Positions 1 to 63,943 of a stretch of 63,943 nt of DNA are shown here, in pieces; within the stretch, counting starts at the first letter, position 1; each line of letters opens with the position of its first letter. Below the pieces are notes generated by a model. That model searched no databases. It was not told the DNA's origin and worked only from the letters and a program-made list of their open reading frames with translations. The DNA lies in assembly GCA_946402315.1 (NCBI GenBank), contig CAMIWC010000007.1, positions 1 through 63,943 of the forward strand. Direction: 5' to 3'. Position numbers and translations under genes: made by a program. The DNA comes from an uncultured Clostridium sp. GTDB taxonomy: Bacteria > Bacillota_I > Bacilli_A > RF39 > UBA660.

Positions 1-587
1 CACTTCCTCCATATATTCATGAAAAGTTAGAAGATCAAAATAGATATCAAACAGTATATGCTAAGTATCCAGGAAGTGCTGCTGCACCTACGGCTGGATT
101 ACATTTTACAGAAGAGTTAATGCAAGCGTTAAAAGACAAAGGAATCAATCTTTGTTATGTAACTCTTCATGTTGGTCTAGGTACATTTAGACCAGTTAAT
201 ACTGAAAATATCTTAGAACATCATATGCATAGTGAATATTATGAAATTGAACAAGATACAATAGATATTATTAACAAGACAAAAGAATCTGGTCATAGAT
301 TAGTTGCAGTTGGTACAACTACTGTTCGTACTCTTGAAACAGTTATGACTAAATATGGTAAATTAGTACCTACTACAGGAGATACTGATATCTTTATCTA
401 TCCTGGATATAAATTTAAAATAGTAGATAATCTTATTACTAATTTCCATTTGCCTAAATCAACTTTAGTTATGCTTGTTAGTGCTTTAGCTGGAAGAGAA
501 AACATTCTTAATGCTTATAAAGAAGCAGTTAATGAAAAGTATCGTTTCTTCTCATTTGGAGATAGTATGTTTATTATTGATAAATAA
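1..587 (+). CDS. queA: S-adenosylmethionine:tRNA ribosyltransferase-isomerase, 3' part
   Basis: QueA transfers and isomerises the ribosyl group of SAM onto 7-aminomethyl-deazaguanine in tRNA, the step that forms epoxyqueuosine. The reading frame is open from base 3, and the stretch before the first ATG at 120 encodes the family signature [13 protein letters not shown], so the gene began upstream of the window. About 195 C-terminal residues are present, including [10 protein letters not shown], the TTTVRTLE motif and the C-terminal [15 protein letters not shown]. It ends 36 bp before addB. In many Firmicutes queA follows ruvA-ruvB, so those genes may lie just upstream (inference). Nothing in the visible part looks damaged. 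Confidence 0.95.
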
Positions 588-623
588 AAGTAGAGAGATC
601 TACTTTTTATCTAGGAGGTTAAT

Positions 624-2975
624 ATGAATAAAACAAAGTTAATAATCGCTCCTAATTATATAAAAGAAAAATTGTTAAGAGAAAAAGAACAATCTAATGA
701 ATTAAATGATCTAAAGATTATTACAAGAGAAGAATTTATTAAAAATATATTCTTTGATTATAATGAAGAGACCATTCTTTTTCTAATGGATAAATACTCT
801 TTTAGAGAAACTATTGCTAAAGAAATTATTAATTGTATGTATTACGTAGATAATAAAATTAATAATACTAAGATAGATAATCTAATTGATTTAAAAGAAG
901 AATTAATAAGTAATAATCTTTTAATAATGAATCCATTATATAAAGTATTCTTACAAGATAAAGATATAGTTATTAAGGATTATAGAATAGATAATCTGTT
1001 TAAGAAAACTTTAGAAGAATATGAATACACTATAGAATCCTCTAATAATAAATATGAACATAGTACAATTTTAGAATTTTCTACTATAGAAGAAGAAATA
1101 GATTGTGTATTCCATAAAATTGGAGATTTAATAACTAGTGGAATAGATATAAATAAAATAAAGATAATTAACTACGGAGAAAGATATGAAAATGTCATAA
1201 CTAAATTATCTAGGTTTTATAATGTTCCAGTAGATGATCCAGGATACTCAATTTATTCTACGAAGATATGTATTGATTTCTTAAATAAGTTTAAAGTATC
1301 TAAATCATTTGATACAGCTTATAAATACATCATAACTAAATATAATAGTGAATCAGATATGAGTATAAATAATATTATTTTAAATGTATGTAATACTTAT
1401 AATAAGTACTTAGATAAATATAGTTTTAGAAGTATTCTAGAATTAGTAACTAATAGATTATTAAATACTCATGTTGGAATTCATTTACAAAACGAAGTAG
1501 AGTTACTTTCTTTTAAGAATTATAACTTTACAGATGAACATATCTTCTTAATTGGATTTAATCAAGGAGAATTACCAATTATTTATAAAAATGAAGATTA
1601 CTTAGAAGATTTTGAAAAAGATTTAATTGGTATGGAAAACTCTACAATTAAAAATAAACAATCCAAAGAAGATGTAATAGACTTTATTAATAAGACAAAG
1701 AACTTATATATGTCTTATCCATTGAATCATTTGGAAGAAAAGTATTATCCTTCTAATTTGATTAGTGAAAATAATATTAGTGTAATAGATAAAGAAGAGT
1801 TTGATACAAGTTATTCTAATCTATATTCAAAGATTAAACTTAGTCGTTATTTAGATGATTTAATTAAATTTGGAATTAATTCTAATGAATTATCTAAATA
1901 TTATGCTAATTATAAAATAGATTATTCTACTTATAATAATAAGTTTACTGGTATAGATAATGATTTATTATTAAAACTATTAAATAATAAATTAACTTTA
2001 TCTTATTCATCTATTAATACTTATAATAAATGTAATTTTAGATATTATTTAGAAAATATTTTAAAGATAAATAAGTATGAAGAATCATTCCAACAAAAGA
2101 TTGGAAACTTATTTCATTATTTATTAAGTATATGTTTAGAAGATAATTTTGATTTAGATATAGAATGGGATAAATATATTTCTCAATATGAATTAACTTC
2201 TAAAGAAAAAGTATTATTAATTAAATTAAAAAGAGAATTAGATTTTATTATTAATTTTGTTAGAAAACTTCATTTTGATACAGGACTTACTAAACATATG
2301 TTAGAACAAAAAATATCTATTGATAAAAGTATTAATAATATAGATGTAAGATTTACTGGTATTATAGATAAATTAATGTATAAAGATAATTTAGTAACAT
2401 TAATAGATTATAAGACAGGAAATCCAGATATAAGTATTAATAATGTTATATATGGTATTGATATGCAGCTACCTATATATTGGTATCTAGTAGTTAATTC
2501 TAATCTAATAAAAGAGCCAAAGTTTGTAGGAATGTACTTACAAAAGATACTTAGCCCTGAACAAAAAATAGAAGAAGAGAAAACTATAGAAGAACAAAAA
2601 GAAGATAACTTAAAACTAGTTGGTTATAGTTCAATTGATATGGATAGAATCGCAGTATTTGATCCAACTTATGAAAAAAGTATTTATATAAGAGGTATGA
2701 AGATTAATAAAGATGGAAGATTGAATGCTAATGCTAAAATATTAACTGATGAAAAATTAAATGGACTAGTAGGTATTATTGATAAAAAGATTGATGAAAA
2801 TAGAGATGATATCTTAGCTGGTAAATTCTCTATTAATCCAAAACAAATAGGAGATAAAAATATTGGGTGTGAATATTGTAAATATCGAGATATTTGTTTT
2901 AGAAAAAATGAAGATATAGAGACATTAAAAGAATATAAAGACTTATCTTATCTAGGAGGTGATTTAAATGCCTAG
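624..2975 (+). CDS. addB: ATP-dependent helicase/nuclease subunit AddB, short form
   Basis: AddB partners AddA in resecting double-strand breaks up to Chi-like sites for RecA loading. The 783-residue protein is much shorter than B. subtilis AddB (about 1166). It starts at the strand that normally follows the Walker A motif, and no GxxxxGK(T/S) is seen. The nuclease half is intact: IGNLFHYLLS, the PD-(D/E)XK core LIDYKTGNPD, and QLPIYW. The four iron-sulphur cysteines of AddB nucleases are visible, one near residue 470 (NKCNFRYY) and three near 749-757 (CEYCKYRDIC). SD AGGAGG precedes the ATG. The 3' end overlaps addA by 8 bp, so the two are translationally coupled. Identification is firm from the C-terminus and the neighbour. 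Confidence 0.9.
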   Translation: MNKTKLIIAPNYIKEKLLREKEQSNELNDLKIITREEFIKNIFFDYNEETILFLMDKYSFRETIAKEIINCMYYVDNKINNTKIDNLIDLKEELISNNLLIMNPLYKVFLQDKDIVIKDYRIDNLFKKTLEEYEYTIESSNNKYEHSTILEFSTIEEEIDCVFHKIGDLITSGIDINKIKIINYGERYENVITKLSRFYNVPVDDPGYSIYSTKICIDFLNKFKVSKSFDTAYKYIITKYNSESDMSINNIILNVCNTYNKYLDKYSFRSILELVTNRLLNTHVGIHLQNEVELLSFKNYNFTDEHIFLIGFNQGELPIIYKNEDYLEDFEKDLIGMENSTIKNKQSKEDVIDFINKTKNLYMSYPLNHLEEKYYPSNLISENNISVIDKEEFDTSYSNLYSKIKLSRYLDDLIKFGINSNELSKYYANYKIDYSTYNNKFTGIDNDLLLKLLNNKLTLSYSSINTYNKCNFRYYLENILKINKYEESFQQKIGNLFHYLLSICLEDNFDLDIEWDKYISQYELTSKEKVLLIKLKRELDFIINFVRKLHFDTGLTKHMLEQKISIDKSINNIDVRFTGIIDKLMYKDNLVTLIDYKTGNPDISINNVIYGIDMQLPIYWYLVVNSNLIKEPKFVGMYLQKILSPEQKIEEEKTIEEQKEDNLKLVGYSSIDMDRIAVFDPTYEKSIYIRGMKINKDGRLNANAKILTDEKLNGLVGIIDKKIDENRDDILAGKFSINPKQIGDKNIGCEYCKYRDICFRKNEDIETLKEYKDLSYLGGDLNA

Positions 2976-5900
2976 ATGGACAGAAGAACAAATGGCTGCG
3001 ATTAATAAAGAAGGAACTAATATAATCGTATCTGCTGGAGCAGGATCTGGTAAAACTGCCGTACTTTCTGAAAGAGTTCTAAGAAAGCTAAGAGATGGTA
3101 CTAAAATATCTGAAATGTTAATTCTTACATTTACTAATGCTGCAGCTTTTGAAATGAAAGAAAGAATCAGAAAGAAAATAAAAAGTGATCCAAGTCTAAC
3201 TGAACAACTTGATTTGATTGATGCATCATACGTAACAACATTCGATAGTTTTAGTCTTTCAATGGTAAAAAAATATTACTATTTACTAGATGTAGATAAA
3301 AATATAACTGTAGCGGATGCTAATATCATGAATAATAAAAGAAGAGAGTACTTAGATCAAATCTTTGATACTTATTATGATAATCCTACTGAAGATTTCT
3401 TAAAACTAATATCAGATTTTTGTGTTAAAGATGATAAAGATATAAAAGAAGCTATTCTAAATATATCTAGTAAGATGGATTTACTTCCAGAAAAAGAAGA
3501 ATATTTAAATAGTTATCTAGATACATACTTTAATGAAGAATATATAAATAAAAGCATTAAAGATTATTTAGATAAAGTTAATGATAAATATGATTACATC
3601 TATAATGGATTACTAGATGTTAAAGCAGGACTTGAAGGTAAACTATATGAAGAATATGAAATAGTAACTAGACAATATGAAAGTGCTAAAACATTAGAAG
3701 AAAAAGTAGAAGTACTTAAAATAACATTACCAGCAATGAATAAAAATGTTGATCCTTTAACTAAAGATTTAAAAGTTAAAATAAATGATGCTAAAAATGA
3801 ATTAGTTAAATACATAACATTTACTAGTGAAGAAGAGATTAGAGAATCAATTCAAATTACTAAGAGTTATGCTAAAGTATTTATTGATGTTATAAGAAAA
3901 CTTGATCAAATGATATCTGAATACAAGCATTATAATAATACATATGAATTTATTGATATAGCTAAACTAGCTATTAAAGTAGTTAAAGATAATCCTGATA
4001 TTAGAGATAATTTAAAATATGGATTTAAAGAAATAATGATAGATGAGTATCAAGATACATCTGACTTACAAGAAATATTTATTAATCTAATAGAGAATAA
4101 TAATGTCTATATGGTTGGAGATATTAAACAAGCGATCTATCGTTTTAGAAATGCTAATCCTAATATCTTTAAAAATAAATATGATAAATATTCTAGAGGA
4201 GATAATGGATATAAAATAGATTTACTTAAGAATTTCCGTAGTCGTAGTGAAGTTCTTGATAATATTAATTTAATCTTTAATCCGGTTATGAATAATCATA
4301 TTGGTGGAGCAGAATATCAATCTTCTCATCAAATGATATTTGGTAATACTACTTATAATGAAGCTGGAAAAACTGATAAAGATTACAATATGGATATTTT
4401 AAATTACATTTATGATAAAGAATGTGGATTTACTAAAGAAGAGATTGAAGTATTTACAATCGCTCGTGATATCGAAGGTAAAGTTAAGAACAAGTATCCA
4501 ATATTTGATAAAGATACCGGTGAAATACATGATGCTAAATATAGTGATTTCTGTATTTTAATTCATCGTACTAAAGACTTTGATCTTTATAAACAAATAT
4601 TTGAATATTTAAATATACCTATAGAAAAATATACAAGTACTGATATAACTCAAGATAATGAAATAAACATAATTAAAAATATAATTACATTAATGTTATC
4701 TGTTATAAATGAAAGGTTCGACGTCGAAGCAAAATATGCATTCATATCTATTCTTAGAAGTTACTTATATCGATTAGATGATGAAGAAATATTTGAATAC
4801 TTTGTAAATGATAATTACAAAGATTCAGAACTATATAAATATGTAGTAGAGTTATGTAATGGTATTGAAACATTATCAATTTCAAAGATAATTGAACTTA
4901 TAATTGATGCCTTTGCTTTCTATGAAAAGAGTATTACTGTAGGTGATACTTATAAACTTGATATTAGACTTGAATCAATATTAAAGTTAAGTAAACAATA
5001 TGAAACATTAGGTTGTACTTTAGAAGAGTTTAGAGACTTTTTAGATAATTTAAATGGTGATGATATGAGTCTCGAATGTAACTTCAATGATAGTAGAGAA
5101 GATAGTGTTAAGATTATGTCTATTCATAAATCTAAAGGACTAGAGTTTAATATATGTTACTTTAGTGGTTTCTTTGGTAAGTTTAATATGCAAGATATTA
5201 ATGCTAGGTTCTTATTTAGTAATAAATATGGAATGATACTTCCTTATTACAAAGAAGGTATTGGTACAACAATCTTTAAGACTTTATATAAAGAAGACTT
5301 TATGGTAGATGAAATAAGTGAAAAAATAAGACTTTTCTATGTAGCTTTAACACGAGCTAAAGAGAAGATGATACTTGTTACATCTTTAGAAGAAGAGGAA
5401 TCATACGATGATTTAGTACCAGATGATATAAGACTAAAATACACCTCATTTAATTCAATCTTAAAGAGTATTTACGCTACTATTAGTCCTTATATAAAAG
5501 AGATTGATTTAGAGAAATTAAATATGACTAGAGACTATAATTTAGTTAAAAAAGTAGACTACAAGAAATTGATTGAACCATCTAATGAAGTTATTAATAA
5601 TATTTCAATTAATATAGATAATGAAATAATTACTAATAAACATTTCTCTAAAGGTAGTCATGAAATACTAGATGAAGAAGTATTTGCTAAGATGCAGTTT
5701 GGTACTTATATCCATTACTTATTTGAATTGTTTGATTTTAAAAATCCTGATTATTCATATATAGAAGATAATTATGTACCATATATAAAATCATTTGTTG
5801 AAAGTGATATTGATTTTAATACTTGTGAAATATATAAAGAATATGAATTTATCTATGAAAAAGATAATGAAGAATTACATGGAATTATAGATTTACTTCT

Positions 5901-6075
5901 TGTATATGATGATCATATTAAGATAATTGATTATAAATTAAAGAATATAGATGACGATAATTACTTAAAACAACTTAATGGATACAAAGAATATATAGAG
6001 AAGAAATTAAATAAAGAAACACATATCTATTTATATTCAGTAATTGATAAAAAACTAGAAGAATTAAAGGGATAG
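2968..6075 (+). CDS. addA: ATP-dependent helicase/nuclease subunit AddA
   Basis: AddA is the UvrD-type 3'-5' helicase plus nuclease of the AddAB double-strand-break resection enzyme. The 1035 residues begin with the Q-motif region TEEQMAAI and Walker A SAGAGSGKTAV (about residues 22-32). They continue with LTFTNAAAFEMKERI (motif Ia), DEYQDTSDLQ (Walker B), GDIKQAIYRFR (motif III), SIHKSKGLEF (motif V) and FYVALTRAKEKM (motif VI). They end with a RecB-like nuclease: GTYIHYLFE, the ELHGIIDLLL strand and IIDYKLKN. The start overlaps the end of addB, with AGGAGGTGAT just upstream. The stop codon lies within the following terminator hairpin. It is slightly shorter than the Bacillus protein but complete in its motifs. 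Confidence 0.96.
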   Translation: MPRWTEEQMAAINKEGTNIIVSAGAGSGKTAVLSERVLRKLRDGTKISEMLILTFTNAAAFEMKERIRKKIKSDPSLTEQLDLIDASYVTTFDSFSLSMVKKYYYLLDVDKNITVADANIMNNKRREYLDQIFDTYYDNPTEDFLKLISDFCVKDDKDIKEAILNISSKMDLLPEKEEYLNSYLDTYFNEEYINKSIKDYLDKVNDKYDYIYNGLLDVKAGLEGKLYEEYEIVTRQYESAKTLEEKVEVLKITLPAMNKNVDPLTKDLKVKINDAKNELVKYITFTSEEEIRESIQITKSYAKVFIDVIRKLDQMISEYKHYNNTYEFIDIAKLAIKVVKDNPDIRDNLKYGFKEIMIDEYQDTSDLQEIFINLIENNNVYMVGDIKQAIYRFRNANPNIFKNKYDKYSRGDNGYKIDLLKNFRSRSEVLDNINLIFNPVMNNHIGGAEYQSSHQMIFGNTTYNEAGKTDKDYNMDILNYIYDKECGFTKEEIEVFTIARDIEGKVKNKYPIFDKDTGEIHDAKYSDFCILIHRTKDFDLYKQIFEYLNIPIEKYTSTDITQDNEINIIKNIITLMLSVINERFDVEAKYAFISILRSYLYRLDDEEIFEYFVNDNYKDSELYKYVVELCNGIETLSISKIIELIIDAFAFYEKSITVGDTYKLDIRLESILKLSKQYETLGCTLEEFRDFLDNLNGDDMSLECNFNDSREDSVKIMSIHKSKGLEFNICYFSGFFGKFNMQDINARFLFSNKYGMILPYYKEGIGTTIFKTLYKEDFMVDEISEKIRLFYVALTRAKEKMILVTSLEEEESYDDLVPDDIRLKYTSFNSILKSIYATISPYIKEIDLEKLNMTRDYNLVKKVDYKKLIEPSNEVINNISINIDNEIITNKHFSKGSHEILDEEVFAKMQFGTYIHYLFELFDFKNPDYSYIEDNYVPYIKSFVESDIDFNTCEIYKEYEFIYEKDNEELHGIIDLLLVYDDHIKIIDYKLKNIDDDNYLKQLNGYKEYIEKKLNKETHIYLYSVIDKKLEELKG

Positions 6076-6108
6076 ACAAGTCAATAAATGTCTATTCCCT
6101 TTATTTTT
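6066..6108 (+). terminator. Intrinsic terminator after addA
   Basis: AAAGGGATAGACA pairs with TGTCTATTCCCTTT (one bulged T), followed by a T-rich run. The addA stop codon lies inside the left arm. Confidence 0.85.
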
Positions 6109-6120
6109 CAACATATTATT

Positions 6121-6129
6121 TGATATAAT
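6121..6129 (+). promoter_or_regulatory. Extended -10 promoter of parE-parC
   Basis: TGA-TATAAT forms an extended -10, about 19 bp ahead of the parE start and just after the addA terminator. No clear -35 is seen. Confidence 0.6.
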
Positions 6130-6147
6130 ATTTTAGGAGATGGTTAT

Positions 6148-8052
6148 ATGGCAAAATATGATGGTACATCTATAAAGATCCTAGAAGGGCTTGAAGCAGT
6201 TAGAAAACGTCCTGGAATGTATATTGGATCTACTGATAAAAGAGGCCTTCATCATTTAGTTTGGGAAATAGTAGATAACGCTATTGATGAAGCGATTAAT
6301 GGATTTGGTAACTATATAAAAATAACCCTTAATAGTGATAAAAGTATAACTATTGAGGATTTTGGTCGTGGTGTTCCAGTAGATATGCATGAGTCTGGAA
6401 GAAGTACTCCTGAAGTAATTTATACGATTCTACATGCTGGTGGTAAGTTCGAACAATCAGGATATAAAGTTAGTGGTGGACTACATGGAGTAGGTGCTTC
6501 TGTCGTTAATGCTTTAAGTAAGTGGATGACTGTTAATATTTGTCGTGATAAAGAAGAATATTCTATATCTTTCTGTGATGGTGGTAAAGTAAAAAGTCCA
6601 CTTAAAAAGATTGGGCCATCTAAAAAAGTATCTGGTACAACTGTAACATTTTTACCAGATGAAGAAATATTTTCAACAATAACATTTAACTATTCAACTA
6701 TCTGTGAAAGAATGCAAGAATCAGCATTCTTAATCAAAGGACTTACTATTGAAGTAATAGAAGAGTCTACCGGTAGAAGTGAAAAGTACTGTTATGAACA
6801 AGGAGTACTTGAATTTGTTAAATATTTAAATGAAGATAAAAATGCTATACATGATGCAGTGATATTTGAAGGAGTTAAGAATGATATTGATGTAGAAGTA
6901 GCTCTTCAATATACAGATACATATAATGAAAACATAGTTTCATTTGTTAACAACGTTAAAACTATTGATGGTGGTTCTCACGAAGTAGGATTTAAAACTG
7001 CTATTACAAAAGTATTTAATGATTATGCTAAAAATAATGGATATATAAAAGGAAAAGATAAAACTTTTGAAGGTAGTGATGTAAGAGAAGGATTAACTGC
7101 CATTATCTCCTTAAAGATTCCTGAAGCATTACTAGAATTTGAAGGACAAACTAAAGGTAAACTTGGTACTCCTATTGCTAGGGTTGCAGTAGAGTCACTT
7201 GTTTCTGAAAAACTAAGTTTCTTCTTAGAAGAAAATAAAAAAATTGCTACTGATATAATTGAAAAAGCTCTTCGTAGTAAAACAGCAAGGGAGGCAGCAC
7301 GTAAAGCAAGAGATGATGCAAGAAAGGGTAAAACTAAAAAACAAGAACGAAACCTTTCTGGAAAGCTTGCTCCTGCTCAAACACGTAATAAAACTAAAAA
7401 TGAATTATTCTTAGTCGAGGGAGATTCAGCTGGAGGTTCTGCTAAACAAGGTAGAGATCGTAAATTTCAAGCAATACTTCCTTTGCGTGGTAAAGTACTT
7501 AATGCTGAAAAGACATCTATTGATGATATGTTAAAAAATGAAGAAATTAATACAATGATTTATACAATTGGTGCTGACTTTGGAAGTAACTTTGAACTTG
7601 ATGATTGTGAATATGACAAAGTAATTATCATGACCGATGCCGATGATGATGGTGCTCATATTCAATGTCTACTTCTTACATTCTTCTATCGTTATATGAA
7701 ACCACTTATTGAAGCTGGAAAAGTTTACATTGCACTTCCTCCTTTATTTAAAATAACTAGTGGTAAGAATGTTAGTTATGCATATAGTATGGAAGAAATG
7801 AAAGAAATGACTAAAGATAAGAAGTGCGAAATACAAAGATATAAAGGACTTGGTGAAATGAATGCTGAACAATTAGCTGAAACGACAATGGATCCAGCTA
7901 CTCGTTCTTTGATAAGAGTAACAATAGAAGATGCAGCACTTGTAGAACGTCGTGTTAGTGTTTTAATGGGGGATGCTGTTGAACCAAGAAAAGATTGGAT
8001 AGAAAAGAATGTAATCTTCTCGTTAGAAGATGAATATAAAATAGAAGTATAG
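6148..8052 (+). CDS. parE: DNA topoisomerase IV subunit B (ParE)
   Basis: ParE is the ATPase subunit of topoisomerase IV, which decatenates daughter chromosomes. The 634 residues show the GHKL ATPase motifs (EIVDNAIDEA, DFGRGVPVD, GGLHGVGASVVNALS), the transducer domain, and the TOPRIM domain with EGDSAGGSAKQGRDRKFQ and DADDDGAHI. The C-terminal signature QRYKGLGEMNAEQL follows. The segment FFYRYMKPLIEAGKVYIALP and the partner gene separate it from GyrB. SD AGGAGATGG precedes the ATG. It is 8 bp from parC, and AGGGGGAT before parC supports one operon. Length matches the family. Confidence 0.95.
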   Translation: MAKYDGTSIKILEGLEAVRKRPGMYIGSTDKRGLHHLVWEIVDNAIDEAINGFGNYIKITLNSDKSITIEDFGRGVPVDMHESGRSTPEVIYTILHAGGKFEQSGYKVSGGLHGVGASVVNALSKWMTVNICRDKEEYSISFCDGGKVKSPLKKIGPSKKVSGTTVTFLPDEEIFSTITFNYSTICERMQESAFLIKGLTIEVIEESTGRSEKYCYEQGVLEFVKYLNEDKNAIHDAVIFEGVKNDIDVEVALQYTDTYNENIVSFVNNVKTIDGGSHEVGFKTAITKVFNDYAKNNGYIKGKDKTFEGSDVREGLTAIISLKIPEALLEFEGQTKGKLGTPIARVAVESLVSEKLSFFLEENKKIATDIIEKALRSKTAREAARKARDDARKGKTKKQERNLSGKLAPAQTRNKTKNELFLVEGDSAGGSAKQGRDRKFQAILPLRGKVLNAEKTSIDDMLKNEEINTMIYTIGADFGSNFELDDCEYDKVIIMTDADDDGAHIQCLLLTFFYRYMKPLIEAGKVYIALPPLFKITSGKNVSYAYSMEEMKEMTKDKKCEIQRYKGLGEMNAEQLAETTMDPATRSLIRVTIEDAALVERRVSVLMGDAVEPRKDWIEKNVIFSLEDEYKIEV

Positions 8053-8060
8053 GGGGATTT

Positions 8061-10580
8061 ATGGAAAATAATATTTTAGATAAAATTTATGACTACTCCC
8101 TAGAAGAAATAATGGGAGAGAGATTTGGAAGATATGCTAAATATATCATTCAAGATCGTGCTATTCCTGATGTAAGAGATGGATTAAAACCAGTTCAAAG
8201 ACGTATTCTTTTTGGTATGTATAAAGATCATAATACTTATGATAAACCATATCGTAAAAGTGCTAAAACTGTTGGTAATGTAATGGGTAATTACCATCCA
8301 CATGGAGATTCATCTATTTATGAAGCTATGGTTCGTATGAGTCAATGGTGGAAACAAAATACTACATATATAGATATGCATGGTAATAATGGATCTATGG
8401 ATGGAGATCCTCCTGCTGCTATGCGTTATACTGAAGCAAGACTTGCTAAAATATCTAATGAACTTTTAAAAGACTTAGATAGGGACACTGTAGTAATGGC
8501 TCCTAACTTTGATGATACTGAGTTAGAACCAACTGTACTTCCTGCTAAGTTTCCAAACCTTCTAGTTAATGGAACAATGGGTATTAGTGCTGGATATGCT
8601 ACTAATATTCCACCACATAATTTAACTGAAGTAATAGATGCAACTATTAAAAGAATAGATACTCCTAATTGTCGATTAGATACAATTATGGATATTGTAA
8701 AAGGACCAGACTTTCCTACAGGTGGAATAGTAGAAGGGCTTGATGAAATTAAAAAAGCTTATGAAACTGGTCGTGGAAGAATAGTAGTTAAATCGCGTAC
8801 TAATTGGGAAGATGCTAAAGGTAAGCTTACACTTGTTATTACTGAAATACCTTATGAAGTAAATAAAGCTCAATTAGTTCGTAGAATAGATGAAATAAGA
8901 ATTGAGAAAAAGATAGATGGAATAGTAGAGACTAGAGATGAATCTGATAAAGATGGTCTAAGAATTGCTATTGATTGTAGAAAAGACGCTAATCGTGAAC
9001 TTATACTAAACTACCTTCTTAAAAATACAGAATTACAAATTAATTATAGTTTTAATATGGTGGCTATTGTTAATCGTTGTCCTAAACTATTAGGATTATT
9101 AGAAATAATAGATGCTTATATAGAACATTTAAAAGATGTAATAATAAGACGTACTAAATTTGATTTAGATCATGCTAAAGCAAGATTACATATCGTTGAA
9201 GGATTAATTAAATGCTTATCTATTCTAGATGAAGTTATTCGTGTAATTCGTGCTAGTAAAAATAGAGCAGATGCTAAAGAAAACTTAATTAAAGAATTTG
9301 ACTTTTCTCCTGAACAAAGTGAAGCAATTATTACATTACAACTTTATAAATTAACTAATACTGATGTTACTGAATTAGAAGAAGAATTAAAAAGATTAAC
9401 TGAAATAATTAAAAGACTAGAAGAGATTCTAGCTAATGAAGAAGTTCTTAAAGGAGTAATGAAAGAAGAATTAAGACGTATCAAAAAAGAATATGCAGCA
9501 CCTCGTAAAACTGATATTAAAGATGAGATTACTACTATAAAGATTGATAACGTTGATATGATTCAAAAAGAAGATGTAGTAATATCTATTTCTCATGATG
9601 GATATATTAAATGTTCTTCTAATCGTAGTTACCAAGCTTCTAATGGTGAATCTACTATGAAAGAAGGAGACTATGTCTTAGGTTTATTTGAACTTAATAC
9701 ATTAGATACAGTTCTAATCTTTACTGATTTAGGTAATTATTATTTTGTACCTGTTCATGAAATACCTACATGTTCATGGAAAGACTTGGGTAAACATTTA
9801 AGTAATGTTATTAAGTTAGATAGTGGAGAAGAAATAATTGGATGTCTTCCTATTACTAATTTTGATGATAGAGAAATACTTCTATCTACTAAGTTAGGTA
9901 TGATTAAACGTGTTAAATTATCTGAGTTTAAAACTAGTAAGACTTTAAAGCCAATAGTTTGTATGAAATTAAAAGATAAAGATAAGTTACTTGCAGTATC
10001 ATTTGTTACAAGTAAAGAAATATTTGTTACTACTAAGAAATCATATGGACTTTGGTATGATGTATCTGAAGTACCGGTAGTAGGTATTAAAGCAGCTGGA
10101 GTTAAATCAATCAATTTAAAAGATGATTCTGTTTTAAATGTTTCTAACTTTGATTTAAGCGATGAATATCTTGCAGTTATTACTAATAAAGGTACTGGTA
10201 AACGTGTAAAACTTTCTGAATTTGATAAAACTAGTCGTGCTAAACGTGGATTATTACTTCTACGTGAAGTTAAATCTAATCCATATAAGATAGTAGCGGC
10301 TCTAGTAGTTGATTCTAAGAAGCATTTAGGAATTAAGACTAATGATATTAATCTTATAAAGGTAACTGAACTTCCTATAATGGATAGATATTCTACTGGA
10401 TCATCTATAGTAAAAGGTACAGTTATTGATACATTTATTAGTCAAGAACTTACTAAAACAACAGAAGTTAAAGAAAAGGTACAAGTACCAGAAGAAGTAG
10501 TTGAACCTAAAAAAGTATCTTTAAAAGAAATAGATGAAAGATTAATGACGATAGATGATTTTATTGACATAGAAGAATAA
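8061..10580 (+). CDS. parC: DNA topoisomerase IV subunit A (ParC)
   Basis: ParC is the DNA-breaking subunit of topoisomerase IV. The 839 residues contain the winged-helix breakage domain with catalytic Tyr123 in AAMRYTEARL, followed by the tower, a coiled-coil region (about 430-480) and a C-terminal beta-pinwheel of roughly 300 residues. The quinolone-resistance region reads HPHGDSSIYE, with Ser84 and Glu88. These correspond to the sensitive residues Ser80 and Glu84 of S. aureus GrlA, so no known resistance substitution is seen there. The last 40 residues are charged. It is cotranscribed with parE, 8 bp upstream, and ends at a strong terminator. Confidence 0.95.
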   Translation: MENNILDKIYDYSLEEIMGERFGRYAKYIIQDRAIPDVRDGLKPVQRRILFGMYKDHNTYDKPYRKSAKTVGNVMGNYHPHGDSSIYEAMVRMSQWWKQNTTYIDMHGNNGSMDGDPPAAMRYTEARLAKISNELLKDLDRDTVVMAPNFDDTELEPTVLPAKFPNLLVNGTMGISAGYATNIPPHNLTEVIDATIKRIDTPNCRLDTIMDIVKGPDFPTGGIVEGLDEIKKAYETGRGRIVVKSRTNWEDAKGKLTLVITEIPYEVNKAQLVRRIDEIRIEKKIDGIVETRDESDKDGLRIAIDCRKDANRELILNYLLKNTELQINYSFNMVAIVNRCPKLLGLLEIIDAYIEHLKDVIIRRTKFDLDHAKARLHIVEGLIKCLSILDEVIRVIRASKNRADAKENLIKEFDFSPEQSEAIITLQLYKLTNTDVTELEEELKRLTEIIKRLEEILANEEVLKGVMKEELRRIKKEYAAPRKTDIKDEITTIKIDNVDMIQKEDVVISISHDGYIKCSSNRSYQASNGESTMKEGDYVLGLFELNTLDTVLIFTDLGNYYFVPVHEIPTCSWKDLGKHLSNVIKLDSGEEIIGCLPITNFDDREILLSTKLGMIKRVKLSEFKTSKTLKPIVCMKLKDKDKLLAVSFVTSKEIFVTTKKSYGLWYDVSEVPVVGIKAAGVKSINLKDDSVLNVSNFDLSDEYLAVITNKGTGKRVKLSEFDKTSRAKRGLLLLREVKSNPYKIVAALVVDSKKHLGIKTNDINLIKVTELPIMDRYSTGSSIVKGTVIDTFISQELTKTTEVKEKVQVPEEVVEPKKVSLKEIDERLMTIDDFIDIEE

Positions 10581-10604
10581 GAAATAATTTCTTATTCTTT
10601 TTTC
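10575..10604 (+). terminator. Intrinsic terminator after parC
   Basis: GAATAAGAAA/TTTCTTATTC hairpin followed by TTTTTTCTTT. The parC stop codon is in the left arm. Confidence 0.85.
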
Positions 10605-10606
10605 TT

Positions 10607-10615
10607 TGTTATAAT
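10607..10615 (+). promoter_or_regulatory. Extended -10 promoter of the 10.6-kb membrane gene
   Basis: TGT-TATAAT directly follows the T-run of the parC terminator, 20 bp before the start codon. Confidence 0.6.
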
Positions 10616-10635
10616 TAATATAGGAGATGATATTA

Positions 10636-11187
10636 ATGTTTTTCTTATTTATTCCTGTAATTGGTTATTTTTTTGGATGTTTATATCCAAATCTTAAATT
10701 ATTAGATTTATTTAGAAATAGTAAACCTAAGATGTCTATTGGATCTGCTATAGCTATTCTTGTTGGAATGACTATTGCTTATTATTTTGTAGTTATGGTT
10801 TGTTCTAGTGCTTTTGATCAATATGTTATAGCTGGTACTTGTCATTCTTGGGGAGAGTCTTGTCACTTTGGTGGTGCTTCAGAAGTTGTTGCTAGTCTTA
10901 TATTCTTAGTAAATATTGCTTTTTCATTAGTATACGCTTTTATATGTCAGTTTACTCTTACTAGTATTCTTGCTGATAGAAAAGCAACGTTTTTAATACT
11001 ATCACATATGTACTTTATAGTATCAGTATTCTTTACTTTTATATTAGCAATGATATATTCTGGACTATTTGTATCATATAATTTCTCATCAATGGTTTCA
11101 GTATTACAAACACTTGCAGTACTATCACCTGCATTTAGTTATTTATTAATATATTTTGTTTTTTCAAATAAATATAAAAGGGATTAA
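10636..11187 (+). CDS. Small multi-pass membrane protein, unknown function
   Basis: I do not recognise this protein. About 183 residues, almost entirely hydrophobic, with roughly five predicted membrane spans: near residues 1-20, 35-60, 85-110, 120-145 and 155-175. A Cys-bearing loop (AGTCHSWGESCHFGG) lies between spans two and three and could face outside, with its two Cys forming a disulphide. An upstream in-frame ATG at 10627 lies within the Shine-Dalgarno AGGAGATGAT, so the ATG at 10636 is preferred. It has its own promoter and terminator and is therefore monocistronic. The context (topoisomerase IV, pyrophosphatase) gives no functional hint. Confidence 0.75.
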   Translation: MFFLFIPVIGYFFGCLYPNLKLLDLFRNSKPKMSIGSAIAILVGMTIAYYFVVMVCSSAFDQYVIAGTCHSWGESCHFGGASEVVASLIFLVNIAFSLVYAFICQFTLTSILADRKATFLILSHMYFIVSVFFTFILAMIYSGLFVSYNFSSMVSVLQTLAVLSPAFSYLLIYFVFSNKYKRD

Positions 11188-11203
11188 TTCCCTTTTTTAT
11201 TTT
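11176..11203 (+). terminator. Intrinsic terminator
   Basis: AAAAGGGA/TCCCTTTT stem with a short TTAAT loop and a TTTTTTATTTT tail, overlapping the stop codon. Confidence 0.85.
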
Positions 11204-11207
11204 GATG

Positions 11208-11216
11208 TGGTATAAT
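11208..11216 (+). promoter_or_regulatory. Extended -10 promoter of ppaC
   Basis: TGG-TATAAT lies about 27 bp ahead of the preferred start codon. Confidence 0.6.
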
Positions 11217-11242
11217 GTGCTAAGATAGAGAGTGTGATAAGA

Positions 11243-12880
11243 ATGGAAAATATTTATGTTTTTGGTCATAGAAAACCTGATACTGATTCAATATGTGCTG
11301 CTATTGCAATGGCTAATTATATTAATATAACTTCTAAAGATGTTAAAGCTATTCCTTGTGCTTTAAGTGCTATTAACAATGAAACTAAATATGTATTAGA
11401 TCATTTTAATATAGAAGTACCTAAATACTTAAATGATGTTAAAGTACAAATAAGAGATCTTTCTTATCATAAAAAGTTTTTTGTAGATAGATATGAATCT
11501 ATTAAGTATGCCTATGATTTAATGAATAATATTTCTGCTTCAGGAATACCACTAGTAGATAAAGCTAATAAGAATAGATTAATGGGGCTTATTACTTTAA
11601 AAGGTATTGCTCGTGAAATGATAGAGAGTGATAGACGTCATTTAAGAACTTCTTACAGTAATATTATTGATACTATTAATGGTAGAGAAATACTTAAATA
11701 TGACGATGAAATAGAAGGAAAGGTTACTACTGCTACTTATAAGAGTACTACTTTCTTAAGTGATGTAGATTTATCTAAAGATGATATTCTAGTAGTTGGA
11801 GATAGACATAGTATTTTAGAGTATGCTGTTAATACTGGAGTTAAACTTATAATACTTATAGGTGACAGTCAAATAAAAGAAGATCATTTACAAATAGCTA
11901 AACAAAACAAAGTAAATATTATTGGTACTAGTTTAGGTAGTTTTGATGTTAGTAATTTATTAGTACTAGCTAACTACGTAGAAGTAATTAATGAATTGTC
12001 TAATCCTGTAACTTTTAAAGATAGTGATTATTTAACTGATTTTCATATAGTTGCAAAAAGAGAAAAACATACTAATTACCCTGTTATAAATAATAAAGGT
12101 GAGTGCTTAGGATTAATTGAATATACAAGAGCAGAAGAACTATCTCGTAAGAAAGTAGTTCTAGTAGATCATAATGAAAAAGATCAATCTGCTGAAGGTA
12201 TAGAAGAAGCACAAATAGTAGAAATAATAGATCATCATAAATTAGGTACTATTGCTACAAATTCACCTATTAATTTTAGAAATATGTCAGTAGGTAGTAC
12301 TTGTACAATTATCTATAACTTATATCGTGAAAGAGGTATTGAATTTGATGATAAGATTGCTGGTTTGATGTTATCGGCCATATTATCCGATACTTTACTT
12401 TTAAAGAGTCCTACTGCTACTTCTATTGATGTAGATGCTGTAGTTAATTTATCTAGAAGACTTGGAATTGATTATTATAAATTTGGAGTAGAGATGTTTA
12501 AAGCAGGATCATCTTTAGATGGTAAGAATGCTGATGAAGTTATCTATCAAGACTTCAAGAAATTTACTTCAGAAAATATTAAGATTGGTATAGGTCAAAT
12601 ATTTACTACTAACTATGAAGAAGTATCTAAAGACTTAGATAAATATGTATATGAACTTAATAAAATGGAAAATAGTGAAGGTTATGGTATATCTTGCTTA
12701 TTTGTAACGGATATTATTAGAAATGGTTCATATGTTTTATATAATAGTAGTTCTCGAGATATACTTAGTGAAGCTTTTAATATAGATGTTTATGAAGGTG
12801 CATTCCTTGCAGATGTTGTATCTCGTAAAAAACAAATTATTTCAGCGATAATAGAAGTCTTAAAGAAAAGTAAAGATTAA
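11243..12880 (+). CDS. ppaC: Manganese-dependent (family II) inorganic pyrophosphatase with CBS-DRTGG regulatory insert
   Basis: Hydrolyses pyrophosphate to drive biosynthesis. The N-terminal DHH domain carries GHRKPDTDSICAAIA. It is followed by a CBS motif (about 70-125), a DRTGG-like domain (about 165-245) and a second CBS motif (about 250-300). The catalytic DHH motif EIIDHHKLG and a C-terminal DHHA2 domain complete it. CBS/DRTGG family II enzymes are regulated by adenine nucleotides and diadenosine polyphosphates (family knowledge). A GTG at 11234 is an alternative start, but the ATG at 11243 (MENIYVFGH) fits the spacing from GAGTGTGATAAG better. Monocistronic. Confidence 0.93.
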   Translation: MENIYVFGHRKPDTDSICAAIAMANYINITSKDVKAIPCALSAINNETKYVLDHFNIEVPKYLNDVKVQIRDLSYHKKFFVDRYESIKYAYDLMNNISASGIPLVDKANKNRLMGLITLKGIAREMIESDRRHLRTSYSNIIDTINGREILKYDDEIEGKVTTATYKSTTFLSDVDLSKDDILVVGDRHSILEYAVNTGVKLIILIGDSQIKEDHLQIAKQNKVNIIGTSLGSFDVSNLLVLANYVEVINELSNPVTFKDSDYLTDFHIVAKREKHTNYPVINNKGECLGLIEYTRAEELSRKKVVLVDHNEKDQSAEGIEEAQIVEIIDHHKLGTIATNSPINFRNMSVGSTCTIIYNLYRERGIEFDDKIAGLMLSAILSDTLLLKSPTATSIDVDAVVNLSRRLGIDYYKFGVEMFKAGSSLDGKNADEVIYQDFKKFTSENIKIGIGQIFTTNYEEVSKDLDKYVYELNKMENSEGYGISCLFVTDIIRNGSYVLYNSSSRDILSEAFNIDVYEGAFLADVVSRKKQIISAIIEVLKKSKD

Positions 12881-12910
12881 AGATAGAAATAGTATTTTCT
12901 ATCTTTTTTA
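12878..12910 (+). terminator. Intrinsic terminator after ppaC
   Basis: AAAGATAGAAA/TTTCTATCTTT hairpin followed by a T-run; the left arm begins at the stop codon. Confidence 0.85.
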
Positions 12911-12923
12911 TTTAAAAAATATA

Positions 12924-12932
12924 TGTTATAAT
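12924..12932 (+). promoter_or_regulatory. Extended -10 promoter of pilC-pilD
   Basis: TGT-TATAAT, 31 bp before the pilC start. Confidence 0.6.
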
Positions 12933-12963
12933 TTCTTATAGAATGATGATAGGGGAATAGCTT

Positions 12964-14382
12964 ATGAAGAAGATTTTAAAATTTCCTGGACTTATTCTGA
13001 GACGTGCTGGTCAAGGAATGGTATTTTTAAAAGGCTTAGTCTTTAAGAGTGATCAAGAAATAGATCCAACTAAGTTATATGGAGATGAACTAGTCCAAGA
13101 ACTTGAAAGAGTTAAGCAACAAAGTAATGAGTTCAAGAATCAAGAAGTTAAAAAAGAAGTAGAAACAGTTAAAAAACTTAATTCATATAGATATGTAGTT
13201 CGTAATAATCAAGGACAAATTGTAAAAGGTATCTTTGATGGTATAGACGAACAAGCCGTAAGAGTTTTCCTATCAAACGAAGGCTATGAAATATTAGAAA
13301 TTACTAAGCGTGGGGCAATGGATTTTGATATCAATATAGGTAGTGGTAAGATTGGTACAGGTGATTTATCATTCGCATTAGTACAATTAGGTACTTATAT
13401 TAAAGCAGGAATCCCATTAATTGATTCAATGAGAATACTAGCTAAACAAACATCTAAGCCTTCTTTAAAAAGAACATATGAAAAAGTTATATATGAACTT
13501 GTTTTAGGGGAACCTTTCTCAGTAGCTCTAGAAAAACAAGGTAAAGCTTTCCCTAGTATCTTAATAAACATGGTAAAGACTTCTGAGATGACTGGAGATC
13601 TTGCTGGTACTCTAGATGAAATGGCAGACTACTTTACTAAAACAGAAAATACTAAGAAAGAATTAATTTCTGCATTAATATACCCATTAGTTATCCTATG
13701 TGTAGTTATAGGTGTATTAATATTCATGATTGTATATATCGTTCCACAATTCGTAGGAATGTTTGAATCACAAGGTGCTGAACTTCCAGCAATCACTAAA
13801 TTTGTTATTTCCGCCAGTGATTTTATCAAGAATTATTGGTGGGCTATGATTCTTGGAGTAGCAACATTCTTATTTACCTTTATTTGGTCATATAAGAATA
13901 TTAAAGAATTTAGACGTACAATGCAAATTGTACTTATGAAATCACCAGTATTTGGTAAAGTTGTTATCTATGGACAAGTTGCTACTATAACACGTACTTT
14001 CTCATCTTTATTGAATCACGGTGTATTTATTACAGATTCTATGGAGATTTTAACTAATTTAACTAATAATGAAATATATAAAGAGATATTGTCTCGTACT
14101 TTAATTGGTTTATCTAAGGGTTCTAAACTTAGTGAAACATTTAAAGGTGAGTGGGCTTTCCCAGTAGTTGCTTATGAAATGTTAGTTACTGGAGAATCTA
14201 CTGGACAACTTGCATTAATGATGCAAAAAGTTGCAGAGCACTTTGAAAACTTGCAACACAACTCAACTACAGCATTAAAATCATTACTAGAACCAATGGT
14301 AATCATTTTACTAGCTGTTTCTGTTGGATTTATCTTAATTTCAATCATGGTTCCAATGTTTGATATGTATGGACAAATCTAA
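12964..14382 (+). CDS. pilC: Type IV pilus / type II secretion inner-membrane platform protein (PilC/GspF family)
   Basis: Platform protein that couples the assembly ATPase to pilin polymerisation. 472 residues. After a basic amphipathic N-terminus comes the small PilC N-domain (about 78-118, RYVVRNNQGQIVKG and EGYEILEI). Two T2SSF domains follow (about 135-260 and 335-460), each starting with the LxxGxxI/F pattern (YIKAGIPLIDSMRIL; LNHGVFITDSMEIL) and each followed by a membrane segment. SD AGGGGAAT precedes the ATG. It is 17 bp from the prepilin peptidase, so the two form an operon. No PilB/PilT-type ATPase is in the window; the likely client is the giant pilin at 51.9-55.5 kb. Confidence 0.92.
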   Translation: MKKILKFPGLILRRAGQGMVFLKGLVFKSDQEIDPTKLYGDELVQELERVKQQSNEFKNQEVKKEVETVKKLNSYRYVVRNNQGQIVKGIFDGIDEQAVRVFLSNEGYEILEITKRGAMDFDINIGSGKIGTGDLSFALVQLGTYIKAGIPLIDSMRILAKQTSKPSLKRTYEKVIYELVLGEPFSVALEKQGKAFPSILINMVKTSEMTGDLAGTLDEMADYFTKTENTKKELISALIYPLVILCVVIGVLIFMIVYIVPQFVGMFESQGAELPAITKFVISASDFIKNYWWAMILGVATFLFTFIWSYKNIKEFRRTMQIVLMKSPVFGKVVIYGQVATITRTFSSLLNHGVFITDSMEILTNLTNNEIYKEILSRTLIGLSKGSKLSETFKGEWAFPVVAYEMLVTGESTGQLALMMQKVAEHFENLQHNSTTALKSLLEPMVIILLAVSVGFILISIMVPMFDMYGQI

Positions 14383-14399
14383 TTACAGGGGGGATAAAC

Positions 14400-15161
14400 A
14401 TGGAACTAAGAGTATTTTATACAGTTGTTATATTTATTTTTGGTTTGCTATTTGGTTCATTTTATAATGTTGTTGGATGGCGTGTTCCAAAAAAATTATC
14501 TATAGTACGTCCAGGAAGTTTTTGTCCTAAATGTAAACATAAGTTAAGATGGTATGAATTAATACCAGTCTTTTCTTATTTAATACAAGGTGGTAAATGT
14601 AGAAAATGCAAAGAGAAGATTGCTCCTTTCTATACAATAACTGAGTTATTGACAGGATTCTTGTTTGCAGCTTCTTACTGGGTGCTTGGATTTAGTTTTG
14701 AATTTGTTTTAGCAATTATAACAGCGTCTTTCTTTTCTATAGTATTAGTAAGTGATATTAATTTCTTAATAATACCAGATCAGTTTACTTTATTTTGTTC
14801 AATCTTGGTAGTTTTATTAAGATTCATGTTTAATGGAGTAGAAGATGCTTTATATGCTTTAGCTAGTGGTATAGGTGCTTTCTTAGCAATGTACCTATTA
14901 ATGCTTTTAGGAAATTTAATCTTAAAGAAGGAATCTCTTGGTGGAGGAGATATAAAGTTAATGTTTTTTGTAGGAATTGCAGTTGGACCTATAATGAGTT
15001 TATTTACAATATTCTTATCTAGCTTTATAGCTTTTCCTTTATCTTTAATTTTATTTATTAGAAGTAAAGATAATATTATTCCATATGGACCATTCTTATT
15101 AATTGCTTGTTTTTTAATAATAGTTTTTAAGATAGATTTAAATATGATAATTAATATATAA
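14400..15161 (+). CDS. pilD: Prepilin peptidase / N-methyltransferase (A24 family)
   Basis: Cleaves the leader of type IV prepilins after glycine and methylates the new N-terminus, in the membrane. 253 residues. The N-terminal methylase region holds the paired CPKC and CRKC motifs that bind zinc in this family. The two catalytic aspartates of the A24 peptidase are in VSDINFLIIPD and GGGDIKLMFF. About seven to eight hydrophobic spans are present. It lies 17 bp downstream of pilC with SD AGGGGGAT and ends at a strong hairpin. The expected substrate motif (RG/FTLIE) occurs in the large protein starting at 51880. Confidence 0.95.
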   Translation: MELRVFYTVVIFIFGLLFGSFYNVVGWRVPKKLSIVRPGSFCPKCKHKLRWYELIPVFSYLIQGGKCRKCKEKIAPFYTITELLTGFLFAASYWVLGFSFEFVLAIITASFFSIVLVSDINFLIIPDQFTLFCSILVVLLRFMFNGVEDALYALASGIGAFLAMYLLMLLGNLILKKESLGGGDIKLMFFVGIAVGPIMSLFTIFLSSFIAFPLSLILFIRSKDNIIPYGPFLLIACFLIIVFKIDLNMIINI

Positions 15162-15193
15162 AATTATAATCTAATTGATTATAATTTTTTTTA
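15161..15193 (+). terminator. Intrinsic terminator after pilD
   Basis: AAATTATAATC/GATTATAATTT stem, loop TAATT, tail TTTTTTTT. Confidence 0.85.
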
Positions 15194-15198
15194 TTATA

Positions 15199-15207
15199 TG
15201 GTACAAT
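15199..15207 (+). promoter_or_regulatory. Extended -10 promoter of dnaI
   Basis: TGG-TACAAT, about 16 bp ahead of the dnaI start codon. Confidence 0.5.
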
Positions 15208-15222
15208 TAAGTTGGTGGTATT

Positions 15223-16122
15223 ATGAAGAAAGTTGATAAAGTAATTAATAATACTAATTTAGATACAAAACTAAAACAAGAATTTATTAATGCCTTAAAA
15301 GATAAAGACTTTAAAAAATTAGTAAGTACTTTAAAACTAGAAGAAGACGTTTTAATGAAATATACTTCTCGTTTAGAAGAATGTTCTCATGAATGTAGTA
15401 ATTGTTCTAAATGTACAGGATTACTTCAATGTAGTAATAATGTTAGAGGATATGTACTTACTCCTGAAATAACTAATAATAAGAAATTATTATTTGGATA
15501 TGTTGCTTGTAAGTATACTAAATTAGATGAATATAAAGATAATATAACTTTATTTGATATACCAAAAGAAATTAGAGATGCTTCTTTAGCTGAAGTATAT
15601 ACTAATGATGTTAATAGAGTAGAAATACTTAAAAAGATAAAGAGTTATTACACTAATTATTTTACAAATAACAAAGAAAAAGGTATTTACTTATATGGTT
15701 CTTTTGGATCAGGAAAAACATATTTATTATCTGCTCTTATGAATGAATTAGCTAAAAAAGATGTTAAAAGTATAATAGTACATGTTCCTGAAATGTTAAG
15801 AGAATTAAAAGAATCATTAGATAGTGATTATAGAGATAAGTTCAATTTACTTAAAACAGTACCGATATTAGTACTTGATGATATAGGTGCTGAGTACTTA
15901 ACTAATTGGACTAGAGATGAAGTATTAGAACCTTTACTTCATCATCGTATGAATGAAAATTTACCAACGTTTTTTACATCGAACTTATCGATGGAAGAAT
16001 TAGAAAAACACTTTATATTACAAAATACTAGTATAGATAAAATAAATGCTAGAAGAATTATAGAAAGAATAAAGAAGTTGGCTGATCCAGTAGCGTTAAT
16101 TAGTAAAAACATTAGGAGCTAG
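15223..16122 (+). CDS. dnaI: Primosomal helicase loader DnaI
   Basis: AAA+ ATPase that loads the replicative helicase DnaC/DnaB at origins and restarted forks. 299 residues. The N-terminal zinc-binding region has the cysteine cluster CSHECSNCSKCTGLLQC (about 53-70). The AAA+ domain has Walker A GSFGSGKTYLL, Walker B VLVLDDIGAE, a sensor-type TFFTSNLS and the arginine-rich C-terminal RRIIERIKKL. In B. subtilis dnaI sits with dnaB upstream of thrS. Here thrS follows after one gene and a T-box, a partly conserved neighbourhood. SD GGTGG overlaps the promoter region; the next gene starts 3 bp after the stop. Confidence 0.93.
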   Translation: MKKVDKVINNTNLDTKLKQEFINALKDKDFKKLVSTLKLEEDVLMKYTSRLEECSHECSNCSKCTGLLQCSNNVRGYVLTPEITNNKKLLFGYVACKYTKLDEYKDNITLFDIPKEIRDASLAEVYTNDVNRVEILKKIKSYYTNYFTNNKEKGIYLYGSFGSGKTYLLSALMNELAKKDVKSIIVHVPEMLRELKESLDSDYRDKFNLLKTVPILVLDDIGAEYLTNWTRDEVLEPLLHHRMNENLPTFFTSNLSMEELEKHFILQNTSIDKINARRIIERIKKLADPVALISKNIRS

Positions 16123-16124
16123 TT

Positions 16125-17954
16125 ATGGATTATTCAGAAGTATTAAATACAATTAATGAAGACTACACAAAAGGTACTTCTCGTTGGATTAATAATGTAA
16201 TAAAAGAATTTAGAAAAGGAATTATTAAATTTGATAGGGATAGTCTAGGATTATCTCTTCTTTTGGATGAAATAATTATTTATAGAAGACAAGCTTCTAA
16301 GAAAGAAAGAAAAGCTGTAGATAAAAAAATGCGTGGTGTTATATCCAAGATAGAATCTTTAGCTGATGAAATACATGATTCTTTAGAATTAGATAGAATA
16401 TATAATGCTTTTAAAGAATTAGGTTTAATTCAAAGTAAGAAGAAAGTCAAAGATAGTAATCAAATAAATAGATTTTTAAAATTTATTATTTTTAATTCTA
16501 AAGATATAAATACTATCAAAAGAATTATTGTTGATTATCCAGATATAATTAATTCAATAAGTGAAGATGGTATAGGTTTAATATCTAAAATAACTAAAAA
16601 ATTCTTGTTTAATTTATCTAACTTTATGGTAGATAAAAATATTAAGCATCGTAATAACTTGTTGTTTTATAGTGAAGTATTAAAGATGTTATTATTAAGT
16701 GAAGATAGTAAATATGAATATACTGAAGAATTAGAAAATGAAGCATTAGAAGTATTAAGTGATTTCTTAAGAGAAAATGATGGTTATTATGGTAATTCAG
16801 AATTTACATTTTGGATAACTGATTTATTAGATACAATAACTAAAAGAGCAATTATTAAAACAGAAACAGCTTTAGAAAGAAGTACTGATATCCATAGAGA
16901 GTTTCCTGGAAATGTGATGTTTGTCGTTAAAAATGGTTTGTTTACTAAATATGAAGAAGAATTAGAGAAAAGAGACCATAACGATGAACATATAATTACT
17001 ATCGATTGTGTAGGTGCTAGAGTATTAGATGATGGATTATCTGCGAAGAGATTAGATAATGGTCATTACTTATTAGGAGTACATATAGCTGATCCTTTAG
17101 GATATGTAGGATTTCATAGTCCTTTAATTCAGGAAGCATATAAAAGAACTAGTACTATTTATACTTCGTCAGGAAAACCTATTCATATATTTCCAGATGA
17201 GTTCTATGCTAAAGTAGGTCTTTCTCCTAATAGTAATAATTTAGCAATTAGTTATTACTTAGAAATAGATGAATTAGGTAATATTTATTTGGATCATTTT
17301 GTAATCAAAAAAGAAGTAATTAATGTAAGAGATAGATTTACTTTCAATAAAGGATTAGATGAAATAGTAGCGTCTTCTTTTGATCCTAGAATAGAAGATA
17401 CAGTTGAGAACTTATATAAAATATCAGAGATACTTAAAAAGAAATTACCTATTGCTCCTAAAGATGATTTATTGACCCCAGGAGAGAGGGAGAGTAGTGA
17501 GTTGGTACAATATTCTATGTTTGCTTTAAACATGACTATGGCTAATTATGCAGCTAGACATAAGATTCCTTTCTTGTTTATAGCCAATGGACAAAAAGCT
17601 GAATATTTTGATCAATTACAAGAAATAAATCCTCTACAATTACCAGATAGAGATACTAAATGTTTATATACGCAATTATGTCATAATAGAGGAAAATCTT
17701 TTTATACAACAGATTCTAAACAACTACATCATTCTTTAGGAGGTATTCCTTATACTAGAGTAACATCTCCATTATTACTATTTGGTGATACTTTAGCTTC
17801 TATTGCTCTACATGCCTTTTATTTTGGAGAAGTAGAACCAGAAGACTTACAAAAAGTGGAAGAAGATATGTTTAAAATGGCAAAATATATGAATCATAAA
17901 GTTAAATCAATAGGTTTCTATGAAAGAGGTTGGTCTAAGCTAAATGAAGATTAG
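16125..17954 (+). CDS. RNase II/R-family (RNB domain) protein with substituted catalytic residues
   Basis: 609 residues. The N-terminal 280 are helical and not recognised; the RNB domain spans about 285-580, with no C-terminal S1 domain visible. RNB hallmarks are present (GHYLLGVHIADP, TSTIYTSSGKPIHIFP, the helix YAARHKIPFLF). The metal-binding motif reads TIDCVGARVLDDGLS. Asp294, Asp302 and Asp303 match D201, D209 and D210 of E. coli RNase II, but the place of D207 is Val300. The motif normally read as TSPIRKYGD is TSPLLLFGD, so the conserved Arg500 is Leu551. Activity is therefore doubtful, and an RNA-binding role like that of yeast Ssd1 is possible (inference). It is coupled to dnaI, 3 bp upstream. 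Confidence 0.85.
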   Translation: MDYSEVLNTINEDYTKGTSRWINNVIKEFRKGIIKFDRDSLGLSLLLDEIIIYRRQASKKERKAVDKKMRGVISKIESLADEIHDSLELDRIYNAFKELGLIQSKKKVKDSNQINRFLKFIIFNSKDINTIKRIIVDYPDIINSISEDGIGLISKITKKFLFNLSNFMVDKNIKHRNNLLFYSEVLKMLLLSEDSKYEYTEELENEALEVLSDFLRENDGYYGNSEFTFWITDLLDTITKRAIIKTETALERSTDIHREFPGNVMFVVKNGLFTKYEEELEKRDHNDEHIITIDCVGARVLDDGLSAKRLDNGHYLLGVHIADPLGYVGFHSPLIQEAYKRTSTIYTSSGKPIHIFPDEFYAKVGLSPNSNNLAISYYLEIDELGNIYLDHFVIKKEVINVRDRFTFNKGLDEIVASSFDPRIEDTVENLYKISEILKKKLPIAPKDDLLTPGERESSELVQYSMFALNMTMANYAARHKIPFLFIANGQKAEYFDQLQEINPLQLPDRDTKCLYTQLCHNRGKSFYTTDSKQLHHSLGGIPYTRVTSPLLLFGDTLASIALHAFYFGEVEPEDLQKVEEDMFKMAKYMNHKVKSIGFYERGWSKLNED

Positions 17955-17956
17955 AC

Positions 17957-17984
17957 TTGTAAAATAAAAAAAATGTGTTAAAAT
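17957..17984 (+). promoter_or_regulatory. Promoter of the threonine T-box operon
   Basis: TTGTAA, 16-bp spacer, TAAAAT with an upstream TGT (extended -10). It begins directly after the stop codon of the RNB gene; no terminator separates them. Confidence 0.65.
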
Positions 17985-17991
17985 TGTATGT

Positions 17992-18196
17992 GAAATGCGT
18001 TGATGAGAAACGAGATTTATTAAAGGAATTTATAGAGAGTCTATGGTTGGTGGAAATAGATAAGGATATTAATAAGTTACTATTCTCGGAGTTGGACCTT
18101 AATAGGATTCCCGGATAAACCGTTATTGAATTAAGTTAAACCATAAGGATGGTACCGTGCAATGCACTCCTACATTTATTTGTAGGAGTTTTTATT
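17992..18196 (+). promoter_or_regulatory. T-box riboswitch, threonine specifier (ACT)
   Basis: tRNA-sensing leader. Stem I base pairs CGAGA with TCTCG, and TTATTA with TAATAA. Between the 3' strands sits the specifier codon ACT (Thr) at 18079-18081, followed by the usual purine. The conserved AGAGAG and GGTTGGTGG distal elements lie at about 18034-18053. A CGG/CCG stem III precedes the T-box AAGGATGGTACCGTGC at 18145-18160. In the antiterminator AGGA-(TGGTACC)-GTGC pairs with GCAC-TCCT. The competing terminator is ACTCCTACA/TGTAGGAGT (18166-18189) plus TTTTATTT. Uncharged tRNA-Thr should therefore permit transcription of the 149-residue gene, thrS and the small membrane gene. Confidence 0.93.
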
Positions 18197-18197
18197 T
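18166..18197 (+). terminator. Regulated terminator of the threonine T-box
   Basis: Nine-base-pair stem ACTCCTACA/TGTAGGAGT with a TTTATT loop and TTTTATTT tail. Its left arm contains the ACTCCT that otherwise completes the antiterminator. Confidence 0.9.
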
Positions 18198-18215
18198 GGA
18201 AGAAGGAGAATTAAT

Positions 18216-18665
18216 ATGGCAAGAATAAGTAACTTAAATGTTAGAAAGAAAAGCAGCGATGTAATTGAAATTTATAGATTACTTCGTGTTTTAAGGGTGT
18301 TTAAACGAACCTCCGAATATTTAAGAGGAAGGATTAGTTTAGTATCAGGGCAATCATTATTAGTATTATGGGAAAATGAAGGAGATCCTGATAGAAAAGA
18401 TAGATTTGAACAGTTAATTGCCTTAAAACTAAATTCTTATGGTGATATGTTACTATATAATCCTGTACCACATATTTATGATGAGTACTTAAGTGAAGTA
18501 AAATCGATAGATGCGATTGTAGAATTAGTAAATAATCCTAATCCTAAGGTACAAAATATAGGTAGGAAGAAATTTATTGAATTCTACGATAAATATTTAG
18601 AAGAAGAAGCAAAGAAAAATGGAGAAACATGTAAAATTATTAAAATAGGAGAGAGGGTAGAATAA
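18216..18665 (+). CDS. Unknown 149-residue protein under threonine T-box control
   Basis: I do not recognise this protein. It is soluble, basic at the N-terminus (VRKKSSD, RLLRVLRVFKRTSEYLRGR) and acidic later, with no membrane segment, signal peptide or nucleotide-binding motif. A likely helical block (residues 60-75, RKDRFEQLIALKL) is followed by YNPVPHIYDEYL and a C-terminal helix with FIEFYDKYLEEEAKK. SD GAAGGAGA is well placed, and codon use resembles its neighbours. It lies between the T-box and thrS with a 1-bp gap, so it must be cotranscribed and probably coupled. A role linked to threonyl-tRNA supply or translation is possible but unsupported. Confidence 0.7.
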   Translation: MARISNLNVRKKSSDVIEIYRLLRVLRVFKRTSEYLRGRISLVSGQSLLVLWENEGDPDRKDRFEQLIALKLNSYGDMLLYNPVPHIYDEYLSEVKSIDAIVELVNNPNPKVQNIGRKKFIEFYDKYLEEEAKKNGETCKIIKIGERVE

Positions 18666-18666
18666 A

Positions 18667-20430
18667 GTGATAAATATAAAAGAAAATGAAGAACTAAATA
18701 AATTAAATCACTCTTGTGCTCATTTACTTGCACAAGCAGTTAAACACTTATATCCTGAAGCTAAATTCTGGGTAGGACCTGTTATAGAAGATGGATTCTA
18801 CTATGATATAGATTTAGGTGATGAAGTAATTAAAGAAGAAGACTTAGAGAAAATAGAAAGAGAAATGAAAAAATGTAGTAAAGATGCTAAGAATATTATT
18901 AGACATGAAATATCTAAAGATGAAGCACTTTCTATGTTTAAAGATGATCCATATAAAGTAGATTTAATTAGTAGAATGGATGAAACTGAAAACGTAATAT
19001 CTTGTTATACTCAAGGAGATTTTACTGATCTATGTCGTGGACCACATGTAGAAAATACAAAATTATTAAAGAATTTTAAATTATTAAAAGTATCTGGTGC
19101 TTACTGGAAAGGTGATGCTAAAAATAAGATGCTTCAAAGAATATATGGAGTATGTTATACAAATCCTGAAGACTTGGAAGCACATCTAAAAGAAATAGAA
19201 GAAGCTAAAGAAAGAGATCATAGAAAAATAGGTAAAGACTTATCTATATTTATGGCACATGACCTTGTAGGAAAAGGAATGCCTTTATGGTTGCCTAATG
19301 GAGCAATCATAAGAAAACAATTAGAAAACTATATTTATGATAAAGAAAGAAAAATGGGATATTTACATGTATATACTCCATGTGTAGGAACTGTAGATTT
19401 ATATAAAACTTCTGGACACTGGGATCATTATAAAGAAAATATGTTTCCATCTATGAAAGTAGATGAAGAAGAATTTGTACTACGTCCAATGAACTGTCCT
19501 CATCATATGTTAATTTATGGAAATGAATTACATTCTTATCGTGATTTACCAATAAGAATAGGTGAATTCGCTGCTGACTTTAGATATGAAGCAAGTGGAG
19601 CAGTTAAAGGATTAGAACGTGTTAGATGTATGTGTCAAAATGATGCTCACTTATTTGTTAGACCAGATCAAATAGGTGATGAATTTAAGAAAGTTGTTGG
19701 ATTAATCCTTGATGTATATAAAGATTTTGGATTAAATGATTATAAATTTAGATTATCGTTGAGAGACAAGAATGACAAAGAAAAATATTTCGATGATGAT
19801 GAAATGTGGAATACAGCTGAAAACAAATTAAGAGAAGTATTAAACGAGTACGGATGTGATTATGTTGAAGCTGAGGGAGAAGCTGCATTCTATGGACCAA
19901 AATTAGATGTAGAAGTTAAACCAGCAGTTGGACCTGAAGTAACACTTTCTACTTGTCAATTGGATTTCTTATTACCAAGAAGATTTGATCTAAGTTATAT
20001 TGATTCTAATGGAGAAAAACAAACTCCAGTAGTAATTCATAGAGCGATTTTTGGTACATTTGATAGATTTACTGCTTTTATCTTAGAAGAAACTAAAGGA
20101 GCACTTCCTTTATGGTTATCTCCAACTCAAGTAAATGTTATTCCAGTTAATAATGAATATCATTTAGAATATGCTAAAGAAGTATATGAAAAATTGTTAG
20201 AAAAAGATGTAAGAGTAAAATTAGATAGTAGAGATGAAAAATTATCTTATAAAATGAGAGAATCTCAAACTATGAAGATTCCATATACATTAATTCTTGG
20301 AGATAAAGAAAAAGAATCTAATACAGTATCATTTAGATTATTTGGCGAAAAAGAAACAACTACTTTACCAATAGATGAATTTATTGAAAAGATAGATAAA
20401 GAAATTAAGAATAGAGAATTAAATAAATGA
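18667..20430 (+). CDS. thrS: Threonyl-tRNA synthetase lacking the TGS domain
   Basis: Class II synthetase that charges tRNA-Thr. 587 residues from a GTG start. It begins directly at the editing domain (NHSCAHLLAQAVKHLYP, then CRGPHV), without the roughly 60-residue TGS domain of most bacterial enzymes. The catalytic core has the zinc ligands in RPMNCPHHM and HRAIFGTFDRF, motif 2 around FRYEASGAVKGLERVR, and the C-terminal anticodon domain (VNVIPVNNEYHLEYA, DSRDEKLSYKMRES). The GTG follows GGAGAGAGGG, and no in-frame upstream extension could encode TGS. Controlled by the upstream threonine T-box. It ends in TGA overlapping the next start (ATGA). Confidence 0.95.
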   Translation: MINIKENEELNKLNHSCAHLLAQAVKHLYPEAKFWVGPVIEDGFYYDIDLGDEVIKEEDLEKIEREMKKCSKDAKNIIRHEISKDEALSMFKDDPYKVDLISRMDETENVISCYTQGDFTDLCRGPHVENTKLLKNFKLLKVSGAYWKGDAKNKMLQRIYGVCYTNPEDLEAHLKEIEEAKERDHRKIGKDLSIFMAHDLVGKGMPLWLPNGAIIRKQLENYIYDKERKMGYLHVYTPCVGTVDLYKTSGHWDHYKENMFPSMKVDEEEFVLRPMNCPHHMLIYGNELHSYRDLPIRIGEFAADFRYEASGAVKGLERVRCMCQNDAHLFVRPDQIGDEFKKVVGLILDVYKDFGLNDYKFRLSLRDKNDKEKYFDDDEMWNTAENKLREVLNEYGCDYVEAEGEAAFYGPKLDVEVKPAVGPEVTLSTCQLDFLLPRRFDLSYIDSNGEKQTPVVIHRAIFGTFDRFTAFILEETKGALPLWLSPTQVNVIPVNNEYHLEYAKEVYEKLLEKDVRVKLDSRDEKLSYKMRESQTMKIPYTLILGDKEKESNTVSFRLFGEKETTTLPIDEFIEKIDKEIKNRELNK

Positions 20431-20678
20431 AAGATCTAGAAAAAAGAATAGAAACAATCGAAAAAAGAAATAAAAGAGTAGAACTAGATAAAAAATGGGA
20501 AACTTGTTGGACTAGAAGAATATGTATAATGTTACTTACCTATATCATCGTAGTTGTTTATTCATACGTAATCAGTAAGTATAATAATATTTTCTTAAGT
20601 TCATTAGTACCAGTAATAGGTTTTACCTTATCAACATTATCATTAAAACTTATAAGAAAAATATGGGAAAAGAAATAG
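20427..20678 (+). CDS. Small two-span membrane protein with N-terminal coiled coil
   Basis: 83 residues. A short charged coiled coil (KDLEKRIETIEKRNKRVELD) and the segment WETCWTRRI lead into two hydrophobic helices (about 31-49 and 53-72), the second running into a basic end (LIRKIWEKK). This pattern (coiled coil, WExxWTRRI, two spans, LVPVIGF) occurs in widely distributed small proteins of unknown function that I remember from many bacteria; no role is known to me. It overlaps the thrS stop by 4 bp (ATGA), implying coupled translation, so it falls under threonine T-box control. The stop codon lies within a terminator hairpin. Confidence 0.75.
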   Translation: MKDLEKRIETIEKRNKRVELDKKWETCWTRRICIMLLTYIIVVVYSYVISKYNNIFLSSLVPVIGFTLSTLSLKLIRKIWEKK

Positions 20679-20696
20679 TCAACTATTTCTTTTTTA
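20671..20696 (+). terminator. Intrinsic terminator of the thrS operon
   Basis: Perfect nine-base-pair AGAAATAGT/ACTATTTCT stem followed by TTTTTAATTT. Confidence 0.85.
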
Positions 20697-20741
20697 ATTT
20701 TACATATATTTTGTCAAGCAATTATAAATTTCAAAAAAAGA

Positions 20742-20897
20742 CTAGTAATATTTAAAAATGTGTAGTATATTTTAATTGTTATTAGAATAGGTGTGATGTA
20801 AACTGCTAGTAACGGAAACGTGAAAACAGAAAACCAAAACCACTAGTAATAGAAATATGAAAATGGAATAGTGCTAGTAATAGAAATATGAAAACAC
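20742..20897 (+). repeat. Degenerate CTAGTAA-type direct repeats
   Basis: Four imperfect copies begin with CTAGTAA at 20742, 20806, 20843 and 20874. The last three share the pattern CTAGTAAyrGAAAyrTGAAAA over about 22 bases; copies three and four are nearly identical. Spacing is uneven (64, 37 and 31 bp) and the intervening sequence is A-rich and not spacer-like. They contain stop codons in several frames, so they are not coding. Confidence 0.6.
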
Positions 20898-21338
20898 ACA
20901 AAACTATACAATGGAAAAACCATAAAATAGTACAAAGATATATATAAGTAATAAAGACCTATATATACCAAATATAAAAGACCAAAAAAACTATATATAC
21001 AAAAAAGTATATAAGTAAAATGGAAACTATATATTAAAAAGAAACATTATACCTACCATAATAACAATGAATGATGTTGCAAAAGCAACGTCGTTGTAAA
21101 TGGTACACAGTTAATACGAGGTAATTTGTATACAGCTATTTAAAATTATAATTATTAGATCAAATGAACTTAAGTAATGATTATAATAATAGTAAATGAC
21201 TGAGTATTAATCTCATCTAGCCATTTCTCTTTATGCAAGTAGAAAATGATGAGTGATGACATATCAAAGTCTAATTTAGTGTAAACATATATTTATAATT
21301 AATGCATGAATTATTTATATATGCATATTTGCCAATAA

Positions 21339-21366
21339 AGCCAACGATGATAAGTTGGTTTTTTTG
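21339..21366 (+). terminator. Orphan plus-strand intrinsic terminator
   Basis: AGCCAAC/GTTGGTT stem (one G-U pair), loop GATGATAA, tail TTTTTTT. It lies 660 bp past the thrS operon terminator and implies a separate short transcript from the non-coding stretch, perhaps starting near the TGAT-TATAAT at 21178-21187. Confidence 0.6.
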
Positions 21367-21375
21367 TTGTAATAA

Positions 21376-21398
21376 AAAAGAGGATTAAATCCTCTTTT
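21376..21398 (-). terminator. Terminator of the helicase gene
   Basis: AAAAGAGGATT/AATCCTCTTTT hairpin. Read on the minus strand it is followed by TTATT and contains the end of the gene. It is nearly symmetrical and could act in both directions. Confidence 0.75.
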
Positions 21399-24300
21399 AA
21401 AATAGTTCTAATTGATCTAATTTTTCACCACAACTTGTTAGAATTAGTTGTTTAATTGTTTCATATGATTTAACAAATGAATTTGGTATTAGTAAAAGAG
21501 CAATACCTTTTTCTCTGCAAATTTGTACTTTCCTATTATCACATTTTTCTCTTTCATAATTGCCAAAGTGTTCTCCTCCTTGAAGTTCAATAGCAATCTT
21601 TGGAATTAAGTCTATCCCTTTAATTTTATATAAAACTATATCAAATTCTAATTTTGAGTTTCTAAGTATTGAATCATCTTTAAAAATATCTGCTAGTTTA
21701 ACATTCCTTTTAGCTTGAAAAGTATTATTAACACTACAAAAATGTGAAATTGCTTGGAAGAACTTATCTTCGTTTTTACTTCCGTTTGAACTACCTATTT
21801 CTATTGTATATGATTCGTTAGGTAATACATCTGTATTTCCATTCTTTGAAACATATTGTATTAGATTATATAAATCATCTTTTTTATCTACAGATAATTT
21901 TTCAATTGCTTCAACATCGGATACAATTATTAAATTCTTTTTAGCACGTGTTACAGCAACATTAGTTATTTCAGAATTATTTTTAATCCACTCAAATGTT
22001 CTTTTACTTGTTTTAGGAGATAGAGAAGAAGAAATAATTATTGTATCTTTTTCTGCTCCTTGAACTTTATGAATAGTTCCACAAGAAATATTATTTATGT
22101 TATTTTCTTTTAACATGGAATTAATTAAGTTTTGCTGGTTGATAAAAGGAGTAATAATTGCGGCATCTGTTAATTGATTTCTTTTTATATAATCAATTAT
22201 AGCTTTAGCTTCTTCATAGTTTTCATTTCTTAGTTGTGAGTTTCTATTTTTAACATCTATTAATGAAAGAGTTCCTTCATCTTTTAAATAATCTAAATTT
22301 AATTTTCCATCATAGAATCTTTTGTTAGAGAAATTAATTATTTTTTTACCACATCTATAGTGATATGTTAGCATTATGTTTTTAGAAATATTATCATGAT
22401 TTCTCATAATATCTAGAATAGAATATTTTGTATAATCATAATCATCGGATATTTTAAATTCTTCTTTTAATTGATCATTAATTATGTCTTCAAGAACAAT
22501 AACTGGTTTTAATTGATTTGTATCTCCAACTAATAATAGTGATTTTGCTCTAGCGATTGGAAGTAGAGCAGTAGCGCTGTTACATTGACCGGCTTCATCC
22601 ATAATAACTAAATCGAATGTATGATATGGAGTACCTAATCTAGAAGCTGAAATATTAGTTGTTATGATTACTGGAAATACGTCTTCTAATAATCTAATAT
22701 TATAATCACTTGTACACCATTTATTAAAAGAGTTTACTCGCTCAATTTCATCATCAATTTTACATATATTAATTAATTCATCATATTTTGTACTTTTTAA
22801 CTTTTTAATGTATTTAAGTGATTCAAAATACATATATTGTTTAAAACTTTGATCTTCAGCTACAGATGTAACAAGCTGTAATACATCTTGATTTGAAACA
22901 ATAGGCATTTTCTTATATTGATCTATTAATATACCAATCTGTTCTTCTACACTTTGATATAAGCGGTTATGTGGATTATTAATAGAAGAGAGTAGCCTTT
23001 TAGCGCTTTCAATTCGATTTTTTAAATCTCTTTTTTCCTCGTATGTCTCTAAGTAAGTTAATAGGTTTTTGTTCCCTTTGTTATTTTTTTCTTTTATTTT
23101 ATTGATTTTATCTTCATCAGGTTCTTTATCAGTTTCATAACTATATAAATCTAGAATTCTTAAAGTTGATTTAGCAACTTCTTCTTTATTACCTAGCCTT
23201 AAATAAGGAAATGGTACATCATCTTTTTCTTTATAAGAAAAGGACAGCTTTTCTAAAATTCCATTTATTGGTTTATTGTTAGAAGAACAAATAAGAATCT
23301 TTTTTGAATTAAAAAATGAACTTAAAATAACATTCAATATAGTTTGAGTTTTACCAGTTCCTGGCGGACCTTCTACATAAGTTATAGGATACTTCATTGT
23401 ATTATAAATTACTCTCATTTGATCTATATTTACTTTGTTATCATATATAACTATGTTTGGTTCTTTTAATTTTTGACCACGCCTATCAGAATTACCAAAA
23501 AATGCTTTAAGTGGACGTTCCAATGTACCAGACTCTATCTTTTCTTCAATTATATTGTATGTTAAGCCTAGATTTGCATTTATACTTCTAGTTAGAATCA
23601 TAAACTCTGGCATTTGATTAATTATTTCATTGTCATGTAGATTTGCTCTTATTAATTCAGTATATTCATTCAAGTATTCATTTAAATGATAAGTAATGTT
23701 ATTTACAAATTCTTCTGGATTAATATCTATATAAGAATTAATAGAGTGTTTTTTATCTTTTATTAAAAAACTACGGTTTACTCTTGGAGTTTTATTAATT
23801 GATAATCTTTTGTTAGAAGGATTAAACATTACATCATAATATAAAACTATATATTCTTTAGTTCCGTCTTCAATAGCGAGAAAAGATAATGCTAAGTGAT
23901 TTATTTCACCTTCATTTTTTCTTTCATCATATTTCTTAATATAATTAAGTACTTGTCTTTCTTGTTGTTCATCTAATTCTATTTGTCTATCTCTTAATAA
24001 AATGCTCTTATCAATTCCTTTAAGTAAAAAAGAATCTTTTTGATAAGGATCATTATCTAATTCATTACATTTAAAATAGTATCTAAGTATATTATTATTA
24101 AAAGTTTCAAATTTTAGCCATTCGGCATCTTCAGGGTTTTGTTCAATCTTATCTATTAATTCTTGTGGCACTTCATAAGTAGTGAATTCAAGAATCTTAG
24201 CTGATAAAATACCTTCAAACTTTATAGTTGCATCTAAATCATCTAAAGACTTATTGTCATTGAACATTGTTACATCAAGTGTTTTATTCTTAAGATTAAT

Positions 24301-24414
24301 ATCTTTTATAGCAATCCAATAATAGGTGATTTCACCATCTTTGTTTTTATAAGATATATCTAGCCATTTCCCTTTTTTGATGCTTTCTGATATAACTAAT
24401 ACTATATTATTCAT
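21397..24414 (-). CDS. Superfamily 1 helicase (DNA2/Upf1-like) with N-terminal WYL-like and C-terminal DUF2726 nuclease-like domains
   Basis: About 1005 residues. The N-terminus (SESIKKGKWLDISY, residues 10-85) resembles a WYL ligand-binding fold. The helicase core has Walker A EGPPGTGKTQTI (about 341-352), Walker B LVIMDEAGQ (about 605), GDTNQLKPV, GTIHKVQGAEKDTIII and NVAVTRAKKNLIIV (about 815-830). The C-terminus (about 880-1000) is DUF2726-like, with LEFDIVLYKIKG...IAIELQGGEHFG, the Asp and Glu-x-Gln of a Vsr/PD-(D/E)XK nuclease fold. Of the three clustered ATGs (24423, 24420, 24414) the last has the best SD (GAGATGATGATA). It stands alone, opposite to its neighbours. Such proteins are often accessory or defence genes, but no partner is present. 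Confidence 0.85.
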   Translation of the reverse strand: MNNIVLVISESIKKGKWLDISYKNKDGEITYYWIAIKDINLKNKTLDVTMFNDNKSLDDLDATIKFEGILSAKILEFTTYEVPQELIDKIEQNPEDAEWLKFETFNNNILRYYFKCNELDNDPYQKDSFLLKGIDKSILLRDRQIELDEQQERQVLNYIKKYDERKNEGEINHLALSFLAIEDGTKEYIVLYYDVMFNPSNKRLSINKTPRVNRSFLIKDKKHSINSYIDINPEEFVNNITYHLNEYLNEYTELIRANLHDNEIINQMPEFMILTRSINANLGLTYNIIEEKIESGTLERPLKAFFGNSDRRGQKLKEPNIVIYDNKVNIDQMRVIYNTMKYPITYVEGPPGTGKTQTILNVILSSFFNSKKILICSSNNKPINGILEKLSFSYKEKDDVPFPYLRLGNKEEVAKSTLRILDLYSYETDKEPDEDKINKIKEKNNKGNKNLLTYLETYEEKRDLKNRIESAKRLLSSINNPHNRLYQSVEEQIGILIDQYKKMPIVSNQDVLQLVTSVAEDQSFKQYMYFESLKYIKKLKSTKYDELINICKIDDEIERVNSFNKWCTSDYNIRLLEDVFPVIITTNISASRLGTPYHTFDLVIMDEAGQCNSATALLPIARAKSLLLVGDTNQLKPVIVLEDIINDQLKEEFKISDDYDYTKYSILDIMRNHDNISKNIMLTYHYRCGKKIINFSNKRFYDGKLNLDYLKDEGTLSLIDVKNRNSQLRNENYEEAKAIIDYIKRNQLTDAAIITPFINQQNLINSMLKENNINNISCGTIHKVQGAEKDTIIISSSLSPKTSKRTFEWIKNNSEITNVAVTRAKKNLIIVSDVEAIEKLSVDKKDDLYNLIQYVSKNGNTDVLPNESYTIEIGSSNGSKNEDKFFQAISHFCSVNNTFQAKRNVKLADIFKDDSILRNSKLEFDIVLYKIKGIDLIPKIAIELQGGEHFGNYEREKCDNRKVQICREKGIALLLIPNSFVKSYETIKQLILTSCGEKLDQLELF

Positions 24415-24564
24415 TATCATCATCTCATTAATAATATAACATATTATATTTTTTAATACTATTAAACATATGTATTGATTTTAAAATATGTTTACATAAC
24501 TAATTGTCAAAGAGGTTATAGATATAATATGGCTGTGTTATAATGATTTTAGGATAGTGATAAT

Positions 24565-25386
24565 ATGAAAGATGTTTTAAAAGGTACATTACATACTGTT
24601 GAGTTATTTGCTTTAGCAGTTGCTGGTATAGCAATAGGAAATATTCCTTTAGGAGTTGCTCTTGTTGCAGTAGCAACCATACCAGCATCTAAACTTATGG
24701 ATGATGTTAGAGGTAATGATGCTAAGAATTCTATATTTTCTGTTACAAGATCTGGTCATATTCATCAAAATACTTTAGCTAAACCTTTAAAAGTAGTTTC
24801 TCTTTTATCTAGTAAGAATAAACAAGAAAAATTTACTGAAGAAGCATTAAATATGTTTACTGAAATAAAAGAAAAAGATAAGAATGGCCAAAAGAAAAAA
24901 TATAATACTAGAAGCCAAATATTAACTCTTAGTTTATTAAAAAGGTTACAAAGACATGGATATATTGAAAACCTTGAGTATGAAAAAGATGGAGAATCTA
25001 GTTTGTTTGTAGAAAAACTTCTTATGGGTAATTTCAAAGACTTATTTAAAGGAAAAAAATATCCTATGTTTCAAATTAGTTTTAATTTAACTGATAAACC
25101 TAGAAATAAAGATGAATTAATGGAACTAGCAGGACTTAAGAAGAAACCTAATCCTGATGGAAGTACAATTAATACTGGTACAGCTGCTACAAATACTAAT
25201 ACAAATAGTATGGCAACTCCTGTAAAAGAAGCAAAACCAGTAGGACCAGAAGTAACAGTAACTCCAGAAAAATCTAATGATCTTGCTAGTAAAAAGGAAC
25301 AATTGCTTGATATGAAAGCTGAGTTATTAGCAGCTAAAGAAATGCAACCAAAAGAAAATAATGAAACTAAAAGTGCTACTAAATAA
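24565..25386 (+). CDS. Unknown protein with hydrophobic N-terminus and low-complexity C-terminus
   Basis: I do not recognise this 273-residue protein. Residues 10-45 (VELFALAVAGIAIGNIPLGV and the following AVATIPASKLM) form one or two short hydrophobic helices. The middle (about 60-185) is basic and soluble, with SQILTLSLLKRLQRHGYIENL resembling a winged-helix helix-turn segment. From about 190 the chain is Pro/Thr/Asn-rich (TGTAATNTNTNS), ending in a charged helix DLASKKEQLLDMKAELLAAKE. SD GGATAGTGATA precedes the ATG. It is divergent from the helicase across a 150-bp gap and monocistronic, with a hairpin after the stop. It may be a membrane-tethered nucleic-acid- or protein-binding factor (speculative). 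Confidence 0.7.
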   Translation: MKDVLKGTLHTVELFALAVAGIAIGNIPLGVALVAVATIPASKLMDDVRGNDAKNSIFSVTRSGHIHQNTLAKPLKVVSLLSSKNKQEKFTEEALNMFTEIKEKDKNGQKKKYNTRSQILTLSLLKRLQRHGYIENLEYEKDGESSLFVEKLLMGNFKDLFKGKKYPMFQISFNLTDKPRNKDELMELAGLKKKPNPDGSTINTGTAATNTNTNSMATPVKEAKPVGPEVTVTPEKSNDLASKKEQLLDMKAELLAAKEMQPKENNETKSATK

Positions 25387-25411
25387 AAAGAACTATATTT
25401 AGTTCTTTTTT
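25386..25411 (+). terminator. Intrinsic terminator
   Basis: AAAGAACTA/TAGTTCTTT stem with a TATT loop and TTTTTTT tail. Confidence 0.85.
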
Positions 25412-25423
25412 TAATGTCTATTT

Positions 25424-25439
25424 TGTTTTATAATATAAT
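25424..25439 (+). promoter_or_regulatory. -10 region of the acyltransferase gene
   Basis: Overlapping TATAAT hexamers at 25429 and 25434, 11-16 bp ahead of the start at 25450. They lie inside an apparent 12-codon upstream extension, which argues against the ATG at 25414. Confidence 0.5.
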
Positions 25440-25449
25440 CGGTGAGAGT

Positions 25450-27660
25450 ATGAAAGATAAGAAATATTTCTTTGATTTAGACTTTATTAGATTTTTATCT
25501 TGTATAGCAATATTTTTATATCACTTAAATATACTTAAGGGTGGATATTTAGCAGTATGTACCTTTTTTGTAATGACGAGTTATCTTTCATGTATATCTG
25601 CTTTTAAAAAAGATAAGTTTAATATTTTAAAACATTATAAGAATAGATTAATTCATATATATATACCATTTATAATAGTAGTATTTACTAGTATATGTAT
25701 TATTTCTTTTATAGATTCTATTAATTGGTTAAATTTAAAGCCCGAAACTACATCTGTAATATTTGGATATAATAACTTTTGGCAATTAAATGTTAATTTA
25801 GATTATTTTGCAAGACATGTAAGTTCTCCTTTTATGCATTTCTGGTTTATGGGAATATTACTAGAATTTGAACTTATATTTCCATTTATCTTTATTATCT
25901 TTAAGAAACTAGGAGATAAAACTAAGAAACTAGTACCAATAATCTTATTATCTATATTGTGTATTATATCTACATGTTACTTTTATTACTGTAGTACACA
26001 TTTTAGTAAGATGTACACTTACTATAATACTTTTTCTAGGGCCTTCTCTTTATTATTTGGATTATTACTAGGATTTATTCATTCGTACTATAAAGGTATT
26101 ACTATAGATAAAAAAGTTATTAGAAGAGTTATTTTCTATCTATATTTAGTTATCTTAATAGTACTTACAATATTTATAGATTCTAGTAATGAATATTTTG
26201 CTTTATGTATGATAAGTACAACTATTATATCTTGTAGATTGATAGATTATGGTACTTTGATTACTAAAGAGTTTAATATATTTAAAAAGATTATTTCTTA
26301 TATTAGTAAATTTAGTTATGAAATATATTTAGTACAGTATCCAGTAATATTCTTATTTCAATTAATAAAGATGGATTTATTATATAGGAATTTATTAATT
26401 ATACTAATTACAGTATTAATATCATTTATATTACATTTTGCTCTTGATCTTAAGAAGAATAAAAAAGTAATTAGAATAATTCTTTTAATTCCATTGGTAC
26501 TTTCTAGTATCTTTGGACTATATAAATATATTATTACTAAGGATTATACTAAGGACTTAAAAGAGTTAGAAGAATCGATGGCTCTTCAAGAAGAAGAGAT
26601 GAAAAAGAAACAAGAAGAGTATGAGAAGAAGATTGCTGAAGAAAGTGCTAACTGGAATAGTGTTTTAGATGATTTAGATGCTGGAGAAGAAGCATTAAAA
26701 GAAAAAGTATCTAAACTACCTATAGTTGGAGTTGGGGATTCTGTTATGCTTGGAGCAACTTCTAAATTATATAAAGTATTTCCTAATGGATACTTTGATG
26801 CTAAAGTAAGTCGTACTGATTATGAAGCTAATGATATCTTAGTAGCTTTAAAAAATAAAGGGCATCTAGGTGATGTAGTTGTTATTGGCCTTGGTACTAA
26901 TGGTCAATGTGGTAGTAGATGCCGTAGTGTTATTTTAAAAACTGTAGGTAATAGAAAACTATTTTGGATTAATGTTTCTAATGAAAATGAAGTACACGTT
27001 AATAAAGGATTAAAGGAATTTGCTGATGCTAATCCTAATGTCTATTTAATAGACTGGTATACTGCTTCTTTAGGTCATAAGGAGTACTTTGTAGCAGATG
27101 GAATACATTTAACTGGTAAAGGTATTACTGCTTATACAAGTCTTATTTATGATGAAATATATAGTTTATATTTAAATGAATATAATGAAAAGAAAGAACA
27201 AATTATTAAAGAACATGAAGAAGAAATGAAGACTAAGATTTCATTCTATGGAAATGAATTACTTATTAATAGTTATTCTAATTTAAAAGAAATATTTCCT
27301 AATGCTAACTTTAATACTAAGAGTAATTATAAATATCAAGATTTATATAATGATTTAAAGACTAAGAAAGAGTCTAATACTTTAGATTATAAACTAGTAT
27401 TTGTATTTGATAGTTCTACTAAGATAAGTAGTAGTGAATATGAAAATATTATTGATTTATGTAGTGATCATGAAATATATATAGTTCTTATGGATAAGAT
27501 GTCTATTAATAAAGAAGTTAATGTCATTGAATTCTATAAAGAGATAGATAAACATAGTAATTACTTATCATTTGATAAGAAACATTTATCTAGTGAAGGA
27601 AATACTGCATTAAGTACTATTCTAGATAAAACTATTAATAAAGAGAATAGAGGTGATTAG
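25450..27660 (+). CDS. OatA-like membrane O-acetyltransferase with tandem SGNH domains, the second degenerate
   Basis: 736 residues. The acyltransferase-3 domain (about 1-345) has ten or so membrane spans and the N-terminal IAIFLYHLNIL His motif. A Glu-rich linker (about 370-415) leads to an extracytoplasmic SGNH esterase-like domain with VGVGDSVMLGA (Ser431), IGLGTNG and ADGIHLTGKG (Asp550, His553). This layout matches OatA, which acetylates peptidoglycan. A second SGNH copy follows (about 597-730): GNE at 601-603 replaces GDS and the Asn block is lost, but FDKKHLSSEG keeps Asp709 and His712. The start at 25450 follows GGTGAGAGT; an upstream ATG lies within the promoter. Followed without a gap by a small envelope gene. 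Confidence 0.88.
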   Translation: MKDKKYFFDLDFIRFLSCIAIFLYHLNILKGGYLAVCTFFVMTSYLSCISAFKKDKFNILKHYKNRLIHIYIPFIIVVFTSICIISFIDSINWLNLKPETTSVIFGYNNFWQLNVNLDYFARHVSSPFMHFWFMGILLEFELIFPFIFIIFKKLGDKTKKLVPIILLSILCIISTCYFYYCSTHFSKMYTYYNTFSRAFSLLFGLLLGFIHSYYKGITIDKKVIRRVIFYLYLVILIVLTIFIDSSNEYFALCMISTTIISCRLIDYGTLITKEFNIFKKIISYISKFSYEIYLVQYPVIFLFQLIKMDLLYRNLLIILITVLISFILHFALDLKKNKKVIRIILLIPLVLSSIFGLYKYIITKDYTKDLKELEESMALQEEEMKKKQEEYEKKIAEESANWNSVLDDLDAGEEALKEKVSKLPIVGVGDSVMLGATSKLYKVFPNGYFDAKVSRTDYEANDILVALKNKGHLGDVVVIGLGTNGQCGSRCRSVILKTVGNRKLFWINVSNENEVHVNKGLKEFADANPNVYLIDWYTASLGHKEYFVADGIHLTGKGITAYTSLIYDEIYSLYLNEYNEKKEQIIKEHEEEMKTKISFYGNELLINSYSNLKEIFPNANFNTKSNYKYQDLYNDLKTKKESNTLDYKLVFVFDSSTKISSSEYENIIDLCSDHEIYIVLMDKMSINKEVNVIEFYKEIDKHSNYLSFDKKHLSSEGNTALSTILDKTINKENRGD

Positions 27661-28071
27661 ATGAAAAAATATGAAAGATTACTTCCTATTGTTATTGCAA
27701 TACTAATTGTTATAGTTTTGATTGTAGTATTAATCTTAAAACATAATAAATATTTAATGACTTGTACAGGAAGTGTTAGAGTTGCTGAAGCTTTCTTAGA
27801 TGAAAAATATAAAGTATATAAAGAAGATAATAAATATTATTCAGATACAGAATTAGTAATTAGACAAGCAGATTCTAGATTAGATCTTACTGATGAGCAA
27901 TTAAAATATTATCAAAATAAGTTAGAAGGGGAAGTAGGAGATGATTTAACTTATTCTGAAATAAAAGATGGTAAAGTAATAATAAAGTATAAGAAGGGTT
28001 TTAGTGAGTATAATAATCTAGATGAAATAAGAGAGTATATGAATACTATTAATAGAAAATGTACTAAATAA
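27661..28071 (+). CDS. Single-span extracytoplasmic protein, unknown
   Basis: I do not recognise this 136-residue protein. One N-terminal membrane anchor (residues 8-28, LPIVIAILIVIVLIVVLILK) precedes a soluble extracytoplasmic domain that begins with MTCTGSV and ends with NRKCTK. The two cysteines near its ends could pair in a disulphide. Predicted secondary structure alternates helices and strands (FLDEKYKVYKEDNKYYS, DGKVIIKYKKGF). The start codon abuts the stop of the acetyltransferase gene, with SD AGAGGTGATT inside that gene's last codons, so the two are translationally coupled. A role in cell-wall acetylation or sensing is possible. Followed by two tandem terminators. Confidence 0.7.
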   Translation: MKKYERLLPIVIAILIVIVLIVVLILKHNKYLMTCTGSVRVAEAFLDEKYKVYKEDNKYYSDTELVIRQADSRLDLTDEQLKYYQNKLEGEVGDDLTYSEIKDGKVIIKYKKGFSEYNNLDEIREYMNTINRKCTK

Positions 28072-28094
28072 TCATTAAGTAAAAACGTGTAAAG

Positions 28095-28121
28095 AGAAGA
28101 GTTGTAAACTCTTCTTTTTTT
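28095..28121 (+). terminator. First of two tandem terminators before mraZ
   Basis: AGAAGAGTT/AACTCTTCT stem, three-base loop, TTTTTT tail. Confidence 0.85.
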
Positions 28122-28142
28122 GTGTCAACTAGACACTTTTTT
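28122..28142 (+). terminator. Second tandem terminator before mraZ
   Basis: GTGTC/GACAC stem, loop AACTA, tail TTTTTT. Only 1 bp from the previous hairpin; together they insulate the division cluster. Confidence 0.7.
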
Positions 28143-28158
28143 AATCTCTAAAATATTG

Positions 28159-28187
28159 TTGAAGTGGGAGAATAGATGTATTATAAT
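28159..28187 (+). promoter_or_regulatory. mraZ cluster promoter
   Basis: TTGAAG, 17-bp spacer, TATAAT. A GTGGGA motif starts at the last base of the -35 hexamer. The expected start of transcription is near 28194. Confidence 0.75.
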
Positions 28188-28220
28188 AGTAGCAGTGGTA
28201 AAAAGTGGATAAAAGTGGGT
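28164..28220 (+). promoter_or_regulatory. MraZ-box array (autoregulatory operator)
   Basis: GTGG cores lie at 28195, 28205 and 28215, exactly 10 bp apart, each in an AAAGTGG-like context (GTGGTAAAAA, GTGGATAAAA, GTGGGTGATA). A further GTGGGA lies at 28164 beside the -35. MraZ is known to bind direct GTGG/TGGG repeats near its own promoter; in Mollicutes the box is AAAGTG(T/G)N3 repeated. The third repeat includes the mraZ ribosome binding site, so binding and translation signals overlap. Confidence 0.85.
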
Positions 28221-28226
28221 GATAAT

Positions 28227-28670
28227 ATGTTGATAGGAGAATATCATCATAATATCGACGATAAAGGTAGACTAACACTTCCTGCTAAATTTCGCGAAGA
28301 GCTAGGAAATGAAGTCATAGTTACCAGAGGTTTAGAAGAATGCTTATTCCTATATACAAAAACTGAATGGGATAAGATAATTTCTAAATTAGAGAAACTA
28401 CCTTTCACTAAGAAGAGCGCTCGTAGTTTTATGAGATTCTTCTTATCTGGAGCTACTGCAACAGAATTTGACAAACAAGGAAGAGTTAATCTTGCTTCGC
28501 CTCTAATTTCGTATGCCGATTTAAAAAAAGAGTGCGTTATTGTTGGAGTAGGAGATCGTCTTGAAATATGGTCTTTAGATAAATGGAATAATTTCTATTC
28601 TACTAATAAAGATGAAATGTCAGATATCTGTGAGAATTTATTTGATTCAAACTGGGAAAACGGTGATTAA
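28227..28670 (+). CDS. mraZ: Transcriptional regulator MraZ
   Basis: DNA-binding protein of the AbrB/SpoVT fold that regulates the division and cell-wall cluster it heads. 147 residues with two copies of the MraZ fold: GEYHHNIDDKGRLTLPAKFRE (about 4-24) and GATATEFDKQGRVNLASPL (about 77-95). The frame is open upstream to 28176, but the family start MLIGEY at 28227, preceded by GGGTGATAAT, is preferred. The longer version would run through the operator repeats. It is 2 bp from rsmH and the first gene of the mraZ-rsmH-ftsL-ftsI unit. The array of GTGG repeats just upstream supports autoregulation. Confidence 0.95.
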   Translation: MLIGEYHHNIDDKGRLTLPAKFREELGNEVIVTRGLEECLFLYTKTEWDKIISKLEKLPFTKKSARSFMRFFLSGATATEFDKQGRVNLASPLISYADLKKECVIVGVGDRLEIWSLDKWNNFYSTNKDEMSDICENLFDSNWENGD

Positions 28671-28672
28671 TA

Positions 28673-29599
28673 ATGCATATAAGTGTACTCTTAAATGAAT
28701 CAATTGAAGGGCTAAACATAAAGGAAGACGGCATTTATGTCGACTGTACTTTAGGTCGTGGTGGTCATTCAAGTGAAATTTTGAAAAGAATAAAAAGGGG
28801 AGGATACTTATTCGCCTTTGATCAAGATAAAGAGGCAATTAATACAAGCAAAAAGAGACTTGAAGAAATTGGTAATAATTTTACTATCATCAACTCAAAT
28901 TTTGTAAATATTAAAAAAGAATTAAAAGAAAAGTCCATTTCGAAAGTAGATGGAATCCTATTTGATTTAGGAGTTTCATCACCACAACTGGATGAAGATG
29001 AAAGAGGTTTCTCTTATCATCATGACGCTTATCTTGATATGAGAATGAATCAAGAAAACATGCTTTCAGCACACGATGTCGTAAATAACTATTCAGAATC
29101 TGAATTAGTTAAAATATTTTTTGAATACGGTGAAGAAAAATACGCTCGTAGTATAGCTAGAGCAATCGTAAATAGTCGTAAGACTAAACCCATTGATACT
29201 ACGTTAGAACTTGCAGAAGTCATTAAAGCATCAGTACCCGAGAAAGTTAGAAGGGAAAAACATCCCGCTAGAAAGGTATTCCAAGCTATAAGAATAGAAG
29301 TCAACGATGAATTAAATGTCCTAGAACAAGCATTAAGAGACAGCTTAGATCTTCTAAATATAGGAGGAAGGATATCAGTAATTACTTTCCATTCTCTTGA
29401 AGATAGAATTGTAAAAAATATCTTTAGGGAAGTAACAGAAATAGATCCTAAAGTTAAAGGACTTCCTGATATTCCTGATGAATATAAGCCTTCATTTAGA
29501 TTAGTTAATAATAAAGTTATTACTCCGACAGAAGCAGAAATAACAGCTAATCCAAGAGCAAGAAGTAGTAAATTAAGAATAATTGAAAGAGTTAGATAG
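28673..29599 (+). CDS. rsmH: 16S rRNA (cytosine1402-N4)-methyltransferase
   Basis: RsmH (MraW) methylates N4 of C1402 in the decoding centre of 16S rRNA. 308 residues. It begins with MHISVLLNESIEGL, then the SAM motif YVDCTLGRGGHSSEIL, DGILFDLGVSSPQLD, the RGFSYHHDAYLDMRM signature and ISVITFHSLEDRIVK near the C-terminus. The length is typical. It follows mraZ by 2 bp and precedes ftsL by 12 bp with its SD (AGGAGGATATT), the usual order of the division cluster. The more even base composition of this gene than its neighbours is probably due to conservation. Confidence 0.97.
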   Translation: MHISVLLNESIEGLNIKEDGIYVDCTLGRGGHSSEILKRIKRGGYLFAFDQDKEAINTSKKRLEEIGNNFTIINSNFVNIKKELKEKSISKVDGILFDLGVSSPQLDEDERGFSYHHDAYLDMRMNQENMLSAHDVVNNYSESELVKIFFEYGEEKYARSIARAIVNSRKTKPIDTTLELAEVIKASVPEKVRREKHPARKVFQAIRIEVNDELNVLEQALRDSLDLLNIGGRISVITFHSLEDRIVKNIFREVTEIDPKVKGLPDIPDEYKPSFRLVNNKVITPTEAEITANPRARSSKLRIIERVR

Positions 29600-29611
29600 G
29601 AGGATATTATA

Positions 29612-29923
29612 ATGAAAAAGAGAAAGGTAATAAAAAGAAAATTAAAACTTACTAAGTTTGAAAGACTTTTATATGGCTTTGCTGTTTTAATTGTGGTAAT
29701 CTCTCCTCTTGCAATTGTTTTCTCTCAAGCAACTTTATCTAAGATAAACTACGATGTAGAAAAATTGAGAGGTGAAGTAAATACTGAACAAAAGAAAAAC
29801 GAGAGTTTATCTATGAAATTAAGTGAGCTTGCTTCCCTAGATAAAATCAAAGAAGTTGCAGAGTCAAAAGGATTACGATATAATGATAATAACATAAGGT
29901 TAGTTGACAATACTGCTGAATAG
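29612..29923 (+). CDS. ftsL: Cell-division protein FtsL-like
   Basis: Small bitopic divisome protein that links FtsB/DivIC with the septal transpeptidase. 103 residues: a very basic cytoplasmic tail (MKKRKVIKRKLKLTKFERL), one membrane span (about 21-43), and an extracytoplasmic leucine-zipper-like coiled coil (KINYDVEKLRGEVNTEQKKN onward). It ends with SLDKIKEVAESKGLRYND, a pattern typical of FtsL. The sequence family is poorly conserved, so the name rests on topology and position between rsmH and the class B PBP. Strong SD AGGAGGATATT. The next start lies 13 bp after its stop. Confidence 0.88.
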   Translation: MKKRKVIKRKLKLTKFERLLYGFAVLIVVISPLAIVFSQATLSKINYDVEKLRGEVNTEQKKNESLSMKLSELASLDKIKEVAESKGLRYNDNNIRLVDNTAE

Positions 29924-29936
29924 GAAAGTGATTGAG

Positions 29937-32141
29937 ATGAAAAAGAAGAAAACTAATAAAAGTAAAAATACGATTAATTTTCATTGGTCTATTATACTTT
30001 TAGGTCTTCTTCTTTTTTTTGGTTTAATATATAGAGCTTGTGAATTAGCTTTATCTAAGAAGATAGATGGTATAGATATTCAAGAGTTTGCTAGTAGTCG
30101 TAATAGTACTACTAAAACACTTCCTGCTGAAAGAGGAAGAATATTAGATGTAAATGGAAACGTTTTAGCAGAAAATGTATCCTCATATACATTAATTGCT
30201 TATCTAGATCCTAAAAGAACTACTGATTCTAAGAAACCACAACATGTAGTAGATAAAGAATTTACTGCTCAAGAGTTATCTAAAGTATTAGATATTAGTT
30301 ATGAAGATTTATTAAAGTATTTAAATAAAGAAGGAGTTTATCAAACAGAGTTTGGTCCTAAGGCTAAAGGATTATCAGAACTTGAAAAAGATCGTATAAA
30401 AGATTTAAATCTTCCTGGAATTAGTTTTATTGAAACTAAAAAGAGATATTATCCATATGGAGACTTTATGTCTTATACAATAGGATATGCTGTAGAAAAA
30501 GTAGTGGAAGATGATAAAGGTAATAAAGTTACTAAATTAGTTGGAGAAATGGGAATAGAGAAGTATTATGATGATATTTTAAGTGGTAAAGATGGTTATA
30601 CTTTTTATCAAAGAGATCGTAATGGTTATAAGATTCCTGGAACTAATGAAATAACTGTTGCTGCTGTAAATGGTAGTGATATTTATCTAAGTTTTGATGC
30701 TAATGTTGTTATGTTCTTAGAACAAGCATTAGATAATGCAGAAGCTAAGAAATATAAATGGGAATGGTATACTATTATAGTTGCTAATGCTAAGACAGGA
30801 GCAGTTTTAGGAGCGGTTTCTAATCCTTCATTTGATCCTAACAAGAGAAATATAAAGAATTATTTGGATTATACTACTGGAGTCGCTTTTGAACCAGGAA
30901 GTACTATGAAGACATGGACTTATATGGCTGTAATGGAAAATAGTAAATATAATGGTAATGCTAAATATAAATCCGGAACATATACAGCTAGTGATGGTAC
31001 TGTAATAGGTGACTGGAAGCGTTCTGGTTGGGGAAATATTACTTATGATAGAGGATTTGCTTTATCGTCTAATACAGGTATTATCTCTTTACTTAGAAAT
31101 AATATTGATAAAGATACATTACGTAGTTATTATAGTAAACTAGGATTTGGTACAACTACTGGAGTACCTATACCTAATGAAGTAAATGGTAAGATTAGTT
31201 TTAAATATGAAACAGAGTACTATAATGCTGGATTTGGTCAAGGTATAACTACAACACCAATTCAAAATATTAAAGCTTTAACTAGTATTGCGAATGATGG
31301 AATGTTACTTCAACCATATTATGTAGATAAAATAGTGGATGCTGATGGTACAGTATCCTATCGTGGTGGTAGAACAGAACTATATCAAGTTGCATCTAAA
31401 CAAACTACAGATAAGATGAAAAATTTAATGGAAGATGTTATTGCAGGAGATTCTAATACTTGTACTGGTTATCCATATAATATGCCTGGATATAACTTAA
31501 TTATTAAAACTGGATCTGCTCAAGTAGCGTCTAGTTCTGGATATGATACAGGTGAAGTTATTAAAGGTATTGCTGGTATGTGGCCTAAAGAAGACCCGGA
31601 AATTATCTTCTATGTGGCAGCTAAAAAACCTAATGATGGTAAAGGTGGAAGAGTAACACCTATGTCATCAGTAGTTAAAGAAATAGTTAAAAATATAAGT
31701 AGTTATTACGAAATCTATAATAGTAATAAATCTACTGTCATTTCTAAGACCGACAAAAGTCTTAAATTAGATAGTTATATTAGTAAAGATACCGATAGGA
31801 TAGTATCTTCATTAAAAGAAGCAGGATTTAATCCAATTGTAATAGGTACTGGTAACAAGATAATTAAACAATTTCCTGGTGCTGGTACAATTGTTACTAC
31901 TAAAGATAAAATATTCTTAATTACTAATGATAAAGATATAAAGATGCCTAATTTAACTAAATATAGTTTAAATGAAGCTAGAACTCTTCTAAATATGTTA
32001 AATATTAAATTTACTTATGAAGGTAATGGATACGTATATAATCAAAGTATTCCTGCTGGAGGAGATATTACTGATGATTTAGTTCTTTACCTAAAAGATA
32101 ATTATGTAAAAGAAGAATCAGAAAAAGAAAAAGAGAAGTAA
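29937..32141 (+). CDS. ftsI: Class B penicillin-binding protein with two PASTA domains (FtsI/PBP2B type)
   Basis: Septal peptidoglycan transpeptidase. 734 residues from the ATG at 29937 after GGAAAGTGAT; an upstream ATG at 29904 lies within ftsL and has no SD. It has one N-terminal span (about 15-35), then a PBP dimerisation domain with AERGRILDVNGNVLAENV. The transpeptidase domain has active-site Ser322 in GSTMK, SSN at 377-379 and KTG at 524-526. Two PASTA repeats close it (about 600-660 and 665-730: FNPIVIGTGNKIIKQFPGAG and FTYEGNGYVYNQSIPAGG). The cluster stops here: mraY, murD, ftsW and murG do not follow, and a bidirectional terminator separates it from def. Confidence 0.94.
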   Translation: MKKKKTNKSKNTINFHWSIILLGLLLFFGLIYRACELALSKKIDGIDIQEFASSRNSTTKTLPAERGRILDVNGNVLAENVSSYTLIAYLDPKRTTDSKKPQHVVDKEFTAQELSKVLDISYEDLLKYLNKEGVYQTEFGPKAKGLSELEKDRIKDLNLPGISFIETKKRYYPYGDFMSYTIGYAVEKVVEDDKGNKVTKLVGEMGIEKYYDDILSGKDGYTFYQRDRNGYKIPGTNEITVAAVNGSDIYLSFDANVVMFLEQALDNAEAKKYKWEWYTIIVANAKTGAVLGAVSNPSFDPNKRNIKNYLDYTTGVAFEPGSTMKTWTYMAVMENSKYNGNAKYKSGTYTASDGTVIGDWKRSGWGNITYDRGFALSSNTGIISLLRNNIDKDTLRSYYSKLGFGTTTGVPIPNEVNGKISFKYETEYYNAGFGQGITTTPIQNIKALTSIANDGMLLQPYYVDKIVDADGTVSYRGGRTELYQVASKQTTDKMKNLMEDVIAGDSNTCTGYPYNMPGYNLIIKTGSAQVASSSGYDTGEVIKGIAGMWPKEDPEIIFYVAAKKPNDGKGGRVTPMSSVVKEIVKNISSYYEIYNSNKSTVISKTDKSLKLDSYISKDTDRIVSSLKEAGFNPIVIGTGNKIIKQFPGAGTIVTTKDKIFLITNDKDIKMPNLTKYSLNEARTLLNMLNIKFTYEGNGYVYNQSIPAGGDITDDLVLYLKDNYVKEESEKEKEK

Positions 32142-32154
32142 AACTTCTCTTTTT
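32131..32154. terminator. Bidirectional terminator between ftsI and def
   Basis: AAGAGAAGT/ACTTCTCTT stem with flanking A and T runs; it ends both the plus-strand division cluster and the minus-strand def gene. Confidence 0.85.
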
Positions 32155-32701
32155 ATATTGCTCTATATTTATCTTTATCCTTGTATGGATTTTTAGAATC
32201 AATTCTATCTGTAAACATAATTCCGTTTAAATGATCATATTCATGTTGAAAGGCTACTGCTAAATCTTCTCTTACACGATATCTTACTGGATTACCTTCA
32301 GTATCAAAACCTTCCATTGTAATTCTAGCATGTCTAGGGACTATTCCATCAGTAGGTCTATTTACTGATAAACAACCTTCTCCTTCTTCAACATAAATCA
32401 TTTCGCTAGATTCACTTGTTATTTTAGGATTTACTAATACATAAGTTTCAAATTGTTGTTCTTCATATTCATATACTACTACAAAATATCTTTTAAGTAT
32501 TCCAACTTGTACTGCAGCCATACCCATTCCTGGACGAAGATTTAATTCTTCAGACTTTTCAGGGATTTGACTTAAAGTTAAATGTTCAATCATATCTTCG
32601 ATTACTTTTTTATCTTTTTCACTCATTGGAAAAGTTACTTCTTTAGATACTTGATGTAGTACTTTACATTTTTCATCAAGAATGTCACTATCTTTTAACA
32701 T
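32153..32701 (-). CDS. def: Peptide deformylase
   Basis: Removes the formyl group from nascent N-terminal methionine. 182 residues with the three family motifs: GMGMAAVQVG (motif 1, normally GxGLAAxQ), EGCLS (motif 2, metal-ligand Cys) and QHEYDHLNG (motif 3, the HExxH metal site and catalytic Glu). The insertions and length are those of the longer Firmicute type-2 enzymes. The start (MLKDSDIL) follows GGTGAAAAGTAT read on the minus strand, with a TATGATAAAAT-like -10 upstream. It is monocistronic and convergent with ftsI. Formyltransferase (fmt) is not adjacent. Confidence 0.95.
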   Translation of the reverse strand: MLKDSDILDEKCKVLHQVSKEVTFPMSEKDKKVIEDMIEHLTLSQIPEKSEELNLRPGMGMAAVQVGILKRYFVVVYEYEEQQFETYVLVNPKITSESSEMIYVEEGEGCLSVNRPTDGIVPRHARITMEGFDTEGNPVRYRVREDLAVAFQHEYDHLNGIMFTDRIDSKNPYKDKDKYRAI

Positions 32702-32769
32702 ATACTTTTCACCACACGTTTATATTTTATCATAAAATCCTTAAAAATAAAGGGTAAATTTTTTATTTG

Positions 32770-32778
32770 TGTTATAAT
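32770..32778 (+). promoter_or_regulatory. Extended -10 promoter of recD2
   Basis: TGT-TATAAT, 18 bp ahead of the recD2 start. Confidence 0.6.
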
Positions 32779-32796
32779 ACTTTTTAGGAGACAACT

Positions 32797-34971
32797 ATGG
32801 ATCAATATATTAAAGGACATTTTAAGAAAAGTTTGTTTGTTGCTGAAAATGGATATGTAGTAGGTCTATTTAAAGTATTAGAAACAGATAAATCTAATGA
32901 AGAATATATAAATAAAACAGTAACTTTTACTGGTTTTTTTCATGATTTAAATGAAAATGACTTATATATTTATCATGGTAAATTCTTAAATCACCCTAAA
33001 TATGGAGAACAATTTCAAGTAGATAGTTATGAAATAATTATGCCAGAAGAAAAAGATTCTATTGTTGAATTTTTATCTAGTGGATTATTTAAAGGAATAG
33101 GAGAAACTAAAGCTAAGAAAATAGTAAATGCTTTAGGAGATAAAACTTTAGATATTATAATTAATAATCCAGATAATCTTATTCTTATACCTACTATAAC
33201 TAAGAAACAAGCTGATATGTTACATAATACTTTAGAAGAGTATCAAGCTAGTTATAAAGTGGTTTTAAAATTAAATGAATTAGGTTTTTCTACTAAAGAT
33301 AGTATGATTATCTATAATAAGTACCATCATAATACTTTAGAAATAATAGATAATAATATTTATAAAATATATGAAGATATAAATGATATTCCATTTAAGA
33401 AGATAGATTCTATAGGAATAAAAGTAATGGATAAAGATGATTCTAGAAGAATTAGTGCAGGAATTACTTATATTTTTTCTGAAGTCTATAATAATATAGG
33501 TCATAGTTATCTTCATCTAAAAGAAATATATGATTATTTAATAAGAGCATTAAGTGTTAGATTAGATAAAGATAAGTTTCTAGATTGTATAAATAAGATG
33601 TTACTAGATATAAAACTAATTAATATAGATGATAGATATTATCTAAAATATATGTATGAAGATGAAGTATTAATTTCAAATACTTTTAAGTATTTAAGTA
33701 GTTTGGAGAATGATACTTATAAGAAGATAGATAATTATATTGAAGCTTATGAAAAAGACCTAGGTATTAAATATAATAAGGAACAGTTACAAGCTATTAA
33801 AAAGGGCCTTGAAAATCATACTTTAATAATTACTGGTGGTCCTGGTACAGGAAAGACTACTATTATTCAAGCTATTATTGATATATATCGTGATCTAAAT
33901 AAATATTCTTATAGTGAAATGTTATCTAAAGTAGCTCTTCTAGCACCAACTGGAAGAGCAGCTAAAAGATTAAGTGAAGCTACTAGTCTTCCAGGAAGTA
34001 CTATTCATAGATTTTTAAAATGGAATAAGGACTTAGATCGTTTCCAATTAAATGAACGTAATAAAAGCGATGTAGACTTTGTTATTATAGATGAATCTAG
34101 TATGGTAGATGTTACTTTATTTGCTAATCTTATTAAAGCATTAAAGAGTAATATTAAATTAATAGTAGTAGGAGACTATAATCAATTACCATCAGTAGGT
34201 CCTGGTCAAGTATTAAAAGACTTAATAGAAAGTGAAGTAATAGATACTGTTATCTTAAAAAATTTATATAGACAAGATAAATATTCTAATATTATTAATC
34301 TTGCTTATGAAGTAAACAGTGGAGAAGTAAATAATTCTACTTTTGAAGATGGTACTGATTTAAAATTAATTAGTGCTAGTTCTAGTAATGTTATAAAAGA
34401 AATAAAATCTATTTGTGATAGGTATAAGAAAACTGATTATAAAGAGTTTCAAATACTTGTACCTATATATAAAACAATTAATGGTATTGACAACATTAAT
34501 AAATTAGCTCAAGATATCTTTAATCCTAAGAGTAAAGATAAGAATGAATTAAAAGTTGGAGATGTAATATATCGAGAACAAGATAAAGTATTAGAACTAG
34601 TTAATATGCCAGATGATAATATATTTAATGGAGATATTGGTGTAATAGTTGAAATAGATAATAAAGATATTTATGTAGATTTTGATGATAATATAGTTAA
34701 ATTTACTCCATCTAATTATTCTAATATAAAGCATGGATATGCGATTAGTATTCATAAGAGTCAAGGTAGTGAATTTAAAACAGTAGTTATTCCAATTGTT
34801 AAAGAATATCGTAATATGTTATATCGAAAATTATTTTATACAGGAATTACACGTGCTAAAAATGAATTATATATAGTAGGAGATCTTGATAGTTTAAAGG
34901 TTGCAGCTTCAAATAATAATCAAGATATTAGACGTTCTACTATTAAAGAATTACTTAGTAAAATAGAGTAA
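32797..34971 (+). CDS. recD2: ATP-dependent 5'-3' DNA helicase RecD2
   Basis: Superfamily 1B helicase, working without RecBC in bacteria that use AddAB. 724 residues: an N-terminal OB-like region (TFTGFFHDLNENDLYIYHG), helix-hairpin-helix motifs (GLFKGIGETKAKKIV and following, about 95-150), Walker A GGPGTGKTTII (about 347), VALLAPTGRAAKRLSE and the DESSMVD Walker B. The SH3-like insert and UvrD-C-terminal segment follow (GYAISIHKSQGSEF, YTGITRAKNELYIVG). Typical length. SD TAGGAGAC precedes the ATG. It is divergent from def. AddAB at the start of the window fits with RecD2 in the same repair repertoire. Confidence 0.95.
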   Translation: MDQYIKGHFKKSLFVAENGYVVGLFKVLETDKSNEEYINKTVTFTGFFHDLNENDLYIYHGKFLNHPKYGEQFQVDSYEIIMPEEKDSIVEFLSSGLFKGIGETKAKKIVNALGDKTLDIIINNPDNLILIPTITKKQADMLHNTLEEYQASYKVVLKLNELGFSTKDSMIIYNKYHHNTLEIIDNNIYKIYEDINDIPFKKIDSIGIKVMDKDDSRRISAGITYIFSEVYNNIGHSYLHLKEIYDYLIRALSVRLDKDKFLDCINKMLLDIKLINIDDRYYLKYMYEDEVLISNTFKYLSSLENDTYKKIDNYIEAYEKDLGIKYNKEQLQAIKKGLENHTLIITGGPGTGKTTIIQAIIDIYRDLNKYSYSEMLSKVALLAPTGRAAKRLSEATSLPGSTIHRFLKWNKDLDRFQLNERNKSDVDFVIIDESSMVDVTLFANLIKALKSNIKLIVVGDYNQLPSVGPGQVLKDLIESEVIDTVILKNLYRQDKYSNIINLAYEVNSGEVNNSTFEDGTDLKLISASSSNVIKEIKSICDRYKKTDYKEFQILVPIYKTINGIDNINKLAQDIFNPKSKDKNELKVGDVIYREQDKVLELVNMPDDNIFNGDIGVIVEIDNKDIYVDFDDNIVKFTPSNYSNIKHGYAISIHKSQGSEFKTVVIPIVKEYRNMLYRKLFYTGITRAKNELYIVGDLDSLKVAASNNNQDIRRSTIKELLSKIE

Positions 34972-35035
34972 AATAGATAAATTTTATTAGTTATAAAAAT
35001 ATATATATGATATTATTAATTTAGGACGTGGTACT

Positions 35036-36196
35036 ATGTTTAAAAAAGATAAAAAAGATAATGAAAGTCTTAATTATAAAAGATTAAATGAACTTATACA
35101 TTTAAGTAGTAAGTTTATGAAATTAATATATACACTTACTATTGTATTATTAGTATTTGTAGGTATTCATTTAATTAAAGATTTACATGTATTTAAGATT
35201 ATTAAAGAAATATTTGGAGTATTAGCTGCATTCTTTATTGGAATAATACTTGCTTGGTTATTAGATCCAATTGTATCTTTCTTACAAAAGAAAGGTGTTA
35301 AGAGAGGAATAGGTGTTACTTTTGTATATGTAATACTTATTGCGGTACTAGTACTAGTTGGTAACTTAATTATTCCGGCTTTAGGTAACCAAATAAAAGA
35401 AATGATTACGGCTGCTCCTGATACTATTAATAATATTACTGAATGGATGAATCATATTATTAATTCTGTATCTAGAACTTATAATTTAGATTCAGCAGTG
35501 GTTAAGAAAAATGTATATGATGCATTATCTGGATTCCTTTATTCATTTACTGTAGATGGTCCTACTACTATTATTAATATTAGTAAAACTATATTAAATG
35601 GTAGTTTAAATGTAATTATAGGATTATTAATCGGATTCTATATGTTAATAGATTTCGATGGTGTTAAAAAACAAATTGGTTCTTTAGTACCTAAGAAACA
35701 TAAAAAAGATATGAGTGATTTAACTAATATGTTGAATCAAACATTAAGAAATTATGTATATGGTACATTAATAGTTATGTTTATCTTATTTATATTCCAA
35801 AGTATAGGTATGAGAATAGCTGGTATGAAAGCACCGATGGTATTTGGATTATTCTGTGCTATAGCTAATATTATTCCTTATCTAGGACCATATATAGGAG
35901 GAGTACCTTCAGTACTTATAGCCTTTACTATATCTCCTAAAGTAGGAATTGGAGTATTAATATCAGTAATTATTTGTCAAGGATTAGAAAGTTATTTACT
36001 TACTCCTACTATTATGAGTAAGACTATGAAACTACATCCAGTAACAATTATAATTGGGTTATTGTTATTCGGACATTTCTTTGGTATAATTGGTATGTTG
36101 TTTGCAACACCTATTATTTCTTGTTGTAAGATAATTGCTAATTTCTTTATTGAGAAGTATGAATTATTTAAGCAAGAAGAAGAGGAAGAAGTATAA
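35036..36196 (+). CDS. AI-2E family transporter / permease
   Basis: Member of the AI-2E transporter family (TqsA, YdbI and PerM-like proteins), whose members export small molecules or act in Na+/H+ exchange; the substrate here is unknown. 386 residues with about eight membrane spans: two close to the N-terminus (about 30-50, 60-85), one near 95-120, then a soluble segment (about 125-170). The remainder contains the conserved GLLIGFYMLIDFD and the C-terminal ANIIPYLGPYIGGVPS, CQGLESYLLTP and LLFGHFFGIIGMLFATP motifs. It ends in an acidic tail (EQEEEEEV-like). Upstream is recD2, 64 bp away without a terminator; downstream the alanine T-box starts almost at once. Confidence 0.9.
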   Translation: MFKKDKKDNESLNYKRLNELIHLSSKFMKLIYTLTIVLLVFVGIHLIKDLHVFKIIKEIFGVLAAFFIGIILAWLLDPIVSFLQKKGVKRGIGVTFVYVILIAVLVLVGNLIIPALGNQIKEMITAAPDTINNITEWMNHIINSVSRTYNLDSAVVKKNVYDALSGFLYSFTVDGPTTIINISKTILNGSLNVIIGLLIGFYMLIDFDGVKKQIGSLVPKKHKKDMSDLTNMLNQTLRNYVYGTLIVMFILFIFQSIGMRIAGMKAPMVFGLFCAIANIIPYLGPYIGGVPSVLIAFTISPKVGIGVLISVIICQGLESYLLTPTIMSKTMKLHPVTIIIGLLLFGHFFGIIGMLFATPIISCCKIIANFFIEKYELFKQEEEEEV

Positions 36197-36199
36197 ATA

Positions 36200-36205
36200 T
36201 ATAAT
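36200..36205 (+). promoter_or_regulatory. -10 element of the alanine T-box operon
   Basis: TATAAT begins 4 bp after the stop codon of the permease gene. No convincing -35 is seen in the Glu-rich coding end upstream. Confidence 0.5.
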
Positions 36206-36206
36206 G

Positions 36207-36386
36207 CGATGATAAAGATGAGTACAAATAAGAGTCTTTATAGAGAGTTCCCGTTGATGGAAGAGGAACAAGATATTATTTAGAAAGCTACTTTGGAGCA
36301 TTATCGGTGTAACCGTTATGTTAATTAAGATCCAAAAGTAGGATGGTACCGTGCTTATGCACTCCTATAGTTGGATCTTTTATTTT
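36207..36386 (+). promoter_or_regulatory. T-box riboswitch, alanine specifier (GCT)
   Basis: Stem I pairs AAAG with CTTT and AAATAA with TTATTT. The specifier loop has the AGTA S-turn on the 5' side (about 36221-36224) and the codon GCT (Ala) at 36287-36289, followed by A. Distal AGAGAG and GTTGATGG elements lie at about 36242-36260, and stem III is CGGT-GTA-ACCG (36305-36315). The T-box AGGATGGTACCGTGC (36340-36354) forms AGGA-(TGGTACC)-GTGC with GCAC-TCCT. Unlike the threonine leader, no terminator uses the ACTCCT arm. That arm (CTCCTA, 36362-36367) instead complements the TAGGAG ribosome binding site of cmk. A 9-bp stem AAGATCCAA/TTGGATCTT encloses the antiterminator and is followed by TTTATTTTT. 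Confidence 0.9.
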
Positions 36387-36398
36387 TAGGAGGATATT

Positions 36399-37070
36399 AT
36401 GAGTATACAAATTGCCTTAGATGGACCTAGTGCAACAGGAAAAAGTACAGTTGCTAAAAGATTAAGTAAAAGATTAAATTATATTTATATTGATACAGGA
36501 GCAATGTATCGAGCCATAGGATTATATTATATTAATAATGGTATAGATTATGATAAAGAAGAAAATGTTATACCTTTACTAGATAAATTAGATGTATCTT
36601 TAAAATATGTAGATGATAATCAAAGAATATTTCTAAATGGAGAAGATGTATCTGATGTTATTAGAACAGAACCAGTATCTCGTGCTGCTAGTGTAGTTAG
36701 TACATATAAATTAGTTAGAGAAAAACTAGTAGCTTTACAACAAGATTTTGCAGGAAAAAATAATGTAATTATGGATGGTAGAGATATAGGTACAGTAGTT
36801 CTTCCTAATGCTACTTTAAAAGTATATTTAACTGCTTCAGTAGAAGAAAGAACTAATAGACGTTTAAAAGATTATCAAGAAAAAGGTATAGAAATAGACT
36901 TTGAAACAGTAAAGAAAGAATTAGAAGAGAGAGATTATCGTGATACTCATCGTGATAATAGTCCTCTTAAACAAGCAGATGATGCAATACTACTTGATAC
37001 AACTTTATTAACAATAGATGAAGTAGAAAATAGTATTATAGATATGTTAAATAAAAAGGTAGGTAATTAA
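36399..37070 (+). CDS. cmk: Cytidylate kinase
   Basis: Phosphorylates CMP and dCMP with ATP. 223 residues with the P-loop DGPSATGKSTVAKRLS (about 8-23), the TGAMYRAIGLYY motif, MDGRDIGTVVLPNA (CMP binding) and EERTNRRLKDYQEKG in the lid. The tail has the usual RDYRDTHRDNSPLKQADDAI. The start follows AGGAGGATATT. That ribosome binding site is complementary to part of the preceding alanine T-box. It is 1 bp from alaS, so this nucleotide kinase is placed under control of alanyl-tRNA supply. In many Firmicutes cmk lies with rpsA or der instead. Confidence 0.96.
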   Translation: MSIQIALDGPSATGKSTVAKRLSKRLNYIYIDTGAMYRAIGLYYINNGIDYDKEENVIPLLDKLDVSLKYVDDNQRIFLNGEDVSDVIRTEPVSRAASVVSTYKLVREKLVALQQDFAGKNNVIMDGRDIGTVVLPNATLKVYLTASVEERTNRRLKDYQEKGIEIDFETVKKELEERDYRDTHRDNSPLKQADDAILLDTTLLTIDEVENSIIDMLNKKVGN

Positions 37071-37071
37071 T

Positions 37072-39756
37072 ATGAAAAAAATGAGTAGTACAGAGATAAG
37101 AAATCTTTGGATGAACTACTTTACTAGTAAAGGACATATGGTACTAGAAAGTGCTAGTTTAATTCCTTATGGTGATGATAGTTTATTATTTACTAATGCT
37201 GGAGTAACACCATTAAAGAAGTATTTTGATGGATCTGTTGTACCAGAAAATAAAAGAATTGCTACTGTTCAAAAATGTATTAGAACTAATGATATAGATA
37301 ATGTAGGAGTTACAAAGAGACATCAAACTTTCTTTGAAATGATGGGTAACTTTTCAATTGGAGATTATTTTAAAGAAGAAGCTTTAGAATTTGCTTATGA
37401 ATTCTTAACTAGTCCTGATTGGTGTGATATACCAAAAGATAAAATATATGTAACGGTTTATACAGATGATGATGTAGCTGCTTCTCGTTGGGTAGAATTG
37501 GGATTATCAAAAGATCATGTAATAAGACTTGAAGGTAATTTCTGGGAAATAGGTAGTGGACCTTGTGGACCAGACTCTGAAATCTTCTTTGATCGTGGAG
37601 ATAAATATGATCCTAATGGAGATGCATTAGATAGATTTAAAGCTGATGAAGAACAAGAACGTTTCATTGAAATATGGAACAATGTATTTAGTCAATTTAA
37701 TTCTACTCCTGGAATGGATCGTAAAGATTATCCAGAACTACCTCATAAGAATATTGATACAGGGGCAGGACTTGAGAGATGGTGTTGTATATTTCAAGAT
37801 GTAGATTCTACTTTTGATACAGATTTATTTGTACCAATTATTAAAAGAATAGAAGAATTAACTGGATGTGAATACCATGGAGAAATGCCATTTAAAGTAA
37901 TCGCAGATCATATTCGTGCAGTTACTATGGCACTTTCAGATGGAGCAATATTTGAAAACAATGGTAGAGGATATGTTCTTAGAAGATTACTTCGTCGTAG
38001 TGTTAGAATGGGTAAAAAGTTAGGATGTAATGAACCATTTATTTATAAATTAGTAGATACAGTAGTAGAGATTATGAAAGATTCTTATCCAGAACTTGTA
38101 AATACTAAGGGTAATGTAAAGACTCTTGTTTTAGAAGAAGAAAAATTATTCCATAATACACTTGCTGCTGGAGAAAGAAGACTTGAAGAATTAATTAAAG
38201 AAAGTACTGATAAGACTGTTAGTGGATACGACGTATTTAAGTTATATGATACATATGGATTCCCTTATGAATTAACTTTAGAGTACTTAGAAGAAGCTGG
38301 ATATACTACTTCTAAAGAAGAATTTGACAAGTATATGGATCTTCAAAAGAAGATGAGTAAAGATTCTCATCATCAAGAAACATCTATGAATAAACAAAAT
38401 GAAGCATTACTTAACTATAAAGAAGAAAGTACATTTACTTATGAAAAGACTGAATTAGCTACTAAAGTAATTGCTTTATTTAAAGATGGAGACTTTGTCG
38501 ATTACTTAGATTCTGAAGGTTATGTAATTCTTAAAGAAACGTGTTTCTATGCTACTAGTGGAGGACAAGTAAGTGATAGAGGTGCTATGAAGAGTAAAAA
38601 CTTTAAAGCTAAAGTTCTTAGTGTAGAAAAAGCACCTAATGGACAACACTTACATAAAGTTGAAATAGTAGATGGTACTATTACAGTAGGAGATTCTGTA
38701 GATATTAAGATTATGGATGAAGAAAGACGTGCAACTCAATGTAACCATAGTAGTACTCATATCATTCAAAAATGTTTACAAGAAGTTCTTAGTGAAAAAG
38801 TACATCAAGCAGGAAGCTATGTAGATTCTAATAGATTTAGATTTGATTTTACTTATACTGGTAAAATTACTGAAAATGAAATATTAGAAGTAGAAAGACT
38901 TGCTAATGAAAAGATTAATGAAGATATTGATACTGTAATTCGTGAAATGCCTATTGATGAAGCTAAAGCAATGGGTGCTATGGCATTGTTTAGTGAAAAA
39001 TATAAAGACATCGTTCGTGTAGTTCAAATAGGAGATTCTATAGAACTATGTGGTGGTACTCATGTTAAGAATACTAAGGAAATTAAAAAACTTGCTTTAT
39101 TAAAACTTGAGTCTAAAGGAAGTAACTTATATCGTATTGAGGGAGTTACAGGAAATAGAATAGAAAATGCTATTAAAGAAGTAGTTAGTACTTATGTAGT
39201 AGAAATAGGTAAACAATTAGATAAAGCTAAAGATATATTAGAAAATGCTAAGAGAATGGGAGAAAACTTAGAATTTGATATTGTTCTTGATCAAGTAGCA
39301 TTAGATTCATATAACGCTATTATCTATAATCGTAATCAATTAGAATATGTTCAAAATGAAGTAAGAAAATTAGATAAAGAATATAATGAATTAAAGAAAA
39401 ATATATTTACTACTGATTTAGATGAGTATTTAGAACAAGTAGAAGAAATTAATGGAATTAAAGTTTTATTAACAAAGACTTCTGGTTTAGATGTTCCTGC
39501 TCTTAAATCAATATGTGATGCTTTATCAAATAAATTAGATAATTCATTTGTAATGTTAGCTAATATTTCTGGAGATAATATTAACCTTGTAGCTAGATCT
39601 AATTCAAGTATTAATGCAGGTATGATGGTTAAGAAATCAGCTACTGGATTAGATGGTAATGGAGGAGGTTCTCCTACATTTGCTCAAGGTGGAGGAAAGA
39701 GTACAGAACATTTAGATGAAATATTTACAAGTATTAAAGAAGAGATAAATATGTAA
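37072..39756 (+). CDS. alaS: Alanyl-tRNA synthetase
   Basis: Charges tRNA-Ala. 894 residues, full length for bacteria. The class II core has RNLWMNYFTSKGHMVLESAS, LFTNAGVTPLKKYFDG and the motif 2 region RIATVQKCIRTNDIDNVG. The tRNA-recognition domain includes GAIFENNGRGYVLRRLLRR. The editing domain has the HxxxH of NHSSTHIIQK and the CxxxH of ELCGGTHVKN. A C-Ala domain ends with the Gly-rich GNGGGSPTFAQGGGK. Two ATGs are close (37072 and 37081); the first is slightly nearer a weak GGTAATTAAT. Controlled with cmk by the GCT T-box. A terminator hairpin follows. Confidence 0.96.
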   Translation: MKKMSSTEIRNLWMNYFTSKGHMVLESASLIPYGDDSLLFTNAGVTPLKKYFDGSVVPENKRIATVQKCIRTNDIDNVGVTKRHQTFFEMMGNFSIGDYFKEEALEFAYEFLTSPDWCDIPKDKIYVTVYTDDDVAASRWVELGLSKDHVIRLEGNFWEIGSGPCGPDSEIFFDRGDKYDPNGDALDRFKADEEQERFIEIWNNVFSQFNSTPGMDRKDYPELPHKNIDTGAGLERWCCIFQDVDSTFDTDLFVPIIKRIEELTGCEYHGEMPFKVIADHIRAVTMALSDGAIFENNGRGYVLRRLLRRSVRMGKKLGCNEPFIYKLVDTVVEIMKDSYPELVNTKGNVKTLVLEEEKLFHNTLAAGERRLEELIKESTDKTVSGYDVFKLYDTYGFPYELTLEYLEEAGYTTSKEEFDKYMDLQKKMSKDSHHQETSMNKQNEALLNYKEESTFTYEKTELATKVIALFKDGDFVDYLDSEGYVILKETCFYATSGGQVSDRGAMKSKNFKAKVLSVEKAPNGQHLHKVEIVDGTITVGDSVDIKIMDEERRATQCNHSSTHIIQKCLQEVLSEKVHQAGSYVDSNRFRFDFTYTGKITENEILEVERLANEKINEDIDTVIREMPIDEAKAMGAMALFSEKYKDIVRVVQIGDSIELCGGTHVKNTKEIKKLALLKLESKGSNLYRIEGVTGNRIENAIKEVVSTYVVEIGKQLDKAKDILENAKRMGENLEFDIVLDQVALDSYNAIIYNRNQLEYVQNEVRKLDKEYNELKKNIFTTDLDEYLEQVEEINGIKVLLTKTSGLDVPALKSICDALSNKLDNSFVMLANISGDNINLVARSNSSINAGMMVKKSATGLDGNGGGSPTFAQGGGKSTEHLDEIFTSIKEEINM

Positions 39757-39780
39757 AGAGATAATTTTATCTCTTTTTTA
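39755..39780 (+). terminator. Intrinsic terminator after alaS
   Basis: AAAGAGATAA/TTATCTCTTT stem overlapping the stop codon, tail TTTTTTATTT. Confidence 0.85.
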
Positions 39781-39827
39781 TTTAGGAATTATTATAAATA
39801 AATGTTATTATAATAATAGGTGATGAT

Positions 39828-41957
39828 ATGAAAAGAAAATTAAAAGAAGGAATTTTATTATTTATTTCAATTATTATTATTGCAGTATGTCTTATGGGAA
39901 TAGTTTTATATGGATTTTCAGCTAGTTTAGTATGCCCTATAATACTTTCAATATTAGTAATTGTACTATCTAAAAGATTGAAAAATCTTTATCCATTAAG
40001 TGCTTTATTTGGACTGATGGCTATTATAGAAGCATATGCACCATTATTAATTATTACTGGTTGTGGTATGATTTCTACATTTATGAAATCAGATGAAGAA
40101 TCTGATTTAAAGACTTATATCAAGAAGAACACAGTATTATCAAGTATTGTCTTAGGAATAGCCGGAATATCTCTAATTAGTTTTAGTAGTATAGTGGGAT
40201 ATGTTTGTGAATATGGATTTGGTCCTGAAATGTTAGGAGAATTAACAGCTTGTGTTTTACTAGGAGTTGTTATCTATATTTGTCATAAATATCATTTTAT
40301 TATTAAAAGTAATGTAACTTTTATTGAAATGATAAAGATCTCATTACCAGTATGGTTAATACTAGGAGTTGTTGCTTCATTATCTATATTCTCTGGTATG
40401 TATACTAGTGAATTACAACCAACAGCATTTATTATAATTATGATATTGCATTATTTATTGGTTGGAGTATTTGAAGAATTCTTAATTCGTGGATTAGTTT
40501 TAAATGTATTGCTAGATAAATATAAGAGTACTCCTAAGAAGATCTGGAAAGCAGTTATTTTATCAAGCTTTATCTTTGGAGCTGCTCATTTTATGAATCT
40601 TTCTACAGGAGCTAGTTTCTTAGGTGTAACATGTCAAGTTATTAGTGCTACTGCAATGGGAGTTTATCTAGCTGCTATCTACTTACGTACTAATAATATT
40701 TGGTACAATGCTTTAATTCATGGAGCGTGGGATGCTTGTGTAACTATTAGTTATATCTTTGTAAATAATGAATTTGATTATGGAGAAATAATATCTGGGT
40801 ATAATCCTCTAATGTTATTATCTGTAGTATTATATGGCATCTTAGCTTTATTCTTACTTCGTAAAAAGAAGATGAATGGAGTTATTGCTAAGTTAAATAA
40901 TAAGGAATATAAAGAACCAGAAAGGCCTAAAGTTTTAGCTGCTCAACATTTCTTTGCTGGAGTAGTAATATTCTTCTTTGTAATGTGTATTCCTACATAC
41001 TTTAATATGTTTAAGAATATCAATACAAGTGTAGAAAAGATGGTTAAAGAATTCCCAACTTATTATGATTATGATGCTCAATACTTATTTAGTAAAAACT
41101 ATAAAGAAGAAGATTTAACTCCTGATATAAAACTATATATGGCATCTACTTATATTGATCTAAATGATAAAGCTAAAATAGATTTCTATATTTATGATAC
41201 TGATTTAAAAGATTCATATAAGAAATTATTTGATGAAGATCTATCTGATAAAGATTTAATAGATTTTGAATATAGTAGAGGATATAGTTGTGTACATGAT
41301 GAAGAAAAATATACATGTATTTATAAAGGCGGAGTAGAACCTAATGTTAAAGTATACTTTGGTATTAAGTCTTATGAAGCTGATACTAATCTTGTTAAAG
41401 TAAATATGTATTATTTAATTGAAGACTTAGATTCTAATAGAGTATATGGTGACTCTTCTATGGAAAACTTACTTTATTCTGGACAAGGATTAGATGTAGT
41501 ATTAAAGAATAAATATGATGATGATGATCCATACAACAAGAAGTTCTTTGAAGAAGTATCTAATTATTTCGAAGTTCCTGTTTATACATTAGAATTTGTT
41601 CCTGATGTTACAACAAATAATCTTGTATTTAAAGGCATGGATTATGAAATTAATAAACTAGATATAGAATTAAAAGGATCTAATAGTTTTAAGAGAATAG
41701 ATTATGATAATAGAGTAGTATTTAAATTTGATGAAGGCAACTTTGTTGAAGTTAAGAAAGTTAGTCAAGCTGCATTTATAGAAAAAGTAGTTAATGCTAC
41801 AACTCTATGTATGGGTAATAATAAATATTATTATAATTCTACTGAAAATGTATTCTTATATAATAAGAATGAAAATTATTATTATGTTACAGTGGTTAAT
41901 AATGATTATTCTTTGCATAAGAATGTTATGAATATTTTAAGTAGTATTTCATTTTAA
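39828..41957 (+). CDS. CPBP-family intramembrane metalloprotease with a large C-terminal domain
   Basis: 709 residues. The first 345 are a multi-pass membrane domain (about nine spans) with the CPBP (Abi/Rce1-like) motifs: EEFLIRG (Glu-Glu-x3-Arg, about 214-220), the His of FGAAHFMN (about 251) and LIHGAWD (about 296). Such glutamic proteases process prenylated proteins or, in bacteria, act in bacteriocin immunity and envelope processing. After a final span (about 372-392) comes an unusual 315-residue soluble, acidic domain. It has several Cys (SRGYSCVHDEEKYTCIYKG) and no family I recognise, predicted to be extracytoplasmic. SD AGGTGATGAT precedes the ATG. Monocistronic, with its own promoter and terminator. 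Confidence 0.85.
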   Translation: MKRKLKEGILLFISIIIIAVCLMGIVLYGFSASLVCPIILSILVIVLSKRLKNLYPLSALFGLMAIIEAYAPLLIITGCGMISTFMKSDEESDLKTYIKKNTVLSSIVLGIAGISLISFSSIVGYVCEYGFGPEMLGELTACVLLGVVIYICHKYHFIIKSNVTFIEMIKISLPVWLILGVVASLSIFSGMYTSELQPTAFIIIMILHYLLVGVFEEFLIRGLVLNVLLDKYKSTPKKIWKAVILSSFIFGAAHFMNLSTGASFLGVTCQVISATAMGVYLAAIYLRTNNIWYNALIHGAWDACVTISYIFVNNEFDYGEIISGYNPLMLLSVVLYGILALFLLRKKKMNGVIAKLNNKEYKEPERPKVLAAQHFFAGVVIFFFVMCIPTYFNMFKNINTSVEKMVKEFPTYYDYDAQYLFSKNYKEEDLTPDIKLYMASTYIDLNDKAKIDFYIYDTDLKDSYKKLFDEDLSDKDLIDFEYSRGYSCVHDEEKYTCIYKGGVEPNVKVYFGIKSYEADTNLVKVNMYYLIEDLDSNRVYGDSSMENLLYSGQGLDVVLKNKYDDDDPYNKKFFEEVSNYFEVPVYTLEFVPDVTTNNLVFKGMDYEINKLDIELKGSNSFKRIDYDNRVVFKFDEGNFVEVKKVSQAAFIEKVVNATTLCMGNNKYYYNSTENVFLYNKNENYYYVTVVNNDYSLHKNVMNILSSISF

Positions 41958-41982
41958 AAAGATTCGAAAGAATCTTTTTTTA
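41956..41982 (+). terminator. Intrinsic terminator
   Basis: AAAAAGATTC-GAAA-GAATCTTTTT hairpin with a GNRA-type loop and T-tail. Confidence 0.88.
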
Positions 41983-41991
41983 TGTTATAAT
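41983..41991 (+). promoter_or_regulatory. Extended -10 promoter of holA-gpsA
   Basis: TGT-TATAAT directly after the terminator T-run, 19 bp before the holA start. Confidence 0.6.
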
Positions 41992-42010
41992 TTTCTTAGT
42001 AGGTGATAGT

Positions 42011-42934
42011 ATGAATAATTATTTAATTATTTCTAGTGATGAAATAACTATTTCACTAACTATTGATAAGATTATTAAAGACAATTCTATAACTGAAGTA
42101 ATTAAATATGACTTAGTATCATCTCCTTTAGATAAACTAATTGAAGATTTAGATACATTTAGTTTATTTTCAAATAAGAAAGTAGTTATAGGATATAATG
42201 CTTATTTTTTAAGTAGTACTAAGGCAAAAACAATTGAACAAGATACTACTAGTTTAGAAAAATATTTAAGTAATCCTAGTGAGAATATATTAATACTTGT
42301 TACAGAGAAGGTGGATAATAAGAAGAAAATTACTAAGTTAATTACTGAAAAATCTAAGGTAATTAGTTCTGATATTAAAATAGAAGATGTTATTAAGAAT
42401 AATTTAGATGGATATAAGATGGATAATTATACTATTAGTTATCTAGTTAATTATTGTAATAATGATAATTCTAAGATTATGAATGAACTTAATAAATTAA
42501 AGAGTTATAAATTAGAAGATAAGATTATTTTAAAAGAAGATATAGATAATATAGTTATGAAATCTTTTAGTGATAATGTTTTCTCATTAATAGACGCTAT
42601 AGCTAAAAGGAATAAGGTTAAAGCTTATTCTTTATATCAAGAACTAATTAATAATGGAGAAGATATTAATAAAATAGTAGCTCTATTAGAAGATCAATAT
42701 CGTATGATGTACAATGGTAGACTACTTTTAAAAGATTATAATAATAATTATGATCAAGTAGCTGAATTATTAGGGATTCATCCTTTTCGTTTTAGAAAAG
42801 CTATAGAAGCTAGTTTTAATTATTCTTTAGATGATTTATTTAATTTCTTAAAACGTATTTGTGATGTAGAAATATCTATTAAAACAGGAATGGATCCAGA
42901 TATTTCGCTTACTTCATTAATTTGTAATATATAA
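42011..42934 (+). CDS. holA: DNA polymerase III delta subunit
   Basis: Clamp-loader subunit that opens the beta sliding clamp. 307 residues with the delta fold. The N-terminal region (NNYLIISSDEITISLTIDKI) stands at the usual YLLxGxE position, then DTFSLFSNKKVVIGYNAYFL (clamp-contact region, normally LFxxxRLVVVxx) and SENILILVTEKVDNKKKI. The C-terminal collar helices contain FSDNVFSLIDAIAKRNKVKA and LLEDQYRMMYNGRLLLKDY. Identification rests on this series of weakly conserved motifs and the length. SD AGGTGATAGT. Followed by gpsA after 11 bp. The comEC/rpsT neighbours seen in Bacillus are absent. Confidence 0.9.
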   Translation: MNNYLIISSDEITISLTIDKIIKDNSITEVIKYDLVSSPLDKLIEDLDTFSLFSNKKVVIGYNAYFLSSTKAKTIEQDTTSLEKYLSNPSENILILVTEKVDNKKKITKLITEKSKVISSDIKIEDVIKNNLDGYKMDNYTISYLVNYCNNDNSKIMNELNKLKSYKLEDKIILKEDIDNIVMKSFSDNVFSLIDAIAKRNKVKAYSLYQELINNGEDINKIVALLEDQYRMMYNGRLLLKDYNNNYDQVAELLGIHPFRFRKAIEASFNYSLDDLFNFLKRICDVEISIKTGMDPDISLTSLICNI

Positions 42935-42945
42935 GAGGAGAAGAT

Positions 42946-43920
42946 ATGAACGTAACAATTTTAGGAACAGGGGCATATGGTTTAAGTCTTGCTTTAATGT
43001 TTCATCGAAATAAATGTAATATAAAAATGTGGGCTAAGTTTGAGCCAGAAAGACAAATGCTTGAAAAAGAGCATGAAAATAAGAATAAACTTCCTGGAGT
43101 AATACTTCCAGATGATATTACTTATACTACTGATATGAAAGAAGCTGTAGAAGGTGCTGATTTAATAGTTGTTGCAGTACCAGCTGGATTTGTCGATAGT
43201 ACAAGTAGTGAACTTAAATATTGTATTAAGCCAAATCAACATATTTGTATAGCATCAAAAGGAATAGAAAGAGATACATGTTCTTTTGTTTATGATATCT
43301 TAGCTAGATATATTGATACTGATAAGATATGTGTAATTTCTGGACCATCATTTGCGGTAGATATTGCTAGTCTATGTCCAATTGGACTTTCTCTTGCAAC
43401 TACTAATGAAAAGACAGAAGAGATTATGAAGAAGACTCTTCAAAATGATTTTTTAAAACTTCGTACTACTCATGATATAGTTGGAGTAGAAATATGTGGT
43501 TCAATTAAAAATGTAATTGCAATAGCAGCTGGAATTCTTGATGGTATGGGATTTCCTGAATCTACTCAAGCAATGTTTATTACTGAGTCTTTAAATGATA
43601 TTAAGAACCTTATCGCAACTCTTGGTGGAGATAGAAATACCATTTTATCATTTGCTGGTTTTGGTGACTTATTACTTACTGCTACTAGTGTTAAGAGCCG
43701 TAACTTTAGATATGGATATATCCTAGCTACTGGTACTAGAGAAGAAATAAATGAATATGAAAATAATACAACTATTGAAGGACTTTATACATTACAATCA
43801 ATTTATAAATTATTAAAAGATAGACAAGTAGAGATGCCTATTATAGATTTAATATATGATATTATCTATGAAGGAAAGGATCCTAAGTCTTTAGCAACAT
43901 TCTTAATAGAAAAGGACTAA
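42946..43920 (+). CDS. gpsA: Glycerol-3-phosphate dehydrogenase [NAD(P)+]
   Basis: Makes sn-glycerol-3-phosphate for phospholipid synthesis. 324 residues. The Rossmann motif is ILGTGAYGLSLALM (family GxGxxGxxLA). VVAVPAGFVDS, ICIASKGIER, CVISGPSFAVDIA and the catalytic-Lys region EICGSIKNVIAIAAGILDG follow, then LNDIKNLIATLGGDRNTILSFAGFGDLLLT in the C-terminal helical domain. The usual Trp of GAWGT is Tyr. SD AGAGGAGA. It is in an operon with holA. Its product would feed the PlsC-type acyltransferases encoded at 48.7-51.8 kb. Confidence 0.95.
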   Translation: MNVTILGTGAYGLSLALMFHRNKCNIKMWAKFEPERQMLEKEHENKNKLPGVILPDDITYTTDMKEAVEGADLIVVAVPAGFVDSTSSELKYCIKPNQHICIASKGIERDTCSFVYDILARYIDTDKICVISGPSFAVDIASLCPIGLSLATTNEKTEEIMKKTLQNDFLKLRTTHDIVGVEICGSIKNVIAIAAGILDGMGFPESTQAMFITESLNDIKNLIATLGGDRNTILSFAGFGDLLLTATSVKSRNFRYGYILATGTREEINEYENNTTIEGLYTLQSIYKLLKDRQVEMPIIDLIYDIIYEGKDPKSLATFLIEKD

Positions 43921-43935
43921 TAAGTCCTTTTTTTA
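43911..43935 (+). terminator. Intrinsic terminator after gpsA
   Basis: AAAGGACT/AGTCCTTT stem, loop AATA, tail TTTTTATT; the stop codon is in the hairpin. Confidence 0.85.
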
Positions 43936-43964
43936 TTGCTAAGAATAATCTATTATGGTATAAT
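43936..43964 (+). promoter_or_regulatory. mgtE promoter
   Basis: TTGCTA, 17-bp spacer, TATAAT with an upstream TG (TGG-TATAAT). The leader to the ATG at 43996 is only about 25 bases, too short for a magnesium riboswitch. Confidence 0.7.
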
Positions 43965-43995
43965 TTACACGACTGAGAGATGGAGGTGTTTTATT

Positions 43996-45339
43996 ATGAA
44001 TTTCAAAGAATTTGAAGAATTAATACATGCTAAAAAATATAGTGAAATTAAAAAGATTTATAATGAAATGGATGAATATGATATATCAGTATTAATTAGT
44101 GATTTATCTAGTGAAGAATTAAAGCAGGCCTTCCGTCTTTTACCGAAAGATATAGCCGCAGATGTATTTACTAATTTTGATAATGATTTACAACAAGAAT
44201 TAATAAGTGCTTTATCTACTAGTGAAACAAAAGAATTAGTAGAAGATATGTATACAGATGACGCTGCTGACTTATTTGAAGAGATGCCTTCTGGTGTAGT
44301 ATCTAAAATACTTGCAAAAGTAGATAAAAGTACTAGAGATGAGATTAATGCTCTTTTAAAGTATCCTAAAAATTCAGCTGGTTCTTTAATGGCAGTAGAG
44401 TACATAGACTTAAAAAAAGGTCTTACTATTAAAGAATCTATTGATCGTATTAGAAAACAAGCAGAAGACGTTGTAGCTATCGATAACTGTTTTGTTGTAG
44501 ATAGTAAAAGAAAATTATTAGGATCAGTTTCTATTAAAGATTTACTTATAAATAATCCATATAAACAAGTAGATGATATTATGGAAGAAGTAGCCCATCC
44601 TATATTTACATTAATGGATCAAGAAGAAGTAGCTAAAATATTCCAAGACTATGACTGTACTACACTTCCTGTAGTAGATAGTGAAGGATTATTAGTTGGA
44701 GTTATTACAATCGATGATGTACTTGATATCTTAGAACAAGAGGTATCAGAGGATATCTCTAAGATGGCTGCTATTATTCCTGATAAAGAAGGTACACCAT
44801 ACTTAAAGAAATCTACATGGGAATTATATAAAAGTAGAATGCCTTGGTTATTAATACTTATGATAAGTTCTTTATTTACTGGTACTATTATAACTAGTTA
44901 TGAAAGTGCTCTTGCTTCATACGTAATTCTTACATCATTTATTCCAATGATAATGGATACTGGTGGTAATGCTGGTAGTCAAGCATCTGTTACAATAATT
45001 CGTGCTTTATCTCTTGATGAAATAGAATTTAGAGATTTATTTAAAGTAATTTGGAAAGAGATTAGAGTAGCTTGTTTTTGTGGTATTACATTAGGAGTAT
45101 GTAACTTCTTTAGATTAATATTAATCAATAATATCGCAGTAAATATATCGTTAATAGTATCTGGTACTCTTATTCTTACAATATTTATTGCTAAAATAAT
45201 TGGTTCATTCTTACCAATGCTTGCTGCTAAATTAAAGTTAGACCCTGCTGTTATGGCTAGTCCCTTAATTACAACTATTGTCGATGCATCTAGTTTAATA
45301 ATATATTTTAAAATAGCTTGTGCTGCACTAGGAATATAA
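43996..45339 (+). CDS. mgtE: Magnesium transporter MgtE
   Basis: Mg2+-gated Mg2+ channel. 447 residues from the ATG at 43996 with SD GGAGGTG; the frame is open back to 43936 but that part covers the promoter. The cytosolic MgtE-N domain (about 20-125) has VSKILAKVDKSTRDEINALL and YPKNSAGSLMAVEYI. Two CBS domains follow (about 130-195 and 200-255, VDDIMEEVAHPIFTL; TTLPVVDSEGLLVGVITIDD). Then come a connecting helix and five membrane spans with PMIMDTGGNAGSQASVTIIRALS, the pore signature. Full length for the family. Monocistronic. Confidence 0.96.
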   Translation: MNFKEFEELIHAKKYSEIKKIYNEMDEYDISVLISDLSSEELKQAFRLLPKDIAADVFTNFDNDLQQELISALSTSETKELVEDMYTDDAADLFEEMPSGVVSKILAKVDKSTRDEINALLKYPKNSAGSLMAVEYIDLKKGLTIKESIDRIRKQAEDVVAIDNCFVVDSKRKLLGSVSIKDLLINNPYKQVDDIMEEVAHPIFTLMDQEEVAKIFQDYDCTTLPVVDSEGLLVGVITIDDVLDILEQEVSEDISKMAAIIPDKEGTPYLKKSTWELYKSRMPWLLILMISSLFTGTIITSYESALASYVILTSFIPMIMDTGGNAGSQASVTIIRALSLDEIEFRDLFKVIWKEIRVACFCGITLGVCNFFRLILINNIAVNISLIVSGTLILTIFIAKIIGSFLPMLAAKLKLDPAVMASPLITTIVDASSLIIYFKIACAALGI

Positions 45340-45344
45340 AAAAC

Positions 45345-45373
45345 TTACATTTTTTATAATTATTTGTTATAAT
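45345..45373 (+). promoter_or_regulatory. Promoter of the alpha-CTD-like gene
   Basis: TTACAT, 17-bp spacer, TATAAT preceded by TGT (extended -10). Confidence 0.65.
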
Positions 45374-45414
45374 AAGTGCATAGCCATTTGAAATGGAGAT
45401 AAGTAGGTAATATT

Positions 45415-45630
45415 ATGAAAAATTTAAATCTAGATGATCCTATTACTAAATTAGGATTAAATGATACAGTTACTAATATTTTAAATGAGAATGATATAAA
45501 TACAATTGATGAACTTTGGAAGTTAAAAAGAAAAGATTTAAAAGGGTTTAATTTAACAAGTGAACAAATAAATCATGTTATTATAAAGATGCAATTAAAA
45601 GGTATTGATCTTAATCATAAAAAATATTAA
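45415..45630 (+). CDS. Free-standing RNA polymerase alpha C-terminal-domain-like protein
   Basis: 71 residues. LGLNDTVTNILNENDINTIDELWKLKRKDLKGFNLTSEQINHV aligns by eye with the helix-hairpin-helix domain at the end of RpoA (LxLSVRSxNxLKRAGINTVEEL...DLLKIRNxGxKSLEEIxxKL), and the tail IKMQLKGIDLN matches the end of that domain. There is no room for the dimerising N-terminal domain. It could bind DNA or a transcription factor like an alpha-CTD, or be a generic HhH protein; function is inference. SD AGTAGGTAATATT. A CCATTT-G-AAATGG inverted repeat lies between promoter and start. Codon use resembles its neighbours. Confidence 0.75.
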   Translation: MKNLNLDDPITKLGLNDTVTNILNENDINTIDELWKLKRKDLKGFNLTSEQINHVIIKMQLKGIDLNHKKY

Positions 45631-45649
45631 GATTTAATATCTTTTTTTT
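45623..45649 (+). terminator. Intrinsic terminator
   Basis: ATATTAA/TTAATAT stem around the stop codon, followed by CTTTTTTTTATT. Confidence 0.7.
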
Positions 45650-45702
45650 ATTATTTATGATACAATTTATTAGTCTAAAAACTTAAAGAAAGGAGAATTA
45701 AT

Positions 45703-47361
45703 TTGAGTAAAATAAAAATATTTAGTCTAGGTGGACTAAATGAAAATGGTAAAAATATGTATGTTGTCGAAGTAGACAAAGATATATTTGTTTTTGATGC
45801 GGGTTTAAAATATGAAAATGATAGAGCTTTAGGTGTAGATTATATATTACCAGATTACACTTATCTAAAAGATAATAAGAAGAGAATTAAAGGATTTTTC
45901 TTAACTCATGGACATGATAGTAATATGGGTGCGATGGCTGATATATTAGCAGATCCTGATATGAATAAAATAGATGTATATGCTACTAAGTATACATTAG
46001 AAGTATTAAAGAAAGATTTAGAAGAAGCTAATGTAAAATGTAAGACTTTAAAGGAAATAAGACCACATAGTAAGATTACTTTTGGTAAAAATATTATATT
46101 CCCTATAAGTGTAACTCATTCTATACCAGATGCAGTAGCCTTTGTACTTTATACAAAAGATGGTGCTATTGTTTATACTGGAGACTTTGTCTTTGATTCA
46201 ACTATGTTAGGTAATTATAAAACTGATATAGGTAAACTTGCTTATGTAGGTAAACAAGGTGTACTTTGTTTGTTATGTGAATCTATTTATGCTGAAAGAG
46301 AAGGACATACTAGTCCTCATAATAGAGTATATTCTGTTATTAAAGATGTATTTTCTAAGACCCAAGATCGTGTAATATGTACAGTAGAAAGCTGTCATAT
46401 ATATCGTATCCAAGAAGTATTAAATGCTGTTGCTAAAACTAGAAAAACAGTAATTATTATGGGTAAGAATCTACAAGATTTAGTAAATAAATCTATTGAT
46501 TTAGGTTATATTGATTTCAATAAAGAATTAATTGGGGATTTAAGTAACTTAGATGATAAAAATGTAGTAGTACTTGTTTGTGATGAAAAAGAAAAACCAT
46601 ATATGAATCTAGAACGTATTACTCGTGGATTTGACAAATATATTAAATTAAAAGAAAGTGATACAGTTTTTATTGCAGAACCACCTACAGATGGTGATGA
46701 AAAACGTTTTGCTTTACTTATGGATGAACTAGCTATGGCTGGAGTAAATACTGTATCTTTATCTAGTAAAATTCACTTATCTCATCATGCATCACAAGAA
46801 GATTTAATGCTTATGATTAATTTGATGAATCCAAAATACTATTTTCCAGTTAGAGGAGAGTATCGTCATCAAGTAATGAATGCTGAACTAGCTGAAAGAT
46901 TAGGTATACCTAAAGAAAATATTATTCTTAAACAAAATGGAGATGTAGTCCTATTTGAAAATGGTAAATTAGTTGAAACTGACGCTAGAATTGAAACTGA
47001 TGAAATCTTAATAGATGGAAAGAGTCAAGGAGATATAGGAGACTTAGTTCTTAAAGATCGTGAAATGCTTGGTTCAAATGGTATTGTTATTATCAGCTGT
47101 ACTTTAGATAAAAAAACAAAAGAAATTTTAAGTGGTCCAGAAGTACTAACTAGAGGATTTGTCTATGTTAAAGAAAATGGAGAACTACTTCATGAAACTC
47201 AAGAAATATCTGAAGAAATAATTAAAGATAATATAGATTATAATAATAAAACAGTAGATTATAATAATATTAAAAATGAAATAAGAAATGTTCTAAGTAA
47301 GCATTATTATAAAGAATTAGATGGTAAACCAATGGTTATTACCATAATACAAGAAGTATAA
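45703..47361 (+). CDS. RNase J-family protein lacking several zinc ligands (RNase J2-like)
   Basis: 552 residues with the RNase J layout: metallo-beta-lactamase, beta-CASP and C-terminal domains. The start is TTG after AAAGGAGAA. The catalytic HxHxDH motif is HGHDSN (69-74): His69 and His71 remain, but the Asp-His pair is Ser73-Asn74. His139 (VTHS) and Asp161 (YTGDF) are present. The PVHGE motif near the end is PVRGE, with Arg384 in place of the last zinc ligand. The second zinc site is therefore lost, as in degenerate RNase J2 proteins that act with an active RNase J1. HASQEDLMLMINLM is otherwise well kept. No second RNase J gene is in the window. Monocistronic. Confidence 0.9.
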   Translation: MSKIKIFSLGGLNENGKNMYVVEVDKDIFVFDAGLKYENDRALGVDYILPDYTYLKDNKKRIKGFFLTHGHDSNMGAMADILADPDMNKIDVYATKYTLEVLKKDLEEANVKCKTLKEIRPHSKITFGKNIIFPISVTHSIPDAVAFVLYTKDGAIVYTGDFVFDSTMLGNYKTDIGKLAYVGKQGVLCLLCESIYAEREGHTSPHNRVYSVIKDVFSKTQDRVICTVESCHIYRIQEVLNAVAKTRKTVIIMGKNLQDLVNKSIDLGYIDFNKELIGDLSNLDDKNVVVLVCDEKEKPYMNLERITRGFDKYIKLKESDTVFIAEPPTDGDEKRFALLMDELAMAGVNTVSLSSKIHLSHHASQEDLMLMINLMNPKYYFPVRGEYRHQVMNAELAERLGIPKENIILKQNGDVVLFENGKLVETDARIETDEILIDGKSQGDIGDLVLKDREMLGSNGIVIISCTLDKKTKEILSGPEVLTRGFVYVKENGELLHETQEISEEIIKDNIDYNNKTVDYNNIKNEIRNVLSKHYYKELDGKPMVITIIQEV

Positions 47362-47378
47362 AATATACTTCTTTTTCT
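47352..47378 (+). terminator. Intrinsic terminator
   Basis: AGAAGTATA/TATACTTCT stem, tail TTTTCTTTT, overlapping the stop codon. Confidence 0.85.
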
Positions 47379-47421
47379 TTTAAGTGAAATAGATATTTGA
47401 TAGAATTAAATTGGTGATATT

Positions 47422-47949
47422 ATGAAAAAGAAATCTAAAAATATACATGATATGAACTATTTATATAAAGTTAAGACATCTATTGAAGAAAAAGATTTTA
47501 TTAAATATCAAAAGTTTTTTATAAATATAATAAATAAAGGAATAATAGGAGAAGTAATAATAATCTTTCTAGCAATATTGGTATTATTATTTGAAATATA
47601 TCGTAAAAACATAGTTCTTATAATAATATCGGTTTTATTTATTATTATTTATCCAATTATGTTAGATTTATCTTTAAAGAAACAAATTAAAAGAATGTAT
47701 AAGAATAATTTTAGAGTAAATAATAAAGAAGTAGATATTTACTTTTATAAAGATTATATTGATAGTCAATTTGGATTCTTTAATAATAAGATTAAATATG
47801 AAGATATTAAATATACTTATGAATTAAATAAATATATTTATATTTTTGTTGATAATAATTTATCTCTAATATTAAAAAAGAATAATTTAAAAAAAGAAGT
47901 AATAGATTTTATAAAAGAAAAAACTAAGTATAAGAGGTTTTATTTATGA
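47422..47949 (+). CDS. YcxB-like membrane protein
   Basis: 175 residues. After a soluble N-terminus (YKVKTSIEEKDFIKYQKFF) come two membrane spans (about 45-64 and 67-85). A C-terminal cytoplasmic beta-rich domain follows, with YKDYIDSQFGFFNNKIKYEDIKYTYELNKYIYIFVDNN. This is the pattern of the YcxB-like C-terminal domain found in many Firmicute membrane proteins; function unknown. It overlaps the next gene by 4 bp (ATGA), so it is translationally coupled to the DUF3267 protein. SD GGTGATATT. Very AT-rich codon use (many AAT/ATA). Confidence 0.78.
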   Translation: MKKKSKNIHDMNYLYKVKTSIEEKDFIKYQKFFINIINKGIIGEVIIIFLAILVLLFEIYRKNIVLIIISVLFIIIYPIMLDLSLKKQIKRMYKNNFRVNNKEVDIYFYKDYIDSQFGFFNNKIKYEDIKYTYELNKYIYIFVDNNLSLILKKNNLKKEVIDFIKEKTKYKRFYL

Positions 47950-48617
47950 ATTATTATAATTTTAAAATGAAATTAGTATTTATGAATGTAGTTGCGATTT
48001 TCTTCGCAATAATAATTTTATATATTAATTCTTTATTTGGTTATGGTGAAGCATTTAGTAATTTAGAACCTGTGTCTCTTATTTATATGATTTTATGGAT
48101 GGGATTGCATGAACTTCTTCATGGAGTAGGATTTATGGCTTTAGGAGAAGCTCATCTAAAAGATATTTATATAGGTGCATATATAGAAAAAGGAATCTTT
48201 TATTGTATGTGTAAGAATAAGATTTCTAAGAAGAATATTTTATTAGCTTTATTATTCCCATTATTCTTAATTGGTATTATTACATATATCATTGGAATTA
48301 TTATAAATAATAATCTATTAATTTTCTTATCTATTGTTAATATTATAGGTGCGATAGGAGATATTTTAATGTTTATTGATATCGTTAGAATGCCTAAAGA
48401 TATTTATTATTTAGACTTAGATGATGCGACTGGTCTTACTATATTAAGTAAGTCTAATTTAACTAAAAAGAAGTATTTATCATTCTATTTATCTACTTCC
48501 GGTAAGTATAATGATTCAATGAGAGGGACTAATACTAAGCATATTACTATTACTAAAACTTCATACGCATTTATTATTTTTTTAATAATACTATATATCT
48601 TCAGTTTGCTTGATTGA
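47946..48617 (+). CDS. Putative membrane zincin, DUF3267 family
   Basis: 223 residues with about five membrane spans. The zinc-protease-like motif HELLHGVGF sits in the second span region (about 53-61). It is the HExxH-like signature of DUF3267 proteins (HE.xH, here HELLH), a family related to site-2-type membrane metallopeptidases; the catalytic role is inferred. A mid-protein YCMCKNKISKKNILLALLFP matches the family pattern of a short hairpin after the first spans. The end carries a Thr/Lys-rich loop followed by a final span. It overlaps the YcxB-like gene by 4 bp and ends in TGA. No partner substrate is evident. Confidence 0.82.
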   Translation: MNYYNFKMKLVFMNVVAIFFAIIILYINSLFGYGEAFSNLEPVSLIYMILWMGLHELLHGVGFMALGEAHLKDIYIGAYIEKGIFYCMCKNKISKKNILLALLFPLFLIGIITYIIGIIINNNLLIFLSIVNIIGAIGDILMFIDIVRMPKDIYYLDLDDATGLTILSKSNLTKKKYLSFYLSTSGKYNDSMRGTNTKHITITKTSYAFIIFLIILYIFSLLD

Positions 48618-48659
48618 TATTAAAATTTAAACTATAATAATATTGTTCGAGGTGAAAAA

Positions 48660-49226
48660 ATGAGTTTGATAGTATATAGGATAATGACACCAATAGTAAA
48701 GCCATTATTCTATCTTATATATAGACCTAAAGTATATGGAAAAGAAAACATTCCTAAGAAAGGACCATTTCTTTTAGTATCTAATCATAAAAATAATATG
48801 GATAGTCCTGCTATATATTCTACTAATAGAAGAGTAATCCATTTTATGGCTAAAGATGAATTATTAAAAGGAAAACTTGGATGGGCTTTTAAAGGAATGG
48901 GATTAATTCCAGTTAATAGAAGAGAAAAAGATCATAATGCTATACCAATGGCAATAGATACTTTAAATAAAGGAGAAGCAGTAGTAATATTTCCTGAAGG
49001 TACTTTTAATAAAACAGATGATGTTGTAGCTCCTTTTAAAATAGGGGCAGTAAAAATTGCTCATGATGCTAAAGTACCAATTGTACCAGTAGCGCTTATA
49101 GGAGATTATAAATTTCCTAAAAGATTTGTTATGAAATATGGAAAACCTTATTATGTAAAAAGTGATGATTTAGATAAAGAAAATGAAAAGTTAATGAAAA
49201 TTATTTCTAAAATGTTGACAGAATAG
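48660..49226 (+). CDS. plsC: PlsC-type 1-acyl-glycerol-3-phosphate acyltransferase
   Basis: Adds the second acyl chain to lysophosphatidate. 188 residues, short but complete. An N-terminal hydrophobic segment (ITPIVKPLFYLIYRP-like) precedes the HX4D catalytic motif NHKNNMDSP, the GLIPVNR block II, FPEGTFNKTDD (block III) and VPIVPVALIGDY (block IV). SD CGAGGTGA. It is 10 bp from the acyl-CoA ligase gene, which is 8 bp from a second acyltransferase. The three form one operon that resembles a split version of the Aas acyltransferase/acyl-ACP synthetase (inference). Confidence 0.9.
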   Translation: MSLIVYRIMTPIVKPLFYLIYRPKVYGKENIPKKGPFLLVSNHKNNMDSPAIYSTNRRVIHFMAKDELLKGKLGWAFKGMGLIPVNRREKDHNAIPMAIDTLNKGEAVVIFPEGTFNKTDDVVAPFKIGAVKIAHDAKVPIVPVALIGDYKFPKRFVMKYGKPYYVKSDDLDKENEKLMKIISKMLTE

Positions 49227-49236
49227 AGGATTTAAT

Positions 49237-50958
49237 ATGGGAATTGTAGAAAAACTAAAACAAATAAGAAAACCAAAAGCCCCATGGAAGCATTACTATC
49301 CAAAAGGGAAAGATACAATTAAGATTCCTGAAGAATCTTTATATGATTATTTTGAAAAGAAAGCACTTATGAATTTAGATGCACCTTGTTATGAATACTT
49401 TGGTACTACTAAAACATATAGAGAATTTTTAAAAGATATTGATAGAGTAGCAAAAGCTTATAAAGCACTTGGTATTAGACCAGGAGATGTAGTAACAATT
49501 TTAATGCCTAATACTCCTGAATCTATCGCATCATTCTTTGCATTAAATAAGATAGGTGCAATCTCTAATATGGTTCATCCATTATCTGGAGAACAAGAAA
49601 TAAAGTATTATATTAATTCTACTAAGAGTGTTGTATTACTTGCTATCGATATGTGCTATGATAAGGTTAAAAATATTATTGGAGATACTGATGTTTATAA
49701 AGTAGTTCTTGTTTCTGTTAAAGAATCAATGCCATTTTATTTAAGATGGGGTTATCAGTTAACTAAAGGACGTAAAGTAAATAAACCTAAAGGTAATATC
49801 GAGTATATGTACTGGGAAGACTTTATGAAGAATAGTAGTATTTATAGTGGTAAATATATTGTTCATTCTAAACCTGAAGATATCGCAGTTATTTTACATA
49901 GTGGTGGTACTACTGGTAAACCTAAAGGAATTGCTATTAAAAATAGAAGTTTTACAGCATTAATTGAACAAGCTAGAGTTGTTATGCCTGACATTGGAGT
50001 AGGAGATAGTACTTTATCTATTCTTCCAATATTCCATGGATTTGGACTTCAAATATGTATATATAAACCACTTTGTTTTGGAGAAAAAGCTATTATTAGA
50101 CCAAATGCTGATAATCTTGCCAAATTAGTTGCTAAGACTAAACCTACGACTATTTTGGGAGTTCCAACTTTATTTGAAAATTTAATGAATAATCTTAAGA
50201 AAGATGTAGATCTATCAAATGTTAAATGGATTATTGCCGGTGGAGATAGTGTTAAACCTTCTCTAGAAGCTCAAATAAATGATTTTCTAAGAAGTCATGG
50301 AGCAAGTGTTAGATTAACTGCTGGTTATGGTATGAGTGAATCTTTGGGGGCTACAATATTCTCGTTCGGTGATAATAATAAACCTGGATGTATGGGAATA
50401 CCTCTTCCTAGTAACTATGTTAAGTTAGTAAAGCCTGGTACTCATGAAGAAGTAGCAGTAGGAGAAGATGGAGAACTTTGTTTAACAGGACCTACTGTTA
50501 TGGCTGGTTATATCGATAATGATGAAGATAATAATACAACATTACAATTACATGATGATGGTTATATATGGCTTCACAGCGGTGATATCGCTTGTATGGA
50601 TGAAGATGGAGTATTCTTCTACAAACAAAGATTAAAACGTATGATAATAAGTAGTGGGTATAATGTTTATCCATCACAAATTGAAGATGTTATTGAAAAA
50701 CACCCTGCAGTACTTAACTGTAGTGTAGTAGGAATTCCTCATAAATATAAGATGGAAGTTGCTAAAGCATATATCGTTTTAAAAGAAGGATATTCACCAT
50801 CACTTGAATTAAAACAAGATATTAAAGAATTATGTAAAAAGAACTTAGCAGTTTACTCAGTTCCTAAAGAATATGAGTTTAGAAAAAGTTTACCAAAGAC
50901 TCTTTTAGGTAAAATTGATTATAAAAAATTAGAGAAAGAAAATGAAGATGAAGAATAG
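49237..50958 (+). CDS. AMP-forming acyl-CoA/acyl-ACP ligase
   Basis: Activates a carboxylic acid, probably a fatty acid, through an acyl-adenylate. 573 residues. It has the ANL-superfamily motifs: LHSGGTTGKPKGIAI (P-loop), the FHGFGLQI region, GYGMSES (motif A5), YIWLHSGDIACMDEDGVFFY (A7) and KRMIISSGYNVYPSQIE (A8). The C-terminal catalytic Lys is in KTLLGKIDYKK. Substrate cannot be read from the sequence; the flanking PlsC-type genes favour long-chain fatty acids. Alternatives are other carboxylic-acid ligases. SD GAGGATTT. It is sandwiched between two acyltransferases in the same operon. Confidence 0.88.
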   Translation: MGIVEKLKQIRKPKAPWKHYYPKGKDTIKIPEESLYDYFEKKALMNLDAPCYEYFGTTKTYREFLKDIDRVAKAYKALGIRPGDVVTILMPNTPESIASFFALNKIGAISNMVHPLSGEQEIKYYINSTKSVVLLAIDMCYDKVKNIIGDTDVYKVVLVSVKESMPFYLRWGYQLTKGRKVNKPKGNIEYMYWEDFMKNSSIYSGKYIVHSKPEDIAVILHSGGTTGKPKGIAIKNRSFTALIEQARVVMPDIGVGDSTLSILPIFHGFGLQICIYKPLCFGEKAIIRPNADNLAKLVAKTKPTTILGVPTLFENLMNNLKKDVDLSNVKWIIAGGDSVKPSLEAQINDFLRSHGASVRLTAGYGMSESLGATIFSFGDNNKPGCMGIPLPSNYVKLVKPGTHEEVAVGEDGELCLTGPTVMAGYIDNDEDNNTTLQLHDDGYIWLHSGDIACMDEDGVFFYKQRLKRMIISSGYNVYPSQIEDVIEKHPAVLNCSVVGIPHKYKMEVAKAYIVLKEGYSPSLELKQDIKELCKKNLAVYSVPKEYEFRKSLPKTLLGKIDYKKLEKENEDEE

Positions 50959-50966
50959 GTGATTTT

Positions 50967-51827
50967 ATGGTTACAATGAACAAAAATAAAGGAAGACCAT
51001 TTTATATGTTTTGTAGATTTATTTTAGGAGGTATATTTAAAATATATTATCATCCTAAAATATATGGAAGAGAAAATATTCCTAAAAAAGGAAGTATTGT
51101 ACTAACAGGAAACCATAAACATGTAATGGATCAATGTAGTGTAATTGTTTCAACAAGAAGAATGACTCATTGGATGGCTAAAAAAGAATATTTTGATAAT
51201 AAAAAAGTAGCTTGGTTCTTTAAAGGATCTGGATGTATTAGTGTAAATAGAGCTATTCATGATGAAGAAGCTAAAGAAAAAGCTTTATCTATTCTAAATC
51301 AAGGTGGTGCTTTTGGACTTTTCTGTGAAGGAACAAGAAACGAAATAACTTGTAAAGAAGATAAGATTGATGAAGTATATGGAATTGTAAAAGATTTATA
51401 TACAAGAGAGGAACTTATTAGTAAATTAAAAGGAAAAGGATACAAATTTACTCAAGTAGAAGCATTAATGGATCTTAATAAAAAGAAAGTAATTTCTAAA
51501 AAAGAATTAAAAGAATATGTATTAGATCCTGATAATAGTCTTCTTAAATTATTAAAAGAAAAAAAGATTAAACAAGAAGACTATGATAAATCTTTGTTAA
51601 TGCCACTTAAGTTTGGAGCTGTATCAATGGCATCAAAAACAGACTCATATATTATTCCATTTGGTACAAGCGGTGATTATAAATTTAGAAGTAAAAACTT
51701 AACTATAGTAATTGGTAAACCTTTTAAAGTTGGTAAAATGTCTTTAGAAGAAGCTAATGAAAAATTAGCTAAAGAAATAACATCTTTAATGAAACAAGGT
51801 CCAAAATTAAGAGAAAAAAAGAAATAA
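50967..51827 (+). CDS. PlsC-family acyltransferase with a ~75-residue insert
   Basis: 286 residues. It shares its plan with the first acyltransferase of the operon: HX4D motif GNHKHVMDQ (His50, Asp55), SGCISVNR, the FCEGTRN block (119-125) and YIIPFGTSGDYKF. Between EGTRN and LMPLKFGAVSMA, where the short paralogue has about ten residues, lies an extra segment (about 127-210). It is charged and helical (YTREELISKLKGKGYKFTQ, ISKKELKEYVLDPDNSLLK). The active-site blocks are intact, so the insert may bind a partner or acyl donor (inference). SD AGGTGAT overlaps the end of the ligase gene. Terminator directly after the stop. Confidence 0.85.
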   Translation: MVTMNKNKGRPFYMFCRFILGGIFKIYYHPKIYGRENIPKKGSIVLTGNHKHVMDQCSVIVSTRRMTHWMAKKEYFDNKKVAWFFKGSGCISVNRAIHDEEAKEKALSILNQGGAFGLFCEGTRNEITCKEDKIDEVYGIVKDLYTREELISKLKGKGYKFTQVEALMDLNKKKVISKKELKEYVLDPDNSLLKLLKEKKIKQEDYDKSLLMPLKFGAVSMASKTDSYIIPFGTSGDYKFRSKNLTIVIGKPFKVGKMSLEEANEKLAKEITSLMKQGPKLREKKK

Positions 51828-51846
51828 TCATATTTCTTTTTTTTTA
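51814..51846 (+). terminator. Intrinsic terminator of the acyltransferase operon
   Basis: AAAAGAAATA/TATTTCTTTT stem, loop ATCA, tail TTTTTTATATT. Confidence 0.85.
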
Positions 51847-51851
51847 TATTT

Positions 51852-51860
51852 TGATATAAT
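51852..51860 (+). promoter_or_regulatory. Extended -10 promoter of the giant pilin gene
   Basis: TGA-TATAAT, 19 bp before the ATG. Confidence 0.6.
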
Positions 51861-51879
51861 TGATATAGTAGGTGATGAT

Positions 51880-54800
51880 ATGAAGAATAGAGGATTCACA
51901 TTAATTGAAATGTTAGCCGTAGTAGTATTACTAGGGCTATTAATTGCGTTATTATTCCCAGCTATATCTAAATATATTATTGATACTAGGGACAATACTT
52001 ATGTCTTATATGAATCAAATATGAAAGTAGCTGCGAAAAATATGATGACAGATTGTTTAGAAACAAACGATAGAGTTTGTGTACCAGAATACAATCATCA
52101 TACGATAGTAACACTATCTGAACTAAACGCTACTGGATATTTAGATAGATTAAGAGATCCAAAAAATAGTGATAAGTTTTGTGATCCATTTAGAAGTTTC
52201 GTAGTTGTAAAAAATGATAGTGCAACTACTATTAATCTTACATATGAAGTATGTTTAGTATGTGGTGATTATCAAAAAGGAACATGTGAAGTAGATGATC
52301 CTTCAGATTGTCCTTTAGATCAAGATCAAGATGCTCCAATTTGTGGTTCAACAACAGGAGAATCTAGAACATGGACTAATAAAGATAAAACAATTACTGT
52401 AGGATGTAGTGATGAGTGTTCTGGGTGTGTTCAAGATGTCTTCTCTAAGAAAATAGATACTGATACAAAAACTACAACTATCGATATTGCAGATAAATCA
52501 GGAAAAACAACGGCTTGTAATGTGGATGCTTACGTTGATAAGACTCCACCAACATGTTCATTAACAGTAGTTGGTACTTTAGGAAATAATGGATGGTATA
52601 ATACAGAACCTAGACCAGTAGTTAAATTAACTGCCAAAGAAGATACATTAAGTGGATTATCAAGTTATGGTATGGGTACATCTAAACATATATTTGATTT
52701 TAATAAAAAGACTGAATTCCAAGTACAAGATGGTATAACAACAGTGTATGGATATGTAATAGATAATGCTGGTAATGTTGGTACATGTCAAGTTGAAGTG
52801 CGTTATGACCCAGTTCCGCCATCAGTTAAAACAGTTGATTATGGATATGTAGTATATCCTAAAGCAGATATTGCTTCTAAGAGCGAAAATACTGTTAGTT
52901 TAAGTAGTATAACAGGTGAATATGGAAATATTTATGGTGCTTATATCTATATGAAATCCGGTAATGGTGCTGTAGTAACTGTTAAAAATAATACAACTAC
53001 TCTTGGTACTATTACTGTTCCAAGTGCTACTTCTAAAGCTAGAGTATACTTTAATGCTGGATCTTATAATAAATTAAAATTTGTTTTTGAAGATGCTAAT
53101 CAAGTAAGTAAAATAGATCGAATAGAATTATTAACAAGAGATGGAACTAGTGGATTCTATACAAATCAAAATGTAACTTTATACATTAACAGTTCTGACT
53201 CTGTATCAGGGAAAGCATTGTACTCATTTAATGGAGGAATAACATTCCAAGAAGAAAATTATAAGACATATACAAAGAACGAAGTTGTTATCTTAGCTGC
53301 TTCAGATACTTCTGGTAATGTTAGTGAATTAGTTACTAAGACAATAGATAATATTGATAAAGTAGAACCTAAATGTACAGTTACATCAGGAAGTGCTACT
53401 GTAGTAACTCATGATAATGGATATTATTGGGAAAATGTACCAATGAAATTAACTAAAGATGATAATCCAGCAACTACCGATTATGCTATGTCTGGTACTA
53501 GAAGATTTGGATTAATTGCCAGTAACCAATTAACATATAATAATCTAGACGAAAATACACAAACTTTAGATACAAATGGTACTGTATGGTATGGATATGT
53601 TATAGACCGTGCTGGTAATACTAAAGAATGTGAACTTAATGTTAAAAAGGATACTCAAAATCCAGAATGTAATTTAAAATTAACTGGTACTCAAGGATTA
53701 GATCAATGGTATATATCTAATTCAGTAGATGTTACTTTTGATTACTATAGAGATAAAGATAAAGACTCTTCTCAATCTGGACTTGCTACTTATGATATAT
53801 CTTTATCAAATACTCCTTCTTATAATAAGACGACAAAATTAACACAAACTACAGATACAACAAGTGTAACTTATTATGGATATGTAAAAGATAAAGCAGG
53901 AAGAACTAATTCATGTAATATAACATTTAAGAAAGACTCAACTAAACCAATATGTACTATTACATCAACTGGTTCTCAAGGTACAAATAACTGGTATACA
54001 GGAAATGTAACAATTTCAATAACTAATACTGATGAAACATCATTAGTAAAAGAATGGGATTTAAAAGATACAAATAGTGCTTCATATAATAAGACTAATT
54101 CATTAACATTATCTACAGATACAACAAGTAAAACATATTATGGATTTGTAAAAGATAATGCTGGAAATACAAATACATGTAATCATACAGTTAAGAGAGA
54201 TAATACTGCTCCTACATGTTCGTTGAAGTTAGATGGAGATACAATAAATGTAGAAAGTTGGTATAGTGGTTCAACTGATGTATTATGGAATACCAAAGCA
54301 GATGCTACTAGTGGAGTAGCAGCGTTCCAAATAGATAAAAATAGTGGAACACCATCTTCATATGATGGTTCAACTTCTAAAACACAATCATCTGATATTG
54401 CTTCTGTAACATATTATGGACACGTTAAAGATAATGCTGGAAAAACTGGAAGTTGTCAGATTACGTTTAAAGTAGATAGTGTTAAACCAACATGTTCTAT
54501 ATCTGTTACATCAGGAACTAAAGGAGATAATAACTGGTATGTAACTGATGTAAAAGTTGGTATTTCAAATCAAAAAGATCAAAGTGGAACTATAAATAGT
54601 GGTGTTGAAAGTTATGGAGTTGGAACTTCACAAACTCTTGATAATTCTACATCGAAGACTAGAACAACAGATGGAAATTCTATTACTTATCGTTGTTATG
54701 TTCGTGATAAAGCGGGTAATGTTGGTACTAACTCAGTAACATTTAAACGTGATGCTACTGCTCCTACATGTGCTTTAAGTGTAACAAGTTCAGGAGTATC

Positions 54801-55530
54801 ATTTAGTTCAAAATCAGATGCTTTAAGTGGATTAGCTGCATATGGAATTAATACTTCGTCAACCGCAGCTTATACTAATAGTACAGCTAGTTTATCTGAA
54901 GCAATATTCCATGGACATGTAAAAGACAATGCAGGAAATCATGGTGAGTGTTGTCATCAAGTTACTAAGACTTCGACTGTATCTAATTGTCCTGATGGAT
55001 ATACACACTGTGGTAATACAAGTTCTTGTCAATGTTATATGGCACAAAGTCCTACAATCTTAAATGGATTTGTTTCATGTGGTGAATATTCTGATGAAGG
55101 TACTTGTATGAGTGTTATTTCTAATCCATCATATTCAGGAAAATCATTCTGTGAAAAAACGTCTTCTTCCTACAAGTGTTGGGTAAAGGGAAATAATAGT
55201 CCAGATATGTTTGGTGCTCATTGCGGAACATATTCAAGTTTATCTGCTTGTACTAGTGTAGCCTATGGAAAACCTCATGGTGGATGCGGAAAAGAAGGAT
55301 CAGGATATACATGTTATAAAGACGGAAGTCCTTCATATTCTTGTCCTTCTGGTTATTCATTATCTAATGAAATGTGTTTCAAATATGCAAATTATTCAGG
55401 ATACTCACATTTATGTAAGAGTGATGAAACTAAATTAAATAATACATATTGTAAAAAGAATACTGCCTCTTGTAGTAGCGGAGGAGGCGGTGGTGGCGGA
55501 GGAGGCCCTCACGTTAGCATTAAAGATTAA
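51880..55530 (+). CDS. Giant type IV pilin-like protein with Cys-bearing repeats and Cys-rich end
   Basis: 1216 residues. The N-terminus is a class III prepilin signal: KNRG/FTLIEML, cleavage after Gly5, Glu at +5, then a hydrophobic helix to about residue 28. A pilin-like head with many Cys runs to about 220. Seven repeats of about 90 residues start near 225, 498, 596, 691, 779, 871 and 963. Each has an early Cys, a central aromatic strand and an end motif YG(Y/F/H)VKDNAGN, usually followed by a second Cys. A different, beta-rich module (about 312-490) interrupts them. Residues 1030-1200 hold 17 Cys, then a nine-Gly run and PHVSIKD. Monocistronic. Probable substrate of the PilD at 14.4 kb; likely an adhesin (inference). 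Confidence 0.87.
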   Translation: MKNRGFTLIEMLAVVVLLGLLIALLFPAISKYIIDTRDNTYVLYESNMKVAAKNMMTDCLETNDRVCVPEYNHHTIVTLSELNATGYLDRLRDPKNSDKFCDPFRSFVVVKNDSATTINLTYEVCLVCGDYQKGTCEVDDPSDCPLDQDQDAPICGSTTGESRTWTNKDKTITVGCSDECSGCVQDVFSKKIDTDTKTTTIDIADKSGKTTACNVDAYVDKTPPTCSLTVVGTLGNNGWYNTEPRPVVKLTAKEDTLSGLSSYGMGTSKHIFDFNKKTEFQVQDGITTVYGYVIDNAGNVGTCQVEVRYDPVPPSVKTVDYGYVVYPKADIASKSENTVSLSSITGEYGNIYGAYIYMKSGNGAVVTVKNNTTTLGTITVPSATSKARVYFNAGSYNKLKFVFEDANQVSKIDRIELLTRDGTSGFYTNQNVTLYINSSDSVSGKALYSFNGGITFQEENYKTYTKNEVVILAASDTSGNVSELVTKTIDNIDKVEPKCTVTSGSATVVTHDNGYYWENVPMKLTKDDNPATTDYAMSGTRRFGLIASNQLTYNNLDENTQTLDTNGTVWYGYVIDRAGNTKECELNVKKDTQNPECNLKLTGTQGLDQWYISNSVDVTFDYYRDKDKDSSQSGLATYDISLSNTPSYNKTTKLTQTTDTTSVTYYGYVKDKAGRTNSCNITFKKDSTKPICTITSTGSQGTNNWYTGNVTISITNTDETSLVKEWDLKDTNSASYNKTNSLTLSTDTTSKTYYGFVKDNAGNTNTCNHTVKRDNTAPTCSLKLDGDTINVESWYSGSTDVLWNTKADATSGVAAFQIDKNSGTPSSYDGSTSKTQSSDIASVTYYGHVKDNAGKTGSCQITFKVDSVKPTCSISVTSGTKGDNNWYVTDVKVGISNQKDQSGTINSGVESYGVGTSQTLDNSTSKTRTTDGNSITYRCYVRDKAGNVGTNSVTFKRDATAPTCALSVTSSGVSFSSKSDALSGLAAYGINTSSTAAYTNSTASLSEAIFHGHVKDNAGNHGECCHQVTKTSTVSNCPDGYTHCGNTSSCQCYMAQSPTILNGFVSCGEYSDEGTCMSVISNPSYSGKSFCEKTSSSYKCWVKGNNSPDMFGAHCGTYSSLSACTSVAYGKPHGGCGKEGSGYTCYKDGSPSYSCPSGYSLSNEMCFKYANYSGYSHLCKSDETKLNNTYCKKNTASCSSGGGGGGGGGPHVSIKD

Positions 55531-55560
55531 AAAAGAAGTTTTATAAACTTCTTTTTATTT
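55531..55560 (+). terminator. Intrinsic terminator after the pilin gene
   Basis: AAAGAAGTTT/AAACTTCTTT stem with a TAT loop and TTTATTT tail. Confidence 0.85.
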
Positions 55561-55568
55561 GTTATAAT
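55560..55568 (+). promoter_or_regulatory. Extended -10 promoter of the MYG1-like gene
   Basis: TGT-TATAAT overlapping the end of the terminator tail, 15 bp before the start codon. Confidence 0.55.
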
Positions 55569-55583
55569 TATTTTGGTGATATT

Positions 55584-56507
55584 ATGTTAAAAATAACTAA
55601 AAATATAGATGAAGCGAACTTAATAACTCATGCTAGTAAATTTCATGCTGATGAAGTATTTGCAACTGCACTATTATTAAAACTATATTCTGATAGTATT
55701 ATCTGTCGTGTAAATGAAGTACCTAGTACTTATAATGGTAATGCTCTTATTTATGATATTGGATTTGGTAAATATGATCATCATATGAAGGATTTTGATT
55801 TAAGACATGATAGCGGAGTTAAATATGCTTCTTTTGGTCTATTGTTTAAAGAATATGGACTTAGGTATTTAGAATCAATAGATAAAGATAATGCTTTAAC
55901 TGCCTATATAATGATTGAACATGATTTAGTAGAAGGAGTAGATGCGGTAGATAATGGAGAATTTCCTTTAGTAACTGCACCATATAACTATAAAGGAATT
56001 GAATCTTTAATTAATGATTACAATGTTTGTTGGGATGAACATATAGATAATGATATTCAATTTTTAAAAGTAGTAGATATTATTTCTAGTTATTTTGATA
56101 GAGTAGTAGAACATACTTTTGCTAAGATAAGAGCAAAACAACATGTAGATAAAGCTATATTAAATAGTGCTAATCATATAATGATTCTAGATGAATACAT
56201 GCCATTTAAAGATATAGTATTATCTAGTGATTTAGAACAAGCTAAAGATATATTATTTGCTATTACTCCATCTAATAGAGGAGGATTTAATGTTCATACT
56301 ATTCCAAGAGATAAATCTACTCATGAAACAAGAATGGATTTACCTAAAGAATGGGGAGGACTAATAGATAAAGAATTACAAGAAGTAAGTGGTGTTCCTA
56401 CTGCTACTTTCTGTCATAAAGAATTGTTTTTAGCTGTAACTTCTACATTAGAAGACGCTATTTTAATGGCAAACAAAGCTATAGAACTTGCAAATATAGA
56501 CAAATAA
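55584..56507 (+). CDS. MYG1/UPF0160-family protein (DHH-like phosphoesterase)
   Basis: 307 residues. It shows the MYG1 signatures: THASKFHADEVFATALL near the N-terminus (the HxDE metal motif), then YDIGFGKYDHHMKDFDLRHD and SGVKYASFGLLFKEYG. Later come VDAVDNGE and, near the end, the RMDLPKEWGGL block and VTSTLEDAILMA. Human MYG1 is a 3'-5' RNA exonuclease of the DHH phosphoesterase superfamily; bacterial members are scarcely studied. The metal-binding residues are all visible, so it is probably active. SD GGTGATATT. It is monocistronic and has no obvious functional neighbour. Confidence 0.87.
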   Translation: MLKITKNIDEANLITHASKFHADEVFATALLLKLYSDSIICRVNEVPSTYNGNALIYDIGFGKYDHHMKDFDLRHDSGVKYASFGLLFKEYGLRYLESIDKDNALTAYIMIEHDLVEGVDAVDNGEFPLVTAPYNYKGIESLINDYNVCWDEHIDNDIQFLKVVDIISSYFDRVVEHTFAKIRAKQHVDKAILNSANHIMILDEYMPFKDIVLSSDLEQAKDILFAITPSNRGGFNVHTIPRDKSTHETRMDLPKEWGGLIDKELQEVSGVPTATFCHKELFLAVTSTLEDAILMANKAIELANIDK

Positions 56508-56584
56508 TGACAATTTTGTAAAAAAATGTATATTTTTTATAATATAAATATTATAATTAAATTAGATGATGAGAGGTGTGTATT

Positions 56585-57070
56585 ATGAATAAAAAACAAA
56601 TATTTGCTGATGTTGTATTTTTTCTAGGTCTATTAATATTTGGTGTAGCATTTGCTGTTTGTTTTATCTATGAAAAATCAAATAAATTATTAATGGATGG
56701 TATTATGGCAGCTGGATTAGTTATTGAATTTATTGGATTATGCTTAACTTATAAATTCGATGATAAAACAGTTTCTAAAGATAGTAAATCTAAAGAAGAA
56801 AAAGCAATTGAGCAAGAAAAGAAAACTACTAAAGAAGAGAAAGTTGAAAATGTAGTAGAAGTTGAAGTAGAAGAAAAAGTTGAGAAAGAAGAAAAAACTA
56901 CTCCTAAGAAAACAACTACAAAGAAAACTACAACTACAAAGAAGACAACAACTACTAAAAAAGCTCCTGCTAAAAAGACTACTAGCAAAAAAGGAACTAC
57001 TACTAAGAAAAAAACAACTACAAAGAAAACAACTGCTAAGAAGAAAAGTAATACTAAGAAAGGAAAGTAG
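56585..57070 (+). CDS. Two-span membrane protein with long Lys/Thr-rich tail
   Basis: 161 residues from the ATG at 56585 (SD GAGGTGTG); an ATG at 56576 lies within the SD. Two membrane spans (about 7-28 and 35-52) are followed by an acidic linker (about 60-100, EKVENVVEVEVEEKVEKEE). The tail of about 60 residues is built almost only of Lys, Thr and a few Ala/Pro/Ser (KKTTTKKTTTTKKTTTTKKA), like eukaryotic H1 or bacterial histone-like tails. The tail would be cytoplasmic if both ends are inside, and could hold nucleic acid or other polyanions at the membrane (inference). Its repetitive codons are prone to slippage. The stop lies in a terminator. Confidence 0.75.
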   Translation: MNKKQIFADVVFFLGLLIFGVAFAVCFIYEKSNKLLMDGIMAAGLVIEFIGLCLTYKFDDKTVSKDSKSKEEKAIEQEKKTTKEEKVENVVEVEVEEKVEKEEKTTPKKTTTKKTTTTKKTTTTKKAPAKKTTSKKGTTTKKKTTTKKTTAKKKSNTKKGK

Positions 57071-57091
57071 ACTAGGTCTACTTTTTTATTT
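57064..57091 (+). terminator. Intrinsic terminator abutting the VanZ-like start
   Basis: AAAGTAGAC/GTCTACTTT stem, tail TTTTATTT, ending directly before the next ATG. Confidence 0.85.
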
Positions 57092-57559
57092 ATGAGAACT
57101 AAAATATTATATTGGATTCCTGTAGTTGTAATAATGATTATTATTTTTTCATTATCTATGGATGGAAGTACTGCTTCTGATTATAAGAGTAATGGTATTG
57201 CTGATATAATTATTAATACTTTTAATTTAAAAAATATAAATCCTTTTTATTTAAATGTTTTAATTAGAAAGATTGCTCATTTTGGTATATATTTTCTGCT
57301 TGGTGTTTTTATTATAAATGCCTTATATAAAACTACTAATTTATCTTATTTTAATATATTTATAATAAGTATTATTATTTCAATATTATATGCCTGTAGT
57401 GATGAATTGCATCAATATTTTGTTCCAGGACGCAGTGGAGAAATAAGAGATGTTATGATTGATTTAGCTGGTGCTGGATTAAGTATTATGATTTATTATT
57501 TTTATATTAAATTATTTGTAAAAGAAAAAAAATATGATAGAATTAAATTGAAAAAGTAA
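57092..57559 (+). CDS. VanZ-like family membrane protein
   Basis: 155 residues with about four membrane spans and the VanZ-family motifs: RKIAHFGIYFLLG (about 58-70) and the signature DELHQYFVPGRSGEIRDVMIDLAGAGLS. VanZ gives low-level teicoplanin resistance in enterococci, but most family members are chromosomal proteins of unknown role; no vancomycin cluster is present here. The ATG directly follows a terminator and has no recognisable ribosome binding site. Translation may thus be weak or leaderless, or the true start may be a little later. The next gene, frr, follows after 23 bp with its own SD. Confidence 0.85.
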   Translation: MRTKILYWIPVVVIMIIIFSLSMDGSTASDYKSNGIADIIINTFNLKNINPFYLNVLIRKIAHFGIYFLLGVFIINALYKTTNLSYFNIFIISIIISILYACSDELHQYFVPGRSGEIRDVMIDLAGAGLSIMIYYFYIKLFVKEKKYDRIKLKK

Positions 57560-57582
57560 TATTTATTCGGAGAGGAGATATT

Positions 57583-58128
57583 ATGGATATAGATATTATT
57601 AAAGATACAGAAGAATTAATGAAGAAGACAATTGAAGCTTTAGATAAAAAATTTCAAACTGTTAGAGCAGGAAGAGCTAATCCATCTAGTTTAGATGGTG
57701 TTATGGTTAACTATTATGGTACTATGATGCCTTTAAAACAATTAGCAACTATTTCTGTTCCTGAAGCTCGTCAATTATTAATTAAACCTTTTGATAAAGG
57801 AGCTTTAAGTGCTATTGAAAAAGCTATTTTTGAAGCTAATCTAGGATATACTCCAGGAAACGATGGAGAAAATATTAGAATAGTAATTCCAGATCTTACT
57901 GAAGAAAGAAGAAAAGAACTTGTTAAACAAGTTAAAGCAATTAGTGAAGAAGCTAAAGTATCAATTAGAAATGTAAGACATGATGCAATGGAAGATTTAG
58001 AAAAAGCAAAACTTCCAGAAGATGAACAAAAAGGAAAAGAAAAACAAATTCAAGACTTAGTAAATAAATATAACAAAGTTATTGAAGATCAATTAAAAGA
58101 AAAAGAAGAAGAACTATTAACTGTTTAA
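57583..58128 (+). CDS. frr: Ribosome recycling factor
   Basis: Splits post-termination ribosomes together with EF-G. 181 residues, family length. It starts at MDIDIIKDTEELMKKTIEAL and includes VRAGRANPSSLDGVMVNYYG, PLKQLATISVPEARQLLI, IRIVIPDLTEERRKELVKQ and the C-terminal helix VRHDAMEDLEKAKLPEDEQK. SD GGAGAGGAGATATT. Unlike in most bacteria it is not next to pyrH, tsf or rpsB; it follows a VanZ-like gene and is convergent with rnhC. A long hairpin covers its stop codon. Confidence 0.97.
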   Translation: MDIDIIKDTEELMKKTIEALDKKFQTVRAGRANPSSLDGVMVNYYGTMMPLKQLATISVPEARQLLIKPFDKGALSAIEKAIFEANLGYTPGNDGENIRIVIPDLTEERRKELVKQVKAISEEAKVSIRNVRHDAMEDLEKAKLPEDEQKGKEKQIQDLVNKYNKVIEDQLKEKEEELLTV

Positions 58129-58148
58129 TAGTTCTTCTTTTATTTTTA
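58105..58148. terminator. Strong bidirectional terminator between frr and rnhC
   Basis: Perfect 13-bp stem GAAGAACTATTAA/TTAATAGTTCTTC with loop CTGT. It is flanked by A-rich (left) and T-rich (right) runs and covers the frr stop codon. Confidence 0.88.
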
Positions 58149-59060
58149 AAATATCATTGTATGAAGTATACGTTCTGTATTTTTGAAGTTTAGTTTTGCA
58201 ACTTCTTTTAGTTTTTCTTCTCCATACTTTTCAACAATTTCTTCTCCAACTTTATCTACTTCAGGTCCTGCTCCTTTAGGAAGAGGAATATGTAATTCAT
58301 CACTTAATTTATCAAATTCTTTTAAGAATATATATCTACTAATTATTGATGCTGCACCAACTGCCATATTTTTATCTTCAGCTTTAGTCATAAAAGTAAT
58401 ACCTCTTTGAATATTTGTACTTTCTTTTATATATTCATAATATCTGTTTTCTCTAGCAAATTCATCTATGATTATATAGTCGTATTTAGGGATCTTATGA
58501 GCCATTTCCCATAATACTTTATTATGCATTATAGCTTTTATTTTATTGATGTTATAATCAGCACCATATTTTTCATTATATTCTTTGTTAGAAACAATTA
58601 TACTTTTATATTTAACTAGAGGAAGTAAATCTTTTATAATCTTTTTTATTTTGTCATCAGTAAGCTTTTTAGAATCTTTTATTCCTAATTTTTCTAAAGC
58701 AGGAATATCTTCTTTTCTAACAAAGCAACTGGTTACAATAATTGGACCAAAATAATCACCAGTACCAACTTCATCAGATCCGATTGAAGAAGAGTAGTAA
58801 TACTTATCTTCTTTCTTTTTCTTTTCTTTAGGATCTTCTTCAATAGCACTTTGTCCATCAAGAGCTTTCCACATATTAGCGTCTACATCAGCACTTGTAC
58901 CTTGAAACATTACTTTACCAGAAGTATACATTGTTATTACAGTGTCTTCATCTTCTGCTTGAAATACTACATAAGGAATTTCTTTATCTCTTTTTTTATC
59001 TTTATAGTATTCAATCATTTTATCTTGAGTAGGTTTACTTACCTTTATGACAACGTTCAT
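58146..59060 (-). CDS. rnhC: Ribonuclease HIII
   Basis: Cleaves RNA in RNA-DNA hybrids. 304 residues. An N-terminal TBP-like substrate-binding domain of RNase HIII (about 1-85, with VFQAEDEDTVITMYTSGKVMFQG) precedes the catalytic type 2 RNase H domain. That domain begins at SSIGSDEVGTGDYFGPI (Asp-Glu pair), followed by IDEFA and AVGAASIISRYIFLKEF. The N-domain and the GTGDYFGP form distinguish HIII from HII. Read on the minus strand the start follows AGAGGTGAGTAT. It is convergent with frr, sharing its terminator. Confidence 0.95.
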   Translation of the reverse strand: MNVVIKVSKPTQDKMIEYYKDKKRDKEIPYVVFQAEDEDTVITMYTSGKVMFQGTSADVDANMWKALDGQSAIEEDPKEKKKKEDKYYYSSSIGSDEVGTGDYFGPIIVTSCFVRKEDIPALEKLGIKDSKKLTDDKIKKIIKDLLPLVKYKSIIVSNKEYNEKYGADYNINKIKAIMHNKVLWEMAHKIPKYDYIIIDEFARENRYYEYIKESTNIQRGITFMTKAEDKNMAVGAASIISRYIFLKEFDKLSDELHIPLPKGAGPEVDKVGEEIVEKYGEEKLKEVAKLNFKNTERILHTMIF

Positions 59061-59205
59061 ATACTCACCTCTACATAATTATAATAACATATAAATTGAT
59101 TATTTCTTTGTTTATTATGTCTAACTTTACATATAATAAATAGTTTTATAACAAATATATATTTCTATTATGATACTATTAAATTATAGAATAGTGAGTG
59201 ATGTT

Positions 59206-59466
59206 ATGGATAAAAGAGTAGTTATAAGAATTGATAGTAAAGTATGTGCTTTAACAGTAATACTTGCAATTGTATTTTCAGCAACATTAGCATTTTGTAT
59301 GTATAATTTAATATTAAGATTTTATGAAACAGGATCTTCTTCATCTATGGTAGCTAAGTTTATTTTTGTAGTTTATCCAATTATCTTTTTATCTGTAGCG
59401 TTCACTCTAGCTGGATACTTAATGATTGTTGGTACAGTAGATGAACCACAAAAAAAGAAGAAATAA
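59206..59466 (+). CDS. Small two-span membrane protein, unknown
   Basis: I do not recognise this protein of 86 residues. It has two predicted spans (about 12-36 and 47-73) and a basic cytoplasmic end (DEPQKKKK). The frame is open from 59170, but the ATG at 59206 is preceded by GTGAGTGATG and the upstream portion covers the likely promoter. It is followed 40 bp later by a small soluble gene and then a lipoprotein gene, all co-directional and without intervening terminators. The three may form a small envelope operon. Confidence 0.6.
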   Translation: MDKRVVIRIDSKVCALTVILAIVFSATLAFCMYNLILRFYETGSSSSMVAKFIFVVYPIIFLSVAFTLAGYLMIVGTVDEPQKKKK

Positions 59467-59506
59467 AAACTAGAAAGAGTTTAATAACTATTTGTAGGTG
59501 ATAGAA

Positions 59507-59824
59507 ATGGATAAATATGATCGCGAAACAACTGGAGAAATAGTTGAAGTAAGAGATATGGGTGTAGGTAAGAATCCACTTATTTTAGCTAAGTATAAAG
59601 TTAATGAAGAGACCTATACTATTACTGAAGAAATGGCAATGATAAAAGAAAAAACAGAAAGAATTTTACTAGTTATTCCAGTAGGATATAGATTAAAAAG
59701 TTTAATGGAATCTAATACTGGTGTTAAACCTCGTCCAGGAAATAATGTAATAGTTAAATATTCATCAAATAATCCTAAAGATGCATATTTACCAGAAAAT
59801 AGAAAAGGATTTAGTTTTTATTAG
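59507..59824 (+). CDS. Small DUF3592-like soluble protein
   Basis: About 105 residues starting at the ATG at 59507 (SD TAGGTGATAG); a GTG at 59498 lies within the SD. The N-terminal strand TTGEIVEVRDMG, the middle YKVNEETYTITEEM and the end GNNVIVKYSSNNPKDAYLPENR resemble the extracytoplasmic beta domain of DUF3592-type proteins (GxxVxVxYxPxNPxxAYL). The membrane segments normally flanking that domain are absent. With no signal peptide it should be cytoplasmic. The next gene, a lipoprotein, starts 8 bp after its stop. Function unknown; the family match is from pattern memory only. Confidence 0.6.
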   Translation: MDKYDRETTGEIVEVRDMGVGKNPLILAKYKVNEETYTITEEMAMIKEKTERILLVIPVGYRLKSLMESNTGVKPRPGNNVIVKYSSNNPKDAYLPENRKGFSFY

Positions 59825-59832
59825 GAGGATAT

Positions 59833-60267
59833 ATGAAAAAAGTTTTATTTGCAATTTGTTTGGCTTTATTATTAGTAGGTTGTGGTAATAGTAAAGAAGA
59901 TAATATAGTAGAATTCCAATATGGATATGGTAGTTATAATACCGTTCATTGTAACTATATGATAAAGATAGAAAAGAACAAGTATGTTTTAACATATGAA
60001 GAAACTAATAGTGACGCTAATGTAATTATTAAAGAAATAAAGAAAAAAGATGTCCAAAAACTAGAAAAAATTATTAAGGACTATGAATTAGATAAATGGG
60101 ATGGTTTTGATGAATCAGATGATGACATTTATGATGGATCTGATTTTAAACTAAATGTTGTCTATGAAAGTGGAGAAACTATAAATGCTTTTGGATATAT
60201 GAAATATCCGGATAATTATAAAAAAGGACATAATGCTTTAGTAGAATTCTTAGAGAAATTAAAGTAA
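59833..60267 (+). CDS. Small lipoprotein, unknown function
   Basis: 144 residues. A clear lipoprotein signal (MKKVLFAICLALLLVGCGNS, lipobox LVGC with Cys17-18 region) is followed by a compact extracytoplasmic domain. It has strands (YMIKIEKNKYVLTYEE) and a KDVQKLEKIIKDYELDKWDGFDESDDD segment. The acidic loop might bind a cation, but I see no standard EF-hand. SD AGGAGGATAT. It is 8 bp downstream of the DUF3592-like gene, so cotranscribed. The convergent tRNA terminator hairpin at 60.3 kb probably also ends this transcript. I do not recognise a family. Confidence 0.75.
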   Translation: MKKVLFAICLALLLVGCGNSKEDNIVEFQYGYGSYNTVHCNYMIKIEKNKYVLTYEETNSDANVIIKEIKKKDVQKLEKIIKDYELDKWDGFDESDDDIYDGSDFKLNVVYESGETINAFGYMKYPDNYKKGHNALVEFLEKLK

Positions 60268-60320
60268 AGCATCAGCTCATATAAGTAATATATAGTGAGA
60301 GTCCTATAGATTTTTGTAAA

Positions 60321-60347
60321 ATAAAAAAACTAACTTACGTTAGTTTC
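60321..60347. terminator. Terminator after the tRNA pair (minus) and lipoprotein gene (plus)
   Basis: AAACTAAC/GTTAGTTT stem with loop TTAC, flanked by A-runs on the left and T-runs on the right; functional in both directions. Confidence 0.8.
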
Positions 60348-60356
60348 TTTTTATTA

Positions 60357-60441
60357 TGGTGCGGGTAACAGGAGTTGAACCTGCAAGCCTTGCGGCGCTA
60401 GATCCTAAGTCTAGTGCGTCTGCCAATTCCGCCATACCCGC
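60357..60441 (-). tRNA. tRNA-Leu (TAG anticodon)
   Basis: 85 nt including an encoded CCA. Acceptor arm GCGGGTA/TACCCGC, D-loop with TTGGCAGACGC, anticodon loop CTTAGGA with TAG at 60405-60407 (plus-strand coordinates). The long variable arm GCCGCAAGGC typical of tRNA-Leu precedes the T-arm GCAGGTTCAACTCCTGT. It lies 5 bp downstream of the CAT-anticodon tRNA and is cotranscribed with it. Confidence 0.95.
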
Positions 60442-60446
60442 ACAAG

Positions 60447-60523
60447 TGGTGGACCCTATAGGACTCGAACCTATGACCGCCCGGTTATGAGCCGGATGCT
60501 CTAACCAACTGAGCTAAGGGTCC
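60447..60523 (-). tRNA. tRNA with CAT anticodon, probably tRNA-Ile2 (lysidine type)
   Basis: 77 nt with encoded CCA. Acceptor GGACCCT/AGGGTCC, D-arm AGCTCAGTTGGTTAGAGC, anticodon stem-loop CCGGCTCATAACCGG with CAT at 60487-60489, T-arm CATAGGTTCGAGTCCTATA. The overall sequence is closer to my memory of the B. subtilis tRNA-Ile(CAU) (GGACCUUUAGCUCAG, GGCUCAUAACC) than to elongator tRNA-Met, so Ile2, decoding AUA after TilS modification, is favoured. Elongator Met cannot be excluded. It is not initiator: the acceptor begins with a paired G and the anticodon stem lacks the three G-C pairs. Confidence 0.85.
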
Positions 60524-60534
60524 ATGACTTTTTA

Positions 60535-60563
60535 ATAATAACATATTTATAAAGTAATTTCAA
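60535..60563 (-). promoter_or_regulatory. Strong promoter of the tRNA pair
   Basis: On the minus strand: TTGAAA, 17-bp spacer, TATTAT with an upstream TGT. The mature tRNA begins 11 bp after the -10, the best -35/-10 pair seen in the window. Confidence 0.8.
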
Positions 60564-60705
60564 TATTAAATTTTACTTTTTAGTGTTATATTGCTTATAA
60601 ATATTATGTTTAAAATAAGTAAAATGAATTCTATTTAATTAATTGAATTGTTGTTTTATTTTGATTAAGATGTTATACTAAAGTAGAGAATAAGGAGGAT
60701 GTTTT

Positions 60706-61704
60706 ATGGAACATAAATCAAGTCGTGAAAAAGCGTGGGTTGCGTCAAAAAATAAAAATAATAATCAAGTTATATCTGGAGACAATTTAAGTGATGAAAT
60801 AAATAACTTACAAGATGATTCTTTTGTTGAACTTGAAGAGGGAGAAGAAGAAAAAGTTCCTCTAACAGAAGAAGAAAAATTAGTTATTCGTAAGAAAATT
60901 GGTGCATTACTTTGTGGTGTTATAATTGTCTTCATTTTTTTAATTATTGTTTTAATATTTGATCCATTTGCTCCTAAAAAAGATAATGATGATGACGGAA
61001 AAATAGATGAAGAGGTAATTCAAGAAAAGATTACTTTATATGATTATGAAGATGGAGAAATTAATTTAAATGATAAATATATTTCTCAAATGTATGATGA
61101 AATAGAATTAAAAACATATGATTTTTATGAATTTGATACATATTTTATGTTTGCAAATAGTGTAAATAAGATTAGTAGTTTTACTGATTTACAAAAAGCA
61201 TTCTTTGTAACTAAATCTTCAGAATTTACTACATTAATGACTAAGATATCTACTAGTGAATCTATTTGTGATCAAACAATTAGTATTGATACAAATACTC
61301 TTTCAAGTATTGCTTCTGAAAGATATAATTCTACAGTAAGTATAATTCCTAGTTTTAAATATAATTATTATTATAATAAATCTTATGTTGCTAGTATTAA
61401 TTTCAAATTAGAAAATGATAAATATATTGGTACATGTTATAAATCTAATAAAGTTGCTGATAAAGTAGTATTCCAAGATTTTATTAAAGCTACTAAAAAA
61501 GGTGATTATGTCTATATAGATGTAGTTGTTGCTTTTGCTAATAAGAATGGAGTATATAAAGATCCTAATTATAAAGAATTAATTACTAGTGATAGAGAAG
61601 CTAATAGAGAAGAATATCTCAAGAATGCTAATACATATAGATATACATTTGTTGTTGATGAAGAAGATGGATACTATTTAGATAATATTTCTTTAATTAA
61701 ATAA
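60706..61704 (+). CDS. Bitopic membrane protein with extracytoplasmic domain, unknown
   Basis: I do not recognise this 332-residue protein. A hydrophilic, very acidic cytoplasmic part (about 1-60, with LEEGEEEKVPLTEEEK) leads to one membrane span (about 66-88). The acidic linker PKKDNDDDGKIDEE follows, and then an extracytoplasmic domain of about 230 residues. This domain has two Cys (SESICDQTI and YIGTCYKS) that may form a disulphide, and strand-rich segments such as DYVYIDVVVAFANKNG. The plan resembles small-to-medium envelope proteins of uncultured Bacilli. SD AAGGAGGATG. A TGT-TATACT -10 with TTGTTT 17 bp upstream precedes it. It ends 12 bp before tkt and may be cotranscribed with it. Confidence 0.75.
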   Translation: MEHKSSREKAWVASKNKNNNQVISGDNLSDEINNLQDDSFVELEEGEEEKVPLTEEEKLVIRKKIGALLCGVIIVFIFLIIVLIFDPFAPKKDNDDDGKIDEEVIQEKITLYDYEDGEINLNDKYISQMYDEIELKTYDFYEFDTYFMFANSVNKISSFTDLQKAFFVTKSSEFTTLMTKISTSESICDQTISIDTNTLSSIASERYNSTVSIIPSFKYNYYYNKSYVASINFKLENDKYIGTCYKSNKVADKVVFQDFIKATKKGDYVYIDVVVAFANKNGVYKDPNYKELITSDREANREEYLKNANTYRYTFVVDEEDGYYLDNISLIK

Positions 61705-61716
61705 GTTGGTGTAAAA

Positions 61717-63690
61717 ATGATAGGTTTTAAACGCGAAAATAATAGTACAATTGATAAAAAGATTATTGATAATATTAGAGCTCTTGCTATTGATATGATT
61801 AATAACGCTAATAGTGGCCATCCTGGTATTGCTTTAGGTGCTGCTCCTATTATCGCAACATTATATGATAGTCATATGATTATTAATCCTAAAGATCCTA
61901 AATGGGTAAATAGAGATAGATTTGTATTAAGTGCTGGACATGGTTCCAGTCTTTTGTATGCTACTTTGTTTATGTCTGGGTATAATCTTGACTTAGATGA
62001 TTTAAAAGCATTTAGAAAGATTGATTCTATCACTCCTGGTCATCCTGAATATGGTCTAACTCCAGGAGTAGATTGTTCAACTGGACCTTTAGGACAAGGT
62101 ATTGGTAACGCTGTTGGTATGGCTATAGCTGAAAAGTATTTAGAAAAATACTTTGGAGAAGATATTATTAATTATAATGTTTATGCTTTATGCGGAGAAG
62201 GAGACTTAATGGAAGGTATTTCTTATGAAGCTTGTTCTCTTGCTGGTAAATTAGGACTTAATAAATTAATAGTATTAATGGATTCTAATGGAGTTACATT
62301 AGATGGTAGTTTAGATAGTTCTTTTGATGAAAATATTAAATTGCGTTTTGAAAGTCAAAATTGGAACTATATCTTAGTAGAAGATTCAGAAGATACTAGA
62401 AATATAGATGCAGCTATTATAAAAGCTAAAAGTAGTGATAAACCTACTTTAATTGAAGTAAAGACAACTATTGGTAAATATTCTAGTTTGGAAGGTACTT
62501 CTAAAGTACATGGATCTCCTTTATCTGAAGAAGATATTAAAAATATTAAAGAAAAATTAGATGTAAGAGATATTCCTTTTTCTCCTAGTGCCGAAGCTAG
62601 GGAATTAATGATTGCTGATATTGAAGAAAGATCTTTATCTCTTTATGAAGAATGGACTAAAAACTATAATTCTTTAAATAAAAATAGTAAAAATGATTTA
62701 AATATGATTATTAATAATAAAGAATCTATTAAATTACGTGATGTTGTTTATGATCTTCCAGATGATATGGTTGAATCTACTAGAGTGGCATCAGGAAAAG
62801 TAATTAATTCTATTAGTGATGTTTATCCATTCTTAATAGGTGGAAGTGCTGATGTAAGTAATTCTACTTATGCTAAGATTAAAAGTACTGGTAATTTCTC
62901 TAATAAATATCCATTAGGTAGAAATATTAATTTTGGTATTAGAGAACATGCAATGGCGAGTATTGGTAATGGAATAGCGCTTTCTGGATTAACTCCATTT
63001 GTATCAACATTTGTTCCATTTATAGATTATGCTAAAGCTAGTGTTAGAATGAGTGCTTTAATGGATTTACCAATTATTTATGTACTATCACATGATTCAA
63101 TTACAGTTGGAGAAGATGGACCAACACATGAAGCAGTAGAGCAACTTGTTTCACTTCGTAGTATTCCTAATCTTGATGTTTATCGTCCTGCTGATTCTAA
63201 TGAAGTAATAGGTGCTTATAATTCTATTTTTGAAACTAGAAAACCAAGTGTAATTATACTTAGTCGTAATAAAGTACCTATTTCGGAATGTACTAATATT
63301 AATGATTCTAAATTGGGTGGATATATTTTAGAAGAAGAAAGAAAAAATCTAGATGCTTGTATAGTTAGTACAGGGGAAGAAGTAACTCTTGCTCTTGATG
63401 TAACAGAAGAATTAAAGACTAAAGGATATGATATAAGAGTTGTTTCTATGCCTTCTATAGAAGTATTTGAAAGACAAAGTACTGAATATAAAGAAAGTGT
63501 ACTTCCTAAAGATAAAAAGATCTTTGTAATCGAAGCAGGATCATCTTATTCTTGGGATCGTTATACAAGTCGAGATAATATGTTTACAGTAGATAGATTT
63601 GGATATAGTGGTAAGAAAGATGATATTTTGAAGAAGTTTGGTCTTACTGTAGAAAATATTACAAATAAAATAGAGGAATTAATGAATTAA
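61717..63690 (+). CDS. tkt: Transketolase
   Basis: Thiamine-diphosphate enzyme of the pentose phosphate pathway. 657 residues, full length. Catalytic and cofactor residues are visible: NSGHPGIALG, SAGHGSSLLY, PGHPEYGLTPG, CGEGDLMEGISYEA (TPP/Mg motif), KVHGSPL, GGSADVS, NFGIREHAM and GEDGPTHEAVEQL. The TPP motif has Glu where most enzymes have the Mg-binding Asp (GDGD); other residues are intact, so activity is expected. SD TTGGTG is modest. The order tkt-yneF downstream is the same as in B. subtilis, which has yneE (sirA) between. Confidence 0.96.
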   Translation: MIGFKRENNSTIDKKIIDNIRALAIDMINNANSGHPGIALGAAPIIATLYDSHMIINPKDPKWVNRDRFVLSAGHGSSLLYATLFMSGYNLDLDDLKAFRKIDSITPGHPEYGLTPGVDCSTGPLGQGIGNAVGMAIAEKYLEKYFGEDIINYNVYALCGEGDLMEGISYEACSLAGKLGLNKLIVLMDSNGVTLDGSLDSSFDENIKLRFESQNWNYILVEDSEDTRNIDAAIIKAKSSDKPTLIEVKTTIGKYSSLEGTSKVHGSPLSEEDIKNIKEKLDVRDIPFSPSAEARELMIADIEERSLSLYEEWTKNYNSLNKNSKNDLNMIINNKESIKLRDVVYDLPDDMVESTRVASGKVINSISDVYPFLIGGSADVSNSTYAKIKSTGNFSNKYPLGRNINFGIREHAMASIGNGIALSGLTPFVSTFVPFIDYAKASVRMSALMDLPIIYVLSHDSITVGEDGPTHEAVEQLVSLRSIPNLDVYRPADSNEVIGAYNSIFETRKPSVIILSRNKVPISECTNINDSKLGGYILEEERKNLDACIVSTGEEVTLALDVTEELKTKGYDIRVVSMPSIEVFERQSTEYKESVLPKDKKIFVIEAGSSYSWDRYTSRDNMFTVDRFGYSGKKDDILKKFGLTVENITNKIEELMN

Positions 63691-63701
63691 TTCCTTTTTT
63701 T
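63674..63701 (+). terminator. Intrinsic terminator after tkt
   Basis: GGAATTAA/TTAATTCC stem with loop TGAA, overlapping the stop codon, tail TTTTTTT. Confidence 0.85.
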
Positions 63702-63750
63702 GTTGTTTTATAAGGACTTTTTTAGTAAAATACTTACAGGAGATGATATT

Positions 63751-63943
63751 ATGATGTGGTTAAACGTATTATGGTTTGTAATTGGTTTAGTAGGAGGTGC
63801 AGTTTTAGGATTTTTCATTAGTAGAAAAGTAATGATGAAATACTTAAAACAAAATCCACCTATTAATGAAGATATGATTAAAGCATTAATGCTTCAAATG
63901 GGTAGAAAACCTAATCAAAAACAAATTAATCAAATTATGAAAC
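63751..63943 (+). CDS. yneF: YneF/UPF0154 family protein, 5' part
   Basis: The window ends inside this gene; 64 codons are present. Residues 3-25 form a membrane span ([20 protein letters not shown]), followed by [19 protein letters not shown] and [19 protein letters not shown], which match the UPF0154 family closely (KNPPINEEM, MGxKPSQKKINQMM). The family is about 72 residues, so only a few codons are missing. SD AGGAGATGATATT. Function unknown. Its position after tkt agrees with Bacillus. Confidence 0.92.

Follow-up and report, generated by a model that had tools for sequence, protein, structure and literature searches.

A dnaI-linked RNB-domain paralogue with a degenerate active site, probably a pseudonuclease, in uncultured Bacilli

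The window, by which we mean the whole stretch of 63,943 nt that was analysed, carries a gene for an RNB-domain protein between dnaI and the T-box leader of thrS. The features at this locus are as follows.

15223..16122, + strand: dnaI (helicase loader), ending 2 nt before the RNB gene
16125..17954, + strand: RNB-domain paralogue with a degenerate active site, 609 aa (ORF, Pfam and alignment)
16125..16970, + strand: N-terminal region of about 280 aa, predicted to be all-helical, without Pfam or PDB match (model and searches)
16971..17822, + strand: RNB domain, residues 283-566 (Pfam PF00773, E = 1.1e-31)
17004..17033, + strand: metal motif D294-C-V-G-A-R-V300-L-D302-D303, with V300 in place of Asp207 (alignment)
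17508..17510, + strand: codon of Gln462, which replaces catalytic Glu390 (alignment)
17775..17777, + strand: codon of Leu551, which replaces Arg500 in TSPLLLFGD (alignment)
17991..18174, + strand: T-box leader of the thrS transcript (Rfam RF00230, 79.5 bits), starting 37 nt past the RNB stop codon
18667..20430, + strand: thrS (ORF and domain call)

The 2-nt spacing between the dnaI stop and the RNB start codon, together with an upstream AGGAG Shine-Dalgarno sequence, places the RNB gene for translation coupled to dnaI, as had been proposed from the letters alone, and the position just before the thrS leader was likewise recovered. The T-box match is full-length (E = 1.9e-17), with a score below the Rfam gathering score of 93. 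Between the T-box and thrS lies a 149-aa ORF (18216-18665, +) without Pfam family, which has relatives at the same position in L065, from the sister species, and in L090. The window ThrS (587 aa, GTG start) has the tRNA_SAD, core and anticodon domains only; the TGS domain that is usual at the N-terminus was not matched. On the strand opposite to the operon, a superfamily 1 helicase of 1008 aa (AAA_11/AAA_12; 21397-24423, −) shows a weak DUF2726 match at its C-terminus.

We aligned the window protein with RNase II from E. coli MG1655, which serves as the reference for residue numbering. At the metal site, D201, D207, D209, and D210 correspond to D294, V300, D302, and D303, respectively; at the other catalytic positions, Y253, Y313, E390, and R500 correspond to Y346, F407, Q462, and L551. 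The assignment of V300 to D207 is unambiguous because the metal motif aligns without gaps. The original prediction had named two replacements, Val300 for Asp207 with the spacing of the other Asp preserved and Leu551 for Arg500; both are seen in this alignment, and Y313F and E390Q bring the active-site replacements to at least four. An RxH motif and a second Arg, both in the C-terminal half of the RNB domain, are also gone in both the window protein and its sister in genome G001, and three of the four Asp and the Tyr253 equivalent are retained. The window protein thus has the RNB fold of RNase II/R, and lacks the full set of four acidic ligands, the Arg500 and the Glu390 that catalytic RNase II/R require. 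The Pfam scan recognised no CSD, CSD1, CSD2, OB or S1 domain in it, in agreement with the predicted absence of a C-terminal S1 domain, and against the NCBIfam RNase R model it scored 90.5 bits (cut-off 597.85). RNase II activity depends on all four Asp and on Arg500, Asp209 being the most critical Asp (PMC3293843), so the exonuclease chemistry of the window protein should be lost or severely impaired. Elsewhere in the same genome is a canonical RNase R (L151, G000:C1), which has OB_RNB, CSD2, RNB and S1 domains and in which every active-site residue is in place (DDDD + Y, Y, E, R).

The N-terminus of about 280 residues, which had been called unrecognised, stayed so. A Pfam scan of this region in 13 members returned no family. 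The corresponding domain of a congener (L158) was modelled as all-helical (pLDDT 76.6) and had no PDB match at E = 0.001 or better, and a PDB sequence search and Foldseek returned nothing above chance for the fold (top Foldseek E = 0.045). In a class-wide sample of 395 genomes, matches to a profile of the N-terminal part were confined to one bacterial family, plus one borderline match. A full-length AlphaFold model (7 sequences) reached a pLDDT of 49.5 and is unusable for pocket geometry. In Bacillus subtilis the gene order is dnaI-ytxC-thrS, in which the YtxC slot would match the place of the RNB gene. An identification of the N-terminal domain, or of a displaced gene, with YtxC was rejected: PF08812 had no match above the cut-off in the genus or among 120 genomes sampled from the class, with B. 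subtilis as a positive control.

Of the 9 genomes of the genus, 8 encode a full-length relative of the window protein (about 620-680 aa) that is not the canonical RNase R, and such relatives also turned up in several further genera among the 59 related genomes searched. When 386 genomes of the bacterial family were searched with a profile, roughly 70 full-length members emerged. The window protein fits this dnaI-linked paralogue family in having an RNB domain, the family-specific helical N-terminus of about 300 aa, no S1 domain, and a gene directly after dnaI. The paralogue family is confined to uncultured Bacilli of a single bacterial family; the named relatives are MAGs of such bacteria, with rabbit and goat gut as their likely sources to judge by the isolate names (Lapin, Goat_Rectum). 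One genome, G006, has neither the RNB paralogue nor a dnaI match, so a missing stretch is indistinguishable from gene loss there. The RNB gene directly follows dnaI in 43 of the 60 loci fetched, on the same strand, with spacings from a 40-nt overlap to a 22-nt gap, and thrS lies downstream in most of these 43. In G011 and G180, thrS directly follows dnaI and an RNB paralogue with intact residues is found elsewhere in the genome; the locus can therefore dispense with the RNB gene. Copies away from dnaI have as neighbours a glucosaminidase-like gene, a histidine kinase, an FAD-dependent oxidoreductase, and lgt, among which no shared functional theme was found. Four such copies (L113, L116, L118, and L119) have the full Asp quartet, Glu390, and Arg500; L113, L116, and L118 have neighbours of similar size (about 420 and 465 aa), which in L113 are the histidine kinase and the FAD-dependent oxidoreductase.

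To our knowledge, the RNB active site is generally portrayed as all but invariant. Within this family, most members have Glu rather than Asp at position 207 (EIDD), and at least one residue of the acidic quartet, Glu390 or Arg500 is lost in 28 of 43 dnaI-linked copies as against 2 of 17 copies elsewhere (Fisher P = 3.7e-4, a value that ignores phylogeny). Some members (L077, L114, L143) have lost Asp209 or Asp210 too. A quick maximum-likelihood tree, built with the catalytic columns removed and with many weak branches, implied by parsimony about 10 changes between acidic and nonacidic states at 207, 8 at Glu390, 8 at Tyr313, and 1 at Arg500, figures that count state changes on a weakly supported tree and not dated losses. 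The window and G001 are sisters on this tree (SH-aLRT 100), and within the genus only these two lost the 207 acid, Glu390, and Arg500 together; in the sister protein (L065), V replaces D207, T replaces E390, and I replaces R500. The other six sampled congeners carry Glu at 207 and retain Tyr313, Glu390, and Arg500 (EDDD + Y, Y, E, R). Fixation across a clade, which the original prediction had left to be checked, therefore extends to the window species and G001 and not to these congeners. Close relatives with the complete Asp quartet and Arg had been named as evidence against a pseudo-exonuclease, and the congeners go part of that way, with an acidic quartet and Arg but with Glu at D207. Because these six orthologues keep the quartet, Glu390, and Arg500, the loss is recent in a two-species lineage and not genus-wide, and the three losses most simply date to the common ancestor of the window species and G001. 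Sequencing artefact, neutral artefact, and misassembly were rejected, the sister species (L065, G001) having the same losses.

The loss coincides with a strong acceleration: between the window and G001, DnaI is 76% identical and ThrS 70%, as against 35% for the RNB protein, whereas among the other congeners the values are 70-97% for DnaI and 55-94% for the RNB protein (55-68% without a near-identical pair). Such divergence, a pN close to pS between the two sisters (0.44 and 0.46), the retention in the N-terminal part of only 29 of 101 positions that are invariant in the six congeners, and the dispensability of the gene in G011 and G180 are what one would expect of a gene decaying under relaxed selection from redundancy with RNase R and bound to become a pseudogene. 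We regard this as unlikely. The nominal dN/dS of the pair (0.92) is uninformative on selection because the synonymous sites are near composition-limited saturation, and despite that divergence both ORFs are open over 609 and 622 codons with zero stops, where at least 14 stops are expected from a neutral simulation at 23% divergence. The RNB half keeps 83 of 157 congener-invariant positions, and the Shine-Dalgarno sequence and the coupling to dnaI are intact. Members with degenerate sites can, moreover, be under purifying selection, since the pair L105/L109 (Q, D, and M at D207, Y313, and E390) has a dN/dS of 0.10.

It is rather improbable that the window protein still degrades RNA as a 3′-5′ exoribonuclease of low speed or restricted substrate range, one that makes do with three Asp ligands in a rearranged pocket. 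Such an enzyme could use the retained D294, D302, D303, and Y346, and the block of the D-motif (residues 301-350) is the best conserved against the sister (54%). Position 207 is also not strictly Asp in active enzymes: fungal Dss1, the yeast mitochondrial exoribonuclease, has a conserved Glu there, which its authors consider tolerated in active enzymes (PMC8097288), and in this respect most members of the present family resemble it. The window protein, however, has Val, which cannot bind metal, and unlike active Dss1 it is without Glu390 and Arg500, gone in the sister alike; the acceleration that accompanies the residue loss also speaks against this reading.

We consider it likely that the window gene encodes a noncatalytic pseudonuclease belonging to a lineage-specific RNB paralogue family with its usual seat in the order dnaI-X-thrS. 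The pseudo-exonuclease of the original prediction thus stands as the likeliest reading of the sequence, with catalytic residues lost, the gene retained intact, and a complete RNase R elsewhere in the genome. The protein probably does a noncutting job, because most of the machinery is lost and yet the gene is intact, and because relatives have lost parts of it repeatedly. In the proposed course of events, the ancestor of the window species and G001 would have lost the 207 acid, Glu390, Arg500, the RxH motif and the second Arg, and the gene stayed intact, placed for coupling to dnaI and evolving much faster than its neighbours. Deprived of the fourth metal ligand and Arg500, two-metal hydrolysis of the 3′-terminal phosphodiester would fail, and exonuclease activity would be supplied by RNase R. 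The RNB scaffold may then, with less assurance, act by binding without cleavage, either to RNA 3′ ends or as a protein scaffold together with the helical N-terminus. That no part of the protein is kept better than the RNB core makes RNA binding plausible, but the protein is acidic and has none of the domains that anchor RNA in Ssd1 and other RNB proteins.

Degenerate RNB proteins already have a bacterial representative in the cyanobacterial Zam, an RNB paralogue with a degenerate active site that exists beside functional RNB enzymes and retains CSD1, with redox cysteines in that conserved domain, CSD2, and S1 (PMC9145284). Zam is the nearest known bacterial precedent, but it differs from the window protein in having these three domains and in coming from a different phylum. 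With RNase R and RNase II the window protein shares an RNB domain with recognisable D-motif, Tyr253, and TSP motif positions; it differs from them in having no CSD1, CSD2, or S1, in its helical N-terminus, and in four replaced residues. What is new here is the domain architecture of a bacterial RNB protein, its locus, and the recurrence of the losses.

The parallel to fungal Ssd1 drawn in the original prediction holds for the evolutionary pattern and fails for the anatomy. In Ssd1 and fungal Dis3L2, active-site residues were lost repeatedly in a retained RNB lineage, possibly after a second function arose (PMC8097288), as losses also recur in the present lineage. Ssd1 retains CSD1, CSD2, and S1, and its RNA-binding surface is the outer face of the CSDs (PMC8934651), whereas in the window protein CSD and S1 are both absent and the N-terminus is all-helical by prediction. 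The CSDs of Ssd1 are better conserved than its RNB domain, and here the order is reversed, the RNB half being better conserved than the N-terminal half. The parallel is limited to the pattern because the window protein is acidic and without the RNA-anchoring domains of Ssd1 and other RNB proteins. We offer only tentatively, as somewhat less probable than not, the idea that a conserved non-nuclease function at the dnaI-thrS locus predates the catalytic losses, a bacterial counterpart of the Dis3L2/Ssd1 scenario in which about ten independent losses of nuclease residues would have left the protein itself in place. If true, a new helical domain stands in for the OB domains. The many-fold loss of the active site in one dnaI-adjacent paralogue provides natural replicates, with which one may ask whether RNB proteins have a second, noncutting role, and a single genus offers orthologues with active-looking and with broken sites.

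In two other genera, the ORFs that come after dnaI, of 794 and 809 aa (L144, 1245-3629, +; L148, 1-2429, −), match the paralogue profile very weakly (30 and 18 bits) and have no Pfam match; they are possibly RNB relatives degraded past recognition. In L141 (1250-4732, +), a tandem pair of RNB-domain ORFs with degenerate metal motifs (LLEDAF and IKEQAI) lies between dnaI and thrS.
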